Origin: Flavobacteriales bacterium
GTDB taxonomy: Bacteria; Bacteroidota; Bacteroidia; Flavobacteriales_F; PHOS-HE28
Reading direction: 5' to 3'
DNA length: 64,000 bases
Assembly: GCA_030584065.1 (NCBI GenBank)
Contig: CP129489.1
Span: 892,640 to 956,639 of the forward strand
The notes under the pieces were generated by a model that saw only the letters and a program-made list of their open reading frames with translations, was not told the DNA's origin and did no database searches. Below, piece by piece: positions 1 to 64,000 of this stretch. Made by a program: the position numbers and the translations under genes. How positions within the stretch are numbered: position 1 is the stretch's first letter; every line of letters starts with the position of its first letter.

Positions 1-861
1 GGCCTTGGGAGCCGCCAGGCGCATGGATGCCGGCACGGCTATGTAGCTGGCGCTGGCGGCAAGGATGGCGAACATGAACCGGTCGCCCGGCGCCGGGGTG
101 ATGAAGCCGCTGAGCCAGGCCACCGCACAGCCGTTGACGAGCGGGGCCAGCACGGCGATCGCGCTCACGAAGAGCCCGTAGCGGCGGAAGGCACCGAAGC
201 GGGCGGCGGTGACCATGCCCATCTCCAGCAGGAAGACCGCCAGGAAGCCCTTGAAGATGTCCGTGGTGAAGGGCTTGATGCCCTCCGCCTGCTTCGTATC
301 GGCCACCATGCCGATGATGAGGCTGCCGATGAGCATGAGCACGCTGCCATTCGTGAGGCTGTGCTTGAGCATGCTGCCCAGCGTGGGGCGCTCGCCCCCC
401 TTGTCATACCGCATCAGGAGCACCATTCCCACGATGATGGCCGGACTCTCCATCAGGGCCATGATCGCCACCATATGGCCGCTGAAGGGCAGATCCTTCG
501 CCTCCAGGAATCCGCTCGCCGCCACGAAGGTCACCGCGCTCACCGACCCGAACGCTGCCGCGATCGCGCCGGCATTCTGGACCCCCAGCTTGCGCTTCAG
601 CAGGAAGAAGACATAGACCGGGATGGCGCTGGCGATGGCCATGCCGAAGACCAGCTCGCCCATGAACTGGGCCGTGAGGTGCTCGTGGGCCAGCTCCTGC
701 CCTCCGCGGAAGCCTATGGCGAACAGCAGGTAGAGGGAGATGAACTTGATGGTGGTGGGCGGTATCTCCAGGTCGCTCTTCACCAGGAAGGCGACGATGC
801 CCAGCACGAAGAAGAGCAGGGTGGGATTGGTGAGGTTGGAGAGGAGGACGGAGAAGTCCAT
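1..861 (-). CDS. sbtA: SbtA-type sodium-dependent bicarbonate transporter, C-terminus cut by window edge
   Basis: The minus strand reads open from an ATG at 861 to the window edge, giving 287 residues without a stop. The start MDFSVLLSNLTNPTLLFF, the segment VKSDLEIPP followed by a YLLFAIGFRGG stretch, and at least eight hydrophobic helices match the SbtA/DUF897 family of inner-membrane Na+/HCO3- symporters. SbtA proteins are usually somewhat longer than 287 residues, so only the C-terminal end is missing. The start lies 10 bp downstream of the MscS stop, so the two genes are probably co-transcribed. A SulP transporter and a carbonic anhydrase lie within 6 kb, which supports a role in bicarbonate uptake. 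The family call is firm; substrate and affinity are inferred. Confidence 0.85.
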   Translation of the reverse strand, partial: MDFSVLLSNLTNPTLLFFVLGIVAFLVKSDLEIPPTTIKFISLYLLFAIGFRGGQELAHEHLTAQFMGELVFGMAIASAIPVYVFFLLKRKLGVQNAGAIAAAFGSVSAVTFVAASGFLEAKDLPFSGHMVAIMALMESPAIIVGMVLLMRYDKGGERPTLGSMLKHSLTNGSVLMLIGSLIIGMVADTKQAEGIKPFTTDIFKGFLAVFLLEMGMVTAARFGAFRRYGLFVSAIAVLAPLVNGCAVAWLSGFITPAPGDRFMFAILAASASYIAVPASMRLAAPKA

Positions 862-871
862 GGGGCGCGAC

Positions 872-1387
872 CTAGGGCCGATCGGGTTCGGTGACGGTGA
901 AGGAGGACTTCAGCAGCACTGAGTTGGGCACCGTGGTCATTGCGCCGTGATCCTGCCGGATGAAGGTGAAAAAGTAGGAGATGTCCGTGAGTACTCCCTC
1001 TACATCCTGTTCGCCATCCTTCAGCCGGATGCGGTCGCCGATCTTGACCGGGTGCTGGAAGAAGAGAACCAGGAAAGCCGTGATGTTCGACAGGATCGAC
1101 ATCTCAGCGAAGAAGGCCACGCCCAGGACCGTGAACGCAGAGGCCGCGAACAACAGGATCTCGTTCTGCTTCACGCCCCAGATGGCGGTGAGCACCACGG
1201 TGATCAGGAGCAAGAGCAGCAGGCGGATCAGGCGCATCACCTCGCGCTCCTCCTTGACCTTGTAGGCGAGCTTCAATACGGCGCTGCGCACAAGCCAGCG
1301 GGAGACGGTCTTCAGGAAGAGGAATGCCGCCAAGGCGATGGCCGTCTCGATCAGCTGGATCCGATGGCCTGAGATGAATTCGTCCAT
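872..1387 (-). CDS. Small MscS-type mechanosensitive ion channel
   Basis: The product has 171 residues. Two N-terminal hydrophobic segments (about residues 10-30 and 48-70) are followed by an MscS pore helix and beta domain: FAASAFTVLGVAFFAEMS, then HPVKIGDRIRLKDGEQDVEGVL and a conserved VPNSVLLKS segment. This is a minimal MscS family protein without the long C-terminal vestibule domain of E. coli MscS. The reading frame is open further upstream, but the ATG at 1387, preceded by a CGGAGGAAG ribosome-binding site, gives the natural membrane start and leaves a short divergent promoter region before the TetR gene. It heads an apparent operon with sbtA. The pairing suggests an osmotic or ion-balance role coupled to Na+/bicarbonate uptake, which is inference. 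Confidence 0.85.
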   Translation of the reverse strand: MDEFISGHRIQLIETAIALAAFLFLKTVSRWLVRSAVLKLAYKVKEEREVMRLIRLLLLLLITVVLTAIWGVKQNEILLFAASAFTVLGVAFFAEMSILSNITAFLVLFFQHPVKIGDRIRLKDGEQDVEGVLTDISYFFTFIRQDHGAMTTVPNSVLLKSSFTVTEPDRP

Positions 1388-1447
1388 GCGTGGGGCTTCC
1401 TCCGGCGGGGCGAAGTAAGTGAAACTATCCGGAAGGTTAAGTAATAC

Positions 1448-1455
1448 TATATTCG
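1448..1455 (+). promoter_or_regulatory. Putative Bacteroidota -7 box for the tetR-icd operon
   Basis: TATATTCG sits 8 bp before the ATG at 1464 and resembles the Bacteroidota primary-sigma -7 element TAnnTTTG. No clear -33 TTG is seen at the expected distance, so this is a weak call. Confidence 0.35.
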
Positions 1456-1463
1456 CCCCCGCA

Positions 1464-2162
1464 ATGGCCGCCGCGCGCCTCCACCTCCGCCCCGATACGG
1501 CCTTGTCCCTCAAGGATCCCGAATCCACGGAGCTCGGCCAACGCATGCTGGAGGAGGGGCTTGGGCTCATGAACGAGCTCGGTCTGGAGGCCTTCACCTT
1601 CCGGAAGCTCGCGGACCGCATGGGCAGCACGGAGGTCACGCTCTACAAGTACTTCCCCAACAAGCAGCGGCTCCTCCAGTACTACTACCAGCTCTATTGG
1701 CTCTGGCTGCGGCAGGTATGCGGCCGCATCGCCGAGCGCGCGCGCGACCCGCGTGAGGCACTGGAGGAGATCGTGGAGGCCATCTGCGGCGTCTGGCCCA
1801 AGCCACTGCCGCCGCTCCAACTCGACCCGCACGCCCTGCGTCGCCTGGTGATCGAGGAGGGCATGAAGAGCTACCTGCACAAGAATGTGGATGACGACAA
1901 TGCCCGGCGCCTCTTCATGCCCTACAAGGAGCTCAGCGCCTTCATGGCCGAGCGCTTGGTGGCCTGCCGCGCCGATGTGCCCTGGCCGCGCTCCTTCGCC
2001 ACCACGGTGATCGAGATGGCGCATAGCCTGCCTTTCGCCATGGAGCACCTGCCCTCGCTCACCGAGCTCAGCAGCCGCAAGGACCTCAAGCAACTGGCGC
2101 AGCATCTCCTGCACCGCACCATCACGTACCTGGACCACGCACAACCCCTGAAGAAGAAATGA
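1464..2162 (+). CDS. TetR/AcrR family transcriptional regulator
   Basis: The product has 232 residues. An N-terminal TetR helix-turn-helix is visible at about residues 30-70 (AFTFRKLADRMGSTEVTLYKYF, then PNKQRLL), followed by an all-helical ligand/dimer domain with no recognisable ligand signature. The ATG at 1464 is chosen because it directly follows a -7-like box and avoids overlap with the divergent promoter. The stop overlaps the start of the isocitrate dehydrogenase gene (ATGA, 2159-2162), so the two are translationally coupled. Together with the divergent MscS-SbtA operon this suggests the regulator controls itself, icd and possibly the bicarbonate genes. The ligand is unknown. Confidence 0.85.
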   Translation: MAAARLHLRPDTALSLKDPESTELGQRMLEEGLGLMNELGLEAFTFRKLADRMGSTEVTLYKYFPNKQRLLQYYYQLYWLWLRQVCGRIAERARDPREALEEIVEAICGVWPKPLPPLQLDPHALRRLVIEEGMKSYLHKNVDDDNARRLFMPYKELSAFMAERLVACRADVPWPRSFATTVIEMAHSLPFAMEHLPSLTELSSRKDLKQLAQHLLHRTITYLDHAQPLKKK

Positions 2163-3619
2163 GCCTGACGATCACAGTAGCCAAAGGCGATGGCATCGGC
2201 CCCGAGATCACCGATGCCGTGCTCCGCATCCTCGATGCCGCGCAATGCGGCCTCACCTACGAGCACATCGAGGTGGGCGAGAAGGTCTACCTCTCCGGCA
2301 ACAGCAGTGGCATCCCCGCCGAGGCCTGGGCCGCGCTGCGCCGCAACCCCGTGTTCCTCAAGGGCCCCATCACCACGCCACAGGGCTCGGGCTACAAGAG
2401 CCTCAACGTCACCATCCGCAAGACGCTGGGCCTGTACTCCAACGTGCGCCCGTGCCGCAGCTTCCACCCGTTCGTGCGCACGCAGCACCCGGGCATGGAC
2501 GTGGTGGTGGTGCGCGAGAACGAGGAGGACCTCTACGCGGGCATCGAGCACCGCCAGACCACCGATGTGTTCCAATGCCTCAAGGTGCTCAGCCTGCCCG
2601 GCACCGAGAAGATCATCCGCTACGCCTTCGAGTACGCGCATGCCAACGGCCGCAAGAAGGTGACCTGCCTGGTGAAGGACAATATCATGAAGCTCACCGA
2701 CGGCATGTTCGCCGACATGTTCCGCCGCGTGGGCAAGGAGTATCCCGGCCTGCAGCAGGAGATCCAGATCATCGACATCGGCACCGCGCGCGTGGCCACG
2801 CAGCCCAACCGCTATGATGTGATCGTGACGCTGAACCTCTACGGTGACATCATCAGCGACGTCACCGCAGAGCTCACCGGCAGCGTGGGCATGGCGGGCA
2901 GCGCCAACATCGGCGACCGCATCAGCATGTTCGAGGCCATCCACGGCAGCGCCCCCGACATCGCCGGCCAGGGCATCGCCAACCCCAGCGCCATGCTCAA
3001 CGCGGCCTGCATGATGCTCGTGCACCTGGGCCTGCCCGAGAAGGCGGAGGCCATCCAGAACGCCTGGCTCTGCACGCTGGAGGATGGTCTCCACCCCGGC
3101 GACATCTTCCAGGAGGGCATTTCGAAGAAGCGCGTGGGCACCACCGGGTTCGCCGATGCGGTGATCGAGCGCCTGGGCCGCAAGCCCAAGCAGCTGAGCA
3201 GCGTGGAGATGAAGCACGGAACGGACCTCAAGTTCGTCTACGACCGTCCCGCGGTGAAGCGCGAGCTCTGCGGCGTGGATGTGTTCGTATGCGACCCCTC
3301 AAGCAAGCCCGACGAGCTGGCGGCGCGGCTGCAGAAGGCGTCGCACGGCATGCTGAAGCTGAAGCTGATCACCAACCGCGGCGTGAAGGTGTGGCCCGAG
3401 GGCTTCCCGGAGACCTTCTGCACCGACCACTGGCGCTGCCGCTTCGTGGGGCCCGATGTCGCCATCGATGACAGCAAGGCCACGTACATGCCCATCGGCC
3501 AGCGGCAGGTGGTGCAGCTGCTGCACCTGCTCACCGAGGCGGGCATCGATGTGGTCAAGACGGAGAACCTCTACCTCTTCGACCACGTGCGGGGCTTCTC
3601 GCTGGGGCAGGGGGAGTGA
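2159..3619 (+). CDS. icd: Isocitrate dehydrogenase, long Thermus-like form
   Basis: The product has 486 residues. It belongs to the isocitrate/isopropylmalate dehydrogenase superfamily: the substrate-binding segment SLNVTIRKTLGLYSNVRPCR, the metal-binding segment NLYGDIISDVTAELTG, and HGSAPDIAGQGIANPSAM, which contacts the cofactor, are all present. After about residue 340 there is an extra C-terminal domain of about 140 residues, as in the long Thermus-type enzymes and absent from isopropylmalate dehydrogenase. It would catalyse oxidative decarboxylation of isocitrate to 2-oxoglutarate in the TCA cycle. NADP is the usual cofactor in this subgroup, but I did not resolve NAD versus NADP from sequence. 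The start overlaps the stop of the TetR gene by 4 bp. Confidence 0.85.
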   Translation: MSLTITVAKGDGIGPEITDAVLRILDAAQCGLTYEHIEVGEKVYLSGNSSGIPAEAWAALRRNPVFLKGPITTPQGSGYKSLNVTIRKTLGLYSNVRPCRSFHPFVRTQHPGMDVVVVRENEEDLYAGIEHRQTTDVFQCLKVLSLPGTEKIIRYAFEYAHANGRKKVTCLVKDNIMKLTDGMFADMFRRVGKEYPGLQQEIQIIDIGTARVATQPNRYDVIVTLNLYGDIISDVTAELTGSVGMAGSANIGDRISMFEAIHGSAPDIAGQGIANPSAMLNAACMMLVHLGLPEKAEAIQNAWLCTLEDGLHPGDIFQEGISKKRVGTTGFADAVIERLGRKPKQLSSVEMKHGTDLKFVYDRPAVKRELCGVDVFVCDPSSKPDELAARLQKASHGMLKLKLITNRGVKVWPEGFPETFCTDHWRCRFVGPDVAIDDSKATYMPIGQRQVVQLLHLLTEAGIDVVKTENLYLFDHVRGFSLGQGE

Positions 3620-3657
3620 TGCCATGGCCCTCACGGGCCTGAACCCTTGCCACGCTG

Positions 3658-4536
3658 ATGCGCGCCGACGCCATGCAGAACAGCCTTGACCGCTTCGCCG
3701 GGCGCACGCTCGGGGTGGCCACCATGCACGGCAAGGAGCAGGTGATCGGCCCCGCGCTGATGCGCGTGCTGCCCATCGACGGGGCCGTGGCCATCCCGGA
3801 TGTGGACACCGACCGCTTCGGCGCCTTCAGCGGCGAGGTGGCGCGCGACCTGGATCCCGTGGAGGCCTGCATCGCCAAGGCGCGCCATGGAGCGGAGGCC
3901 AGCGGGATGGACCTGGTGGTGGCCAGCGAGGGCTCATTCGGTCCGTATCCGCCGGCGCCCTTCATGCCCTGCGACGAGGAGTTCCTGGTGCTCTACGACG
4001 CGCGCGACGGGATGGTCTTCACGCACCGGCATGTCTCGCTGGAAACGGTCTTCGGCGGCGAGGAGGTCCGCGATGAGGCCGGCGCGATGGCCTTCGCGCA
4101 GCGGTTCCGCTTCCCGGAGCATGCCTTGGTTGCGCGGCCCCGCGAGCATTGGCGCCCCGGCGATCCGGTGCACAAGGGCATCACCGATCCGCATCGGCTG
4201 CGCGCCCTGGTCTCCACGCTCGTGGAGGCGCATGGGTCCTGCTGGTTGGAGACGGACATGCGTGCGATGATGAACCCCACGCGCATGCGGGTGATCGGCG
4301 AGACGGCGGAGCGCTTTGCCGATGAGCTGTCTCGCTGCTGCCCGGTGTGCGGGGCCTGCTGGTTCCGCATCACCGGCACGCGGAGCGGGCTGCCCTGCGC
4401 CCTATGCGGATGGCCCACGGAGAGTGTGCGCAGCATGGAGCGCGGTTGCTGGGCGTGCGGCCATGTGCAGTTCGAGGGCCGTCCGGACGGAAGGGTGGAA
4501 GAGGATCCGCAGCACTGCGCACACTGCAACCCCTGA
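3658..4536 (+). CDS. Conserved protein with C-terminal zinc-ribbon-like cysteines (DUF6671-like)
   Basis: The product has 292 residues. The N-terminal 210 residues contain LGVATMHGKEQVIGPAL and VDTDRFGAFSGE, and a VVASEGSFG segment, which I associate with the DUF6671 family. The C-terminal 80 residues carry regularly spaced cysteine pairs (CCPVCGAC, CALCG, CWACGH, CAHC) that would bind one or two zinc ions. No catalytic residues can be named. It follows icd by 38 bp on the same strand and may belong to that transcript; the downstream carbonic anhydrase gene converges on it with only 3 bp between the stops. Function unknown; the DUF assignment is from memory of the motifs. Confidence 0.7.
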   Translation: MRADAMQNSLDRFAGRTLGVATMHGKEQVIGPALMRVLPIDGAVAIPDVDTDRFGAFSGEVARDLDPVEACIAKARHGAEASGMDLVVASEGSFGPYPPAPFMPCDEEFLVLYDARDGMVFTHRHVSLETVFGGEEVRDEAGAMAFAQRFRFPEHALVARPREHWRPGDPVHKGITDPHRLRALVSTLVEAHGSCWLETDMRAMMNPTRMRVIGETAERFADELSRCCPVCGACWFRITGTRSGLPCALCGWPTESVRSMERGCWACGHVQFEGRPDGRVEEDPQHCAHCNP

Positions 4537-4539
4537 GGC

Positions 4540-5196
4540 TCAGTCCAGGTTGTCGAACCGGTAGATCGGGTCGATCTCAGCACCGGCCTCCATCTCGAAG
4601 ACGGTCTTGACCAGCCCGTCGCTCAGGCGATAGACCCATCCGTGCAGGTGCGGGCCGCCGCGCTCCTTCCAGGCTTTCTGGATGATGCTGGTCTTCGAGA
4701 GGTCGAGCACCTGCTCCTGCACATTGAGCTCCACCAGGCGGTCGAGGCGCGACTGCTCATCGGGTTGCGCGTCCACCTCCGCCTTGTGCAGGCGATAGAC
4801 GTCCTTGATGTTGCGCAGCCATTTGTTGATGAGGCCCAGCGATTGATGGGTCATGGCCGCCTGCACGCCGCCGCATCCGTAGTGGCCGCATACGATGACG
4901 TGCTTCACCTTCAGGTATTCCACGGCATACTGGAGCACGCTCAGCAGGTTGAGGTCGGTGTGCACCACCATGTTGGCGATGTTGCGGTGCACGAAGATCT
5001 CTCCGGGCTGGGTGCCGGTGATGTCGTTGGCGGGCACCCGGCTGTCGCTGCAGCCGATCCAGAGGAATTCGGGGCGTTGCACCTTTTCCAGCCGGTGGAA
5101 GAATTCAGGGTCACGGGTAACCGTGTCCTCGGCCCAGGCCTTGTTGTTGAGGAGAAGTCGGCGGTAGCTATCCATGGTTGTTCGGGTTTCGTTCAT
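4540..5196 (-). CDS. can: Beta-class carbonic anhydrase
   Basis: The product has 218 residues, close to the family norm. The zinc ligands and catalytic pair are intact: C49, D51 and R53 in CSDSR, then H105 and C108 in HYGCGG, with the conserved HRNIAN segment between. It interconverts CO2 and bicarbonate in the cytoplasm. Its ATG overlaps the stop of the upstream SulP gene (ATGA at 5193-5196), so transporter and enzyme are translationally coupled. Linked SulP and carbonic anhydrase genes are known in marine flavobacteria, where they have been connected to bicarbonate supply for anaplerotic carboxylation. The upstream sbtA strengthens that reading here. Confidence 0.95.
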
Positions 5197-6752
5197 TGAG
5201 GGTCGGCCAGCATCGTGCCCGGTCGGCGCGCTTCCCCGGGCTTGGGCGGGAAGTTCATGAGCTGCACCCGTATGCCGCGGTCCGGTGCCGCCAGGGTGAA
5301 CTCCTCGATGATCTCGCGCACGTCGGGATCGAGGTCCAGCGATCGGCCGGCATCGATCACAACCCGGGCTTTGTCAGGCAGGGCATGCAACGTGCGCTTG
5401 ATTCCAGCCTTGTTCAGGAAGGTGACGTCCTCACTGAGCGTGATGTACACCGGCATGCCCGGCTTGTAACGGTTGGGGTCGAAGTGGAAGGGCACCTTGT
5501 AGTTCTTCCAGAGGATGTGGATGAACGCCACGATCAGGCCGAGGATGACGCCTCGCAGCAGATCGTTGGTAACCGCCATGAAGCCCACGGTGATCAGGAA
5601 GGGGAGGAACTGGGGCAGCCCTTGCTTCCACATGGAGGTATACAGGGAAGGCTTCGTGAGCTTGTAGCCTACGAGCAGGAGGACCGCCGCGAGGCTGGCC
5701 AAGGGCACGAGCCGCAGTAGGCCGGCGATGGTGAATACCGACACCAGGAGCCAAGCGCCGTGGAGGATGGCCGAGAGCTTGGTCTGGCCGCCGCTCTGGA
5801 TGTTGGCCGAGCTGCGGACCACGACCTGCGTAAGGGGCAGACCGCCCAGGAGTCCGCTGAGCATGTTGCCGGCTCCTTGGGCGAAGAGCTCCCGGTTGGC
5901 CGGTGTGATGCGTTTCTGCGGGTCCAGCTTGTCCGTGGCCTCCACGCACAGCAGCGTCTCGATGCTGGCTACAACGGCCAGCGTGAAGGCAATGCGCCAG
6001 AACGCGGGATCGGCGATTCCGGAGAAGGATGGCAGCACGTATGACCCCAGGTCCGTGAGGTCGGGCAGCTGCACATAGTGTCCGGCATCGATGGCCAGTG
6101 CGGGGATTCCGCTGAAGCCCAGTGCCATGAGGATGCCCAAGGCCACCGCGAGCAGCGGGCCCGGTACATAGCGCAGCACCTGGTTCCGCTGGATGGCGGG
6201 CCGTTCCCAGAGCAGCATGAGCCCAAGGCAAGCGAGAGTGATGAGCAGTGCTCCCCAGCTGGGGTTCTGAAGGGCCACGCCGATTTCCTGGAAGGTATTG
6301 AGCTTGTCAGGCTGCTCGAAGCTCTCGTCGCCCATGGGGTCCTGGTCATCCCCAAAGGCGTGCGGGATCTGCTTCAGGATGATGATGACGCCGATGCCGG
6401 CCAGCATGCCCTTGATGACGGAACTCGGGAAGTAATAGGCGATGATGCCTGCCCGCGCGGCACCGAGCCCAAGCTGGATGGCACCGGCCACCACCACGGC
6501 ACCCAGCAGGACCTCGAAGGAGCCGAGTTCCGTGATCCCCATGGCCACGATGGCCGTGAGCCCGGCGGCTGGGCCGCTGACGCCCAAGGGCGATCCGCTC
6601 ATGGCCCCCACCACCAGCCCGCCGATGACCCCCGCGATGATGCCCGAAACGGGCGGTGCCCCGGAGGCCACGGCGATGCCCAGGCAGAGCGGAAGCGCAA
6701 CGAGGAAGACGACCAGCGATGCAGGAAGGTCCTGCTTCAATTTCGAGAGCAT
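5193..6752 (-). CDS. SulP family anion/bicarbonate transporter
   Basis: The product has 519 residues. The start [20 protein letters not shown] followed by [13 protein letters not shown] matches the SulP transport domain, with about 10-14 membrane helices running to about residue 400. A C-terminal STAS-like segment follows ([16 protein letters not shown], then RVVIDAGRS, about residues 430-505). SulP proteins move sulfate, bicarbonate or other anions. The 4-bp overlap with a carbonic anhydrase gene makes bicarbonate the best guess, similar to the BicA idea in cyanobacteria, but sequence alone does not settle the substrate. Confidence 0.9.
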
Positions 6753-6824
6753 GCGAAATAGGATATGGCAACAACCGTCGACGGATGCCGGATGCGGACC
6801 CCGGCTACTGGCACAGCGCAGGTA

Positions 6825-7139
6825 TCAACCGCGCTTCGGCGGCGGTACGGCGACCTGGCTGAACATGCGCACGGGGCATCCCCAGTCCGCCGTTGGCGGA
6901 TGCAGGTCATGCTCATCACGGCCTGAGCAGTCCAGGCAAACGTGGAATTCATGCGTGTGCTTAACCACCTCCTCTTCCAGCAGCGGGGCGGTCTGCATCC
7001 CAAGGTCGCTCCATTCCGTTGAGCACATCGCACCCATGAGCTGGGGCGTGAAGAGCAGGAAGGCGCTCAGCAACAGGGCCTCGGCCCACCGCGTGGCGGT
7101 GCGCTTGAGTGCACTCATTCCTGTCCTGCTCGGGCTCAT
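6825..7139 (-). CDS. Small hypothetical protein with one N-terminal membrane segment
   Basis: About 104 residues. A hydrophobic stretch (EALLLSAFLLFTPQLMGAM) near residues 20-40 looks like a signal peptide or membrane anchor. The remainder has few features apart from HEFHVCLDCSGRDEHD, where cysteines and histidines cluster and could bind metal. The ATG at 7139 is chosen because a -7-like TATTTTCG lies just upstream. No family recognised. The frame carries a plausible leader, which is the main reason to believe it is real. Confidence 0.5.
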   Translation of the reverse strand: MSPSRTGMSALKRTATRWAEALLLSAFLLFTPQLMGAMCSTEWSDLGMQTAPLLEEEVVKHTHEFHVCLDCSGRDEHDLHPPTADWGCPVRMFSQVAVPPPKRG

Positions 7140-7149
7140 CTTTCGGCCG

Positions 7150-7157
7150 CGAAAATA
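7150..7157 (-). promoter_or_regulatory. Putative Bacteroidota -7 box
   Basis: On the minus strand the sequence reads TATTTTCG, 10 bp before the ATG at 7139, close to the TAnnTTTG consensus. No -33 element was confirmed. Confidence 0.35.
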
Positions 7158-7190
7158 GCGGCCCATGCCCAGCCCGCAGGGGGCATCGGG

Positions 7191-7577
7191 TCAATTAGCA
7201 GAAATTGGCGTAAGCAGCTGCATCACCGGGATTGCCGCACGGAAAACCTGTCCGCCCGGCACGTACCGCATGAGGTAGGTGCCCTCCATGCGCCCGAATG
7301 CGCTCCGCAGGTCGCAGGCGCTGCTGTAGCTGTATTCTTCACCGGGTTGGATCACCGGTGTTTCACCCACCACGCCCGGACCCTCTACTTGACGGGGCGC
7401 TGCCAGACTGTCCCTGATGATCCAATGCCGCCGCAGGAGCTGCACGGCCTCCTTGCCGCGGTTGGCGATCGTGATGCGGTAGCTGAAGATGAAGCGTGCC
7501 GCTTTCGGATCGCTGTGCGCAGGCTCGAATCGGGCCTTGGCCGATACGACGACGCCCCGGGTGGCGACGGTTCCCAT
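7191..7577 (-). CDS. apaG: ApaG family protein (DUF525)
   Basis: The product has 128 residues, the normal length for ApaG. The glycine/proline-rich core is intact: VEGPGVVGETPVIQPGEEYS, then SSACDLRSAFGRMEGTYLM, as in the single fibronectin-like beta-sandwich of this family. ApaG genes are linked in some bacteria to cobalt/magnesium resistance or to apaH; the molecular role is still poorly defined. The gene stands alone here, with a hypothetical membrane protein downstream on the same strand. Confidence 0.93.
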   Translation of the reverse strand: MGTVATRGVVVSAKARFEPAHSDPKAARFIFSYRITIANRGKEAVQLLRRHWIIRDSLAAPRQVEGPGVVGETPVIQPGEEYSYSSACDLRSAFGRMEGTYLMRYVPGGQVFRAAIPVMQLLTPISAN

Positions 7578-7774
7578 GATGCAAGGTTAACGCGCCGGCG
7601 CCCGGGATCGTGCGGCCCTGTGCATCTCATCACCATCAGCCCTGATGCGGGGCAGCCTCCGCCCGCAGCCGGTCGGATCCCGGTGGGCGCACAGAGGGCC
7701 TGTGGATAAGTCCGTCGGATCCCTGAGGGCACCGATTCGGCAATCGCCTACCGTTGCAGCTGAAGCCCACCCCC

Positions 7775-8812
7775 ATGCGCTCGAGCCTCCTCTTCCTGCT
7801 CCTCACCGCCGTGCCTGCTGCGGCCCAGTACAATGGGCCGGAGAGTGTGGAGTATGATCCGGTGGGCGATCGCTACTTCGTGAGCAACACCGCTGCGTCG
7901 GTGATCCGGGTGCGCAGCCAGGCCGGTGACGTGAGCGATTTCGCGAGCGTGAGCCCGGCACCCTATGGACTGGAGATCATGGGCGATGTGCTTTACGCCT
8001 GCAGCGGCGGAAGCGTGAAGGGCTATTCCCTCGCCACCGGCGCGCAGGTCTTCAACCGGAGCCTGGGAGGCAGTTTCCTGAACGGGATCACCACCGATGG
8101 TCAGTACCTGTACGTGACCGACTTCCCGGCAGCAGCGCAGCGCATCTACAAGGTGGATCCCGTGGCGAATACGCATACCACGCTGGTGGCCAATACCGGA
8201 GGGCAGCCCAACGGCATCGTGTGGGACTCTGTGGGCAATCGCTTGGTGGTGGTCTTCTGGGGCGCCAATGCACCGATCAAGTCGTACGATCGGGACACCG
8301 GAGCATCCGCCACCCTGGTAGCCAATACCGGCCTCACGCAGATCGATGGCGTCACCATCGATTGCCTGGGCCGGTTCCTGGTGGCCTCCTGGTCGCCCGA
8401 CCGCATCACGCAATACGAGCCCACCTTCTCCGCGCCGGGAGTGGACCTCGCCGTTCCGGGATTGAACAACCCGGCTGACATCGACTTCGACGCGGTGAAC
8501 CATCGCGTTTGCATCCCCAACAGCGGCAACAACACGGTGACGCTGTTCGACATCGACTGTTCGCTGGGCGTTGATCCCGCGCCGCGAGGGGGGGCGCTCA
8601 AGGCCGTGCCGAACCCCACCATGGGACTCGTTCGCATCGAGCCGGCCCTGCAGCGCGATGAGCCCTACCTGCTCCTTGATGCGCGCGGATTGCTGGTGGG
8701 GGGCGGTACCATCCGTCAGGGCGCGATGCTGGACATCAGCAGGATACCGGCTGGCCTTTACACCATCGAGTTCACCCGGTTGAAGCAGCGCATCCGGGTC
8801 TTGAAAGAGTGA
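7775..8812 (+). CDS. Secreted NHL/SMP-30-like beta-propeller protein with T9SS type A sorting domain
   Basis: The product has 345 residues if started at the ATG at 7775, which puts a clean signal peptide (MRSSLLFLLLTAVPAAAQ) at the N-terminus. The body consists of repeating blades such as GPESVEYDPVGDRYFVSNT, NGIVWDSVGNRLVVVFW and IDGVTIDCLGRFLVAS, typical of NHL or SMP-30-like propellers. The last 70 residues (LKAVPNPTMGLVRIEP through IPAGLYTIEF) form a type A T9SS C-terminal domain, so the protein should be exported and perhaps surface-attached. Its stop abuts that of the convergent gene (TGATCA at 8810-8815). No enzyme motif was found. Confidence 0.85.
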   Translation: MRSSLLFLLLTAVPAAAQYNGPESVEYDPVGDRYFVSNTAASVIRVRSQAGDVSDFASVSPAPYGLEIMGDVLYACSGGSVKGYSLATGAQVFNRSLGGSFLNGITTDGQYLYVTDFPAAAQRIYKVDPVANTHTTLVANTGGQPNGIVWDSVGNRLVVVFWGANAPIKSYDRDTGASATLVANTGLTQIDGVTIDCLGRFLVASWSPDRITQYEPTFSAPGVDLAVPGLNNPADIDFDAVNHRVCIPNSGNNTVTLFDIDCSLGVDPAPRGGALKAVPNPTMGLVRIEPALQRDEPYLLLDARGLLVGGGTIRQGAMLDISRIPAGLYTIEFTRLKQRIRVLKE

Positions 8813-11224
8813 TCAGCGGATTAGGGTCACGTGGCCGGTGCGCTCGTGGCGCTTCCCCAGCGTATCCCTGATCCAGAGCCTCCACACATAGAGGTCATTG
8901 GGGGCATCGCTGCCGTCCCAGCCGATTACCGGCGAGGTGCTCGTGAAGATGCTGCGCCCCCACCGGTCGAATACGGACAATGTGAATTCCCTGGGCTGCG
9001 CCACGCTGGTGACCGCGAAGAACGTGTCGTTGAACCCGTCGCCGTTGGGCGTGAAGGCGTTGGGCACCCACAGGAGGAAGGGGTCCTCGATGCACACGGC
9101 GCCGCTGGCCTCAGCGATGCAGCCATGCGTGTTGAGCGCTTGCAGGCGGATCGGGTAGCAGGCCACGGAATCGAGCCTGAAGGCGGGGGAGCGCTCAGTG
9201 CTCACCGCCCAGCCATCGCCGAGGGTCCAGGTCAGCGAATCGGCGCCAACAGAGCCGTCGATCAAGCGAATGTCTGGTTCCTCGATGGTGGTCACCGGCG
9301 GCGAAACGGCGAAGGCAGCGGTTGGAGCCGGCCAAGCATCGATCGGGACGGGCAGCGACCAAGTGGCCGGGCAAAGGCCGGCGTAGCCATTCGGTGCGGC
9401 ACTGAGCGAGACCGTGTACGCACCTGCGGCGAAGCAGTGCTCAGCCGACCCTCCGGTTGCGGTGCCGCCGTCACCGAAGGTCCAGGTGTAGAGGGCGTCC
9501 TGCTGTTGGTCAGCCGTGAAGCGCACGCAGAGCGGTGCACAGCCCTCCGAAGCATCCGCGGTGAATACCGGTGCGAACGACTCGCCCTGAGCGACGGTGA
9601 CGGTGGCCGTGTCGCTTCCGCACGCATCCGCGACCACCACGGCGTAGCTGCCGGGCTGGTAGGCCACGGCCGATGCCGTGGTCGCCCCGGTGGACCAGGT
9701 GTACGTGGCCCCGCCGCTCGCCTCCAGAGTGAAGGGCTGTCCCGGGCAGGCCGTGGCGGGCCCTGAGGCCTCGGCCACGGGCGGCGGCAGCACGGTGATG
9801 GTGATGCTGGCCTCCGATGCGCCGCAGGCACTGGTAACCGTAACCGAATAAAGCCCCGACTCCTGCGCCATGATCGATGCTCCGGTGGCGCCGGTGCTCC
9901 ATAGGTAGCCCGTTCCACCTGAGGCGGTGAGCAGGACGGCTTGGCCTGCACAGAAGGTGGTGGGGCCATCCGCAGCGATGCCGGCGGCCGGATCCCCCTG
10001 CACCGTGAGGGTGAAGCCGGTGCATACCGTATCGCCGCAGGCGCTGACCGCGCAGAAGGAGAGCCCTACATCACCGGACTCCTCCGGCCCCGGCGCATAG
10101 GTGGCCCCGGCGGCAGACACATTCGACCACGCTCCGGCCCCACCGGACCAGAAGGTGCCTACGGCCGACCCCGTCACCTCGCCGATCATCGTGGCCGCTC
10201 CGTCGCAGGCAATGGAAGGGGGTGCCGAAACGATGGCCGGAACCGGTGCGGGATCCACGGGTATCTGCACCTGGTCGCAGAGCGTGTCGCCGCAGATGCT
10301 CACCGCGCAGAAGCTCAGGATGGCGCCGTTGGTCTCGGCGACGTCCAAGGTGTAGGCGGTGGCGGTGCCGTTGGGGTCGGAGTACGTGCCTGCACCTCCG
10401 GTCCAGAAGACCGACGCGATGTTGCCCGATGCGGCGCCTACCAGCGGCACCGTGGCCCCGCAGGGCACAGGCACTGGATCGCTCAGGATTTCCGCCGTCA
10501 TCGGCACGATGGGCGCCTGGCACCCTTGGTTCATGTAGCTCAGCTGCGGCACCCCCGGCCAGCTGGCCGCCACGGTGCTGCCATCGTTCTGGGCCCAGTT
10601 CCCCCCATAGGTTCCGACCTGATTCACCAGCAAAGCCTCGTTGTAGGTGACGGAATCACTGCACGAGGTGGAGCCGGATGCCTGGAGGATGAAGGTGCGG
10701 AAGCTGTTCGTGCCCGTGGGATTCGGGGTGATGGCGTTGCTGTTGTTCGTGTTCTTGAAGTGCCCGAAGGTGTTCCCCGGGGCTTGGTAGATCACATACA
10801 GGGTGTCGCTCAGGCCAGCGAGCGAATTGCCGTTGATGCACATGGCGGTGCTGGTGATGCCCAGCACGCGGCGGCCCGGGGGGATGACCCCGTTCGGCGG
10901 CTCCAGCAGCCAGCCGCAATTGGTAATGGTGGCATTGAGCTGGGCCGTGAGGCTGGCAGTGGCGGCATTCTGCACCCAGCCGAGGAATGCGTTCTGGGTG
11001 GCCCAATCCGCTGCGAGATTGCTCAGGGCGATAGGCGATGGCCCGGTGATGAACCGGAACATCTCGTTCTCTCCCTCCTGGGCCCCAGGGCAGTTGTTGT
11101 TGCAGGCATCCACCAGCACGCTCTCGATCTCGAGGCATTTGGATGGCACTTGGCCGAACGCTCCCGCCGAGCCGATGAGGGCCAGGGCGGGAATCGAGAG
11201 GCGCAGAAGAGCGGAGCTGGACAT
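8813..11224 (-). CDS. Large secreted PKD/Ig-like protein with T9SS type B (gliding-motility-associated) C-terminal domain
   Basis: The product has 803 residues with a signal peptide ending near AGAFGQ. An N-terminal domain of about 200 residues begins CLEIESVLVDACNNNC and may be lamin-tail-like. Several cysteine-containing Ig-like modules follow (FCAVSICGDTLCDQ and FCAVSACGDTVCTG are two related ones), then a PKD module (YTWTFGDGGTATGG). The C-terminus, WVPNAFTPNGDGFNDTF with VFDRWGRSIF and YVWRLWIRD, is the type B T9SS sorting domain. The protein is expected at the cell surface or released; its ligand is unknown. Confidence 0.9.
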   Translation of the reverse strand: MSSSALLRLSIPALALIGSAGAFGQVPSKCLEIESVLVDACNNNCPGAQEGENEMFRFITGPSPIALSNLAADWATQNAFLGWVQNAATASLTAQLNATITNCGWLLEPPNGVIPPGRRVLGITSTAMCINGNSLAGLSDTLYVIYQAPGNTFGHFKNTNNSNAITPNPTGTNSFRTFILQASGSTSCSDSVTYNEALLVNQVGTYGGNWAQNDGSTVAASWPGVPQLSYMNQGCQAPIVPMTAEILSDPVPVPCGATVPLVGAASGNIASVFWTGGAGTYSDPNGTATAYTLDVAETNGAILSFCAVSICGDTLCDQVQIPVDPAPVPAIVSAPPSIACDGAATMIGEVTGSAVGTFWSGGAGAWSNVSAAGATYAPGPEESGDVGLSFCAVSACGDTVCTGFTLTVQGDPAAGIAADGPTTFCAGQAVLLTASGGTGYLWSTGATGASIMAQESGLYSVTVTSACGASEASITITVLPPPVAEASGPATACPGQPFTLEASGGATYTWSTGATTASAVAYQPGSYAVVVADACGSDTATVTVAQGESFAPVFTADASEGCAPLCVRFTADQQQDALYTWTFGDGGTATGGSAEHCFAAGAYTVSLSAAPNGYAGLCPATWSLPVPIDAWPAPTAAFAVSPPVTTIEEPDIRLIDGSVGADSLTWTLGDGWAVSTERSPAFRLDSVACYPIRLQALNTHGCIAEASGAVCIEDPFLLWVPNAFTPNGDGFNDTFFAVTSVAQPREFTLSVFDRWGRSIFTSTSPVIGWDGSDAPNDLYVWRLWIRDTLGKRHERTGHVTLIR

Positions 11225-11294
11225 TTGCCGATGGCGGGGCGCAAAGGTCGGTGGCCGGGGCGCACCGGATGGTCACGGACTGTTAAGGATCCGC

Positions 11295-12173
11295 TCACGC
11301 CGCCCCTCTGCCTTTCGGTCCACCGCCCTGCGGCGCCCCGGCGCAGAGCGATTCGGCCTCCTCCAGCACGGCCTTGACCCGCGGGCCACGAACCAGCGCC
11401 TCGGCGAGGTGGGCTGGGGCTTCGAGCACATCGCGGGCCAGCACCAGCCCATTGGCCAGCATCCGTTCCTTCTCCGCGTGGGTGATGCTGCTGAGGCAGG
11501 TGAGGGGGTAGAGCCCGGAGCGGTCGATGCGGTCCTTGAGGCCCCCTCTGGCGGGATGGTCCCAGCCCACCATGCGCAGGCCGGCGCACTCCCCGTATTC
11601 GATGGCATCGGCGGTGAATCGCGTGTTGGTGACCAGCCAGCCGTGCGTGAACCGATGGCCGTTCCCCGGCATCCCCTTCCACTGCTCCAGCACATCATCG
11701 AACCGGGCCTTGATGTACAGGGGCACCTTCACATCGCACACCCGTCCCGGGGTGTTGTGGTACTTGCATTCCACCAGGTAGTGCTGGTCGGCCTTATCGG
11801 CGACCACGTCCACCTCATGCGTCACGCATCGGCCTTGCACCAGCACCCCCACCTGCACGCGGTATCCATCATGCTCCAGGATCCGGCCGATGAACCGCTC
11901 GAAGGGGAACCCAGATGGGCCGAGGTCCAGGATCGCCTGCTTCAGGCGGTAGCGCGCGGCCACCCGCTTGGATTTCTTGCGCAGCATCCCGAAGGCCATC
12001 CGATAGATCCGGCGCGTGCTCATGCCCGGCTTCACCAGCGGGCCGATGTCCTCGGCGATGCGTGCGCTCACTTCGGGCGACGCACCCGACCGCTCCAGCG
12101 AGGCCTGCAGGCGTGCACGATCGAATTCGGCGACCTCGCCGCTGGCCTTGGTGATGAGCACGGGAGCCGGCAT
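11295..12173 (-). CDS. ATP-cone domain fused to a PD-(D/E)XK restriction-endonuclease-like domain
   Basis: The product has 292 residues. Residues 1-90 start VLITKASGEVAEFDRARLQ and resemble an ATP-cone, the nucleotide-sensing domain best known from ribonucleotide reductases and NrdR. Residues 90-200 look like an Mrr-type nuclease: FERFIGRILEHDGY, then HEVDVV with D122, and VECK with E135 and K137, which together form the D-ExK metal site. No helicase or methyltransferase gene lies next to it, so a classic restriction system is unlikely. It could be a nuclease controlled by ATP or dATP. Domain calls are from motifs only. Confidence 0.75.
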   Translation of the reverse strand: MPAPVLITKASGEVAEFDRARLQASLERSGASPEVSARIAEDIGPLVKPGMSTRRIYRMAFGMLRKKSKRVAARYRLKQAILDLGPSGFPFERFIGRILEHDGYRVQVGVLVQGRCVTHEVDVVADKADQHYLVECKYHNTPGRVCDVKVPLYIKARFDDVLEQWKGMPGNGHRFTHGWLVTNTRFTADAIEYGECAGLRMVGWDHPARGGLKDRIDRSGLYPLTCLSSITHAEKERMLANGLVLARDVLEAPAHLAEALVRGPRVKAVLEEAESLCAGAPQGGGPKGRGAA

Positions 12174-12305
12174 CCTGCAAGGTTAGTGTATGGCTTCACT
12201 GGTGCTTGAGGGTCGGCACCGGATGCAAGACCGCCGGGCTGACCGAAATCATGGATTGCGGCGATTAGGATGAGTCACTTCGGGGTGTAACAAAACCGAA
12301 ATGCC

Positions 12306-12776
12306 ATGTCAACCCTTCTTCCCGCCCGCCGCTCCCTGCTGTCCAAGTTCTTCGATGACGATGTCTTCGGATTCCCTGAAGGCCTGCTCGATGACGACCG
12401 CTTCAAGCCATCGCGCCTCTTCGACCGCGCCTTCTTCAAGGGAGGCGAGTTGCCGGCCGTGAACATCAAGGACAACACGGACCATTTCGCCATTGAGCTG
12501 GCGGCCCCCGGCTACAAGAAGGACGATCTGAAGGTGACGGTGAAGGATGGCATCCTGACCATCGCCAGCGAGAAGAAGTCCGAGAGCGAGGAAGAGAAGA
12601 AGGGGTATACCCGGAAGGAGTGGAGCTATTCCTCCTTCAGCCGCTCCTTCGTCCTGCCGGAGCATACCGATGCTGACAGCCTGCAGGCGAAGTTCGATGA
12701 AGGCGTGCTGCGGCTCACGCTGAAGAAGACCAAGGCTGTCCCTGAGGGGAAGCCCAAGGAGATCAAGATCGACTGA
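12306..12776 (+). CDS. Hsp20/alpha-crystallin family small heat shock protein
   Basis: The product has 156 residues. The alpha-crystallin domain spans about residues 50-145 with the usual landmarks: AVNIKDNTDHFAIELAAPGY, LTIASEKKSE, and near the end FDEGVLRLTLKKTKA, which contains the GVLxLTL signature. It is an ATP-independent chaperone that holds unfolding proteins. A second ATG five bases earlier is out of frame. The gene appears monocistronic, ending at a strong hairpin terminator. Confidence 0.95.
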   Translation: MSTLLPARRSLLSKFFDDDVFGFPEGLLDDDRFKPSRLFDRAFFKGGELPAVNIKDNTDHFAIELAAPGYKKDDLKVTVKDGILTIASEKKSESEEEKKGYTRKEWSYSSFSRSFVLPEHTDADSLQAKFDEGVLRLTLKKTKAVPEGKPKEIKID

Positions 12777-12805
12777 GCGAGAGCCCGGGCTTTCGTCCGG
12801 TCGCG

Positions 12806-12840
12806 GAAGGCGGAACGCGGGAGCGCTCCGCCTTCTCTTT
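12806..12840 (+). terminator. Hairpin terminator of hsp20
   Basis: GAAGGCGGA (12806-12814) pairs perfectly with TCCGCCTTC (12827-12835) around a 12-nt loop and is followed by TCTTT, about 30 bp after the hsp20 stop. Confidence 0.75.
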
Positions 12841-12882
12841 CCGATTCTCGCTCCGGAAGCGGGCGGTGGCCATTAGGGTGAT

Positions 12883-13431
12883 TCAGCCGGGCTTCGGTCG
12901 GACCAGTTCAACCTTCATGTGTGACAGCCGCTGGTACAGGCGGCCTTTCCGGCGCAGGGGCCACCAATCGTAAAGGTAGAGCTCCAGCGGCCTCCACATG
13001 GCCACCCATCCGGCGATCACCAGGCTCTCGCGCAGGAAGTTGACCAGCGTATTGCCTTCCTCCGGCAGCAGGTATCGGCTCACCACCAGGCAGGCGGCGA
13101 GGAAGCTGAGGCCGATAAGCAGGCTGGTACGTGCTTGCCGCATGAGCTGGCGGAACTCACGGCTGAGCAGCTTGCTGCGATAGGCGAAATAGTTGCGCAC
13201 GGCATCGCCGAGCAGGCCCATGGCGTCGGCCTCCGACGGTTCCTCCAGATGCACCCTGAGCACCAGTGGCGCATTCATGGGGTGCTCACGCGCCCAACTG
13301 ACGATGAACTCCTCCGCATCCGCATCGAGGTCCTTCTCCTGGAAAGGGGAAGGGTCCATGGAGTTGAACAACGCCATGGCATTCCGCAGGCGCAACTCGA
13401 TGCGATGGGGTTTCGGGGCGGATGCGGCCAT
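12883..13431 (-). CDS. Conserved hypothetical membrane protein
   Basis: The product has 182 residues from the ATG at 13431. The N-terminal half is soluble and acidic (SMDPSPFQEKDLDADAEEFI, then VSWAREHP). It is followed by two hydrophobic helices at about residues 100-120 (LLIGLSFLAACLVVSRYL) and 130-148 (LVIAGWVAMW), and a basic tail with YDWWPLRRKGRLYQRLS. I have the impression of a widespread conserved family but cannot name it, and no catalytic residues stand out. It is divergent from the PEP synthase gene, with a 101-bp shared promoter region. Confidence 0.75.
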   Translation of the reverse strand: MAASAPKPHRIELRLRNAMALFNSMDPSPFQEKDLDADAEEFIVSWAREHPMNAPLVLRVHLEEPSEADAMGLLGDAVRNYFAYRSKLLSREFRQLMRQARTSLLIGLSFLAACLVVSRYLLPEEGNTLVNFLRESLVIAGWVAMWRPLELYLYDWWPLRRKGRLYQRLSHMKVELVRPKPG

Positions 13432-13532
13432 GCAGGAATGCCCTGCGAAGTAACCACACAGCGGCCCGGCCCGGTGGATGGTCACTGACGATCAGCAGGG
13501 AGGCGGTTCGCCCAGTGCGGTAGATTTTCGCC

Positions 13533-15905
13533 ATGAACGACTTCGTGAAGGACCTCGCCGCCGTGCGCAATACCGATGTGGCGCAGGTGGGCGGCAAGAA
13601 CGCCTCGCTCGGTGAGCTGATCGGGACATTGTCCGCCCAAGACATCCGCGTGCCCGGCGGCTTCGCAGTGACCAGTGCAGGCTACTGGCACTTCATCGAT
13701 GGCAACGGTCTGCGCGCACCGCTGGAGGCGCTCATGGCACGGCTCGATCGGAATGGGCTATCCAACCTGGGCGCGATCGCGGAGGAGGCCCGTGCGCTGA
13801 TCCTCGCCGCACCCTGGCCGAAGGACCTGGAGGATGCCATCCGCGCTGCGTACCAAGGGATGGGCGGACCTCCCGTGGCCGTGCGCAGCAGCGCCACCGC
13901 CGAGGACCTCCCCACCGCCAGCTTCGCCGGAAGGCACGAGAGCTTCCTCAACGTGCGCGGCGCCGAGGCGTTGCTCGATGCCTCCAAGCGCTGCTATGCC
14001 TCGCTCTTCCTGGAGCGGGCCATCAAGTACCGGCAGGATATGGGCTTCCCGGACATGCACGTGGCGCTGAGCATCGGTGTGCAGCGCATGGTGCGCAGCG
14101 ATCTGGGCAGTGCGGGCGTGTGCTTCACGCTGGAGCCCGAGAGCGGCTTCCGCAACGTGGTGCACATCGCCGGCAACTGGGGGCTGGGCGAGAACGTGGT
14201 GCAGGGCGCCGTGGTGCCCGATGAGTTCCAGGTCTTCAAGCCCACGCTCCGCGAAGGGAGGATGGCCATCCTGCAGCGCAGGCTGGGCGCCAAGCAGAGC
14301 ACCATGTCCTATGCCGAAGGCGGCGGCACGGTGAACCTTGACACGCCGGAGGAACAACGCGACCGCTTCACCCTGAACGATGAGGAGGTGCTGCAGGTGG
14401 CGCGCTGGGCTCTGGCCATCGAGGACCACTACGGCCGGCCCATGGACATCGAGTGGGCGAAGGACGGGGAGGACGGCCTGCTCTACATCGTGCAGGCCCG
14501 GCCGGAGACGATCCACTCCGGGCGTGATCCTTACCGCCTCACCACCTACTCCCTGCCGGAGAAGGGCACGGCCCTGGTGAAGGGCAGTGCGGTGGGCAGC
14601 GGCATCGCGGCGGGTCGTGTGCGCATCCTGAAGAGCCCTGCGGAAGGCGACCAGCTCCAGCCCGGCGAAGTGCTCGTCACCGACATCACCAACCCCGACT
14701 GGGATCCGCTGCTGAAGCGCGCCGCGGCCATTGTCACCAACAAGGGCGGGCGCACCAGCCATGCCGCCATCGTGGCGCGCGAGATGGGCACCGTGGCCAT
14801 CGTGGGCGCGGGCGATGCCACCACCAGGCTGAAGGACGGCCAGGAGGTGACCGTGAGCTGCTGCGAGGGCCGCACCGGCAAGGTGTACGACGGCCGCGTG
14901 GCCTGGCAGGAACATGCCGTGGACCTGCGCACCGTGAAGCCCTCGCGCACGCCGGCGATGCTCATCGTGGCCGACCCGGAACAGGCCTTCCGCCACAGCT
15001 TCCTGCCGCACCGGGGCGTGGGCCTCATGCGCCTGGAGTTCGTCATCAACAACGCCATCCGCATCCACCCCATGGCGCTGGTGCGCTACGATGCGCTGGA
15101 GGACGCCGCGGCCAAGGCCGAGATCGCGCGCATCACCCGCCACTACCCGGACAAGCGCCAGTACTTCATCGACCAGCTGGCACAGGCCGTGGGCACCATC
15201 GCGGCGGCCTTCCACCCGCACGACGTCATCGTGCGCATGAGCGACTTCAAGACCAACGAGTACGCCAACCTCATCGGCGGCAGGACCTTCGAGCCGGAGG
15301 AGGAGAACCCGATGCTGGGCTTCCGCGGCGCCTCACGCTACTACAACGAACGCTACCGCGAGGGCTTCGCGCTGGAGTGCGCCGCCATGAAGCGCGTGCG
15401 CGAGGACATGGGCCTCACCAACGTGAAGCTGATGATCCCCTTCTGCCGCACGGTGGAGGAGGGGCGGAGCGTGGTGGAGCTGATGGCGGAGCTCGGGTTG
15501 AAGCGCGGCGACCACGGGCTGGAGGTCTACATGATGACCGAGATCCCGAGCAACGTGATCCGTGCCAGGGAATTCGCCCAGCACTTCGACGGCTTCTCCA
15601 TCGGCAGCAACGACCTCACGCAGCTCACCTTGGGCCTCGATCGCGATTCGGCCATCGTGAGCGAGCTCTTCAACGAGAAGGACCCAGCGGTGATGGAGCT
15701 CATCGCCTCCGTGATCGCGTCCGCCAAGGCCACCGGCACGCGCATCGGCCTCTGCGGGCAAGCGCCCAGCGACATGCCCGAGTTCGCGCAGTTCCTCGTG
15801 GAGCAGGGCATCGACAGCATCAGCTTCAACCCGGATGCGCTGCTAAAGGGCATGGAGAACATCCGGCTGGCCGAGGAGGGCTGGCGCGGGAAGCATGATG
15901 CATGA
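13533..15905 (+). CDS. ppsA: Phosphoenolpyruvate synthase
   Basis: The product has 790 residues, the normal length for PEP synthase. The N-terminal ATP-grasp domain starts VGGKNASLGELIG and includes VAVRSSATAEDLPTASFAGR. The central phosphohistidine domain has H410 in GGRTSHAAIVARE. The C-terminal TIM-barrel includes MLGFRGASRYY, FSIGSNDLTQLTLGLDRD and IGLCGQAPSD. It converts pyruvate, ATP and water to PEP, AMP and phosphate in gluconeogenesis. The gene seems monocistronic. Its product could supply PEP for the carboxylation reactions that the bicarbonate genes in this window would feed. Confidence 0.95.
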   Translation: MNDFVKDLAAVRNTDVAQVGGKNASLGELIGTLSAQDIRVPGGFAVTSAGYWHFIDGNGLRAPLEALMARLDRNGLSNLGAIAEEARALILAAPWPKDLEDAIRAAYQGMGGPPVAVRSSATAEDLPTASFAGRHESFLNVRGAEALLDASKRCYASLFLERAIKYRQDMGFPDMHVALSIGVQRMVRSDLGSAGVCFTLEPESGFRNVVHIAGNWGLGENVVQGAVVPDEFQVFKPTLREGRMAILQRRLGAKQSTMSYAEGGGTVNLDTPEEQRDRFTLNDEEVLQVARWALAIEDHYGRPMDIEWAKDGEDGLLYIVQARPETIHSGRDPYRLTTYSLPEKGTALVKGSAVGSGIAAGRVRILKSPAEGDQLQPGEVLVTDITNPDWDPLLKRAAAIVTNKGGRTSHAAIVAREMGTVAIVGAGDATTRLKDGQEVTVSCCEGRTGKVYDGRVAWQEHAVDLRTVKPSRTPAMLIVADPEQAFRHSFLPHRGVGLMRLEFVINNAIRIHPMALVRYDALEDAAAKAEIARITRHYPDKRQYFIDQLAQAVGTIAAAFHPHDVIVRMSDFKTNEYANLIGGRTFEPEEENPMLGFRGASRYYNERYREGFALECAAMKRVREDMGLTNVKLMIPFCRTVEEGRSVVELMAELGLKRGDHGLEVYMMTEIPSNVIRAREFAQHFDGFSIGSNDLTQLTLGLDRDSAIVSELFNEKDPAVMELIASVIASAKATGTRIGLCGQAPSDMPEFAQFLVEQGIDSISFNPDALLKGMENIRLAEEGWRGKHDA

Positions 15906-16067
15906 ACCGGATGTGCGCCACGCCATGCGCCAAGCCCATCTTGGCTACACCATCTTTCGCATGTCATCCATTGCCGCGCCTCCCTTGGCCGGATGAATGG
16001 ACAATAATCGCCCCTTCCCCCGCCCTTGAGCGCTTGCACGCAATCCGGCAGGCCGGGGCCGCAGGCC

Positions 16068-16268
16068 TCACTCCAGCTCGAACGTCACCTTGGCCGTGAT
16101 CCGGTACTCCGTGATCCGGCCCTTCTCCACGGACGCGCTCTGGTCCTGGATGTAGATGGAGCGGATGTTCTTCAACGTCCGCGTGGCCTTCTTCACAGCC
16201 TGCTGTGCGGCATCCTCCCAACCCACTTTGGAGTTCGCGAGGACCTCGATGACCTTCAGTACGCTCAT
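16068..16268 (-). CDS. Dodecin family flavin-binding protein
   Basis: A 66-residue protein from the ATG at 16268, the exact size of dodecin. The sequence starts SVLKVIEVLANSKVGWEDAA, continues with KNIRSIYIQDQSASVE and ends ITEYRITAKVTFELE, matching the dodecin fold of a helix packed on three strands. Dodecins form hollow 12-mers that store flavins or CoA. The open frame extends 26 codons further upstream, but homologues start at this methionine. Confidence 0.92.
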   Translation of the reverse strand: MSVLKVIEVLANSKVGWEDAAQQAVKKATRTLKNIRSIYIQDQSASVEKGRITEYRITAKVTFELE

Positions 16269-16383
16269 GGTGATGGGATTTGTCGGATGAAGGTCCATGC
16301 GATCCGCGCGATTCCAACTGACCTTCATCAGGATGCGTCGGGCCATCTTCGTTGAAATTCATTCTGGTAATCCCTCGCGCACC

Positions 16384-17421
16384 ATGGAATTCAGTGGCAT
16401 CATCGCACGATTGAAGCAATACGGCGCGGATCCGTGCATCTCCATCACCACGGCCAAGGCTTCGGGAGACGCCACCCGCTTGCACCGGCACTTGGAGGAC
16501 GCCTTGGGCGAGGCCATGCTGCTGATGCGCCCGCACTATGGCGACGACCGTGCGGAAGCGGTGCTGCAGCGGGCGCGCCAGGAGCTCGACACCCTCGGCG
16601 CACCCGATGAGCGGCCCGGGCTCGCGCTTTTCGCCAGCGCGGCGCATGCCGAGCTCGTGCGCTTGCCTTTCGCCGTGCCCGAGCGCGTCACCGTGGGCAG
16701 CAGCTTCTTCACCCGCGACCTGCTCCGCAGCGGATTGGATACCATCCACCATCATGTGCTTGTGCTGTCATGGGACCGTGCGCGGCTGCTGGAGGCGCAG
16801 GATGCCTTCCTCATCGGCGAGCACGGCGGCGCCTTCCCGCTAAGGATGGATGCCACGGGTGCTGACCAAGCTGCTGAAGGGGAGGACCCGGACCAGCGCT
16901 TCCACCGCCGAGTGGACGAGGCCGTGCGGCGCGCCATCGGGAAGGATGCCACGGTGGTGCTGCATGCCCCTGCAGACATTCAGCGCCGGTACATCGCAGT
17001 GGTGCGCTATCCCGGCATCTACGTGGGCAAGCTCGAGCCCGGCGAGGTGGACGTATCCGATGCCGAACTGGTGGGCTTTGCCTGGCAGGTGGCCTACGTG
17101 GACCGGAAGCGCCGCGACCTCTCGGACTTCGCGCGCATGGCGCAGTCAGCGCCGCGGATCACGGCCGCGCCCGATGCCATCTGGACAGTGGTGCAGGACG
17201 GCAACCCCGGCGTGCTCTTCGTGGAGCGCGACCTGCACTAGGCTGCACTGCTCGACAATGCCCACCCCACGCTCTTCGCGGAGCGCACGAATCACGTGCC
17301 CGGCATCGACCTGGTGGACGCCATCATCGAGGAGCAGGTGGCACGGGGCGGCGAAGTGCGCATCGTGCCCAATGGGACGCTGCGGCCGTTCGGCGGAATG
17401 GCCTGGAAGCCTCACCCTTGA
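16384..17421 (+). pseudogene. baeRF-like ribosome-associated protein gene interrupted by an in-frame TAG
   Basis: From ATG 16384 the frame encodes 285 residues and meets TAG at 17239-17241. The same frame then runs on for 59 codons to a TGA at 17419-17421, and these encode a sensible domain end: GIDLVDAIIEEQVARGGEVR followed by IVPNGTLRPFGGMAW. The whole reading matches bacterial peptide-release-factor-like (baeRF) proteins of about 350 residues, which end with a GGEV strand. Upstream landmarks are FFTRDLLRSGLD, RVDEAVRRAIG and WTVVQDGNPGVLFVERDLH just before the TAG. The gene is either newly disrupted, truncated but functional, a sequencing error, or read through. There is no other frameshift. 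Confidence 0.7.
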
Positions 17422-17526
17422 AGCGGCCCGGGACCGACTACAGGCGTGATTCAGCAGAATATGACCACCGGCATCCTTCATCCGCAGTCTCGTCGCCAGG
17501 CTTGCGATGCACCAACAAGGAACAGC

Positions 17527-18234
17527 ATGATCACGAATCAACCAATGATCGCATCGACCTGCGCGCTTATCCTCGCCGCAGGACTTTCGGCGCAGGACAA
17601 GGGTTACGTGGCTGTTTCATTGGGCCCGTCGGTCCCCTTGGGCGATTTCGCCAGCGACTCCTTCTCCAACCAGAAGGCGGGCCTGGCGCGGACCGGTGTA
17701 TTCCTCGAGGCCACGGGCGGGTACCGCGTGGTGCCTGCCTTCGGGTTCATGGGCACCATCCGGGCCGCAGCCAACCCCGTGGATGCGCAAGCCCTTGCCG
17801 ATGCGCTGGCGTCGAGCGTAGGGGGCACGGTGCGCGTGGAGGCCAGGCCATGGTCCACGTCGAGCGTCATGCTGGGCATCTTCACCGCCATCGACCTTTC
17901 GGACAACATCGTCCTTGAGGCGCGGCTGCAGGGAGGCCTGGGCGTGGCCAGCTCCCCGGAGGTCAGTGTCGATGCTTCGGGCAGCAAAGTGAAGGAGACC
18001 TCGGCGAGCGGGGCGGCCTTCACCTTGGCGTTGGGCGGCGGGCTGCGGTTCGGCTTGTCGGAGCGGCTCTGCCTGCTCACCAGCATCGATTACCAGGCGA
18101 TGGAGCCGGAATTCACCGGTGGCGAGTCGACCGGCTCAATGGGCACCCAGAAGTTGCAGGCGTTCAAGCAGCCCATGTCATGGTTGAGCATCGGCATCGG
18201 GTTGGGTGTGCGGCTTGCCGGGAAGGATTCATGA
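17527..18234 (+). CDS. Outer-membrane beta-barrel protein
   Basis: The product has 235 residues from ATG 17527, which follows an AAGGA ribosome-binding site and gives a signal peptide ([20 protein letters not shown], cleaved near SAQ). The mature part alternates hydrophobic and polar residues with glycine turns ([44 protein letters not shown]) and ends in an amphipathic strand ([15 protein letters not shown]), as expected of an OmpW/OmpA-like eight-strand barrel. No OmpA peptidoglycan domain follows. The acsA start lies 8 bp downstream, so it may be co-transcribed with the acetyl-CoA cluster. Confidence 0.75.
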
Positions 18235-18241
18235 TGCCAAC

Positions 18242-19900
18242 ATGCAGGAGCAAGCCCATCTGAACGGCCTTCCCGAGGGCGCCCTCAACATCGCCCACGA
18301 GGCGGTGGACCGCCATGCGGACGGCTCCTTGCGCGATGCCATCGCCCTGCGCTGCATCCGCCGCGATGACCGCATCACCGAACTGAGCTACGGCGAGCTG
18401 CGTGCGCGCAGCGACCGCTTCGCCCACGTGATCAAGGCGCTGGGCCTGCAAGGTGGCGAGCGCGTATTCAACCTCACCGGCCGCATCCCCGAGCTCTACG
18501 TCAGCGCCATCGGCACGTTGAAGGCGGGGGCGGTGTTCTGCCCGCTCTTCTCGGTCTTCGGCCCGGAGCCCATCTACCAACGCCTTTCGCGTGGCGATGC
18601 CCGCGTGCTCGTCACCACCACCGAGCTCTACAAGAAGAAGGTTGCGCAGCTGATCGACCGCTTGCCCGCCCTGGAGCACGTGCTGCTCAACGATGCGGCG
18701 CAGGACCTCGACCACCGCGTGCGTTCGCTGCCCATGCTGATGGCCGCTGCACCGGGCACCTTCGCCATCGTGCACACGCGGCCGGAGGATCCCGCCCTGC
18801 TGCACTTCACCAGCGGCACCACGGGCATGCCCAAGGGCGCCCTGCACGTGCACCGCGCCGTGGTGATGCACGCCATGACCGGCTGCGCCGTGCTCGACCT
18901 GCATCCCGGCGATATCTACTGGTGCACCGCCGATCCCGGCTGGGTCACGGGCACCAGCTACGGCATCATTGCGCCGCTGGTGCTGGGCGCCTGCATCGTG
19001 GTGGACGAGGAGGAGTTCGATGCCGCACGCTGGTACCACATCCTCGCGGAGCAGCGTGTGAACGTGTGGTACACGGCGCCCACCGCCATCCGCCGGTTGA
19101 TGCGCCTGGACATCGACGTGCGGGGTACCCACGACCTCTCCGCGCTGCGCCTGATGCTCAGCGTGGGCGAGCCGCTGCATGCCGAGGCGGTGGTGTGGGC
19201 CCAGCGCACCTTCGGCGTGCCGGTACTGGACAACTGGTGGCAGACCGAGACGGGCGGCATCATGATCAGCAACACCAAGGACATGCCGGTGAAGCCCGGC
19301 TCCATGGGCAAGCCGCTGCCCGGCATCACCGCCGAGGTGGCCGATGTGGACGGCGACGGCGTGCGCATCCTGCAAGGCCCCGAGCGCAGCGGCCACCTGG
19401 TGCTGAAGCGCGGATGGCCCTCGCAGTTCGTCACCTACCTGCACGAGGAGGAGCGATACGCCAAATGCTTCCGTGGCGACTGGTACCTCAGTGGCGACCT
19501 GGCGCGCATCGATGCCGATGGCTACTTCTGGTTCGTGGGCCGTGCGGACGACATCATCAAGACCAGCGGCCATATGGTGGGCCCCTTCGAGGTGGAGAGC
19601 CGCCTGATGGAGCACCCCGCGGTGGCCGAGGCGGCGGTGATCGGCAAGCCCGACCCGCTGATCGGCGAGTTGGTGAAGGCCTGCGTGGTGCTGAAGAGCG
19701 GGCAGGCGGCGGGTGAGAAACTGCGCATGGATATCATCGGCTTCGCGCGGAAAGCGCTCGGACCGGCCGTGGCGCCGAAGGAGCTCGCCTTCGTGGACGA
19801 CCTGCCCAAGACGCGCAGCGGCAAGGTGCTGCGCCGGCTGCTGAAGGCCCGCGAACTGGGCCTGCCGGAAGGGGACCTCTCAACACTGGAGAAGACATGA
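18242..19900 (+). CDS. acsA: Acetate-CoA ligase, AcsA type
   Basis: The product has 552 residues and belongs to the AMP-binding superfamily. The phosphate loop [19 protein letters not shown], the WWQTETGG motif, the [19 protein letters not shown] hinge and the C-terminal catalytic lysine in [13 protein letters not shown] are intact. The ending [10 protein letters not shown] and the overall length are like Bacillus AcsA rather than the 650-residue Acs. It activates acetate via acetyl-AMP to acetyl-CoA. Its stop overlaps the start of the E1 alpha gene (ATGA at 19897-19900), placing it at the head of a 2-oxoacid dehydrogenase operon. Confidence 0.9.
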
Positions 19901-20877
19901 GCGCATCCACCATCACCTTCGACCGGGCCACGGGCCTGAAGCACCTGGAGCGGATGCTGCTGGTGCGCCGCTTCGAGGAGGCCTGTGCCGAGCAGTACAC
20001 CAAGGGCCACATCCGCGGCTTCCTCCACCTGTGCATCGGGCAGGAGGCGGTGAACGTGGGCGTGCTGCAGGCCCTGGGGCCGCAGGACAACATCCTGAGC
20101 ACCTACCGCGAGCACGGGCATGCGCTGGCGCGGGGCATCGCTCCCGATGCGATCATGGCCGAGCTGTTCGGCAGGCAGGAGGGCAGCAGCAGGGGGCGCG
20201 GCGGCTCCATGCACCTGTTCGACAAGGCCGCACGCCTCTTCGGTGGCAACGCCATCGTGGCGGGGCACCTGCCCGTGGCCGTGGGACTGGCGCTGGCCGC
20301 CAAGCGCCTCAAGGAGTCGCGCATCACCTGCTGCATCTTCGGAGAGGGTGCCGCGGCGGAAGGCGCCTTCCACGAAGCCATGAACCTCGCCTCGCTGTGG
20401 CAGCTGCCGCTACTCTTCGTCTGCGAGAACAACCGCTACGCCATGGGCACCGCGCTGCACTATTCGCACGCCGTGGAGGAATTGGCGGGCAAGGGTCCGG
20501 CCTACGGCATCGCCAGCGCCAGCATCGACGGCATGGACCTGTCAGCGGTGATCGCCGCGGCCAACGAGGCCGTGCGCCACATCCGCGACACCGGCAGCCC
20601 CTACTTCCTGGTGTGCAACACCTACCGCTTCCGCGCGCATTCCATGTTCGATGCAGAGCTCTACCGCGACAAGGCCGAGGTGGAGGAATGGAAGAAGCGC
20701 GACCCGATCCCCGCCTTCCGATCGCTGCTGATCGCACAGGGGGGCATCACCGAGGCCGATGTGAAGGAGGCGGAGCAGCGGGTGGAGGACACCGTGAAAG
20801 CCGCCGTTGCCTTCGCCGAGCGCGGCACCTGGGAGCCGGTGGAGGAGCTTACCCGCCACATGACCAGCGATCACTGA
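19897..20877 (+). CDS. 2-oxoacid (pyruvate/acetoin) dehydrogenase E1 component, alpha subunit
   Basis: The product has 326 residues. The sequence runs [33 protein letters not shown] and [11 protein letters not shown], with a thiamine-diphosphate/Mg site [20 protein letters not shown] followed by [11 protein letters not shown]. The C-terminus is [16 protein letters not shown]. This is the heterodimeric E1 alpha type of pyruvate or acetoin dehydrogenase. Substrate specificity (pyruvate, acetoin or branched-chain) cannot be fixed from the sequence. Its partner E1 beta lies after one intervening VOC gene. Confidence 0.92.
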
Positions 20878-20893
20878 CACACCACGAGCCACC

Positions 20894-21271
20894 ATGGCCA
20901 CCATCACCCACTTCGACATTGGCGCGGACGACATGAAGCGTGCGCGCACCTTCTATGAGCAACTCTTCGACTGGACCTTCACCGAGGTGCCGCCCCCGAT
21001 GGACCACTACCAGCTGATTGCCACCACCGGACTGGACGGCAAGCCGGGCGTGGGCGGTGGCTTGATGAAGCGCGACGCGCAGGGGCGCACCGGCATCACC
21101 AACTTCATGGGCGTGGCCTCGGTGGACCTGGCGCTGGCGAAGGTGAAGGAGCTGGGCGGTCAGGCCTTGAGCGGCAGGCTCACCGTGCCCGGCTTCGGCT
21201 ACATGGCGATGTGCCTGGACACCGAGGGCAATCCCTTCGGCCTGTTCCAAGATGATCCGCAGGCGCAGTGA
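20894..21271 (+). CDS. VOC family (glyoxalase-like) protein
   Basis: The product has 125 residues, a single vicinal-oxygen-chelate domain made of two beta-alpha-beta-beta-beta units: [20 protein letters not shown] in the first half and [16 protein letters not shown] with [19 protein letters not shown] in the second. Such proteins are metal-dependent lyases, dioxygenases or binding proteins. It sits between E1 alpha and E1 beta, 16 bp after the former, so it is co-transcribed with the dehydrogenase genes. Its specific reaction is unknown. Confidence 0.85.
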
Positions 21272-21296
21272 GGGGCAACAACGAAACCGGCGAAGC

Positions 21297-22271
21297 ATGA
21301 AGACCACCTACCGCGAGTGCATCAAGCAGGCCATCCGCGATGCGATGCGGGCCGACGAACGCGTGTTCCTCGTGGGCGAGGACGTGGGCCGTTACGGCGG
21401 TGCCTTCGCCGTGAGCAAGGGGCTGCTGCAGGAGTTCGGCCCCGAGCGCATCCTCGACGCGCCGCTCTCCGAGGCGGGCTTCACCGGTGCGGGGATCGGC
21501 GCGGCGCTGGGTGGTATGCGGCCCATCGTGGAGATCATGACGGTGAACTTCAGCCTGCTGGCCATGGACCAGCTGGTGAACAACGCCGCCACGCTGCGGC
21601 ACATGAGCGGCGGGCAGTTCAACGTGCCGGTGGTGGTGCGCATGAGCAGCGGCATCGGCCGGCAGCTGGCCGCGCAGCACTCGCACAGCTGGGAGCCGCT
21701 CTACGCGCACATCCCCGGCCTGCGCATCCTGAGCACCGGCACCCACGAGGATGCGCGCGGCATGCTCATCACCGCACTCCAGCAGCCCGATCCGGTCATC
21801 GTCTTCGAGTACACCGCCATGCTGAACCTGGAGGCCGAAGTGCCCGATGACGCCAGCGCGGTGGACATCACGAAGGCGAGGGTGCGCCGCAGCGGCACGG
21901 ACCTTTCCATCATCACCTACGGGCCCGGCGTGTACAAGGCGCTGGAGGCCGCGGAGGCACTGGCGCAGGAGGGCATCTCCGCCGAGGTGCTGGACCTGCG
22001 CGTGCTGCGCCCCTTGGACGACGAGGCCATCCGCGCCACCGTGGCGCGCACCCACCGCGTGCTGGTGGTGGAGGAGGCTTGGCGCTCGGTGGGCATCGCC
22101 GCGGAGATCAGCGCGCGCATCACGGAGCAATGCTTCTACGACCTGGACGCGCCGGTGCGACGGCTCTGCGGCGTGGAGGTGCACATTCCCTACCCCAAGC
22201 ACCTGGAGGACGCCTCCATCCCGCAGGTGGCAGACATCGTTCGGGAGGCGCGTCTGCTCCTGGCGAAATGA
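21297..22271 (+). CDS. 2-oxoacid (pyruvate/acetoin) dehydrogenase E1 component, beta subunit
   Basis: The product has 324 residues from ATG 21297. It contains REAIRDAM-like text ([20 protein letters not shown], then [14 protein letters not shown]), the substrate-channel segment [20 protein letters not shown], the conserved [20 protein letters not shown] and the C-terminal transketolase domain with [14 protein letters not shown] and VEEAWRSVG. It forms the E1 heterotetramer with the alpha subunit encoded two genes upstream. The frame is open a little further 5-prime, but the methionine chosen aligns with the usual E1 beta start. Confidence 0.92.
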
Positions 22272-22296
22272 GCTACCTTACGGGCACAGGAACACC

Positions 22297-22707
22297 ATGA
22301 GGACCCATTATGAAACCGTCTATGCCGCGCTGGGACGCCTGTTCCACGCCGTGGCGGCCTGCGACGGGCGCGTTGCGCCCGAAGAGCAGCGAAGCCTGAA
22401 CGAACTGATCAAGAAGCGCTGGCTGCCCTTCGAGGGCAGCATCGACCGGTACGGGACCGATGCCGCGCACTATATCGGCTTCGCATTCGACTCGGCGGCG
22501 GCCAGCCATGCACCCGTGGAGGAGGACTTCAGCGCGTTCAAGGACACACTGCGGGAGCACGCATCGCTGTTCACCGATGAGCTGCGCACCTTGATCTGGG
22601 AGACTGCGCACGAGGTGGCCAAGGCCTATGGCGGCGAAAGCGATGCCGAGCAGGAACTCCTGGCCCGCTTGGGCCAGCTCCTCCACGGCAAGCAGATGCC
22701 CGCCTGA
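22297..22707 (+). CDS. TerB-like helical protein within the dehydrogenase operon
   Basis: The product has 136 residues. It starts [20 protein letters not shown], followed by [15 protein letters not shown], which resembles the start of TerB-fold proteins: helical, with an acidic loop D-G-x-V-x-x-x-E. The rest is all-helical and charged. TerB-fold proteins are thought to bind metal or sense stress near membranes. It lies 25 bp after E1 beta and 27 bp before E2, so it is almost certainly expressed with the complex. The family call is tentative. Confidence 0.65.
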
Positions 22708-22734
22708 TCGGAGGCATCGCGTTCCCCCGCTGCC

Positions 22735-23955
22735 ATGATCGCATTCCGCATGCCTTCCCTTGGTGCCGACATGGAAGATGGCACGCTGCGTGCCTGGCGC
22801 GTGAAACCCGGCGACACAGTCAAGCGCGGCGACATCGTCGCCGATGTGGAGACACAGAAGGGCATCATCGAGGTGGAGTGCTTCGACGAGGGCGTGGTGC
22901 ATGAGCTGCTGGTGAAGGAGGACGAGAAGGTGCCGGTGGATACCGCGCTGGCGCTGCTGCGTGGCGAAGGGGAGGCGCTGGGACCCGCGGCCCCAGGCGC
23001 CGCACCGGTGAAGAAGCCGGTGGATGGGAGACCGGTGGAGCACGTGGCACGGCGTGAAGGGCCAGGCGCCCCGGCGGAGCGCGTGCGGGCCACGCCGCTG
23101 GCGAAGCGCCTCGCCCAAGAACAAGGCATCGACCTCGCCACGCTCACCGGTACCGGTCCCGATGGCGCGATCAGCAAGGACGACGTGGAACAGGCCATCT
23201 CGGCCCGCATGGCCCCGCCGCATGCCGCGAAGGACAAGCACCACGCCTTCGTGGAGATGATCTCCGGCGCACCGACAGCACCGGTGGATGCGGCGGCGGG
23301 CATCCGCCAGGCCGTGGCCGCCGCCATGGCGAAGAGCAACCGCGAGATCCCGCACTACCACCTGGAGGAGCGCATCGATCTGCGAGCGGCCCTGCAATGG
23401 CTGGCGGAGGCGAACAAGGCACGCCCGGTGAAGGAGCAGTTGCTGCCTGCCGTGCTGCTGATCAAGGCCACCGCACTGGCGCTGCGCAAGGTGCCCGACC
23501 TCAACGGGTGGTGGGTGGACGGCGCCCTGCAGCGCAAGCCGGAGGTGCACCTGGGCTTCGTGGTGTCGCTGCGCACCGGCGGTGTCGTCGTGTCGGCCAT
23601 CCATCGCGCGGACCAGCTCGGCCTGGATGAGCTGATGCGCCACCTGAACGAGCTCATCCCCCGCGCCCGTGCGCTGAAGCTGCGCAGCTCGGAGCTGTCC
23701 GAGAGCACCGTCACGCTCACCAGCCTGGGTGATCGCGGCGCGTCCGTGGTGCACGGGGTGATCTATCCGCCGCAGGTGGCGCTCGTGGGCTTCGGCGGCA
23801 TCAGCGAGCAGCCCTGGGCGGAGAACGGGGTCATCGATGCGCGGCCGGTGGTCACCGCCACCCTTGCGGCCGACCACCGCGCCAACGACGGCGCCACGGG
23901 CAGCCGCTTCCTGCGCACCCTGTCCGACCTGCTGCAAACACCGGGACAGCTATGA
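22735..23955 (+). CDS. Dihydrolipoamide acyltransferase E2 component
   Basis: The product has 406 residues with three domains. The N-terminal lipoyl domain carries the lipoylated lysine K42 in [13 protein letters not shown] peripheral-subunit-binding domain follows ([20 protein letters not shown], then [14 protein letters not shown], about residues 120-160). The C-terminal acyltransferase domain has H381 and D385 in DHRANDG. E2 transfers the acyl group from E1 to CoA. No E3 gene is adjacent, so the general cellular lipoamide dehydrogenase must serve the complex. Its stop overlaps the start of an acyl carrier protein gene. Confidence 0.93.
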
Positions 23956-24209
23956 ACGAAGCCGAGATCATGGAAGCCTTGCGCGCCATCATCCGGCAGG
24001 TGGCGCCGGATGCCGACTTAGGCACGCTCGCACTCGATGAGGACTTCCGGCGGGCCTTCGACATTGACTCCTTCGATCATCTGCGCATCATGACCGCCGT
24101 GAGTGAGCGCTTCGGGTCGGAGGTTCCGGAGGAGCAGCAGGGCCGCCTGGTTACGCTCCGCCGCCTGGCGGAATGGGTCATGGCAGGGGAACGAAAGCCG
24201 AGCCCATGA
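23952..24209 (+). CDS. Acyl carrier protein
   Basis: The product has 85 residues with the phosphopantetheine attachment motif DIDSFDHL, in which S40 would be modified. The fold is a typical four-helix ACP: EIMEALRAIIRQVAPDADLG at the start and LVTLRRLAEWVMAG at the end. It is not the housekeeping fatty-acid ACP, which normally has DSLD and sits next to fabF. The start overlaps the E2 stop by 4 bp (ATGA), so it is translationally coupled to the dehydrogenase complex. It may accept acyl groups made by the cluster; this is inference. Confidence 0.85.
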   Translation: MNEAEIMEALRAIIRQVAPDADLGTLALDEDFRRAFDIDSFDHLRIMTAVSERFGSEVPEEQQGRLVTLRRLAEWVMAGERKPSP

Positions 24210-24285
24210 TCCGCTGCGCATCCGAAGGGGGCAGGCCGATAGGGAGGCCCCTTTGCCGGTTGCCGCATCCCATCCGCGAACCATT

Positions 24286-24918
24286 ATGACCGGGCAGGAA
24301 ATCACCATCGATCTCACCGGCGCAAGCCTCCAAGGCACCCTCACGGTTCCGGCACCGGCCAAGGGCCTCGTCCTCTTCTGCCATGGCAGCGGCAGCAGCC
24401 GGCATAGCCCGCGCAACCGCTTGGTGGCCGCCGCGCTGCAGCGCGAGGGCTTCGCCACCTTCCTCTTCGACCTGCTGATGCCCGAGGAGGATGAGGACCC
24501 GGAGGCCCGCTTCGACATACCGCTGCTCACGCAACGGCTCATCGCCGTGGTGCGGTGGACCACCGAACAAGCCGCTCTGGCATCGCTGCCCTTGGGCCTG
24601 TTCGGTGCCAGCACGGGCGCGGCCTCGGCCTTGGGCGCTGCGGCAGCCCTGCCCGGGGTGGTAAAGGCCGTGGTTTCGCGCGGCGGCCGGCCTGACATGG
24701 CCGAGGCGGTGCTGCCGATGGTGGAAGCGCCCACCCTGCTGGTCGTGGGCGGCTGGGACGAACCCGTGATCGGCTTGAACCGCTTCGCCTTTGACCGCCT
24801 TCAGGGCGTGAAGGAACTGGTGATCGTGCCGGAGGCCACGCACCTTTTCGAGGAGCCCGGCAAGCTGGACGAGGTGGCCCGGCTGGCTGCGGCCTGGTTC
24901 GCGCGCTATTTGCGCTGA
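24286..24918 (+). CDS. Alpha/beta hydrolase, dienelactone-hydrolase-like
   Basis: The product has 210 residues from ATG 24286. The alpha/beta-hydrolase fold is clear: GLVLFCHGSGSSRHSPRN supplies the oxyanion region, S109 sits in the nucleophile elbow GASTGAAS, D158 in GGWDEPV, and H186 in EATHLFEEPG completes the triad. The protein is of the short dienelactone-hydrolase type. It ends 12 bp inside the convergent phosphoribosyltransferase gene; the two families are often neighbours or fused in other bacteria. The substrate is unknown. Confidence 0.88.
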   Translation: MTGQEITIDLTGASLQGTLTVPAPAKGLVLFCHGSGSSRHSPRNRLVAAALQREGFATFLFDLLMPEEDEDPEARFDIPLLTQRLIAVVRWTTEQAALASLPLGLFGASTGAASALGAAAALPGVVKAVVSRGGRPDMAEAVLPMVEAPTLLVVGGWDEPVIGLNRFAFDRLQGVKELVIVPEATHLFEEPGKLDEVARLAAAWFARYLR

Positions 24919-25550
24919 CCGGTGCGCGCTTCACGCCGCGCGGCTTTATCGAGCAGTGCAATCACCTCCGCGTCGCTGGTCTGGGCGAAATCCTCGTAGT
25001 GCGCACCGATGGCGTAGAGGTCGTCGGGGGTTTCCGCGCAGACCACCTCATCGGCCAGCTCCTGCAGCTGTTCCACGGTCTGCACGGCGGCCACGGGCAC
25101 GGCCACAACCACGCGCTTCGCCCCGGCCTGGCGCATCAACTCGATTGCCGCCCGCACTGTGCTGCCGGTGGCGATGCCGTCATCCACGATGATCGCGGTG
25201 CGTCCTCTCACGGTCAGCGGCGGCCGGCCTGAGCGGTAGCTCGATTCACGCTCCCGAAGCACGCCCCGGATGCGTTCCGCCTCCGCGTCGATATAAGCCC
25301 TCGGCACGTGGAAGGACGGGTCGATCCGCAGGCCCTGCAGGCTCACCGCGCCGATTGCGAGCTCCGGCTGGTTGGGATGGCCGATCTTCTTGGTGAGCAG
25401 GATGTCCATGGGCAGGTGCAGCGCGCGGGCCACCTCAGCCGCCACGTGCACACCGCCGCGCGGTATGGCCAGCAGCACGGCATCCTTCCCGTGGAACGCC
25501 TTCAGCGCATCCGCGAGCTGGAGGCCGGCATCGGTGCGGTCGACGAACAT
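24906..25550 (-). CDS. Phosphoribosyltransferase domain protein
   Basis: The product has 214 residues. It contains the type I PRTase PRPP-binding loop AIIVDDGIATGSTVRAAIEL, the N-terminal AIPRGGVHVAAEVARAL and a conserved TKKIGHPNQPELAIGAVS. Proteins of this group are often found with dienelactone-hydrolase-like genes, as here, but their true substrate is not established. It overlaps the hydrolase gene at the 3-prime ends by 13 bp. A 60-residue proline-rich ORF lies 9 bp upstream. Confidence 0.88.
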   Translation of the reverse strand: MFVDRTDAGLQLADALKAFHGKDAVLLAIPRGGVHVAAEVARALHLPMDILLTKKIGHPNQPELAIGAVSLQGLRIDPSFHVPRAYIDAEAERIRGVLRERESSYRSGRPPLTVRGRTAIIVDDGIATGSTVRAAIELMRQAGAKRVVVAVPVAAVQTVEQLQELADEVVCAETPDDLYAIGAHYEDFAQTSDAEVIALLDKAARREARTGQRK

Positions 25551-25559
25551 GGCGTGAGA

Positions 25560-25742
25560 CTAGACCCGTTCCGGCTTCCCGGGCTGCGGATGCGTGGGCG
25601 GGTCCGTGCTCGGCCGCGTAGGCGGATCGTTTGGCCGGGTGACGGGTTCCTCGCGCCGAGGCGTCACCGGGGGCTCGTGAGGCACGCGTGTGGGCGGTTT
25701 GCGCTTGGGGGTCTCGGGCGTTGTTGGGTCGGTCATGGTCAT
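25560..25742 (-). CDS. Short proline-rich protein
   Basis: A 60-residue ORF in which Pro, Thr, Arg and Glu make up most residues; it begins MTMTDPTTPETPKRKPPTRV. It has no hydrophobic segment and is likely disordered. Position favours it being real: 9 bp before the phosphoribosyltransferase gene on the same strand. High-GC DNA produces such proline-rich open frames by chance, so confidence is moderate. Confidence 0.45.
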   Translation of the reverse strand: MTMTDPTTPETPKRKPPTRVPHEPPVTPRREEPVTRPNDPPTRPSTDPPTHPQPGKPERV

Positions 25743-25912
25743 TGAGGCCTTTCTGCGGATTGGAGCATGCGGCTGCCCGGCGATGCGTGGGGGTCAACAG
25801 CGCTTTCCACGCTCAATCAAGGCCACTGCCCCTGTGCAAGCACCTAAAGATGGCCCGCCGCCCATCCAGCGCACCATGATGCCGATCAGCCCGGTCCCGT
25901 TACCTTGCCTGC

Positions 25913-27010
25913 ATGCGAATCCTACTGCTCGTCGGTCTGGTGCTCAGCGCAGCCTTCGGTAATGGGCAGACGCATGCCACCCTGCTTCCCGCGAACCCCG
26001 ATTACACGGCAGTGGTGAACGACCACCTGGCCGGCCCCGGTGTCACGGTCCTCAATGCCAGCTACCAGTACCTGCCCTACGCCATCGCCACATTCACCGA
26101 TAGCGTGGCCAGCGTGGGCATGAGCAGCGGCTTGGTGCTGGCCACCGGGCTGGCGCATGTGATCGAACCGCCCAACCTCTCACAGGGCACCACCATGGCC
26201 GGGCAGGTCAGCGGGATGGCCGACCCCGACCTGCTGCAGCTGCTGAACCCACCGGCGCCGCAATGGGATGCGGCCATCCTGACGATCGAGCTCATCCCGG
26301 CCGGCGATACGCTGCGACTTCGCTACGTCTTCGGCAGCGAGGAGTATGATGAGTACGTCTGCTCCGTGAAGAACGACATCGTGGGCATCTTCCTCTCTGG
26401 ACCGGGCATCGCGGGGCCTCACAGCAACGGCGCCATCAACATGGCCACGCTGCCCGCCACCGGCCTGCCGGTCTGCGTGAACACGGTGAACATCGGTGTG
26501 CCCGGCAGCAACGGCGATGGCTTGTGTTGGGCCTACCCCAACTGGCAGCAGGACACGGTGCATTACGTGGACAACTTCTTCGGCCCGGATTGCGGGCTCG
26601 ATGGCTATACCGAGGTCCTTACCGCGAAGGCAGCGGTGCTTCCGGGTGCCGTGTACCAGCTCAGGATCGCCATCGCCGATGTGCATGACGGGCTATACGA
26701 CTCGGCGGTCTTCCTCGAACAAGGCAGCCTCAGCTCGGACCTGTCCACCGGCATGGCCGGAGCCGCGGTTAGTACGCCGTTGCTCTGGTGCGACGTAGAA
26801 ACGGGCCAAGTGGTGCTGCATGGCCTCTCACCCCGAGGTGGACATACCGTGCTTCAGGCCTTCGATACCGCCGGTCGCATCGTGGCACAAGCCATTGTTC
26901 AGGCCGATGGTCCGGTCCTGCGGATTCCCATGCAGCTGGCCGCCGGCTGCCACACCATCCGTGCCGTGCAGGGTGGGACCGTGGTGACCGGGAAGGTGGT
27001 GGTGCAGTGA
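25913..27010 (+). CDS. Secreted choice-of-anchor L protein with T9SS type A sorting domain
   Basis: The product has 365 residues with signal peptide MRILLLVGLVLSAAFGNGQ. The central domain includes GMSSGLVLATGLAHVIEPP and LRYVFGSEEYDEYVCSVKND, then VDNFFGPDCGLDGYTEVL, the hallmark of the choice-of-anchor L domain of unknown function found in secreted proteins. The C-terminal 80 residues end in HTIRAVQGGTVVTGKVVVQ, as in type A T9SS sorting domains. A -7-like TTACCTTG lies just before the start. It should be exported to the cell surface. Confidence 0.85.
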   Translation: MRILLLVGLVLSAAFGNGQTHATLLPANPDYTAVVNDHLAGPGVTVLNASYQYLPYAIATFTDSVASVGMSSGLVLATGLAHVIEPPNLSQGTTMAGQVSGMADPDLLQLLNPPAPQWDAAILTIELIPAGDTLRLRYVFGSEEYDEYVCSVKNDIVGIFLSGPGIAGPHSNGAINMATLPATGLPVCVNTVNIGVPGSNGDGLCWAYPNWQQDTVHYVDNFFGPDCGLDGYTEVLTAKAAVLPGAVYQLRIAIADVHDGLYDSAVFLEQGSLSSDLSTGMAGAAVSTPLLWCDVETGQVVLHGLSPRGGHTVLQAFDTAGRIVAQAIVQADGPVLRIPMQLAAGCHTIRAVQGGTVVTGKVVVQ

Positions 27011-27119
27011 AGTGCTCATCTCCGCGCGTGGATCACCGAAGGAATTGCCCCATCAGCAAGCGGACAGCCTGACCCACGGGTAAGGCTGCGAGGTGGGAGA
27101 GGGGGCATGCCCCAGTACA

Positions 27120-27764
27120 TTACACTTCCGCCTTCGACTTCTTGGCCTTCCCGTTCCCGTTCGCCTTCCGCTCTTCCTTCGCATCCACGGGTTTCCGGAG
27201 CACGATCCGTCCGTCGAACACATCGATGACCTGCGGTTTGCCGGTCTCCAGGGTCCCTGCGATGATCTGCTTGCTCAATTCGTTCAGCAGCTCCTTCTGG
27301 ATCATGCGCTTGATGGGTCGGGCGCCGAACTGCGGATCGAAGCCGGCCGAGCCGATGTGCTCGATGAGCTCTTCGCTGGGGATGAGCGAGTAGCCCTTCT
27401 CCTCGAGCTTGGCGAGCAGCTGGTGCAGCTGCAGCTTCACGATCTCCCGCACATCCCCCTGGCTCAGCGGACGGAACATGATCAGTTCGTCCACGCGGTT
27501 GAGGAACTCGGGCCGCACGGTCTTGCGCAGCAGCTCCATCACCTCGCGCTGGGTCTTCTCCACGACCTCCTCCACGTTCTTGCGCTCCAGCCCTTCGAAG
27601 TTCTCCTGGATGATGTGCGAGCCGATGTTGCTCGTCATGATGATGATGGTGTTCTTGAAGTTCACCACGCGGCCCTTGTTGTCGGTTAGGCGGCCATCGT
27701 CGAGCACCTGCAGCAGGATGTTCCACACGTCAGGGTGGGCCTTCTCGATCTCGTCGATCAGCAC
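27120..27764 (-). pseudogene. clpB: Displaced 3-prime fragment of clpB (last 214 codons)
   Basis: Starting within the second Walker B region ([13 protein letters not shown]), this frame matches the end of ClpB to its last residue. Against the complete ClpB at 34574-37231 I count 21 substitutions over 214 residues; both end in KSKAEV. It lacks the N domain, the first ATPase module, the middle domain and the second Walker A, so it cannot work as a disaggregase. Homology stops abruptly at 27764, matching position 35218 in the intact gene. The level of divergence argues against a very recent in-place duplication; acquisition from a relative is the better explanation. Confidence 0.9.
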
Positions 27765-27847
27765 GCGAGTGAATGCGGAAGAAGCGCAACGAATCAGAGT
27801 TCTATATTGGACTCGAATCCGGGAATTATTCTTGAACTACATTGGCC

Positions 27848-28165
27848 ATGCTTCGCATCGTTGCCTTCATCTGCGCCGCCCTGCTCTTCCTGGCACTGGC
27901 CCGGCTACCGATCGGCTACTACACCTTCCTGCGCATCGCCGTGACCATCGGGGCCTTGCTCCTCCTGCACCACCACTGGACCCGGAGCGGGTTCAATGTC
28001 TGGGTGGTCCTCTTCGGGGCGGTAGCCATCCTCTTCAATCCCATCCTCCCCATCTACCTCGGTGACCGCTCCCTGTGGCTGCCGTTCAACATCGCCGGAG
28101 GTGTGCTCTTCGTGGTGGCTGGTTTCGCGATGCCACGTACTTCAGGTCGATCAGGCGATCAATAA
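27848..28165 (+). CDS. Small membrane protein (DUF6804-like)
   Basis: The product has 105 residues from ATG 27848 and three or four hydrophobic helices (IVAFICAALLFLALARLPIG, LRIAVTIGALLLLH, VWVVLFGAVAILFNPILPIY, IAGGVLFVVAGFAM). The central WVVLFGAVAILFNPILPIYL and following DRSLWLP pattern resembles the DUF6804 family of small integral membrane proteins. It is the first gene of the island and lies 15 bp before the PLD-J gene. Role unknown; it may be a membrane partner of the downstream proteins or just a passenger. Confidence 0.75.
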   Translation: MLRIVAFICAALLFLALARLPIGYYTFLRIAVTIGALLLLHHHWTRSGFNVWVVLFGAVAILFNPILPIYLGDRSLWLPFNIAGGVLFVVAGFAMPRTSGRSGDQ

Positions 28166-28180
28166 AGAACGAGACAGAAG

Positions 28181-29560
28181 ATGGCGAGGGTAACCACCTA
28201 CTTCACCGGCAAGGACGACCTGCAGGCTGTGCTCTTGGTGCAACTCGCCCTGGCGCGCACCTCGGTCCACGTGGCCGTCGCCTGGTTCACCGACGTGCCC
28301 CTGTTCAACAAGCTCCTGGAGCGCCAGCGGAGCGGTGTCCACGTGGAGCTCATCATCACGAAGCACGAGTTCAACGACACCTGCGCGAACGACCACGAGG
28401 CGATCGCGGAGAACGGCGGGCTCTTCCTGGAGCTCGGCTCGGAGGACCAGCTGATGCACCACAAGTTTTGCATCATCGACCGCAAGGTGCTGCTGCAAGG
28501 GTCGTTCAACTGGACGAAGCGGGCCAACCAGAGCAACAACGAGACCCTCACCTTGATCGAGGAGGACCCGGCGAGCGTGAACCAGTTCCTGGCGGAGTTC
28601 GAGCGCCTGAAGCGGAACGCAGGGGTGGTGGAGGCCGAGCAGCAGCTCCAGTTGGCCCGGGTCTTCGAGTACTTCAAGCTGCTGCGTGCCTTCATCGGCC
28701 TGGGCCGTTCGGCGGACGTGAACGCCCATGCGCACGAGCTGAGGGGTGTGTCCGGATTGGACGGCATCGTGGACCTGCTACTGGCCGGTGAGTACGAGCA
28801 GGCGACGAAGGCCATGGAGGCCTTTGAGAGGCGGCACCAGGCCATCGTGAACGTCTCGGCGGTCGAGCGGGAGTGGCTACTGAGCCGCATACGCATGCTG
28901 AACGCCATGGTCTCTCAGCTCGTTGGGGAACGGGCCGAGGTGGAAGCGCTCGTTGACCGGTACAACCACCGCTTCCGGGTGGAGCTGAACCCCATCCTGC
29001 TGAAGATCCTCGAGCTGAAGAAGAAGATCTACGAGAAGCTCAAGAAATACGGGGTCGACGACCCGACCTATGCTGATCTGGAGGAGGAGTTCAAGAAGGT
29101 GAACGAGGAGTACGAGGCGGAGCGCCTGGTGGTGGTGGCCGACCTGAGCGAGGAGGACCAGAAGGACATCAAGGCCATGTACCGGGAGGCGGCCACACTG
29201 TGCCACCCGGATTCGAGCAAGTGCGTGTTCAGCGACAAGAAGGAGGCGGAGGAGGCGTTCGGCAGGCTGAGCCAGGCCTACAAGGCGAACGATATCCTTA
29301 CCGTGCGCGAGATCCTGGCGCAACTGCGCAAAGGCACTTGGCAGGGCGTGAATGAGCTGGACGAGATGGAGACGCTCCGCGCGCAACTGGCAACCCTCGA
29401 ACACCGCTACCAGAACCTGCTGCGCGAACTCGAGTTGGTGAAGACGACCGAGCCCTACCGAACGATCGAGAAGTTGGATGATTGGGATGCCTATTTTCAA
29501 GGCCTGCGCACCGAGTACGAGGCGCAGTACGAGCAATTGGCCAGTGAATACACCAAATAG
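28181..29560 (+). CDS. Phospholipase-D-like nuclease domain with coiled coil and J-domain-like segment
   Basis: The product has 459 residues. Residues 1-130 form one PLD module: HxKxxxxD is present as H93, K95 and D100 in HHKFCIID, followed by QGSFNWTKRAN and NNETLTLI. A single HKD motif means it would work as a dimer, as in Nuc-type endonucleases. Residues 180-320 are charged and helical with a strong coiled coil. Residues 320-372 resemble a J-domain with HPD at 342-344 (REAATLCHPDSS, then EEAFGRLSQAYKA). A further coiled coil closes the protein. The combination suggests a nuclease that recruits an Hsp70-type chaperone; that part is inference. Confidence 0.8.
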   Translation: MARVTTYFTGKDDLQAVLLVQLALARTSVHVAVAWFTDVPLFNKLLERQRSGVHVELIITKHEFNDTCANDHEAIAENGGLFLELGSEDQLMHHKFCIIDRKVLLQGSFNWTKRANQSNNETLTLIEEDPASVNQFLAEFERLKRNAGVVEAEQQLQLARVFEYFKLLRAFIGLGRSADVNAHAHELRGVSGLDGIVDLLLAGEYEQATKAMEAFERRHQAIVNVSAVEREWLLSRIRMLNAMVSQLVGERAEVEALVDRYNHRFRVELNPILLKILELKKKIYEKLKKYGVDDPTYADLEEEFKKVNEEYEAERLVVVADLSEEDQKDIKAMYREAATLCHPDSSKCVFSDKKEAEEAFGRLSQAYKANDILTVREILAQLRKGTWQGVNELDEMETLRAQLATLEHRYQNLLRELELVKTTEPYRTIEKLDDWDAYFQGLRTEYEAQYEQLASEYTK

Positions 29561-29568
29561 GTCCGGAC

Positions 29569-30333
29569 ATGGGCGATGAAATACAGAAGGTACCTGGTAC
29601 GGGAGGCGTTCCGTCAACACCGGGAGGGGCAAGCCGATTCGGGCAGAAGTTCCAGCAGTCCGCACAGGGAATAACGGCTCCCATGGAGATCCCCCGGGTC
29701 TTCCACCAGCTGGTGATCTTCCTGCTGGATGGTTCCGGCTCAATGACCGCGCTGGGACGGACCGGCCGAACCAAGGGCCAGGAGCTCCACGATGCGATGT
29801 ACAAAGTGCTTGAGCGTTTGAGAGCGAGCAAGAACAAGAACTGCTTTGACATCAGTTGCCGAGTGTATTCCACGGATGAGAAAGAGATCATCGCTCAACA
29901 GACCGTTACGGAGATCGACCTTGCGAAATGGTCCTTCGACCCGGCCGATCACATTGAGGCTGAGGAGACGCACGCGGCAACCTCCTTGGAGGCGGCCTTC
30001 GGACAGGCCAGAGGCTACTTGCGCGATAGAACGGACAAGCAGAGCAACGCGCTCATCATTCTGTTGACCGATGGGGATTTCCATGATGAGGACGAGGTGG
30101 CCGAAGTGGCGGACAGGATCAGGGAGCATCCGGGGATGTCGTTGGCGACCATCTTCTATGAGACCGAGCTGACACCGGAATGGCAGGAGCTCGTGGGCAG
30201 CGACTACAATGAGAATTGTGCTGCGGTGCTGCGGAGCATGGCCACGGAGGAGGCGGACTTCGCCTCCACGGTGGATCCGGAGGCCATCCGCAACCACATG
30301 ATCAAGAGCATCAGCAAAACGTCGCAGGTCTGA
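29569..30333 (+). CDS. von Willebrand factor A domain protein, TerY-like
   Basis: The product has 254 residues, one vWA domain from about residue 45 to 245. The metal-ion-dependent adhesion site is complete: D54, S56 and S58 in DGSGSM, T138 in the HAATS loop, and the aspartates of TDGD (168, 170). The N-terminal 40 residues are rich in Gly, Pro and Gln and probably disordered. There is no signal peptide, so it is cytoplasmic. Position directly before a PP2C phosphatase and a kinase is the arrangement of the TerY-P triad, where the vWA protein is thought to be a regulator or scaffold. Confidence 0.85.
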   Translation: MGDEIQKVPGTGGVPSTPGGASRFGQKFQQSAQGITAPMEIPRVFHQLVIFLLDGSGSMTALGRTGRTKGQELHDAMYKVLERLRASKNKNCFDISCRVYSTDEKEIIAQQTVTEIDLAKWSFDPADHIEAEETHAATSLEAAFGQARGYLRDRTDKQSNALIILLTDGDFHDEDEVAEVADRIREHPGMSLATIFYETELTPEWQELVGSDYNENCAAVLRSMATEEADFASTVDPEAIRNHMIKSISKTSQV

Positions 30334-30334
30334 G

Positions 30335-31135
30335 ATGTACTTCGCCGCCGGGCATATCGCCGTCAAGAAGGATCAGGACAGGTCCCTTTGCATTGCGCAC
30401 GAGCAGTATCGGCTCGTTGCGCTCTGTGACGGTATTGGCGAGTTCAAGGATTCAGGCAGGGTGGCTGAGTTGCTCGTTGAGGCCATCCGGTCGGAGATGC
30501 CCGAGCACCGGACCGAGTTGGATGGGATCGTCAGGTCGGCCCAGGAGGGGGTCAAGGCAGGAGGGCTCGTCGGCGGAACCACCTTGCTCTGCTGCTATCA
30601 GTGCGGCAGGCACGCAAGCGATGAGGTGACGGTCGCTCACCTGGGCAACGGCGCGATATTCCATCTGGCCGGTGACTTCTATGAACGCGGACCGTCGCAG
30701 GTGCCCTATCGCATGCACCATGTCGTGCTACCCCATGTGGATGAGCAGGGTGTGCTCGTGCGCCATGTTTCCCATACGAGCGGCACTCCGGAGTTGGCCC
30801 TGTCGGAAACCACTCTTCGTTTGAATTCGCCCCACGGTGATATCCTCCTGCTCGTTACGGACGGGATCGCCACGTTGGAGGAGGAGATGGTGACCCGGGA
30901 CCCGAGCGGGACGCTCTGGCGGTTGCAGGCCTCCGCGATGCAGCAGGTCCTGGAGCAGCTGCACACATTCCTCTCCGGTGTTCGCGCTCCGATGACCGTT
31001 CAAACGGACCTCGGTCGCTTCGTCGCTTCCACGTTGCAGGGCTTGAAGGAGAGCGGTGTGCTCGAGGACGATGCATCCCTGGGCGTGGTGGTCACGGAAG
31101 CCGTCCTGTCGCACTACAACAAGCAGCGCAGCTGA
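30335..31135 (+). CDS. PP2C-family serine/threonine phosphatase
   Basis: The product has 266 residues. PP2C motifs are recognisable in order: metal-binding ALCDGIGEF (D32, G33), GGLVGGTTLLCC, VAHLGNGAIF, LLLVTDGIATLEE, and the C-terminal DDASLGVVV. Loss of the usual first RxxNED motif (here KKDQDRSLCI) makes it a divergent member. It lies 1 bp after the vWA gene and overlaps the kinase start by 1 bp (TGATG at 31133-31137), so the three are translationally coupled. It probably reverses phosphorylation by the downstream kinase. Confidence 0.85.
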   Translation: MYFAAGHIAVKKDQDRSLCIAHEQYRLVALCDGIGEFKDSGRVAELLVEAIRSEMPEHRTELDGIVRSAQEGVKAGGLVGGTTLLCCYQCGRHASDEVTVAHLGNGAIFHLAGDFYERGPSQVPYRMHHVVLPHVDEQGVLVRHVSHTSGTPELALSETTLRLNSPHGDILLLVTDGIATLEEEMVTRDPSGTLWRLQASAMQQVLEQLHTFLSGVRAPMTVQTDLGRFVASTLQGLKESGVLEDDASLGVVVTEAVLSHYNKQRS

Positions 31136-33159
31136 TGGGCCTTTTGCGCAACATCCATGCGATCTCATCCGTCCCATTCGGACCCAACACGCCGTTCACA
31201 GCAGCGACAGAGATCGCCATGGAGGAACAGCCCCTGAACCAGGGCGGTTTCGGTGCGGTGTATCGCCTGCACACGGTGGATGGCCGGTCTGTCCGAGGCG
31301 CACTGGTGAAGGTGATGTTCAATGAGGAGCATGGTGAACACGCCTACGAGACGGTGCGCCTGTTGCACGAAAAGTTACGGGGCCGTTTCCATGACGCATT
31401 GACCATCGAGCATCCCGAACTGTTGGGCATGCCCTTCTTCTTATTCAGGGCAGAGAATGATGAGGGTGAGCCGGTCGTGGCCATGGCCTTGTGCGATCTA
31501 GGAACGCTGGGTTTTGAGGACATGGGAAGTGACAGTTGGGATGCTGCTGCCTACTTCCGCAACACCAGCCCATTGGAGAAGCTGCACCTGGCCTACCAGT
31601 TCGCCCGTACCGTCGATGTGCTGCACAACATCGGATTCCTCCATGCCGACCTCAAGGACAAGTCGATCTTCCTGAACACCCGGCAACCACAACTTGCGCT
31701 GATCGATTTCGATTCGGGCTTCCATCCGGACACTCAAGGTGCCGCAAGCACCCTGGGCGCCCTCAGCCAATGGGCCAGTGCAAAGCTCAGGGGGTGGATC
31801 AAGAGCAAGCAGAGCCCTGGCCAGCTTTCGATCGATGACCGACAGGACGAGGAGCGCTGGGCGCTCGCTTCGGGTGTATTCGAGTTGCTGTCGGGGGTAG
31901 CTCCCTTCTTCTTCCTCAGGGATGCAGACGATAACTCCATCGCCAAATACCTCAAGGAGCACAAATGGCCGGAAGTGGATCCGAACTCAGCGTTGGTGAA
32001 CCCCGCGAACCTGGCATACCACGAGGCCATGCTCCTCTTGCTCCAGGAGCTGGAGGATTCCGGTGGAAAGGACCTGGTAGCAGCGTTCAAGCGGACCTTC
32101 AACCGGGGTTACTACAAACCCGGTGCAAGGCCCAAGCCGGCGGAGTGGAAGGTTTTATTGGGCAACCTGTGCAAGCAACATGTGGGCAGCCCGGCGATCA
32201 CCAGCCTTCAAGGGGATCGCGACAAGATCCACCGAAAGGGAGAACCGGTCAACTTGACCTGGAGCGCCACGCAGCACCGCGCATTGCTTCTCGATGGGAG
32301 GCCACTTCCATTTGGTGCCACTGCTGCGGAGGTTGCCCCCAGCGATACCACGGTGTTCACCCTAAAGGCCATCAGCGACTTCGGTACTGCGGAATCCACG
32401 TTCAAGGTGGAGGCCGTCAAAACCCCGCCGGTCATACACGGGTTCAATGCGAACAAGCATCTGCGCGATACGCTTGAGCCTGTTGTTCTTGAATGGGCGA
32501 CCACGGACGCCGTCGAGATCCGCATACTGCCGGTCGGAAGCACGGTGGAACTGAGCGGCACGATCGAGGTACTACCAGAGGCGCCCACCACATATGAACT
32601 TCAGGCCTATGGTGGCTTCGGCCAATTGGCCGTTGCGCACGTGCACGTGGAGGTCGCCAGTCCTCTTATCGAGTCGTTCGACTGGGAGGTGAATCTCCTG
32701 AAAGGCATCGACAATGTGGACCTGATCTGGCGCACACGCAACACGGTGGAAGTGCTCATTGAGGGCCAACCGGGTGTCCATCCGCCGGAGGGTGTGCTGC
32801 ACGTGCCCATCCGCCAGGGAACGCCATTCACCCTTACGGCCAAGGGGCTTTTCGGCACAACGAGTGCCTCGCTCAAAGCCTATCCCTTCCCGGTACCCGT
32901 GATCGAGCAGATGGCCATGGACTTCCCGCTGATGAACATGACCACCGAGGTGACCATCCCTGCCGCGACCTTCCTTGTCACACCCTTGGACAGGTCCCTT
33001 CTGGCTCAAGCACCCACGCCCAGGGACCTTGGCCCCGGGTACCTGCGCGACCAGATGGGCAAGGAACTTTCGGCCCTCAACGAATGGCAGGGCCACTGGA
33101 TCCTATCGGGCAGAGCCATCTGGGATCGCATCACTGGTAACAAGACTGACGCAGATTGA
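31135..33159 (+). CDS. Serine/threonine protein kinase with C-terminal Ig-like repeats
   Basis: The product has 674 residues. The kinase domain covers about residues 28-330: glycine loop NQGGFGAVYR (35-44), lysine K59 in ALVKVMF, catalytic segment HADLKDKSIFL with D172, and D191 in LIDFDSG replacing DFG. The usual catalytic-loop asparagine is replaced by S177, so activity is uncertain. Residues 350-595 hold three related beta-sandwich segments of about 75 residues, each with a VxLxW strand and a G-x-F/G-x-x-A pattern. No signal peptide or membrane helix is seen, so these Ig-like units are probably cytoplasmic. It is the third member of a vWA-PP2C-kinase triad. Confidence 0.85.
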   Translation: MGLLRNIHAISSVPFGPNTPFTAATEIAMEEQPLNQGGFGAVYRLHTVDGRSVRGALVKVMFNEEHGEHAYETVRLLHEKLRGRFHDALTIEHPELLGMPFFLFRAENDEGEPVVAMALCDLGTLGFEDMGSDSWDAAAYFRNTSPLEKLHLAYQFARTVDVLHNIGFLHADLKDKSIFLNTRQPQLALIDFDSGFHPDTQGAASTLGALSQWASAKLRGWIKSKQSPGQLSIDDRQDEERWALASGVFELLSGVAPFFFLRDADDNSIAKYLKEHKWPEVDPNSALVNPANLAYHEAMLLLLQELEDSGGKDLVAAFKRTFNRGYYKPGARPKPAEWKVLLGNLCKQHVGSPAITSLQGDRDKIHRKGEPVNLTWSATQHRALLLDGRPLPFGATAAEVAPSDTTVFTLKAISDFGTAESTFKVEAVKTPPVIHGFNANKHLRDTLEPVVLEWATTDAVEIRILPVGSTVELSGTIEVLPEAPTTYELQAYGGFGQLAVAHVHVEVASPLIESFDWEVNLLKGIDNVDLIWRTRNTVEVLIEGQPGVHPPEGVLHVPIRQGTPFTLTAKGLFGTTSASLKAYPFPVPVIEQMAMDFPLMNMTTEVTIPAATFLVTPLDRSLLAQAPTPRDLGPGYLRDQMGKELSALNEWQGHWILSGRAIWDRITGNKTDAD

Positions 33160-33160
33160 T

Positions 33161-34426
33161 ATGGCACTAGCCCGTTTCCTTTTTAAGCCGATCGAACGCC
33201 TCTTTCTCTGGTCCTCGGGTGCCGACATTGAGGTGTTGGACCAAGTTCCCACCGAGAAGAGCAAGTACTACGGTATTGGCGGCACTATAGTCTTCACGGC
33301 CTTGATGGCGAGCTTCGCTGGTGGCTATGCCTTCTTCACGGCCTTCAAGGATCCTGCGCTCTCTGTCTTCTTCGGCCTATTCTGGGGCGCATTGATCTTC
33401 AATCTGGACCGTTACATCGTCTCCTCTTTCGGCGTCGGCGACGGCAAACGCACCATATCCCGGCAAGAGGTGCTGGAGGCGGCGCCCCGGTTATTGATGG
33501 CTGCATTGCTGGGTTTCGTTATCGCCACGCCGCTCGAACTCAAGTTGTTCGAGGGAGAGATCGAAGCAGAGGTGCAGCAGCAGGTAGCTCTTGCGAACAA
33601 GCGAATTGAAGGAAATTATGATCTCGCGAGCGATAAACAACTTGTGCTGTGGAAATCAGAGTTGGCTGACATTTCCAACCGGCTTGCCAATATGCAGAAT
33701 GACGAGGATAGGAAGCGAGTTGAAAGGGATTCTGCTGATTCTGCTCAAGAAAGGGAGTGGGTTTACGGTTGCAGTCAGCACCCGCCCGGAAAGGGCCCCC
33801 ACCATACCGAGCTGATGAGTAGATATATCGCAAAGAAAAGCGAGTACGATGCCCTGTTGGTGAAGAATGCGCCTATACAAGACGACCTAAGGTCCAAGCA
33901 AAGTGCACTGAACGCTAAGGCGGAGAAGCGGGAAACCGATCTTTTGAAAAGCAGTCAAGCAGATATCCATGAAGCCGATAAGAGCCGCGGACTTATGGCA
34001 AGATTGGAGGCCTTGGGTTCACTCACCCAACGCAGCGCCGCCATTTGGTGGGCCAAGTGGCTGATCACCCTGCTGTTCATCTTCGTGGAGATCGCCCCGG
34101 TCCTGTTCAAGATGATGACCGAGCGCGGACCCTACGACGACATCGTGGAGCAGAAGAAGTACGAGGTGTTGCTCAACCAGCAGCTACGTCGCTCCAAGCT
34201 GAATGAGGACGCCAACGCAATGCTGAAGGCGAACCGCAACAACCAGGAGGAGTTCCTTCAAGCCGAGATGTTGAAGAACCGGGAGATGCTCCAGCTGATC
34301 GTAGAGGCGCAGAAGGAGATCGCGGCGGAGGCGATCAAAGCTTGGAAGGAGGAGCAGAAGGAGAAGATGAAGGACAACGTGGCGAACTACATCAGGACGA
34401 ACGGTACGGGGCAGAATCTGGCATGA
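33161..34426 (+). CDS. DUF4407 membrane protein with long coiled coils
   Basis: The product has 421 residues from ATG 33161, 1 bp after the kinase stop. Three membrane helices lie near the N-terminus (about residues 38-60, 66-87 and 108-128), with NLDRYIVSSFGVGDG between, and a fourth at about 297-318 (WLITLLFIFVEIAPVLFKMM). The 165-residue loop between helices three and four is charged, cysteine-poor and probably extracytoplasmic coiled coil. The C-terminal 100 residues are a highly charged cytoplasmic helix. This layout is DUF4407. The loop region (33590-34000) is visibly richer in A and T than its surroundings. Confidence 0.85.
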   Translation: MALARFLFKPIERLFLWSSGADIEVLDQVPTEKSKYYGIGGTIVFTALMASFAGGYAFFTAFKDPALSVFFGLFWGALIFNLDRYIVSSFGVGDGKRTISRQEVLEAAPRLLMAALLGFVIATPLELKLFEGEIEAEVQQQVALANKRIEGNYDLASDKQLVLWKSELADISNRLANMQNDEDRKRVERDSADSAQEREWVYGCSQHPPGKGPHHTELMSRYIAKKSEYDALLVKNAPIQDDLRSKQSALNAKAEKRETDLLKSSQADIHEADKSRGLMARLEALGSLTQRSAAIWWAKWLITLLFIFVEIAPVLFKMMTERGPYDDIVEQKKYEVLLNQQLRRSKLNEDANAMLKANRNNQEEFLQAEMLKNREMLQLIVEAQKEIAAEAIKAWKEEQKEKMKDNVANYIRTNGTGQNLA

Positions 34427-34573
34427 TGCAATATGTGTCCCGTTGTGCCGCTGCCTCAAGCCCGGACAAGTCCGGCTAAAGCGGAGCACCCGGCCCCGCC
34501 CTCATCCGAGTAGCGCGGCCGGGCGCAGCCCGTTGATCGTATGTCATGGAGGGCGGGGACACGCCCCGCTCAC

Positions 34574-37231
34574 TCACACCTCCGCCTTGCTCTTCCTCGC
34601 CTTCCCGTTCCCGTTCGCCTTCTGCTCTTCCTTCGCATCCACGGGCTTCCGCAGCACGATCTTCCCATCGAACACGTCGATCACTTGCGGCTTGCCGGTC
34701 TCGAGCGTGCCCGCGATGATCTGCTTGCTCAACTCGTTCAGCAGCTCCTTCTGGATCATGCGCTTGATGGGGCGCGCACCGAACTGCGGATCGAAGCCGG
34801 TGGTGGAGATGTGCGCGATCAGCTCCTCACTGGGGATGAGGTGGATGTCCTTCTCCTCCAGCTTCTGCAGGAGCATGTGCAACTGCAGCTTCACGATCTC
34901 ACGCACATCCGCCTGGCTCAGCGGACGGAACATGATCAGCTCGTCCACGCGGTTCAGGAACTCGGGACGTACGGTCTTGCGCAGGAGGTCCATCACTTCG
35001 CGCTGGGTCTTCTCCACCACGGCGTCCACATCCTTCTTCTCCAGGTTCTCGAAGTTCTCCTGGATGATGTGTGAGCCGATGTTGCTCGTCATGATGATGA
35101 TGGTGTTCTTGAAGTTCACCACGCGGCCCTTGTTGTCGGTGAGGCGGCCATCGTCGAGCACCTGCAGGAGGATGTTCCACACGTCGGGGTGGGCTTTTTC
35201 GATCTCGTCGAGCAGCACCACGCTGTAGGGCTTGCGGCGTACGGCCTCGGTGAGCTGGCCGCCTTCGTCGTAGCCCACATAGCCCGGAGGCGCCCCGACC
35301 AGCCGGCTCACGCTGTGGCGTTCCTGGTACTCGCTCATGTCGATGCGCGTCATGGCGTGCTCGTCGTTGAACAGGATCTCGCTGAGCGCCTTGGCCAGCT
35401 CCGTCTTACCAACGCCCGTCGTACCCAGGAAAATGAAACTGCCGATGGGGCGGCGTTCATCGCCCATGCCGGCTCGGTTGCGGCGCACGGCATCCGCCAC
35501 GGCGCGCACGGCCTCATCCTGGCCGATCACACGCTTGTGCAGCTCGTCCTCCAGCTTCAGGAGCTTGGTGCGCTCGGCCTCCAGCATGCGGGTGACGGGG
35601 ATGCCGGTCCAGCGGCTCACCACGGCGGCGATCTCCTCCACGTCCACCTCCTCCTTGATCATCTTGCTCTCGGCCTGCAGCGCGAGCAGTTCCTGCTTGG
35701 CGCTCTCCAATTCCTTCTCGGTCTCCTGGATGCGGCCGTAGCGGATCTCGGCCACCTTGCCGAAGTCGCCCTCGCGCTCGTACTGCTGCGCCTGGTGCTT
35801 CAGCTCCTCGATCTGGTCCTTGGCGCTGTTGATGCGGTCCACCAGCTGGCGTTCGCTTTCCCAGCGGGCCTTGAAGCCATCGCGCTGGCCGCTCAGTTCG
35901 GCGAGCTCCTTGTTCAGTTCGGCCAGCTTGGCCTCGTCGTTCTCGCGCTTGATGGCCTCACGCTCGATCTCCAGCTGCATGATGCGGCGGTCGATCTCGT
36001 CGAGCTCCTCGGGCTTGGAGTTGATCTCCATGCGCAGCTTGCTCGCGGCCTCGTCGATCAGGTCGATGGCTTTGTCCGGCAGGAAGCGGTCGGCGATGTA
36101 GCGCGTGCTCAGCTCCACGGCGGCGATGATCGCGGCGTCCTTGATCAGCACCTTGTGGTGGCTCTCGTACTTCTCCTTGAGGCCGCGCAGGATCGAGATG
36201 GCGTCCTCGCGGGAGGGCTCGTCCACCATCACTTTCTGGAAGCGGCGCTCCAGGGCCTTGTCCTTCTCGAAGTACTTCTGGTACTCGTTGAGCGTGGTGG
36301 CGCCGATGCTGCGCAGCTCGCCGCGTGCCAGGGCGGGCTTCAGGATGTTGGCGGCGTCCATGGCGCCTTCGCCACCACCCGCACCCACCAGGGTGTGGAT
36401 CTCGTCGATGAAGAGGATGATGTTCCCTTCCGAGGCGATCACCTCCTTCACCACGGCCTTCAGGCGCTCCTCGAACTCGCCCTTGTACTTGGCGCCGGCG
36501 ATCAGCGCGGCGATGTCGAGGCTGAAGACCTGCTTGCCCTTGAGGTCCTCGGGGATGTCGCCGCTGACGATGCGCTGCGCGATGCCTTCGGCGATGGCCG
36601 TTTTACCCACACCGGGCTCACCGATCAGGATCGGGTTGTTCTTGGTGCGGCGGCTGAGGATCTGCAGCACGCGGCGTATCTCCTCGTCGCGGCCGATGAC
36701 CGGATCGAGCTTGTTGTCCTTGGCGAGCTGGTTGAGGTTCTTGGCGTACTTGTTCAGCGCGTTGTAGGTCTCCTCCTGGCTCTGGCTGGTCACCTTGCTG
36801 CCCTTGCGCAGCTCCTTGATGGCCGCGATCAGGTCCTTTTTAGTGACGCCGTTGTCCTTGAGCAGCTGGCTCACGGTGTCGCCGCTGTCCAGGATGCCGA
36901 TGAGCATGTGCTCCACGCTGGCGAACTCATCGCCGAACTCCTTCAGCGCGGCCAGCGCCTTGGTGAGCGCATCGCTGCTGTAGCGGGAAAGGCTGATCTG
37001 CCCGCCGCTCACCTTGGGGTATTGCCCGACGATGCGGTCCAGCGCCTGCGTCATCGCGGGCACGTTCACGTTCATCTTCTTCAGCAGGAAGGGGGTGACG
37101 TCGGGGTCCACCTCCAGGATGCCCTTGAGCAGGTGGCCGTTCTCGAGCATCTGCTGGCCGTATCCGGTGGCGATGGTCTGCGCCTGCTGGATGGCCTGCT
37201 GGGAGCGGACGGTGAATTTGTTGAGGTCCAT
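34574..37231 (-). CDS. clpB: ATP-dependent chaperone ClpB
   Basis: The product has 885 residues from ATG 37231; a TTG nine codons earlier is less likely. All ClpB parts are present: the N domain ([17 protein letters not shown]), first Walker A GEPGVGKT with [12 protein letters not shown], a middle coiled-coil domain of about 120 residues (residues 400-520) that marks ClpB rather than ClpA or ClpC, second Walker A GTTGVGKT with [13 protein letters not shown], and the C-terminal domain. It resolubilises protein aggregates with DnaK. Residues from about 671 onward are duplicated in the fragment at 27120-27764, so the 3-prime quarter may be of foreign origin. Confidence 0.95.
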
Positions 37232-37515
37232 GGGGTTCGGTCTTGTGGTCGTTGCCAATCACTGCGAGCGCAGCGAGGAAGGCTTGTGGGCTTCTTGGGA
37301 CGCTCCCGGCTCATCAACCCCCGCTCCGCGACAAAGCAACGGCGCTTTTGACAGGTGAAGTTCGCATGCGATGCCAGAAAGTCTTAGGCAGGCAGGGCTT
37401 TCCTGCAGCTTTGGCTGAAACAATGGCGGAATTCTCGCACGCCCCATCGCATCCCCGAGGCAACGGATCGGCCACGAGGGATATCTTCACCCTGAGCAAT
37501 CCGTTGGCAATCGGC

Positions 37516-40500
37516 ATGAAGGCCCCTTTCGTCTGCTGGCTCACCCTTGCGCTGAGCATCCCCGTGCTCGGGCAGGACCATTGGGCCCGTCGCGTGGGCG
37601 CTTGGAGCAACGATGCCTTCAACGATGTGGCCCGCGATGCATCGGGTGCCTATTACGTGGCGGGGGAGTTCGGCGGCAACATCGACCTGGGGGCGGCCAC
37701 GCTGATCTCGCAAGGGAGCCTGGATGCGGTGGTGGCGAAGTACACGCCGCAGGGTGCCCTGGTGTGGGTGCGCACCTTCGGCGGCCCGGGGCTCGACCGG
37801 GCCATCAAGCTGGAACTCACGCAGGACGGCCAAATCGCCGTGGTGGGCCAGTTCATGGGCAGCGTGGACTTCGGCGGAACGGTGCTGGCATCGCAGGGCG
37901 GCACCCAGGATTGCTTCGTGCTGAAGATGGCCCAGGCCGATGGCGCAATGGCATGGGTGCGGACCGGCGGCAGCCCGAACGGGGTGGACCAGCCGAACGG
38001 GGTGAGCGTGGGACCCGACGGCAGCATCGCCGTGGCCGGTGAGTTCAGGGGCACGGCGGTCTTCGACCAGGGAGCCCTCACGAGCCTGACGGATCCGGTG
38101 ACCGGGCTTCCCAGCGTGGACATCTTCCTGGCCACCTACGCGGCGGATGGCACGCCCCAGTGGCTCAAGCACGGCGCCGCCGAGTTCGCCGACCGGGGCA
38201 TGGATGTGGAGCATGACCTGGAGGGCAACGTGTACCTCACCGGGCAGTTCACCGACACCCTACTGCTCGACGGCGTGGAGCATCCGAATGCCATGTACAG
38301 CGCCATCTTCATCGTCCGCTACGGGCAGGGTGGGGCGGAGGAGTGGTTCAGGGTGTTCGGCGGCGGCACCTACAACCAGGTCTTCGAGATGGTGATGGTG
38401 GAAGCCGGTTACCTCCTGCTCGTGGGCGACGTGCAGGGTACGGTCATCTTCCTCGATAGTGAGCCCGACCTGTTCACGGCCGTTGAGCCGCGATCCTCCT
38501 TCCTGGTGAAGGTGGGCTTCGATGGCGAGCTCATCGCGCAGACCACCTGGGGGAGCGAGTACCCCTTGAGCACCCGGGCGCTCTCCATCCAGGGCGACGA
38601 CGTGGCGGTGCTGGGGCGCTTCACCTGCCAGTTCACGGGCTTCGTGCCCGAGTATGGCGAATCCAGCTTCCTGGCCACCGGCGCGAACGACCTCTACGTG
38701 GCACGCTTCCAGCTCTCCGACCTCGATTTCAAGCAAGCGCAGCAGTTCGGCGGCCAGGGCGACAAGGCACCGGGCGGCATCGTGCACACACTGGACGAGG
38801 ACGTGGTCTTCACCGGCTCGTTCGAGCGGCTGCTCGTTTTCCCCTCGGAACCCGGATTCGAGGCCAGCCCGACGGGGCCCTTGATGGTTGCCGGCGCGCC
38901 GGTGGGCTATTGCGCCGATGAGCAATATGCCTCCTATACCGGCCTGCGCGGCATTGCGCTGCGCGATGCCTTCATCGCCAAGGGATTCATCGGTTCGCGC
39001 GAGCCCTACGACCCCTACCAGCGCGAGGGTGCCGCGTGCGACCGCGCCATCCTGCCGCCCGTGATCCGGAATGGCTTCGACGGCGAGCTGGGTCCTGATT
39101 CCCTGCGTCGGTGCAACAGCGCCATCCTCACCGCCTACACATTCACCGCCTATACACCCGATACCGCGCAGCGGCACAACGCGCCGGATTACCGCTTCCT
39201 CTGGAACAACGGGGTCACCGTGCCCTCCATCCTCGCCACGCAAACGGGCTGGTACTGGGTGGAGGTGCGCATCGGCGAGGGCTGCTACTCCTGGCGCGAC
39301 TCGCTCTACCTCACCGTTGACCCGCTGCCGCCCCAGCCCTGGGTCAACGACGATGTAGTGGTGAACACCGACGCGGTGTCCGCCACGCCCGTCAACGTGT
39401 GCGAGCCCGACCAGCCGTGGCTCTGGGCCTCCAACCTGGTGGCCGGCAATCAGGTGCAGTGGTTCGGCCCGGGCGGGCTCACCGCCTTCGACGACTCCAT
39501 CCAGGCCGTGGCCACCGGCAACTACGTGGTGGTCACCACCACGCCCTTCGGCTGCCAGCGCCAGAATGCCGTGAACGTGATCATCCATCCCAACGGCCCC
39601 CTGCCGCCGCTCGAAGCGCTGCTCGACCTGAGCTACCCGCAGGACGACGACCTCGACGATACCCTCCGCCTTTGCCTGGGCACGGCCATCGCACTGAGCA
39701 CGCAGGCATCGCTCTTCCTGAATGGCCAGCCCACGGGATTGCCCTATGCCGTGCGGACCCTTAGCGATTGCTCCGGCAGCGGGAACTGGCTGCCCATCCC
39801 GGGCAACGGCCTGGCGTTCGACTGCTCGTACCCCTTCACCGCCGAGGGCTGGTACACCCATCGCGTGGGCTTCGCGGTCACCAATGCGCCCTGCGGCGAG
39901 GACACCCTTTACTTCACTGCCCTCGACAGCATTTATGTGATGCCGCTCTCCGTGGTGGAGCCGGTGATCGCGCTCAATGGTCCGGCCTTTCTCTGCCCGG
40001 GCGACACGGTTCCCGTGGTCGGCACCTGCCCCAACTGCACCAGCACCTCGTGGACCGGAGGAGGGTTGGCCTACACAGCCGGCGATACCGCATGGATCAT
40101 CGCCGCCGGCAACATCACCTTCGGCGGCACGGCCGTGAGCCCTGACGGGTGCTCCGAGAGCGGTTCCGCGTCGATCCTCGTGCAGTGGAATCCGCTGCCC
40201 ACGCTGCTTGTCGATCCCTCGGACGCCATCATCTGCCCCGATGATTCGGCCACCATCTGGACGGATGCGCCGGGCTCCCAGTTCCAGTGGTTCGGGCCGC
40301 TGGGTCCGCTGGGCATCGACAACGACACCATCACCACCTCGCAGCAGGGTTTCTATTACCTGGAAATGGTGGACGCACTGGGCTGCCTGGTGACAAGCCA
40401 GCCCATCCTACTCACCGACTACGCCACGCCATTCCTCAATGTGCTGCCCGACAACGTACTCTGCGAACCCGGGGAGACGGCCACCCTGCAGGTGGTGACC

Positions 40501-42510
40501 ACCAGCACGGCCTCCCTGGTGTGGGAAGCCCCTTTCGCCGGCAGCAACGCCCTGCAGCAGGTGGTGTCCGCGCCGGGCATCTACACCTGCTCGGTGAGCG
40601 CCTGCGGCATCACCACGCCCCTGAGCGTGGAGATCTTCGGCAACACGGCCAATGCGGAACTGATGGAGCCCGGTCCCTTCACCCTTTGCCCCGGTGAGGA
40701 GGTCATCCTTCAAGCGCAGCCCGGCCAGGTCATCTACTACTGGGAGCCCGGTACCATCTTCCTGCCGCAGATCACCGTTAGCTCCACAGGCCTCTATCTG
40801 CTGGTGACCAGCGATGCCAACGGCTGCCGCGATTCCCTGTGGACCGAGGTGTACGTGCTGCCGCCCTACGCCGCACTCGAGCTGGTGGATACGGCCTTCT
40901 GCCAAGGCGATCCGCTGGTGGTGACCGCCACCGGCGATGCGGAGATCACCTGGTACGGCGATGCAGCGCAGACCATCGTGCTGGGCACCGGCGGCACCCT
41001 CGACCTGGGCACGGCCACCGCGCCGCTCACCATCTGGGTGGAGCAGGTGGTGGGCCAATGCGGCAGCGGGCTCCTGGAACTCGATGTCCAAGTGAGCGCA
41101 CCGCCGTCGCTTCCGGTCATCATCGGCCCCCCCGAGGTCTGCGCGGGTGATTCCGCCAGCTGGTCGGTTGCCGGTGAGGCCGCGCTCATCGAGTGGTCTG
41201 CTCCATGGGGCTCCTTCACGGGCGACACCTTGTTGAACGCGGCGGTCGCCGAAGGTGATGGCGGCACCATCACCGCAACGGCCACCAACCCGGGCTGCCC
41301 TGCGGCAAGCGCCTCACTGCCCTTCGTCGTCAACCAGCCTCTGCCGTTCTCCATCGGTCCGGATACGCTGCTCTGCGCAGGTGGCACCGCGCAATACCTG
41401 CTGCCGGCCGGCTTCGTGCAGCCACTATGGCACGATGGCTCCTCCCAGCCCTTCCTCAACAGCAGCGCCCCGGCCATCGTCATCCTCCAGGCCCGTGATG
41501 CCAACGGCTGCGCTGTCAGCGATACCGCCTTGGTGAGCGCATTCGCCTTCAGCCAACCCATGATAGCCGCCGGCGCCACCATCTGCCTCGGCGCCGATGC
41601 GGTGCTCACGGCCTCCGGGTCCGGTGCCTTCGCCTGGTTCAGCGACGCGGGCCTCACGGACCTGGTGCATTCGGGCGGCGCATTCGCCATCGCTGCTCCG
41701 CAGGACAGCGCCGTTTACTACGTCACCCAGAGCGAGTGGCTATGTACCTCCGCGCCGCAGGCGGTGGCACTCCACGTGGTGCCGGTGCCCTCGGATGCGG
41801 AGCTCACCGGTCCCTCCAGCGCCTGCCTCGGGACACCGGTGCTCCTCGAACTCAGCGGAACGGGAGCGCTCTCCGGCGCTTGGGTCACACCGGCCGGCAG
41901 TCACGCCGGCACCGCGCTGCTCATCGATGCGGTGGCGCTTTCCGACTCCGGCACTTACACCGTGCTGCCTTCAGTGGGGCCTTGCTTGGGCGAACCGCTG
42001 ACCATCACGCTTCAGGTGCTGGTGCCGCAGCCGCTGCACCTTGGGCCCGATACCGTGTTCTGCGAGGGCGGAACCCTCACGGTGGCGCTGCCCCCGGGAT
42101 TCGGCGCGCCGGTCTGGAGCACGGGCAGCACGGCTCCGGTGATCGTGGTGGACCAGCCCGGCACCTACGCCGTGGAGGCCACGGATGCGCAGGGCTGCAG
42201 CGTGGCGGAGGCCATCACGGTGGGTACGGTCGGCTGCGACCCCGTTCTCCCCAACATCATCACGCCCAACGGCGATGGCGTGAACGATGGCTGGGGCCTG
42301 CCGCGCGGCGGATTCGTGGGGGCCCTCCTGCGCGTTTACAACCGCTGGGGTCAGCAGGTATGGGAGGGTGACCCCATCCTGCGCCGGTTCGCCGGCCATC
42401 ACGCCAATGGCGATCTCCTGCCCGATGGAACCTACTACTACGAGCTGCTGCTCACGCGGTCCGATGCGGAGGTGAAGGCGCACACCGGCTACATCACGCT
42501 GCTGCGGTAG
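37516..42510 (+). CDS. Giant secreted protein with beta-propeller repeats, Ig-like modules and T9SS type B C-terminus
   Basis: The product has 1,664 residues from ATG 37516, where a signal peptide is evident (MKAPFVCWLTLALSIPVLGQ). Residues 20-480 contain SBBP-like propeller blades: WARRVGAWSNDAFNDVARDA, SLDAVVAKYTPQGALVWVRT, GTQDCFVLKMAQADGAMAWV and others. From about 560 to 1,560 the protein is a string of Ig-like modules with short cysteine pairs and repeated CPGD or CAGD motifs. The C-terminus (PNIITPNGDGVNDGW, RVYNRWGQQVWEG, DGTYYYELLLTR) is a type B T9SS sorting domain. It should be a cell-surface or secreted adhesin-like protein. Confidence 0.9.
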   Translation: MKAPFVCWLTLALSIPVLGQDHWARRVGAWSNDAFNDVARDASGAYYVAGEFGGNIDLGAATLISQGSLDAVVAKYTPQGALVWVRTFGGPGLDRAIKLELTQDGQIAVVGQFMGSVDFGGTVLASQGGTQDCFVLKMAQADGAMAWVRTGGSPNGVDQPNGVSVGPDGSIAVAGEFRGTAVFDQGALTSLTDPVTGLPSVDIFLATYAADGTPQWLKHGAAEFADRGMDVEHDLEGNVYLTGQFTDTLLLDGVEHPNAMYSAIFIVRYGQGGAEEWFRVFGGGTYNQVFEMVMVEAGYLLLVGDVQGTVIFLDSEPDLFTAVEPRSSFLVKVGFDGELIAQTTWGSEYPLSTRALSIQGDDVAVLGRFTCQFTGFVPEYGESSFLATGANDLYVARFQLSDLDFKQAQQFGGQGDKAPGGIVHTLDEDVVFTGSFERLLVFPSEPGFEASPTGPLMVAGAPVGYCADEQYASYTGLRGIALRDAFIAKGFIGSREPYDPYQREGAACDRAILPPVIRNGFDGELGPDSLRRCNSAILTAYTFTAYTPDTAQRHNAPDYRFLWNNGVTVPSILATQTGWYWVEVRIGEGCYSWRDSLYLTVDPLPPQPWVNDDVVVNTDAVSATPVNVCEPDQPWLWASNLVAGNQVQWFGPGGLTAFDDSIQAVATGNYVVVTTTPFGCQRQNAVNVIIHPNGPLPPLEALLDLSYPQDDDLDDTLRLCLGTAIALSTQASLFLNGQPTGLPYAVRTLSDCSGSGNWLPIPGNGLAFDCSYPFTAEGWYTHRVGFAVTNAPCGEDTLYFTALDSIYVMPLSVVEPVIALNGPAFLCPGDTVPVVGTCPNCTSTSWTGGGLAYTAGDTAWIIAAGNITFGGTAVSPDGCSESGSASILVQWNPLPTLLVDPSDAIICPDDSATIWTDAPGSQFQWFGPLGPLGIDNDTITTSQQGFYYLEMVDALGCLVTSQPILLTDYATPFLNVLPDNVLCEPGETATLQVVTTSTASLVWEAPFAGSNALQQVVSAPGIYTCSVSACGITTPLSVEIFGNTANAELMEPGPFTLCPGEEVILQAQPGQVIYYWEPGTIFLPQITVSSTGLYLLVTSDANGCRDSLWTEVYVLPPYAALELVDTAFCQGDPLVVTATGDAEITWYGDAAQTIVLGTGGTLDLGTATAPLTIWVEQVVGQCGSGLLELDVQVSAPPSLPVIIGPPEVCAGDSASWSVAGEAALIEWSAPWGSFTGDTLLNAAVAEGDGGTITATATNPGCPAASASLPFVVNQPLPFSIGPDTLLCAGGTAQYLLPAGFVQPLWHDGSSQPFLNSSAPAIVILQARDANGCAVSDTALVSAFAFSQPMIAAGATICLGADAVLTASGSGAFAWFSDAGLTDLVHSGGAFAIAAPQDSAVYYVTQSEWLCTSAPQAVALHVVPVPSDAELTGPSSACLGTPVLLELSGTGALSGAWVTPAGSHAGTALLIDAVALSDSGTYTVLPSVGPCLGEPLTITLQVLVPQPLHLGPDTVFCEGGTLTVALPPGFGAPVWSTGSTAPVIVVDQPGTYAVEATDAQGCSVAEAITVGTVGCDPVLPNIITPNGDGVNDGWGLPRGGFVGALLRVYNRWGQQVWEGDPILRRFAGHHANGDLLPDGTYYYELLLTRSDAEVKAHTGYITLLR

Positions 42511-42592
42511 CCGGACTGCCCTTGGAGCCAGGGCCATGGAGGGGGGAGGCCGTCGTTACCTGAACGGAAACGCCTGTGCAACGCCATGCGGC

Positions 42593-42600
42593 TACATTCG
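42593..42600 (+). promoter_or_regulatory. Putative Bacteroidota -7 box of the sigma-FecR operon
   Basis: TACATTCG lies 9 bp before the sigma factor ATG at 42610 and resembles TAnnTTTG. No -33 element could be confirmed. Confidence 0.35.
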
Positions 42601-42609
42601 CCAGCGTCC

Positions 42610-43173
42610 ATGCACGCCGACTTCGCGCCCATCGCCGCGGGCGACCGCCCGGCCTTCGAGGCGCTCTTCAGGGCCCACTACCGGGCCTTGTGCGCCTTCG
42701 CCATGGGCTACCTGAAGGATATGGACAAGGCGGAGGACCTGGTACAGGACCTCTTCTTCCGCCTCTGGCTCGACCGCGAGCAGGTGAATGTCACCACCAG
42801 CGTGAAGGCCTATCTCTATGCGAGCGTCCGCAACCGCTGCCTCAACGCCCTGAAAGCCGGCGCCCGGGTGCGGGCCTTGACGGAGGACATCGATGACCGG
42901 GTGCAGGATGACGGGCACAGCGAGGATGAGCACACCGAGCGCATCGCCCGTGTGCAGGCCGCGATCGAAGCGCTGCCGGAGGAGCGCCGCAAGGTGTTCA
43001 AGCTGAGCCGCTATGAGGGGCTCAAGTACTACGAAATCGCACAGCGACTCGGCATCAGCGTGAAGACCGTGGAGAACCAGATGGGCAGCGCGCTGAAGGC
43101 CCTGCGCATCGAATTGAAGGACCTGGTGCCCTTGCTGCCCTGGCTGTTCGGGCTGGGCGAGGGTGGGGGATAG
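42610..43173 (+). CDS. ECF RNA polymerase sigma factor (Bacteroidota sigma-70 family)
   Basis: The product has 187 residues. Sigma region 2 spans about residues 15-80 (FRAHYRALCAFAMGYLKDMD, then KAEDLVQDLFFRLW), and region 4 about 115-170 (ALPEERRKVFKLSRYEGLKY, then EIAQRLGISVKTVENQMGSA with its helix-turn-helix). There is no region 3, so it is an ECF sigma factor. It is followed 36 bp later by a FecR anti-sigma gene, the usual signalling pair for surface nutrient sensing in Bacteroidota. Confidence 0.93.
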   Translation: MHADFAPIAAGDRPAFEALFRAHYRALCAFAMGYLKDMDKAEDLVQDLFFRLWLDREQVNVTTSVKAYLYASVRNRCLNALKAGARVRALTEDIDDRVQDDGHSEDEHTERIARVQAAIEALPEERRKVFKLSRYEGLKYYEIAQRLGISVKTVENQMGSALKALRIELKDLVPLLPWLFGLGEGGG

Positions 43174-43209
43174 GGGTTTCCGGCGGATCGGTTGTCATCA
43201 ACAGGATAT

Positions 43210-44178
43210 ATGGATCACAGCGGCATCGATAGCGACCTCCTGGCCCGGTACATCACCGGTGAAGCGGACCCGGCGCAGCGCGCCCGGGTGGAGGAGTGGG
43301 CCGCGGCCAGTGCCGACCATGCCCAAGAGCTGGAGCGGATGCGGCGCATCTGGGGGTGGGGCGCCGAGGCGGAGCCCGGCCCCGGCGCTGATGTGGACAC
43401 GGCATGGTCGAAGCTGGAGCAGCGCATCGCCGGTGAGGAAGGCCGCGGACGCGTCATGCCCATAGGAGGCGGGGGCGGCGGGCTGCGCCGCTGGGCCGCA
43501 GCGGCAGCCCTGGCGGGCGTGCTGCTGGCCGGTTGGTGGCTGCTGCAGCCCGGAACGCAGCGCTACGTTGCCGATGCGGCGGCAGTGGATGCCCGCCTTA
43601 CGGATTCGAGCCGGGCGGTGCTCTCACCGGCCAGTGCGCTGGCCGTGCGCATGGGGCGGCAGCGCCGGGTGGAGCTCAGTGGCGAAGCCTACTTCGAGGT
43701 GGTGCGCGACACAGGTCGGCCCTTCGTGGTGGAAACGGATCACGTGGTCGTCACCGTCCTGGGCACCGCCTTCGAGGTCAGCGCCTACGACACGGCTGCC
43801 GTGGTGCGCGTGCGCGTGCGCAGCGGCCGGGTGCAGGTGGCTGCCGCTGGCGATACCATCACGCTCGCCGCCGGGCAGCATGCGGTCTTCCACAAGCACC
43901 GTCATGTCCTGGAGCGCAGGCCCGCCCCGCCGGCCGAAGCGTGGGGCAACCGCATCCTCCAGTTCGAGGAAGCCAGCCTCCGCCAGGTGGCCGAGCAGCT
44001 GCAGCGGTCCTATGGCGTCCGCATCGCCTTGCGCACCGAAGCCATTGCGCGGTGCACCCTCACCGCGGAGTTCGACGATGAGCCCATCGAGCGCATCCTC
44101 GCGGTCATCGCGGACACCTTCGGACTGGAACTGACCGGCAGCGGCCGCGAATTCGCACTCGATGGCGAAGGGTGCTGA
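43210..44178 (+). CDS. FecR-type anti-sigma factor
   Basis: The product has 322 residues. A short cytoplasmic domain (SDLLARYITGEADPAQRARV) precedes a single membrane helix at about residues 96-116 (AAAAALAGVLLAGWWLL). The periplasmic FecR domain follows (GRQRRVELSGEAYFEVVRDT, then RPFVVETDHVVVTVLGTAFEV), and a DUF4974-like C-terminus closes it (FEEASLRQVAEQLQRSYGVR). It would bind the sigma factor and release it on a signal from the outer membrane. The gene overlaps the next one by 17 bp. Confidence 0.92.
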   Translation: MDHSGIDSDLLARYITGEADPAQRARVEEWAAASADHAQELERMRRIWGWGAEAEPGPGADVDTAWSKLEQRIAGEEGRGRVMPIGGGGGGLRRWAAAAALAGVLLAGWWLLQPGTQRYVADAAAVDARLTDSSRAVLSPASALAVRMGRQRRVELSGEAYFEVVRDTGRPFVVETDHVVVTVLGTAFEVSAYDTAAVVRVRVRSGRVQVAAAGDTITLAAGQHAVFHKHRHVLERRPAPPAEAWGNRILQFEEASLRQVAEQLQRSYGVRIALRTEAIARCTLTAEFDDEPIERILAVIADTFGLELTGSGREFALDGEGC

Positions 44179-46276
44179 GCGCTGGCCGTCACCGCGCTTC
44201 GGTCTCCTCGTGGTGCTGATGGCCGCAGCGCATGCCCTTTCGGCCCAGGCCATCCTGCAGCGGCGCATCACGGTCCATGCCGAGTCCGTCCGGCTCTCCA
44301 CTGCGCTCACCCTCATCGCCAAGGAGGGCGGCTTCCGCCTCAGCTACAACGCGGCGGTAGTGCCGGCCGACAGCACCGTCACCATCCATGCCGTGGACCA
44401 GCAGGTGGGCGAAGCGTTGGATCGCCTGCTGACTGAGCGCCTGCGCTGGAAGGAGAGCGGTGGCCACCTCATCATCACCGGGCCTTCCGGGCGCAAGCAG
44501 CGGTTCCCCGCAGCCGGCAGCGTATTCGACCGCTCTTCGGGCGCAGCCATCGCACGGGCCACCGTGATGGAGGCCCGCCGGAGCAACGCCGTGGCCACCG
44601 ACGACCGCGGCCGCTTCACCATCACCCTCAGCGGCGAGCTGGAGCGTACGCCCCTGGTCGTATCGCGCCACGGCTATCGCGACACCGTGGTCTTCGTCGC
44701 GCTAGGTATGCCTGCGGGCCGCATCGGCCTTCAGCCCATCGACGGCCTCCAGCGCATTGAGCCCATCTGCGCCTTCGACCGCTGCGGCGTGGAGGACCTG
44801 GGCATGACCCGCCTGCTGGTGCCCGCGGCGCGCATGGACCAGGCCGCCAACCTGGCCTATGCCGAGCGCCGTGTCGCGCAGATCTCGCTCATCCCCACCG
44901 TGGGCACCAACGGCCCCATCAGCGGGGCGGTCATCAACCGCCTCTCCTTCAATGTGCTCGGCGGCTATGCCCGAGGCGTGGAGGGCGTGGAGATCGGCGG
45001 CGGCCTCAACCTGCTCAGCCACGACCTGAGCGGGTTGCAGGTGGGGGGCTTGGCCAATCTGGTGGGCGGCAGGGTGGAAGGGGCGCAGGTGGCCGGCGCC
45101 ATCAACCACAGTATGCGCTCGCTGGAGGGCCTGCAGCTCGCCGGCCTGGGCAACACCGTATGGGACACGCTCACCGGCGTGCAGGTGGCGGGCGGCGTCA
45201 ACGTGGTGAAGCGGGGCATGACCGGCACCCAGATCGCCGGGGCCGCCAACGTCGCCTTGGGCGACCTCAACGGCGTGCAGGTGAGCGGCGGCGTCAACGC
45301 GGCCACCGGCGCGGTCAACCGGACGCAGGTGTCCGGAGCGGTCAATCTTGCCCGCAGCGTCAAGGGGGCGCAGGTGAGCGGCGGTGTCAACGTGGCGCTG
45401 GGCGAGGTGGGGGGCGGTCAGGTGGGCTTCGCGGCGAATGTCGCCCAGCGCGTCACCGGCGGCCAGGTCTCCTTTGGCGTCAATGCGGCACCGGGCGAAG
45501 TCAGCGGCGGCCAGGTGGGCTTCGCCCTCAACTACGCAGGCAGCGTCACGGGCGGGCAATTCAGTTTCGGCGCCAACGTGGTGCCGGGCTCCGTGAGCAA
45601 GGGCCAGGTGGGCTTCGCGCTCAACTATGCCGGCAACGTCACGGGGGGGCAGTTCAGCTTCGGCCTCAACGTGGTGCCGGGAACTGTGCACGGCGGGCAG
45701 GTGGGCGCTGTCAACGTCGGGCGTCGCGTGCACGGCGGGCAGGTGGGCTTCATCAACCTGAGCGACTCCCTCTCCGGAGGCGCGGTCGGCCTGCTCACCT
45801 TCTCGCTCAAGGGGTACCACCGCATCGACGCGATCACCGGCGATGCCCTGCCATTGAGCATCCAGCTGCGCACCGGCACGCGCGTCTTCCACAATATCAT
45901 CGGCTATTCCCCTGCGGTCAGCGCCGATGGCCGATGGAGTTTCCTCTACGGCTTCGGCTTCGAGCCGCGTTTCGGGCAGCGCTTCTTCGCCAACATCGAC
46001 CTCACCGCCGAGCAGGTGGTGGAGCAGCGCGCCTGGGTCGATGCGGTGAACATCCTGGGCCGATTCAGCCTCGCGCCGGGCGTGCGCTTCGCCGATCGGG
46101 TCGTCCTCTTCGCCGGGCCCGTGGTCAATCTGCTGGTCACCGATTGGCGCGATGCCGACACCGGTACGCACCTCAGTGCGCTGCCCCCGGGCCAACCGCC
46201 CTACCAACGGCGGTCGGGTACCATCCTCGTCAACGGGTGGTGGGGCTGGAAAGCAGGCGCCGGGGTGATGTTCTAG
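44162..46276 (+). CDS. STN-domain protein with carboxypeptidase-regulatory-like module and surface-repeat solenoid
   Basis: The product has 704 residues. After a signal peptide comes an STN signalling domain at about residues 30-105 (LQRRITVHAESVRLSTALTL through GGHLIITGPS), then a CarboxypepD_reg-like module to about 185. Residues 270-545 contain about 18 tandem units of 14-16 residues of the form GxQVxxxxN(x)6-8, for example GGQVGFALNYAGSVT; these resemble LA_2272-type surface repeats. A C-terminal barrel-like part ends NGWWGWKAGAGVMF. The STN domain normally talks to FecR. Here it is carried by a repeat protein rather than a normal TonB-dependent receptor. No TonB plug is present. Confidence 0.75.
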   Translation: MAKGAERWPSPRFGLLVVLMAAAHALSAQAILQRRITVHAESVRLSTALTLIAKEGGFRLSYNAAVVPADSTVTIHAVDQQVGEALDRLLTERLRWKESGGHLIITGPSGRKQRFPAAGSVFDRSSGAAIARATVMEARRSNAVATDDRGRFTITLSGELERTPLVVSRHGYRDTVVFVALGMPAGRIGLQPIDGLQRIEPICAFDRCGVEDLGMTRLLVPAARMDQAANLAYAERRVAQISLIPTVGTNGPISGAVINRLSFNVLGGYARGVEGVEIGGGLNLLSHDLSGLQVGGLANLVGGRVEGAQVAGAINHSMRSLEGLQLAGLGNTVWDTLTGVQVAGGVNVVKRGMTGTQIAGAANVALGDLNGVQVSGGVNAATGAVNRTQVSGAVNLARSVKGAQVSGGVNVALGEVGGGQVGFAANVAQRVTGGQVSFGVNAAPGEVSGGQVGFALNYAGSVTGGQFSFGANVVPGSVSKGQVGFALNYAGNVTGGQFSFGLNVVPGTVHGGQVGAVNVGRRVHGGQVGFINLSDSLSGGAVGLLTFSLKGYHRIDAITGDALPLSIQLRTGTRVFHNIIGYSPAVSADGRWSFLYGFGFEPRFGQRFFANIDLTAEQVVEQRAWVDAVNILGRFSLAPGVRFADRVVLFAGPVVNLLVTDWRDADTGTHLSALPPGQPPYQRRSGTILVNGWWGWKAGAGVMF
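44980..45800 (+). repeat. Tandem 14-16-residue coding repeats (about 18 units)
   Basis: In-frame repeats of about 42-48 bp inside the STN-solenoid gene. Translated units share G-x-Q-V and N positions; late units (GGQVGFALN, GGQFSFG) are the most alike at DNA level, pointing to recent unit duplication. Confidence 0.75.
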
Positions 46277-46554
46277 GGGGCATCAGGTCCTGCACCGCAG
46301 GGAGGCGTTCCGTTTGACCGCCGCTGGGCATGGCGGCTAGCGCGGGTGGCACGGCCTTGCGATCACGGCCTGCGGCGGATGACCGGTTCAGCGCAGGCAT
46401 CCGCTCGTTCATGCCGCTCCATGCGCAGTGCGGCATGCCCGCCGGGCACTTTCGCGGCGCTTCGGGGCAACGGTCGGTCACGTGACGGAAAGTGAGCAGG
46501 GGAGTGGGGGTATCGCGCCATGCGCTTGTCACAATCACAACAAACGCGATCAGT

Positions 46555-47226
46555 ATGTGCACCACCCACCGTTCCCTCCTTTCGGCCCTCGTCTTCCTCG
46601 CCGCCGCCCCGCTCATGTCACAATCCGCCGATGATGCGCCCATGCGCACCCTGCTCGGAGGCGACCGCTCCCTGCACCACGGCGGCTGGGGCGCGCCCAC
46701 GGCACACCACACACGGGTGCTCGATCAGGATGCGCTGCTGCTCGGCGCACGTGGTGGCTGGATCATCAACCACCGCTTCACCTTGGGCCTTGCCGGCCAC
46801 GGGTTGGTGACGCGCGTGCAGAGCGAGGCCTACGATGCGCACCTTGTCGCCCGCGGCGAGGCCCTGCGCCGCGCCAGCAGCCTGGAGATGGGATACGGCG
46901 GACTGCTCCTCGAACCCGTCATCGCCTACCGCTCGCCCATTCACATCGCCCTGCCCATCATCATCGGCGCCGGCGGGGTCACCTACGATTACGCGCCCCA
47001 ATTGCCAGACGATTTCGACCCCCTTGTCCAGCGCACCGCGTATGATGCCCAGGCCTTCTTCGTCGTCGAGCCCGGCATCGAGTTGGAGATGAACCTCATC
47101 CCCTTGGTGCGCATCGGCGTCGGTGCCAGTTACCGCTACACCAGCCAACTCGACCTGCCCGCTACACCCAAGGATGCCCTCCACGGCCTCAACGCAGGCC
47201 TCACCATCAAGGTCGGCTGCTTCTGA
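46555..47226 (+). CDS. Outer-membrane beta-barrel-like protein
   Basis: The product has 223 residues from ATG 46555, with signal peptide MCTTHRSLLSALVFLAAAPL (cleaved near MSQS). The mature part alternates in amphipathic strands (LLGARGGWIINHRFTLGLAG, YGGLLLEPVIAYRSPIHIAL, IRIGVGASYRYTSQL-like ending GLNAGLTIKVGCF), as expected of an outer-membrane barrel. No named family. It lies between the STN-solenoid gene and a TonB-dependent receptor on the same strand, but 278 bp separate it from the former, so it may have its own promoter. Confidence 0.65.
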   Translation: MCTTHRSLLSALVFLAAAPLMSQSADDAPMRTLLGGDRSLHHGGWGAPTAHHTRVLDQDALLLGARGGWIINHRFTLGLAGHGLVTRVQSEAYDAHLVARGEALRRASSLEMGYGGLLLEPVIAYRSPIHIALPIIIGAGGVTYDYAPQLPDDFDPLVQRTAYDAQAFFVVEPGIELEMNLIPLVRIGVGASYRYTSQLDLPATPKDALHGLNAGLTIKVGCF

Positions 47227-47350
47227 GCGCTGCGCTGAAGCCGCCCATCCCATGGTACCGCCGTCCTTCATCCGCAGTTATCCGAAGCGTAACGCAGCGC
47301 CCCCTGCCGGCGTCCGATGCCGGCACCAACACCACAAGCACCACCCGCTC

Positions 47351-49708
47351 ATGCCCATCCTCCTCCGCACCGCCATCGCCGCCGCCGTCCTCCTGCTCGG
47401 CCAGGCCCACGCCATCGCCCAGCCGCAGTTCCAATCGGTGCGCGGCACCATCACCGATGCCGACACCAGACAGCCGCTCATCGGCGCCACCGTGCTGCTC
47501 GTGGGCAGCGACCCGCTCATCGGCGCCACCAGCGACTTCGATGGCCGCTTCACCCTCAGCCAGGTGCCCGTGGGCCGCATCGCCCTGCAGGTGCGCATGC
47601 TCGGCTACGAGGAGCAGGCCCTCGGCAACCTCCTGGTCAATTCCGCCAAGGAGCTTGTGCTGGACATCCGCCTGCAGGAGTCGCTCGTCAGGCTCCAAGA
47701 GGTGGAGGTCACCGCCGGCAAGGGCCGTGGCGAGGTGCGCAACGACATGGCCATGCTCAGCGCCCGCCGGATCAGCGTGGAGGAGACCTCGCGCATCGCC
47801 GGCGGCATCAACGATCCCGCCCGCATGGTCACCGTCTTCCCCGGCGTCGCCGGCGACCCCGTCGGCAACAACACGATCGTTGTGCGGGGCAACTCCCCCA
47901 AGGGCGTCCTCTGGCGCCTGGAGGGCATGGAGGTCCCCAATCCCAACCATTTCGCCGACGATGGCACCACCGGCGGGCCCATCAACGTGCTCAACAGCGA
48001 CATGGTCGACAACAGCGACTTCTACACCGGAGCCTTCGCCGCCGAGTACGGCAACGTCACCAGCGCCGTCTTCGATATGAAGCTCCGCGACGGCAACGAC
48101 CGCAAGCGTGAGTACACCCTCAAGGCCGGCGTCCTCGGCACCGATCTCACCGCCGAAGGGCCGCTGCCCGGCATCAAGGGCGGCTCCTTCATCGCCAATT
48201 ACCGCTACAGCACCCTCGCACTCCTCGATGCCGCCGGCATCGTAGACTACCAGGGCGTGCCCAAGTACACCGATGCCGCATTCAAGCTCAAGCTCCCTGC
48301 GGCGAAGGCCGGCACCTTCTCCCTCTTCGGAATCGGCGGGCGCAGCAGCATCAGCCAGCAGGACCGCGGCGTGCAGGACGATACGCTATTCGCCACCAGC
48401 GAGTACGGCTCGCGCATGGGCGTGGCCGGCCTCACCCACACCCTCCTGCTCGGGTCCAGCAACTTCCTCTACAGCGCGGTGAGCATCAGCGGCAACGGCA
48501 GCGGCAGCGAGTACTTCGAGTCGCCCGCGCCCGGCGAGGACCCCTTGGCCCTCCGTCATGAGGACGACAATGCCCGGTGGACCATTCGCGCCTCCACCAC
48601 CCTCAACACCCGCATCAACGCCGCCCATAAGCTCCGCTCGGGCATCATCGTCTCCGCCGATCGCTTCCGCATCTACGCCAACACCTGGGACCCTGCCGAT
48701 CAGCGGATGGAGCTCAACCTCCTCCAGAGCGGCAGCGCCACCACTGTCCAGGCCTTCACCAGCTGGAAATGGCGCATCAGCGAGCAGTGGTCGCTCACCA
48801 GCGGACTCCACATGCTCCACTACGCCCTCAACGGCAGCACCAGCGTGGAACCACGCGCTGCCATCCGCTACCAGCGCACCCAGGCCCGCGCCTTCACCCT
48901 CGGCGCAGGCCTCCACAGCCGCACCGAGAGCCTCATGAACTACCTAGCCCGCGCCACCGACGCCCAGGGCCGTGCCACCCAGCCGAATCGAAGCATGGGG
49001 CTCTCCAAGGCCCTGCACGCCGTGGCCGGCTACGAGCACATGCTCGCCGAGGACCTTCAGCTCAAGGCCGAGGCCTACTATCAGTACCTCTTCAATCAGC
49101 CCGTGGAAGATGCCGCCGGAAGCGCCTTCTGGCTCGGCAACATGCAGGAATGGTACACCACCAAGCCTCTCGTCAACCGCGGCATCGGCTACAACGCCGG
49201 CGTCGAGCTCAGCATCGAGAAGTTCTTCACCCGTGGCTGGCACGCCCTTGCCACTGCCTCCGTCTTCGAATCGCGCTATCGCGCCCTCGACGGCACCTGG
49301 TACAACGCCCGCTTCGGCCTCGGCACCGTCGCCAACGCGCTCGCCGGCAAGGAATGGAAGGTCGGTGCTGCCGATAAGAACAAGATCCTCACCACCGGCA
49401 TCCGCTACAGCGTCCAGGGCGGCCAATGGCAAACGCCGCTCGATCTCCAAGCCAGCATCGCCGCTGGCTACCAGCAGGAGGGAAGCCCCCTTATGGGCCG
49501 CAAGGGCTTGCCCATCCACAAGGTCGACATGGTGCTCGCCTACCGCATCGGCCGCGCCAAGGCCAGCCACGAATTCAAGGTCGATGTGCAGAACGTCCTC
49601 AACGCCCAGACCCCCGTGTGGTACTGGTACAATGGCCGCCACCGGCGCATCGACCCTGTCAACCAGCTCGCCGTCCTTCCCGTCCTCCAGTACACGCTGC
49701 GCTTCTGA
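47351..49708 (+). CDS. TonB-dependent receptor with carboxypeptidase-regulatory-like N-domain
   Basis: The product has 785 residues. A signal peptide (LLRTAIAAAVLLLGQAHAIA) is followed by a CarboxypepD_reg-like domain (VRGTITDADTRQPLIGATVL, then SDFDGRFTLSQVPVG), the TonB plug (DPARMVTVFPGVAGDPVGNN, then TIVVRGNSPKGVLWRLEGM, then EVPNPNHF) and a 22-strand-type barrel ending VLPVLQYTLRF. No SusD partner is next to it, so it is not a Sus-type polysaccharide system; the ligand may be a siderophore, vitamin or other small molecule. It is terminated by a strong hairpin shared with the convergent gene. Confidence 0.9.
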   Translation: MPILLRTAIAAAVLLLGQAHAIAQPQFQSVRGTITDADTRQPLIGATVLLVGSDPLIGATSDFDGRFTLSQVPVGRIALQVRMLGYEEQALGNLLVNSAKELVLDIRLQESLVRLQEVEVTAGKGRGEVRNDMAMLSARRISVEETSRIAGGINDPARMVTVFPGVAGDPVGNNTIVVRGNSPKGVLWRLEGMEVPNPNHFADDGTTGGPINVLNSDMVDNSDFYTGAFAAEYGNVTSAVFDMKLRDGNDRKREYTLKAGVLGTDLTAEGPLPGIKGGSFIANYRYSTLALLDAAGIVDYQGVPKYTDAAFKLKLPAAKAGTFSLFGIGGRSSISQQDRGVQDDTLFATSEYGSRMGVAGLTHTLLLGSSNFLYSAVSISGNGSGSEYFESPAPGEDPLALRHEDDNARWTIRASTTLNTRINAAHKLRSGIIVSADRFRIYANTWDPADQRMELNLLQSGSATTVQAFTSWKWRISEQWSLTSGLHMLHYALNGSTSVEPRAAIRYQRTQARAFTLGAGLHSRTESLMNYLARATDAQGRATQPNRSMGLSKALHAVAGYEHMLAEDLQLKAEAYYQYLFNQPVEDAAGSAFWLGNMQEWYTTKPLVNRGIGYNAGVELSIEKFFTRGWHALATASVFESRYRALDGTWYNARFGLGTVANALAGKEWKVGAADKNKILTTGIRYSVQGGQWQTPLDLQASIAAGYQQEGSPLMGRKGLPIHKVDMVLAYRIGRAKASHEFKVDVQNVLNAQTPVWYWYNGRHRRIDPVNQLAVLPVLQYTLRF

Positions 49709-49728
49709 GCCCCGCGCAGGACTTCAAA

Positions 49729-49770
49729 GAGCAAAGAGAAAGGGCCCCGCAGGGCCCTTTCTCTTTGCTC
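49729..49770. terminator. Bidirectional terminator, perfect 19-bp inverted repeat
   Basis: GAGCAAAGAGAAAGGGCCC (49729-49747) pairs with its exact complement at 49752-49770 around a CGCA loop. It has A-rich and T-rich arms on each side and lies between the convergent TonB receptor and minus-strand genes. Confidence 0.9.
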
Positions 49771-49787
49771 GGTTGGACCGAGTGGCC

Positions 49788-50234
49788 TCAGCCGCGCCGG
49801 AAGAACATCCGCGTGATGAAGATGCCCTGGCCGTCCTTGTCCCCCGCATCGCTCTCCACACCGCTCGTCACGTGCACCAGCACCCAGCCATCTGCGGCCA
49901 TCTTGTTGATCTTGTCGGAGATCATGGCATCGTTGCTGGCGATGTTCTGGAAGTTGATGCCGGCGCCGCTGAAGAAGTTCAGCAGTTTCGTCTCCTTGAA
50001 GCTGTCGATCTTCAGGTCGCTGCGGTCCACATCGCCCTGGTCGCTCTTCTTGCCGTCCGTCCGCACCGTGGTGGCGGCATCCACGTTCACTTCAGAGGTG
50101 CTCTCGATCATCCGGGATCGGCCGATTCCCATGGGGATGATGCTCTCGATGACGGTGAGGACCTTGTACTGCTGGGCGCTCAGGTCCAAGGTGAGGCCCA
50201 GGCCCAAGGCAAGGAGTAGGGGAGTGCGTTTCAT
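49788..50234 (-). CDS. Small secreted hypothetical protein
   Basis: The product has 148 residues from ATG 50234, with a signal peptide (MKRTPLLLALGLGLTLDLSA). The mature part has QQYKVLTVIESIIPMGIGRS at the start and INKMAADGWVLVHVTSGVES near the end, then GIFITRMFFRR, a layout that resembles DUF4177-like domains in which an AxxGWxLV strand is followed by a basic C-terminal strand. It is probably periplasmic. No enzyme motif is seen. Confidence 0.65.
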   Translation of the reverse strand: MKRTPLLLALGLGLTLDLSAQQYKVLTVIESIIPMGIGRSRMIESTSEVNVDAATTVRTDGKKSDQGDVDRSDLKIDSFKETKLLNFFSGAGINFQNIASNDAMISDKINKMAADGWVLVHVTSGVESDAGDKDGQGIFITRMFFRRG

Positions 50235-50339
50235 GGTGTTCTGTTGCTTGTAGCGCAAAGCAAGCATGCTCCGCCGTTCAGAGCGGCGGGAATCCGCATG
50301 AACGGCAGTGCGAAGGGGGCGAGCGGCGATCCGCAGGCC

Positions 50340-51113
50340 TCAGAGCACCCGGCGGAGCATGCGCAGCTTGTGCGTGTAGCGCGCCTCTTCGGGATTGTAG
50401 ATGCCCTGATGGTCCAGCTTGTCGATCCGCACGCGGCCGCTGCTGTGGATGATCCGCAGGTCGTCCTCCTCGTTGCGCGTGAGCACGATCCCCACATGCA
50501 CGATGCGGCCCTCCTCATTATCGAAGAAGGCCAGGTCGCCGGGCTCACAGAGGTCCAGCAGTTCCACCACATCGCCCTCGGCCGCCTGCTGGCTGGCATC
50601 GCGAGGCAGGTAGATGCCCATCAGGATGAAGATCATCTGCACCAGCCCGCTGCAATCAACGCCCCATGGGGTGCGGCCGCCCCACAGGTAAGGTGCGCCC
50701 AGGAAGGGGTGCAGGTACAGCTCCAGCAGGTCGGCCCTTTCCAGGTCGGGGCGGTGGTTCGTCACCGCTTGTACCGGCACGCGGTGGTTCTGCCACAGGA
50801 TGGTGCCATCCGCATAGAACGGGAGCACGGCGCCGTAGGTGAGCGGCACCTGGCGCTCCCCCAGGTCCACGATGGTGCTCTGGTCGATCACCCGCAGGTC
50901 GGGGTCGAAGTTGGGCGTGGGGCAGGGGAGGATCTGCTTGTGGTCAACCCAGCCCTCGTAGCCGTCATGGTCGAACCGCAGGCGGCTCCATGCACCGCGT
51001 GTGTCCAGCACCTGCGCGGTCTCGCCGAATAGCCATTGCGACACCATTTCGGAGCGGTCACTCGGCTCGGCGCGCACTGGAACGATGGAGAGGGGGCAGA
51101 TGACGGAATTCAT
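50340..51113 (-). CDS. NlpC/P60 (C40) cysteine peptidase with SH3-like N-domain
   Basis: The product has 257 residues. Residues 1-130 hold one or two bacterial SH3-like modules (SIVPVRAEPSDRSEMVSQWL, then YGAVLPFYADG). Residues 132-257 are the NlpC/P60 domain: YLWGGRTPWGVDCSGLVQ with catalytic C154, and H206 in RIVHVGIVL. Such enzymes cleave peptide cross-links in peptidoglycan stems between D-Glu and mDAP. No signal peptide is evident at the N-terminus, so it may act in the cytoplasm in muropeptide recycling, as YkfC-type enzymes do. Confidence 0.88.
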   Translation of the reverse strand: MNSVICPLSIVPVRAEPSDRSEMVSQWLFGETAQVLDTRGAWSRLRFDHDGYEGWVDHKQILPCPTPNFDPDLRVIDQSTIVDLGERQVPLTYGAVLPFYADGTILWQNHRVPVQAVTNHRPDLERADLLELYLHPFLGAPYLWGGRTPWGVDCSGLVQMIFILMGIYLPRDASQQAAEGDVVELLDLCEPGDLAFFDNEEGRIVHVGIVLTRNEEDDLRIIHSSGRVRIDKLDHQGIYNPEEARYTHKLRMLRRVL

Positions 51114-51214
51114 GGGGAGGAGCGAGCTGATGGGTTGGTGCTTGGCGGATGGTGATGGCTTCGGTCCGTCGCACGCCGTGAGGGATTGCGCAACATGTGC
51201 GGGCCCATGGGCGC

Positions 51215-52393
51215 TTACAGCGCCTCGATCACCATCGCGCTTGCGCCGCCGCCGCCGTTGCAGATGCCGGCTGCGCCGTACCGGGCGCCGTTCTGCTGCA
51301 GCACGCCGATCAGCGTGACGATGATGCGCGCGCCGCTGCAGCCCAGCGGATGGCCCAGGCTCACCGCGCCGCCGTTCACGTTCACCTTGGCGGGGTCGAG
51401 GCCCATGAGCTTGGTGTTGGCGATGCCGACCACGCTGAAGGCCTCGTTCAGCTCAACGTATTGGATGTCGCTCAGATTCAGGCCCGCCTTCTCCACCGCA
51501 CGGGGCAGCGCCTTAGCCGGGGTGGTGGTGAACCACTCGGGCGCCTGCTCGGCATCGGCGTAGCTCAGCACGCGCGCCAGCGGCTTCAGGCCGAGTTCCT
51601 TCGCCTTGTCCGCGCTCATCAGCACCAACGCGGCCGCGCCGTCGTTGATGGTGCTTGCGTTGGCGGCCGTCACCGTGCCGTCCTTCTGGAACACGGGCTT
51701 CAGGCCGGGGATCTTGTCGAAGCTCACGTTCTTGTATTCCTCGTCCTCGCTCACCACCACATCGCCCTTGCGGGTCTTCACGGTAACGGGCACTACCTCC
51801 TCCTTGAACCTGCCTGCAGCCCAGGCGGCAGCGCTGCGCTTGTAGCTCTCGATGGCGAAAGCGTCCTGCTCCTCGCGGCTGATGCCGTGCTCCTTGGCGC
51901 AGAGCTCGGCGCTCACGCCCATGGCAGTCTGGTGGTACACGTCCGTGAGGCCGTCCTTCACGATGCCATCGATCAGCTGCCCATGGCCGTAGCGATAGCC
52001 GTAACGGGCCTTCTCCACATAGTAAGGGGTCTGGCTCATGCTCTCCATGCCGCCCGCCACCACCACATCGGCATCGCCGAGCAGGATGTCCTGGGCGGCC
52101 ATCATGATGGCCTTCATGCCGCTGGCGCACACCTTGTTCACGGTGGTGCAGGCCACTTCGTTCGGCAGTCCGGCGAACCGGGCGGCCTGGCGCGCAGGTG
52201 CCTGCCCCAGGTTCGCCTGCAGCACACTGCCCATGATCACTTCGTTCACCTGGTCGGGGGCGATGCCGGCGCGCTCCACAGCGGCCTTCACGGCCGTGGC
52301 GCCCAATTGGGTGGCAGGGACTTCGGCCAGGCTGCCTCCGAAGGAGCCCATGGGCGTGCGTACGGCGGAAATGATGACGACTTCGCGGGCCAT
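51215..52393 (-). CDS. Acetyl-CoA C-acetyltransferase (thiolase)
   Basis: The product has 392 residues from ATG 52393. Thiolase catalytic residues are intact: C89 in [12 protein letters not shown]348 in [10 protein letters not shown] and C378 in ICNGGGGAS; the NEAF motif is present ([10 protein letters not shown]). It would condense two acetyl-CoA to acetoacetyl-CoA or act in the reverse direction; the biosynthetic versus degradative role is not certain. The gene is alone and divergent from the tRNA-Ser gene. Confidence 0.93.
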
Positions 52394-52445
52394 GTGATAT
52401 CGGGTTGGGATTGAGGCGGCGAAGGTACCGAGCGCATCCATGCGA

Positions 52446-52474
52446 TTGGCGAACCGAAGAGCCTCCTATATTTG
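52446..52474 (+). promoter_or_regulatory. Bacteroidota-type promoter of tRNA-Ser
   Basis: TTG at 52446-52448 and TATATTTG at 52467-52474 are spaced 18 bp apart, close to the -33 TTG / -7 TAnnTTTG consensus of Bacteroidota primary sigma, 41 bp before the tRNA. Confidence 0.65.
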
Positions 52475-52515
52475 CCCCCCGTTCGCGGGAGGAAGTTCTT
52501 TGGGGCAGAATCCAC

Positions 52516-52605
<90 letters not shown>

Positions 52606-52612
52606 AAAATCA

Positions 52613-52649
52613 CCAAAGCCCCTGTAAATCAGGGCTTTGGGATTTTTTT
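52613..52649 (+). terminator. Rho-independent terminator after tRNA-Ser
   Basis: CCAAAGCCC (52613-52621) pairs with GGGCTTTGG (52632-52640), followed by GA and seven T (52643-52649). It lies inside the mobile element. Confidence 0.9.
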
Positions 52650-52680
52650 GCCGGACTCTTTCCGGTCCGAATTAGCTCCT

Positions 52681-52726
52681 CCTCAGCTCCTCGACATGGA
52701 CAGAAGCCATGAACGAGGAGCTGAGG
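52681..52726 (+). promoter_or_regulatory. Inverted repeat around the integrase start codon
   Basis: CCTCAGCTCCTCG (52681-52693) is the exact complement of CGAGGAGCTGAGG (52714-52726). The 20-nt loop contains the integrase ATG at 52709, so the mRNA could fold to expose or hide the start. Confidence 0.45.
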
Positions 52727-53875
52727 AAGCTGATTGAGTCCCTGCAGCGGACGCAGGACTATCGCCCGGCCTACCTGAGCAAGGGCAAGGAGTGGATGAT
52801 CTGCTACTACGTGACGCACCCCGTCCGCGGGGTGCGCGTGCGGAAGAAGGAGATGCTCAACCATATCCGCGATCGTGCCGAGCGCTTGCGCTTCGCCAGG
52901 CGACGGATCCGGGAGCTCAACATCGCCCTGGCCCTGGGATGGTCCCCGTTCGACCCGGGCCGCGACATGCGAGGGGCGAAGCCATTGGCGAAGGCCTTCG
53001 AGGAGTTCCTCAAGGCCAAGGAGCGCGAGCGGATCCGGCCCGACAGCATGCGGTCCTACACCAGCATGGTGGGCATCCTGCGCGAATGGGCCTCCCGCAA
53101 CGGGCTGGGGGCCATCGGGGTGGGGGAGTTCAGCTCCTCCCACGCCAGGCGCTTCATGCAGGACAGCTACATCGACCGGGAGCTCTCCCCGCGGTCCTTC
53201 AACAACTACCACACCTTCTATGTCACCCTGTGGAACTGGCTCCGTGAGCATGGCTACTTGCGCGAGAACGTCTTCCATGGGATAAAGAAGAAGCGGCTCG
53301 ACCCCGATGGGTCCCAACGGCGATCCCCCAGCATGCATGAGCGGGCCCAGATCCGCGCCTACCTGGAGCGCGAGAACCCGAGGTTCTTCGCCTTCTGCCT
53401 GCTCTGCTTCCACTGCGGGATCCGGCCCAAGGAGGCATTCATGCTCAAGCCCGAGCACTTCAGCATCCCCGGCCGGTTCATCCTGGTCCCCGGATCGGTG
53501 GCCAAGAACCACCGCACCCAAGGCGTGGCCATCCCGGAGGTCATGGTGCCCAACCTGGAGGGCCTGCGCCTGGAGGGGCAGTCCCCGGAGCACTACGTGT
53601 TCAGCACGGGCTTCGAGCCCGGACCCAAGCTCTGCTGCTCGCGTGACAGCGGCCGCGCCTGGACGCGGATGCGCCAGGCCATCGGCCTGGCCAAGGAGGT
53701 CACCATGTACCAGCTCAAGCATGCCGGCGGCGAGCAGCTCAGCCGCGACGGGGTGGGAGAGGTGGACTTGATGAACCACCTCAGGCACCATGACCTCTCG
53801 GAGACCAGCACCTACACGCGCCGCACCTACAAGATGGGCGTGCGCGATGTGCTGAAGAAGGCCTCGCGCTTCTAG
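52709..53875 (+). CDS. Tyrosine-type site-specific integrase
   Basis: The product has 388 residues. An N-terminal core-binding domain (about residues 90-190, with SMRSYTSMVGILREWASRNG, then FNNYHTFYVTLWNWLREHGY) precedes the catalytic domain. R239 lies in GIRPKEAF, a histidine in YQLKHAGGEQL, then HHDLSETSTYTRRTY with nucleophile Y369. The second active-site arginine of HxxR is not at the usual place, as in many Bacteroidota integrases with a KHTG-like box. It would insert the element at the tRNA-Ser 3-prime end 104 bp upstream. Its stop overlaps that of the convergent gene in a CTAG. Confidence 0.9.
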   Translation: MNEELRKLIESLQRTQDYRPAYLSKGKEWMICYYVTHPVRGVRVRKKEMLNHIRDRAERLRFARRRIRELNIALALGWSPFDPGRDMRGAKPLAKAFEEFLKAKERERIRPDSMRSYTSMVGILREWASRNGLGAIGVGEFSSSHARRFMQDSYIDRELSPRSFNNYHTFYVTLWNWLREHGYLRENVFHGIKKKRLDPDGSQRRSPSMHERAQIRAYLERENPRFFAFCLLCFHCGIRPKEAFMLKPEHFSIPGRFILVPGSVAKNHRTQGVAIPEVMVPNLEGLRLEGQSPEHYVFSTGFEPGPKLCCSRDSGRAWTRMRQAIGLAKEVTMYQLKHAGGEQLSRDGVGEVDLMNHLRHHDLSETSTYTRRTYKMGVRDVLKKASRF

Positions 53876-54453
53876 GAGCAGCCCCTCATGCCCACCAGGG
53901 CCGCGAAGGCCGCGAAGGCCGCGAACATGGCCGCGAAGAAGGCGTATTGCTTGCTCGTGCGCGCGATCTCATTGGCGGCCCTCATCTCCCGGATGCTCTC
54001 CTCCGCCGACCGGGCGCTGATCATGGCAGCCGACGCGCTCTGCTCCGATGCCAACGCCGACCGCCTCGCCAAGGAAATGGTCTCCTCCTGTGCCTCCAGG
54101 GTGCTCTCGAGCAGCTTGTCATTGAGATTGGTGCGGGTCAAACGCTGCGCGATGCTCGCCGTGACGCCGTTCTCGGATGCTTCAATGCCGAAGCCGCTCA
54201 GCCGGTACCCTCTGAATGGGACCTGGTAGTTGCGTTCGGAGTCGATCCGCCATTGTATGTGGATACTTCTCCCCCTGGCCTCCTCGAACATGCCCTCCTG
54301 CCTCAGGCGATACAGTATGCGGCTCACGAACGCCTTGCCCTCCTGCCCTTTGTACCGATCAGGAAGGATGTCATCAATCCAGAGGGTCGGACCTTCGGTC
54401 CGCATGGCCTGTAGCAGACCGGTGGCGAACTCGTCATCGGATTCGTCGTCCAT
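53872..54453 (-). CDS. Coiled-coil protein with C-terminal membrane helix (unknown)
   Basis: The product has 193 residues from ATG 54453, with a -7-like TACCGTTTG upstream. The N-terminal 60 residues include a winged-helix-like stretch (RYKGQEGKAFVSRILYRLRQ). The next 60 residues begin with a basic strand segment. Residues 125-170 are a coiled coil (LEAQEETISLARRSALASEQ, SAEESIREMRAANEIA). One membrane helix ends the protein (YAFFAAMFAAFAAFAALVG), so it would be tail-anchored. No family recognised. As cargo of a mini element beside DUF3800, a defence or effector role is possible. Confidence 0.65.
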   Translation of the reverse strand: MDDESDDEFATGLLQAMRTEGPTLWIDDILPDRYKGQEGKAFVSRILYRLRQEGMFEEARGRSIHIQWRIDSERNYQVPFRGYRLSGFGIEASENGVTASIAQRLTRTNLNDKLLESTLEAQEETISLARRSALASEQSASAAMISARSAEESIREMRAANEIARTSKQYAFFAAMFAAFAAFAALVGMRGCS

Positions 54454-54629
54454 GGGTGCAAACGGTATCTCAATCCGAAAATAGGCACTCCGGGGTATCT
54501 TACCGCTCAAGATGGAAGCCAGGCATCCTCGATATCCCAATTGGGCGCTGAAGCTCTTGGCGTGGATCATCGCCCTGGTGTGAGCGAATGGTGTGGCTCA
54601 TTAGCAAGCTGGATCTCTAATCACCGACC

Positions 54630-55466
54630 ATGGATAAGGCCAACTACGGTGCCATCAGACAAGGGTACCAACCTCCGCACCTGCGGGAAAAGTTCGCATT
54701 GTTCATTGATGAATCGGGACATGCGCACCAATCGAATGTCGACGCGAATAACGCCTTCCTCACGGTTTGTGGAGTTCTGTTCTCTAAAGACGATTACGGC
54801 CCCTTCAAGAGCTCGTTCAAGAGTTTGAAGCAGGACGTATTCGATTCAGTCGACGTGGTCTTCCATTCAAGGGATATCAGGAAGCGCCAGGGGCCCTTCA
54901 GAAGGCTGCATGACGAAGCAATCAATGAGCTTTTCGTGACTAGGATGAACCGGGCAATATCAGAATCCAGGTTCACTGTGGTGGCCACAGTGATAGATAA
55001 GAGGGAATTCTCGAGGAACTACCCATTTAGTACGTTTGACGTATACGTGATAGCGTTGGAGATGATTATGGAAAGAGTCCTGTATAGGTTGCAGAAGAAG
55101 GGGATCTTACTTTACAACAAATCTGTCAAGATTATAGCAGAATCAAGAGGTAAAAACGAAGATAAGCTTCTTCTTGGTGCGTACAATAAGATTGTTGACA
55201 CTGGTAACAAATACAACACTCCCGAAAGATTCCAGTCATTGTTTACTGGGATCACATTCAAGCGAAAGTCAGAACGAATAGACGGGTTGGAATTGGCGGA
55301 TTTGTGCGCCTATCCGATAAGCAGGCATGTTCAGGATCCGTTAGTAAGCCACCCATCATTCCCAATTATTCAACCCAAACTACTTCGGACGATCAAGCAC
55401 GGGTATAACGCTGGAATCAAGCGATTTCCACCACCTGGTACAACCAGGTCGGGATGGTATCCATAG
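54630..55466 (+). CDS. DUF3800 domain protein
   Basis: The product has 278 residues. It contains the DUF3800 marks: FALFIDESGH with D27 and E28, VVFHSRDIRKRQGPF, IAESRGKNEDKLL and near the end GLELADLCAYPISRH. The family has an RNase-H-like fold with an acidic triad and is common on mobile and defence islands, though its biochemical activity is little known. The gene is AT-rich relative to its neighbours, which supports horizontal origin. It is divergent from the coiled-coil gene. Confidence 0.88.
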   Translation: MDKANYGAIRQGYQPPHLREKFALFIDESGHAHQSNVDANNAFLTVCGVLFSKDDYGPFKSSFKSLKQDVFDSVDVVFHSRDIRKRQGPFRRLHDEAINELFVTRMNRAISESRFTVVATVIDKREFSRNYPFSTFDVYVIALEMIMERVLYRLQKKGILLYNKSVKIIAESRGKNEDKLLLGAYNKIVDTGNKYNTPERFQSLFTGITFKRKSERIDGLELADLCAYPISRHVQDPLVSHPSFPIIQPKLLRTIKHGYNAGIKRFPPPGTTRSGWYP

Positions 55467-55898
55467 CCCCTAAAAAACAAGAGTCCAGTCGATACATGAC
55501 CGACCGAACCCTTGCCGACTGGGAAACCCCTGTCCGGGTGTAAAAGTAGTTGCTATGTAGCCGAGAACATAACTGAGTCAATAATTTATCAACACGGTTT
55601 GAACAGCGGTAGAATGACTAATGTATCAGAATATGAGCATGTTACGAAGAAGGATGTTGAAGCCATTTCATTAGAGAGGCGATGTCCTGGTGAGGCCTTC
55701 GGGCCCTCACCCGCCGAAATGGCGACTCATATGCGGGCTGGATTGGTAGGGGAAGTCGGCAGCTGTGTTAGGCCAATAATTTATTGGTCAAGAACCCGGA
55801 CCGTACCCGGACCGATTTGCCTGCTCCCAACGCACAACTGAACGTCAGATCACGCGGTAAACACTAGGCCGGAATCTCTGTGCGGCATGGTGAGGCAT
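55467..55898. other. AT-rich non-coding tail of the mobile element
   Basis: No convincing gene. One 109-codon frame (55512-55841) has no ribosome-binding site, odd composition and no recognisable domain. A short inverted repeat (CCAATAA/TTATTGG, 55773-55787) and a doubled ACCCGGACCG motif (55795-55821) lie close to the attachment site and might be integrase or accessory-protein binding sites. Confidence 0.5.
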
Positions 55899-55913
55899 TC
55901 CCCCCCTCTCCGC
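55899..55913 (+). repeat. attR: 15-bp direct repeat
   Basis: Exact copy of the tRNA-Ser 3-prime end TCCCCCCCTCTCCGC at 52591-52605, marking the right boundary of the element. Confidence 0.85.
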
Positions 55914-55920
55914 CAAGCTG

Positions 55921-55951
55921 AAGCCGTCCATCGCAAGATGGGCGGCTTTTC
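55921..55951 (+). terminator. Probable original tRNA-Ser terminator displaced to the right of attR
   Basis: AAGCCGTCCATC (55921-55932) pairs with GATGGGCGGCTT (55937-55948) through one G-U pair around a GCAA tetraloop, then TTT. It lies 8 bp after attR, as the terminator at 52613 lies 8 bp after attL. Confidence 0.7.
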
Positions 55952-56226
55952 GCTTCATACCGTTCGGGTGGAGCGTCTGCAAGGGTGTGCCTGGGAGTTC
56001 GCGCCATGCAGCGGCCGGCCGCATCGTCCAGGGAGGGCACCAACCTGTGAGCAAGGAGGAGGCGGCCCATGGAACTGGAGCCGGCCGATGCCGAGGCGCG
56101 GCCCGAGGCATCGACAGCCTGGTCCGTTCCTTTGGCTACCCGGCGCCCTTGCGGCGCGCTCACGCTTGGTGTTTTATGTCCAGAGGATTAGACCAAGGCG
56201 CTTTTCCCCTTCCTTTGCGCCCCGCT
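55952..56226. other. Intergenic region before tRNA-Pro
   Basis: No supported gene; overlapping open frames here have no consistent coding signal. The region ends with a tRNA promoter box. Confidence 0.5.
56210..56217 (+). promoter_or_regulatory. Putative -7 box of tRNA-Pro
   Basis: TTCCTTTG ends 9 bp before the tRNA, the same distance as CACCTTTG before tRNA-Arg. Confidence 0.4.
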
Positions 56227-56300
56227 CGGGGCGTAGCGTAGCCCGGTATCGCGCCTGGTTTGGGACCAGGAGGTCGTCAGTTCGAATCTGGCCGCCCCGA
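56227..56300 (+). tRNA. tRNA-Pro (anticodon TGG)
   Basis: The acceptor stem CGGGGCG/CGCCCCG, anticodon stem CCTGG/CCAGG with loop TTTGGGA, and a T-loop TTCGAAT are all present in 74 nt. No CCA is encoded. Confidence 0.95.
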
Positions 56301-56307
56301 CAGGATG

Positions 56308-56334
56308 AAGGGTCAACCGATGGTTGGCCCTTTG
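56308..56334 (+). terminator. Hairpin after tRNA-Pro
   Basis: AAGGGTCAACC pairs with GGTTGGCCCTT (one G-U pair) across a short GAT loop, followed by a short T run. Confidence 0.6.
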
Positions 56335-56454
56335 TCATGCGGAGCTGTCGCAGAGGCTTGGGTAAGGATGGCGCATCCATAGGGCCGCTCTCGGCAGAAT
56401 CCGCTCATCGTGGAGGTGTTTGCGCCCTACGGCCGAGCGCTCGTGCGCGATGCG

Positions 56455-56462
56455 CACCTTTG
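56455..56462 (+). promoter_or_regulatory. Putative -7 box of tRNA-Arg
   Basis: CACCTTTG ends 9 bp before the tRNA start, matching the spacing in front of tRNA-Pro. Confidence 0.4.
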
Positions 56463-56471
56463 CAGGCTCCG

Positions 56472-56545
<74 letters not shown>

Positions 56546-56796
56546 CATCGTGCGCGGATGGCGGCCGTTGAGACCTGACCGCGCAGCGGCCCCGTCGACA
56601 AGGTTATCAACACCCGTGCGCCGCCATTCAACAAGGGCGGCTTGAGCCTGCATGCCGGGAACCGGCCCGGGAACCGGAACTTCCATCGGATCCTCAGGGT
56701 GACTGGTCGAAATGTTGATTTCCAGCGGGTTCCACTCGCGTATGCCCCTTCGGCCCGGGCCAACTTCGCACCCCGGAATTCCAACGTGAACACCTG

Positions 56797-59700
56797 ATGC
56801 CCATGCGCCATCCCATCCTCTTCCTCTTCTTGCTGCTCACGGCAGCGGCTCAGGCGGCTACCTACTACATCTCGCCGACCGGCAACGACGCCAACAACGG
56901 CACCAGCTCATCCACTCCATGGCGCACGATCGACCGCGTGAACCAGATCTCCTTCTCGCTAGTGGCTGGTGACCGGATCCTTTTCCAGCGCGGCGGCACC
57001 TACCGCGGAAAGCTCAACATCAACGGCAGCGGAACGGCCGCTTCCTACATCGAGGTGGGCGCCTACGGAACGGGCGACCAGCCCATCATCAGCGGCAGCG
57101 TGGCGGTGACCGGCTGGACCCAGCACAGCGGAAACATCTGGCGTGCACCCATGACCCAGCTCGTGCGGCACATCTACGTGGATGGCGCCCTGCAGACCAT
57201 CGCGCGCTTCCCCAATACGGGCTGGCTCCGCGTGGACCAGGCCACCAGCACAAGCCTCACCGATGCCGAACTCACCCAGGCCAGCGGCTACTGGAACGGC
57301 GCCACCGCCGTGATCCGGACGACCAATTGGAGCTACGATACCGCCCGCGTGTCCGCGTTCAGTAACGGGGTGCTCACGCATACGAGCACCGGAAACAACC
57401 TCCAGAGCCAGCAATGGGGCTATTTCCTGCGCAACAAGCTGGCGCTGCTCGATGCCCCTGGGGAATGGTTCCTGGATCGCGCGGCCGGGCAACTCTACCT
57501 GTGGTGCCCGAACAACGCCAACCCCAACAACGTGCTGGTGGAGGCCAGTGTCATGGACTTCGGCGTGTACGTGAGCTGGCAGCGCCACCACATCAAGATC
57601 GACGGTCTCCACTTCAAGCACCAGCACACCGCCTCAATCCGGGTCTCCGGCACCTCCGATCTGGAGGCCATGAACTGCTCCTTTACCGATGTCTACCAAG
57701 CGGTGATGAGCACCGGGAACAACCAGAGCTTCCACCACTTCAACATACTCAGGACCTACGGGACGGCGATCTACCTGCTGGACAACAATACCAGCGTGAC
57801 GCACTGTACGCTGCGCGACGTGGCGATGGTGCCCGGGCTGGGAGAGAAGGACATGGGCTACATCGGCATGCGGCTCAATGGCGCCGGCGTCACCATCACG
57901 GACAATCGGATGGAGAACATCGGCTATTGCGGCATCGCGGTGGCCAATAATGCCTTGGTGGAGCGGAACGTGATCATCAATGCCATGGCCATCCTCAATG
58001 ATGGCGGTGGCATCACCTTCGACCATGCCGACGGCGTCATCGTGCGCAACAACATCGTCCGCGACCTCATCGGCAATGTGGAGAGCTGCGCGCCCAACTG
58101 GATCAACTCGGTGCCGATGTGCCACGGCATCTACTTCGGCAACACCAGCATCAAGAACGCGCTGGTGAAGGACAATACCGTGAGCAATTGCAGCGCAAGC
58201 GGCATGCATGTGGACCACACCATGGTGAGCTCAGGCAACCGCATCGAGGGGAACGTGCTGTACAACAACGCGATCCAGCTCAGCGTCTCGGACTTCAGCA
58301 ACTACAATGGCCCCGGAGCGACCGCGCCCTATCACGTGCCTGCCTTCAATACCGTCTACTCGGGCAACGTGCTCTATAGCGTGACCAAGGACCAGCTGTG
58401 CATGCGGCAGTACCATTGCAACAGCCCCAATTGGGTGGACTACGGCACCTTCACGAACAACAGGTACTTCAGCCCCTACAACGACCGTAGCATCTACCTC
58501 TTCAACACCAACACGGGCACCCCGCGCTATTTCGCCCTGGAGCGCTGGCAAGCCACCTTCAGCGAGGATGCCGGCTCCACACGCAGCCCGCTGTACCTGC
58601 CCAGCATGGAGGTCACCTCGGTGCTCGGCTCCAATCCCGTGCCCAACGGGACCTTCGCATCGAACGTCACCGGCTGGACGGGCTGGCCCAGCCAGGGACA
58701 GCTCGCCCACAACACATCACGGCTCGATAACGGCAGCCTGCGGGTGAGCTTCACCAGCAATGCCACCTACAATACGCACAACCTGAAGCACACCACCAAT
58801 GTCCCGCTGCAGCAGGGCAGCTGGTACAGGCTGCGCTTCAGCCTGGTGAGCGACATGATGGGGGAGCTCACCGTCGGCTTCAAGGGACTCAGCCAGCTGA
58901 ACCTGCCCACCCAGGAGGGCGAGCGCGTATTCCCCTTCGATGGCAATCGCCGCGACGTGGAGCACTTCTTCCAGAGCACCATCACGGATCAGGGCTCCTG
59001 CCAGTTCACCTGCCTATACACAGAGGGCATCTACTACCTCGACAATGTGTCGCTGGAGCGCGTGACCGCCGTACCGGTCAACCCGTTCCAATCGCACGTG
59101 CTGCTGGCCAACGAGCAGCCCACTGCGCAGGTCTTCTCCGTGCCCAGCGGATGCTGGAAGGATGTGGACGGCAATGTGCAGGGCGCAACGGTCACCCTTC
59201 AGCCGTACACCTCCCGTGTCATCTACCGGTTCACCGGCGCCGGCTGCAGCACGGCGCCCACGGATTGCGCCGGGGTGGTGGGCGGCACGGCTGTGCCTGG
59301 CGCAGCATGCAACGACAACAATCCCTGCACCATCAATGACGTATGGTCGGCCGACTGCCAGTGCGCAGGCACGCAGAGCACGCCTTCGGCGACCATCACG
59401 GCCGGAGGAACCACGGTATTCTGCGCGGGGGGGAGCGTGACCCTCGCTGCGAACACCGGGACCGGGCTCACCTACCAATGGCGCAACAATGGAACGGCCA
59501 TCAACGGCGCCACGGCCAGCACCTACCATGCCAGCACCGCTGGCAGCTACACGGTGTCGGTGACCAATGCCAACGGCTGCAGCGCCACCTCATCGGCGAT
59601 CCAGGTAACGCTGAATCCGGCGCCCTCCTCAACGGTCACCGCCAGTGGCCCCACCAGTTTCTGCACCGGTTCGAGCGTCACCCTGAGCGCAGCAACGGGG

Positions 59701-62100
59701 ACGGGCTTCGCCTACCAGTGGCGCAACAACGGGGCGGCCATCAGTGGCGCCACGTCAAGCACTTACACCGCCACGGCATCAGGTTCCTACTCGGTGACCG
59801 TGACCTCGGGGGGGTGCAGCGCCACGTCTGCCGGCCAGAGCGTCACCGTGAGCGCAGCTCCTGCCGCGAGCATCACGGCAGGCGGCCCCACCACCTTCTG
59901 CGCAGGCGGCACCGTGGTGCTTTCCGCGAATACGGGCACCGGCCTCACTTACCAGTGGCGGAGGGACGGAGCCAGCATCACCGGCGCCACCGGCAGCAGC
60001 TTCACGGCCACCGCTGCGGGCAGTTACACCGTGACAGTGACCAGCGGAGGCTGCAGCACCACCTCCGCGGCGGTCGCGGTTGCCGTGAACAGCGCACCGG
60101 CGGCCACCATCACGGCCGGCGGCTCCACCGGTTTCTGCAGCGGCGGAAGCGTTGCGCTGAACGCGAACACCGGCACGGGGCTCACCTACCAATGGTTCCG
60201 CAATGGTTCCGCGATCAGCGGCGCAACGGGAGTCTCCTACACGGCCTCCACGGCCGGCAGCTACACCGTTCGGGTGACGAGCGGCGGTTGCAGCACCACC
60301 TCGGCAGCGGTGAACGTGACGGTGGGCACGGCCCCCGCCGCCTCCATCACGGCTGGCGGCCCCACCACCTTCTGCAGCGGGGGCAGCGTATCGCTTGCGG
60401 CCAACACCGGAACCGGGCTCACCTACCAATGGCGCCGCAACGGCACCGCCATCAGCGGTGCAACAGCCAGCGTCTATGCGGCAGCCACGGCGGGTACCTA
60501 CACCGTGACGGTGACGAACGCCGGCTGCAGCACGACCTCTGCCGGGGTCACCGTGAATGTGACGGCCGCACCGATCGCCGCCATCACGGCAGGCGGCTCC
60601 ACCACGTTCTGCACCGGTGGGAGCGTGACGCTCAGCGCTTCCACGGGAACGGGCTACACCTACCAATGGCGCAACAACGGCGCGGCCATCAGCGGCGCTA
60701 CGGGCAGCACCTACACCGCCACCGCCACCGGTGCTTACAGTGTTGCGGTATCGGCCGGCGGGTGCACCACCGTTTCGGCCAGCACCAATGTCAACGTGTC
60801 CTCGGCACCTGCGGCATCCATCACGGCGGGCGGCAGCACCAGTTTCTGCGCAGGGGGCAGCGTGGCCCTGTCAGCCAACCAAGGCTCCGGCTTCACCTAT
60901 CAGTGGAGGCGAGATGGGTCGAGCATCAGTGGCGCCACGGCCAGCACCTACAGCGCCACGCAGGGGGGCAGCTATACCGTGGTGGTGGCCAATGGGGGAT
61001 GCAGCAGCACCTCCTCCCCGCTGGCGGTGACTGTTCGCCCGGTGCCGACCGTGACGTGCAGCGCCAGCCCGAGCACCAGCACCGTATCCGTTGCTGCCAC
61101 GGGCGGACAGTCGCCCTATGCCTATGCCTGGAATACCAGCCCCGCGCAAACGACCCCCACGGCCTCGGTAACGGCCTCGGGCACCTATGCGGTCACCGTC
61201 ACCGGAGCGAACGGCTGTTCGAGCGTGTGCTCGACCACCATCACCCTCTCCACCGCTTCGTGCACGGGAATCCGCACCGAGACCCAGGGCATCTGGGGGC
61301 TGCCGGCCACGGCAACGAACCAATCCGGCTACATGGCCAACAACTGGTCGGCGGCCTTCCCGGCGCCCAACCACCTCACCATCGGCTGCTCCGGCCGCCT
61401 GCTTCGGTTCACCACGGCCCAGGCCGTCATCAATACGCTGCCCACCACCGGTACGGCGGCGTTGCTGCCCAGCGGCACCACCGTGGACCCCGGGACCGCG
61501 ATCTCCAATACCCTTCTCGGCCATCTGGCCGCATTGAAGATCAGCGTGCGATTGGATGAGCTGAATCCTTCCTTCAGCTCATCGGATGTGCTGCTCAAGG
61601 ACATGATCGTCCGCTCGGGCACCTTCGCTGGCTGGACGGTGCAGCAGCTCGTGAATCACGCCGACCAAGCCATCGGCGGCTGCGTGGCGCAATACCCCTT
61701 GGTAACGATCGCTTCCGCATTGGCCAACATCAATCAAGGGTACCAGGGCGGAACCATGAACAACAACTATCTGCGTTGCCCGGGCTCATCCGCCATGGCA
61801 CTGGAAGGCGATTGGCCGCAGGAAGATGGCGCGGTGACCGAAATCGATGGCTCTATCCACCCGAACCCCTTCCGCGAGAGCACGACGATCACCCTGCTTG
61901 GCCTGGATACGGACCAGCGGCTGGATGTGCGCGTGTTGCGCGTGGATGGAGCCCTGGTGGACCACCTCTACGAAGGCACTGTGCCCGAAGAGGGGGCGCT
62001 GCGCCTGGGGTGGCAAGGGGCTGGGCGAGCAGCTGGCCTCTACATCCTGGTCGCCACCAATGGCGACCGGGTATTCCGCGGCAAGCTGATGGTGGAATAG
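56797..62100 (+). CDS. Giant secreted right-handed beta-helix protein with Ig-like repeats and T9SS type A sorting domain
   Basis: The product has 1,767 residues with signal peptide MRHPILFLFLLLTAAAQA. It starts with TYYISPTGNDANNGTSSSTP, the typical opening of DUF1565/parallel beta-helix proteins, and residues 40-530 contain many helix rungs (GVTITDNRMENIGYCGIAVA, NNALVERNVIINAM and others). Residues 600-760 look like a carbohydrate-binding beta-sandwich. Seven near-identical Ig-like repeats of about 79 residues follow, then an SprB-like segment, and a T9SS type A domain (SIHPNPFRESTTITLLG through AAGLYILVATNGDRVFRGK). A polysaccharide lyase or glycan-binding role is plausible, but I see no definite catalytic motif. 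Confidence 0.88.
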   Translation: MPMRHPILFLFLLLTAAAQAATYYISPTGNDANNGTSSSTPWRTIDRVNQISFSLVAGDRILFQRGGTYRGKLNINGSGTAASYIEVGAYGTGDQPIISGSVAVTGWTQHSGNIWRAPMTQLVRHIYVDGALQTIARFPNTGWLRVDQATSTSLTDAELTQASGYWNGATAVIRTTNWSYDTARVSAFSNGVLTHTSTGNNLQSQQWGYFLRNKLALLDAPGEWFLDRAAGQLYLWCPNNANPNNVLVEASVMDFGVYVSWQRHHIKIDGLHFKHQHTASIRVSGTSDLEAMNCSFTDVYQAVMSTGNNQSFHHFNILRTYGTAIYLLDNNTSVTHCTLRDVAMVPGLGEKDMGYIGMRLNGAGVTITDNRMENIGYCGIAVANNALVERNVIINAMAILNDGGGITFDHADGVIVRNNIVRDLIGNVESCAPNWINSVPMCHGIYFGNTSIKNALVKDNTVSNCSASGMHVDHTMVSSGNRIEGNVLYNNAIQLSVSDFSNYNGPGATAPYHVPAFNTVYSGNVLYSVTKDQLCMRQYHCNSPNWVDYGTFTNNRYFSPYNDRSIYLFNTNTGTPRYFALERWQATFSEDAGSTRSPLYLPSMEVTSVLGSNPVPNGTFASNVTGWTGWPSQGQLAHNTSRLDNGSLRVSFTSNATYNTHNLKHTTNVPLQQGSWYRLRFSLVSDMMGELTVGFKGLSQLNLPTQEGERVFPFDGNRRDVEHFFQSTITDQGSCQFTCLYTEGIYYLDNVSLERVTAVPVNPFQSHVLLANEQPTAQVFSVPSGCWKDVDGNVQGATVTLQPYTSRVIYRFTGAGCSTAPTDCAGVVGGTAVPGAACNDNNPCTINDVWSADCQCAGTQSTPSATITAGGTTVFCAGGSVTLAANTGTGLTYQWRNNGTAINGATASTYHASTAGSYTVSVTNANGCSATSSAIQVTLNPAPSSTVTASGPTSFCTGSSVTLSAATGTGFAYQWRNNGAAISGATSSTYTATASGSYSVTVTSGGCSATSAGQSVTVSAAPAASITAGGPTTFCAGGTVVLSANTGTGLTYQWRRDGASITGATGSSFTATAAGSYTVTVTSGGCSTTSAAVAVAVNSAPAATITAGGSTGFCSGGSVALNANTGTGLTYQWFRNGSAISGATGVSYTASTAGSYTVRVTSGGCSTTSAAVNVTVGTAPAASITAGGPTTFCSGGSVSLAANTGTGLTYQWRRNGTAISGATASVYAAATAGTYTVTVTNAGCSTTSAGVTVNVTAAPIAAITAGGSTTFCTGGSVTLSASTGTGYTYQWRNNGAAISGATGSTYTATATGAYSVAVSAGGCTTVSASTNVNVSSAPAASITAGGSTSFCAGGSVALSANQGSGFTYQWRRDGSSISGATASTYSATQGGSYTVVVANGGCSSTSSPLAVTVRPVPTVTCSASPSTSTVSVAATGGQSPYAYAWNTSPAQTTPTASVTASGTYAVTVTGANGCSSVCSTTITLSTASCTGIRTETQGIWGLPATATNQSGYMANNWSAAFPAPNHLTIGCSGRLLRFTTAQAVINTLPTTGTAALLPSGTTVDPGTAISNTLLGHLAALKISVRLDELNPSFSSSDVLLKDMIVRSGTFAGWTVQQLVNHADQAIGGCVAQYPLVTIASALANINQGYQGGTMNNNYLRCPGSSAMALEGDWPQEDGAVTEIDGSIHPNPFRESTTITLLGLDTDQRLDVRVLRVDGALVDHLYEGTVPEEGALRLGWQGAGRAAGLYILVATNGDRVFRGKLMVE
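59391..61053 (+). repeat. Seven tandem 237-bp coding repeats (Ig-like modules)
   Basis: Each unit starts near ITAGGxTxFCxGGSV, includes YQWRxxGxxIxGAT and SYTVTVTxxGCSTTSA, and is about 79 residues long. High identity at DNA level suggests recent copy-number change by recombination. Confidence 0.88.
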
Positions 62101-62113
62101 GTGTCGGCTTTGC

Positions 62114-62872
62114 TCAGATCCGTTCAAGTGCGGAGGCCGGGAGCCACCCCACTTGGTCGTTGGGCAGTGCGACCTCGACCCAGCCATTCCCTTCCTGCGC
62201 GATGCCCACCTTGGCGCCGCGGTGAAGGATGAATAGGGCTTTCGCGCCTTGCCTGGGCTCAGCCAACGCTTCCACCTTGCCTGCCATCACCACGGCTGCA
62301 TCATGCTGCATAAGCGCGCTGTGCCTCATCGAAGCGATGGTCAGGGAGACCGCCAGGCCCATGGCCGCAACGAGCGCCATGGCCCAAAGGCCGATTCGGA
62401 GCAGCCGTTGGCTGGTGAGGAGCGCCCCGGCCATGCACGCGAATAAGGCGAGGCAGGCGATGAGGGCGTTGCGGGCCCAGGAGTCAGGGTCATTCCCTTG
62501 GATGATCTGCCAGGTCCTGCCCAGAGAATGGCTGGAACCCGGGATGCGGTCCCGAACCTGCTCGTTTGCCAGGTCGAGGTTGGCGCGTATGTCAGCATCG
62601 TTCGGGGCCAGCCGAAGTCCGCGCTCATAGTGGAGCACGGCCCGTGCAACATCGCCCAGCTTGAAGTGGCAATTGCCAAGGGCCAGCTGGAGGGCCGGCG
62701 AGTCGTACCGTGAAGCCACGCTATCGAATGCGGTGAGGGCACCGGCGTAGTCCGCTTCGGAATAGGCGCGCTGGCCGGCGGCCACCATTGAATCCGCCTC
62801 GGCCTGCCGCATCGCGGCTGCCGGGGCCATGAATTGGAAGAGGGGAAGCAGGAGGAAGAGTACCCTGGTCAT
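62114..62872 (-). CDS. batE: BatE-like protein: TPR plus SH3 domain
   Basis: The product has 252 residues. A signal peptide or N-terminal helix is followed by TPR units (AAGQRAYSEADYAGALTAFD, LALGNCHFKLGDVARAVLHY, ERGLRLAPNDADIRANLDLA), two membrane helices at about residues 135-180 and a C-terminal SH3-like domain (LFILHRGAKVGIAQEGNGWV). This is the usual plan of BatE in the Bacteroidota aerotolerance operon. Its ATG overlaps the batD stop (ATGA at 62869-62872), so it is the downstream gene. Confidence 0.88.
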   Translation of the reverse strand: MTRVLFLLLPLFQFMAPAAAMRQAEADSMVAAGQRAYSEADYAGALTAFDSVASRYDSPALQLALGNCHFKLGDVARAVLHYERGLRLAPNDADIRANLDLANEQVRDRIPGSSHSLGRTWQIIQGNDPDSWARNALIACLALFACMAGALLTSQRLLRIGLWAMALVAAMGLAVSLTIASMRHSALMQHDAAVVMAGKVEALAEPRQGAKALFILHRGAKVGIAQEGNGWVEVALPNDQVGWLPASALERI

Positions 62873-64000
62873 GATGCCATGGAGCGTTCGATGCGTTGGA
62901 TGAGACTCACGGCCTCGTCGTAGACCTCCTGCCTCGGCTTGCCTTCAATGGGGGCGAATCGCGCAAGGTCGCATGCTTGGAGCAGGCGGTCGCAGTCGCT
63001 GGCCAGTTGCTCGGCAGCGGGCGCGGCGGCGAGCGCTTCCTTGAGGCGCGCTCCGCCGACCTCGGCCGCGCCGAGGCCTAGCTTATCGCTCAGGTAGCCG
63101 CGGAGGGCCTTGGACACCGCTCCGTGGAACACGGCTGGATCGTTGCTCCGCAGCGCATCGGATGCCGCGCGCAACCGCTGCCGGGCCACGCGCTCCGCAG
63201 CACGCCGCCGCATACCCTGCTCATCGGACAGCCATTTCCTGCGCCGGCGGCGCCAGGCCATCAGCAGGCCGAACGCTATCGGCGGCGCTGCCATGCCCGC
63301 CAGCCAGGGCCAGGAGCCGAAGAGGTAGGCATCCTTCCCACGAAGGCCGAATGTGCCGGTGGGGATGTACCGGATGTCCGTATCCAAGGCGGTCACATCC
63401 TTGCGCACCGGGCGATTCTGCAAGGTGGCTATGCCGCCGCCAGCGCCCGGTGCCACCTCCACCACCAAAGGTTCGCTGCTAAGGGAGCGGTAGGTGCCGG
63501 TCCGTGTGTCGAAGAAGCTGATTCCGACAGGCCCCAGCTCGAAGCGGCCGTCGTGACGGGGGATCACCGTGTACTGGAACCCACGCGAGCCGCTCATGCC
63601 TGAAGCGCTCACGTTGATGCGATCCACAACCTTCGGCTCATAGGTCTCGAAATCGGCTGGGAATTGCAGCTTGGGCGCATCGATGAGCTTGAGGTTGCTG
63701 CGACCGCTGATCCGCACCTCCACTTCGATGGCCTCGTTGACCTGGACCGCAGTGCGGTCCGCCTTCACCGACAACTCCAGCTCGCCCACGGCGCCATTGA
63801 AATCCGCGGGGGCATTGGGTGGCAAGGGGAGGGCCGTGAGCACCGCTGCATTGCTCCGCACCTCGATGGTGCTGCCTCGGTTGAAGAAGCTGCGGTTCAC
63901 CACGCACGTGAGCTGCATGGGGTCGATGCGCAGGCTCCCTGCCCGTTGCGGCAGCAGCAGCTGCTGCTTGATGGTGATCACCCTGTACCCGATGCCGTTC
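62869..64000 (-). CDS. batD: BatD family protein, N-terminus beyond the window edge
   Basis: The window contains the last 376 residues. Beta-sandwich repeats (ADRTAVQVNEAIEVEVRISG, DAPKLQFPADFETYEPKVVD) are followed by a membrane helix at about WPWLAGMAAPPIAFGLLM, a basic stretch (AWRRRRRKW) and a helical cytoplasmic tail ending RIERSMAS. The frame continues past the window edge upstream without a start that fits, so the 5-prime part is missing. BatD is a periplasmic/membrane partner of the BatA/BatB vWA proteins in Bacteroidota. It overlaps batE. Confidence 0.85.
   Translation of the reverse strand, partial: NGIGYRVITIKQQLLLPQRAGSLRIDPMQLTCVVNRSFFNRGSTIEVRSNAAVLTALPLPPNAPADFNGAVGELELSVKADRTAVQVNEAIEVEVRISGRSNLKLIDAPKLQFPADFETYEPKVVDRINVSASGMSGSRGFQYTVIPRHDGRFELGPVGISFFDTRTGTYRSLSSEPLVVEVAPGAGGGIATLQNRPVRKDVTALDTDIRYIPTGTFGLRGKDAYLFGSWPWLAGMAAPPIAFGLLMAWRRRRRKWLSDEQGMRRRAAERVARQRLRAASDALRSNDPAVFHGAVSKALRGYLSDKLGLGAAEVGGARLKEALAAAPAAEQLASDCDRLLQACDLARFAPIEGKPRQEVYDEAVSLIQRIERSMAS

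Follow-up and report, generated by a model that had tools for sequence, protein, structure and literature searches.

Can a PLD nuclease and an Hsp70-recruiting J-domain be combined in one bacterial protein, and what would such a protein do? The question was raised by a preliminary description of the window, by which we mean the whole 64,000-nucleotide stretch of a Flavobacteriales genome analyzed here. It had proposed that one gene encodes a single-HKD PLD nuclease joined through a coiled coil to a J-domain-like segment, and had taken the adjacent clpB gene as a hint at a chaperone partnership. The gene, referred to as PLD-J in the following, occurs in a single copy in the 3.92-Mb genome according to a genome search. 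The features of the locus are collected in Table 1.

Table 1. Features of the PLD-J locus, with positions counted from the first nucleotide of the window.
Feature	Position	Strand	Evidence and remarks
Truncated copy of the clpB 3' end (duplication)	27091..27764	-	674-column alignment with the end of intact clpB, 87% identity
DUF6804 small protein, first operon gene	27842..28165	+	Pfam DUF6804 E 1.1e-22; also upstream of PLD-J in L031
PLD-J protein, 459 aa	28181..29560	+	PLD domain 20-143; helical and coiled-coil region ~150-315; J-domain core 324-384; C-terminal coiled coil 395-458
HKD active site and GSFN, residues 93-110	28457..28510	+	Pattern H-x-K-x4-D-x6-GSxN; kept in homologues
J-domain core, residues 324-384	29150..29332	+	Helix II, HPD loop, helix III, extra helix; Pfam DnaJ, profile to PDB J-domains, model helices
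HPD motif, residues 342-344	29204..29212	+	Invariant, 21/21 relatives
VWA-domain protein, TerY-like, 254 aa	29569..30333	+	Pfam VWA E 4e-10, vWA-TerF-like E 5e-4; PADLOC TerY E 0.004, partial
PP2C-type phosphatase, 266 aa	30335..31135	+	Pfam PP2C_2 E 4.5e-8, 33.3 bits vs cutoff 24
Protein kinase-like domain with C-terminal repeated beta segments (presumably Ig-like), 674 aa	31135..33159	+	Pfam Pkinase E 2.1e-6, under cutoff; 1-nt overlap with PP2C stop
DUF4407 membrane or coiled-coil protein	33161..34426	+	Pfam DUF4407 E 1.6e-74; also last in L195, adjoins PLD gene in L068
Intact clpB, other cassette edge	34574..37258	-	ORF; 79-96% identical to clpB of congeners

Pattern matching confirmed one complete HKD in the protein (HxKxxxxD at residues 93-100, H93-K95-D100), with a matching GSxN motif, here GSFN, at residues 107-110. 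The full HKD-GSxN pattern was found in none of 20,000 shuffles of the protein, and Pfam PLDc_2 was matched with E 6.6e-22. The whole protein, modeled with AlphaFold2 (mean pLDDT 85.8, pTM 0.47), shows a PLD fold followed by helices, and the region between the PLD domain and the HPD motif, described earlier as a coiled coil, was likewise predicted as long helices. With this fold and both motifs present, the domain belongs to the single-HKD PLD proteins. Foldseek matched it to Nuc, NucT and Zucchini (E 3e-8 to 4e-7); the top match was mouse MitoPLD/Zucchini, annotated as a cardiolipin hydrolase, and the nucleases Nuc and NucT matched about equally. The domain is Nuc/Zucchini-like and, judged from fold and motif, a putative nuclease. 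A label as one of the defence families DrmC and DpdK was considered and rejected, as the domain reached only E ~1e-8 with these, far under the curated cutoffs.

The HPD motif was confirmed at residues 342-344, and the segment around it matched Pfam DnaJ above the gathering cutoff (E 1.4e-7, 31.9 bits vs 27.8), with residues 325-368 covering model positions 12-51 of 63; the scanned relatives scored 18.5-24.6 bits, under this cutoff. A profile of the segment was searched against the PDB and retrieved J-domains, led by 2ej7, a human DnaJ-homologue J-domain (E 8e-10), and including DNAJB6, DNAJB8, E. coli DnaJ (8e-8), Sec63 and auxilin, all spanning the core only. The window segment is included two times in the profile; this should have no effect on the picture. 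In the whole-protein model, the HPD loop lies between helices II and III (residues 324-341 and 353-368), followed by an extra, non-canonical helix at 372-384. Helix I, expected before helix II, was absent: the Pfam and PDB profile matches both begin at helix II, and residues 317-320 are low-confidence coil in the model. Because helix I is absent, the segment is classed as a J-domain core and not as a canonical J-domain. When modeled in isolation, the segment gave a weaker model than the whole protein (pLDDT 73.5), and a fold search with it returned no J-domains among the 50 matches listed (best Z 7.6), which we read as matches to a common three-helix arrangement.

Conservation of the segment was concentrated at a few positions. 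HPD is kept in all 21 homologous J segments, the others being 15-37% identical to that of the window, and residue 334 is Tyr or Phe in all of them. Residue 335 is Lys or Arg in 20 of the 21, and F360 is mostly kept. Positions 334-335 align with Tyr25-Lys26 of DnaJ, known contacts of DnaK. DnaJ R36-N37 is not kept in the window segment, and the position after HPD, which is Lys or Arg in DnaJ, is Ser. HPD arose by chance in 0.7% of 20,000 shuffles of the protein; a chance origin was rejected on account of the 21/21 conservation and the profile matches to J-domains. Judged from its sequence, the core may engage Hsp70 through HPD; DnaK (dnaK) is present in the genome, as are three further J proteins. 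The earlier proposal of a PLD domain and a J-domain in one protein is hence borne out by sequence, HPD conservation and recurrence in distant bacteria, but what is joined to the PLD domain is a core without helix I and not a full J-domain.

The complete arrangement of PLD domain, coiled coil and J core was recovered in other Bacteroidota (L031, 77% identical, L032, L035, L041, L044, L049/L081 and L097) and in the Gammaproteobacteria L033 (Volucribacter) and L034 (Chromatiaceae), so that PLD and J module are joined in at least nine lineages, the two gammaproteobacterial ones included. Two further copies are a PLD-J protein with a degenerate HKD (L138) and a fragment (L091), and L098 and L099, which lie at contig ends of genome G154, look like the halves of a single gene. 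Apart from L031, the relatives are mostly 27-31% identical to the window protein. A wider coiled-coil-J-coiled-coil family exists without PLD; the J module was matched (E <=1e-6) in 59 of the 395 phylum genomes, with ordinary J-domain matches counted as well. A plasmid or phage origin of PLD-J was considered and rejected: among the plasmid and phage matches listed, similarity to the window protein is confined to the PLD part, and two viral_contigs scans returned no relatives. Nothing describing a PLD nuclease-J-domain fusion was found in the literature searched on J-domains with PLD or TerY-P. The fusion is real and apparently undescribed.

At least five PLD-J lineages adjoin genes other than those of the window, e.g., the gene of a tryptophan-rich repeat protein. 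This protein, built of 'LPWSxELIExFxDxWDW' repeats, follows PLD-J in L033 (10507-11865), L034 (10301-11977) and L099 of G154 (708-2048). Tryptophan-rich repeats are also fused to the PLD-J protein with a degenerate HKD (HNF, GSHD) in L138 (937-2931). In the gammaproteobacterial locus L146 (5902-7797), a J module without PLD lies upstream of the gene of an LRR protein, both being on one strand.

The reading of clpB as a hint at chaperone partnership did not hold, and clpB was rejected as a functional partner. The cassette that carries PLD-J sits between a duplicated, truncated clpB 3' end and the intact gene, with the two 3' copies (27091-27764 and 34546-35218; duplicated length 674 bp) flanking it in direct orientation. 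It was not found in 17 congeners, several of whose assemblies are incomplete, and the left flank of the cassette in the closest relative, L031, is free of clpB, the right side lying beyond the contig. Two congeners carry a clpB 3' fragment of their own a few kb past clpB, also in direct orientation (L171, 11777-12175; L175, 3450-3923). In L171, clpB and the fragment are separated by the gene of a type IIG restriction enzyme-methyltransferase (PADLOC E 0, 1278 bits). Because fragments recur in these congeners, with the type IIG enzyme between the copies in one of them, the clpB 3' end looks like a recurrent insertion site in the genus for accessory, partly defence, genes, and this accounts for clpB lying next to the cassette. 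In none of the eight congeners examined was the gene to the left of the clpB fragment found next to clpB, so that no exact empty site emerged. Just past DUF4407, a short stretch (34439-34505) recurs at several further sites in the genome and in many congeners and is apparently a dispersed intergenic repeat.

More informative as neighbours are the VWA, PP2C and kinase genes that follow PLD-J. They belong to an operon with the order DUF6804, PLD-J, VWA, PP2C, kinase and DUF4407, with successive gaps of 15, 8 and 1 nt, an overlap of 1 nt and a gap of 1 nt; the last gap is based on the probable DUF4407 start at the ATG at 33161, 1 nt past the kinase stop, chosen from its start context. The operon was compared with TerY-P, which combines a TerY-type VWA protein, a PP2C phosphatase and a kinase. 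A PP2C gene is present by its Pfam PP2C_2 match and scores weakly against the PADLOC TerY-P model (E 0.008). The VWA domain is clear from Pfam, but the PADLOC TerY match is weak and partial (Table 1), with strong matches in the sister loci L195 and L100. The window kinase did not match STK_OB, i.e., a kinase with a C-terminal OB-fold or zinc ribbon, in PADLOC at E 0.1, and for this reason the operon is called TerY-P-like and not TerY-P. No Pfam match was obtained for the kinase tail. A full-length homologue of the kinase in L195 scores above the Pkinase cutoff. Since the catalytic loop of the window kinase reads HADLKDKS, with Ser in place of the usual Asn that L195 retains, the protein may be a weak kinase or a pseudokinase.

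Sister loci linked the parts of PLD-J to such genes in several layouts. The first five operon genes are kept in L031, where the contig ends inside the kinase gene. L195 encodes TerY, PP2C, STK, a PLD protein without J, an STK with the same tail as the window kinase, a 198-aa protein and DUF4407. In L100, TerY and PP2C come after a J module without PLD, and a divergent STK-WG gene is also present (PADLOC TerY 6e-59, PP2C 2e-10, STK_OB 5e-42). PP2C overlaps PLD-J by 4 nt in both L044 and L049, and a divergent kinase-LRR gene lies ~1.2 kb from PLD-J in L041. These layouts indicate that TerY-P-type genes are recurrent neighbours of the PLD effector as well as of the J module, whether the two occur together or apart. 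The same queries, of limited sensitivity, found no TerY-P genes in 12 control neighbourhoods of the weaker J family. The J module as a general TerY-P part was rejected, as a J protein lies within ~1.5 kb of TerY in only 1 of 17 TerY-bearing genomes of the phylum Bacteroidota (G249). At a further locus, L068 (3739-10013), the beta-rich tail of a PLD protein resembles that of the window kinase, and genes for DUF4407 and a DpdF-like helicase come next; this is apparently a related system that lacks both J and kinase.

We hypothesize, with a confidence just short of an even chance, that the operon (27842-34426) is a TerY-P-like, phosphorylation-controlled module for stress or phage defence, in which PLD-J would be the effector and its Hsp70-recruiting J core a guard of chaperone occupancy. 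Two PLD domains would pair, as in Nuc, to form an active nuclease, and the VWA protein would assemble the complex. The kinase and PP2C would set the state of the effector, a form of control suggested because the operon holds both enzymes, and the J core would dock host Hsp70 (DnaK). Hsp70 recruitment might then keep the nuclease inactive for as long as DnaK is not drawn away by infection or proteotoxic stress, or it might deliver the nuclease to chaperone-bound phage proteins; the former, a guard of chaperone occupancy, is favoured. A role in defence is suggested because of the TerY-P relatives and the accessory position. Counted against such a module are the weak PADLOC matches of VWA and PP2C, the missing STK_OB match and the Ser for Asn of the kinase, the at least five PLD-J lineages with other neighbours and the fold search with the isolated segment.

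Other functions of the J core would dispense with sensing altogether. Hsp70 could be recruited for protein maintenance, folding, remodeling or disassembling the coiled-coil PLD protein and its partners as part of a general stress-response operon. J-domains commonly remodel complexes, and such a role would suit a coiled-coil-J-coiled-coil family that also occurs without PLD and lacked TerY-P genes in the 12 control neighbourhoods; the accessory, patchy distribution and the linkage to defence-type genes nevertheless fit conflict better than housekeeping, and we consider this explanation doubtful. It is quite unlikely, in our opinion, that the HPD hairpin is a J-like remnant on which another operon protein docks and which does not engage Hsp70. 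The absence of helix I, the Ser after HPD and the outcome of the isolated-segment fold search would agree with a remnant, but HPD is the Hsp70-activating motif, and it has been kept, as have the aromatic and basic residues of helix II and, for the most part, F360, despite the low overall identity. We know of no other reason for HPD to be kept.

The nuclease assignment itself has a competitor, in which the PLD domain acts on membrane phospholipid and not on nucleic acid, and the protein is a membrane-damage effector working with DUF4407 and DUF6804 as membrane proteins. The genes of these two proteins flank PLD-J, and the top structural match carries the cardiolipin hydrolase annotation. Against this, Nuc and NucT match about equally well, the defence relatives DrmC and DpdK score next, and Zucchini has been reported as a nuclease. 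We consider an action on phospholipid very unlikely.

If HPD is functional, a defence module with PLD-J as its effector would join Hsp70 recruitment, a TerY-P-type phosphorylation switch and a nuclease effector, which are usually studied apart, and bacteria may use chaperone recruitment to sense attack or to restrain a nuclease. PLD-J becomes more than a variant of a known theme only if Hsp70 contact controls the nuclease. A broader proposal, which we deem unlikely, is that there is a class of immune effectors with a J core of their own and Hsp70 as the sensor: DnaK at HPD would silence the nuclease, phage or proteotoxic load would titrate DnaK, and the kinase-phosphatase-VWA switch would set the threshold for release.

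Among known systems, J-domain proteins (Hsp40, DnaJ) share with PLD-J helix II, the HPD loop and helix III, the Pfam DnaJ score above cutoff and the profile matches to solved J-domains. Unlike DnaJ, PLD-J lacks helix I as well as the G/F and zinc domains, and the helix that follows helix III differs. The single-HKD PLD nucleases Nuc, NucT, Zucchini/MitoPLD, DrmC and DpdK, the latter two from defence, have the same fold and one HKD with GSxN, whereas the window protein carries a coiled coil and a J core in addition and scores far under the NCBIfam cutoffs for NucT, DrmC and DpdK.

The TerY-P triad consists of a TerY-like VWA protein, PP2C and a Ser/Thr kinase, with STK-OB in the antiphage version (PMC11090510), and the window encodes VWA, PP2C and kinase in the same order in a tight operon. 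All three PADLOC models of the triad have good matches in the sister loci L195 and L100. In the window, by contrast, VWA and PP2C match weakly, the tail of the kinase consists of repeated beta segments with no identified OB-fold or zinc ribbon, and PLD-J and DUF4407 are added. TerY-P triads accompany restriction systems, and TerY-P-like modules are described as stand-alone antiphage systems (PMC11090510, citing Gao et al. 2020). A defence that reads the DnaJ/DnaK system is already known from bNACHT25, which needs DnaJ and the DnaJ-DnaK contact for phage defence (PMC12169576). Its authors suggested that other, uncharacterised antiphage systems may guard host chaperones (PMC12169576), and the present operon is a concrete candidate for such guarding. 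The idea is common to both, but bNACHT25 uses host DnaJ in trans, whereas the putative effector of the window has a built-in J core.
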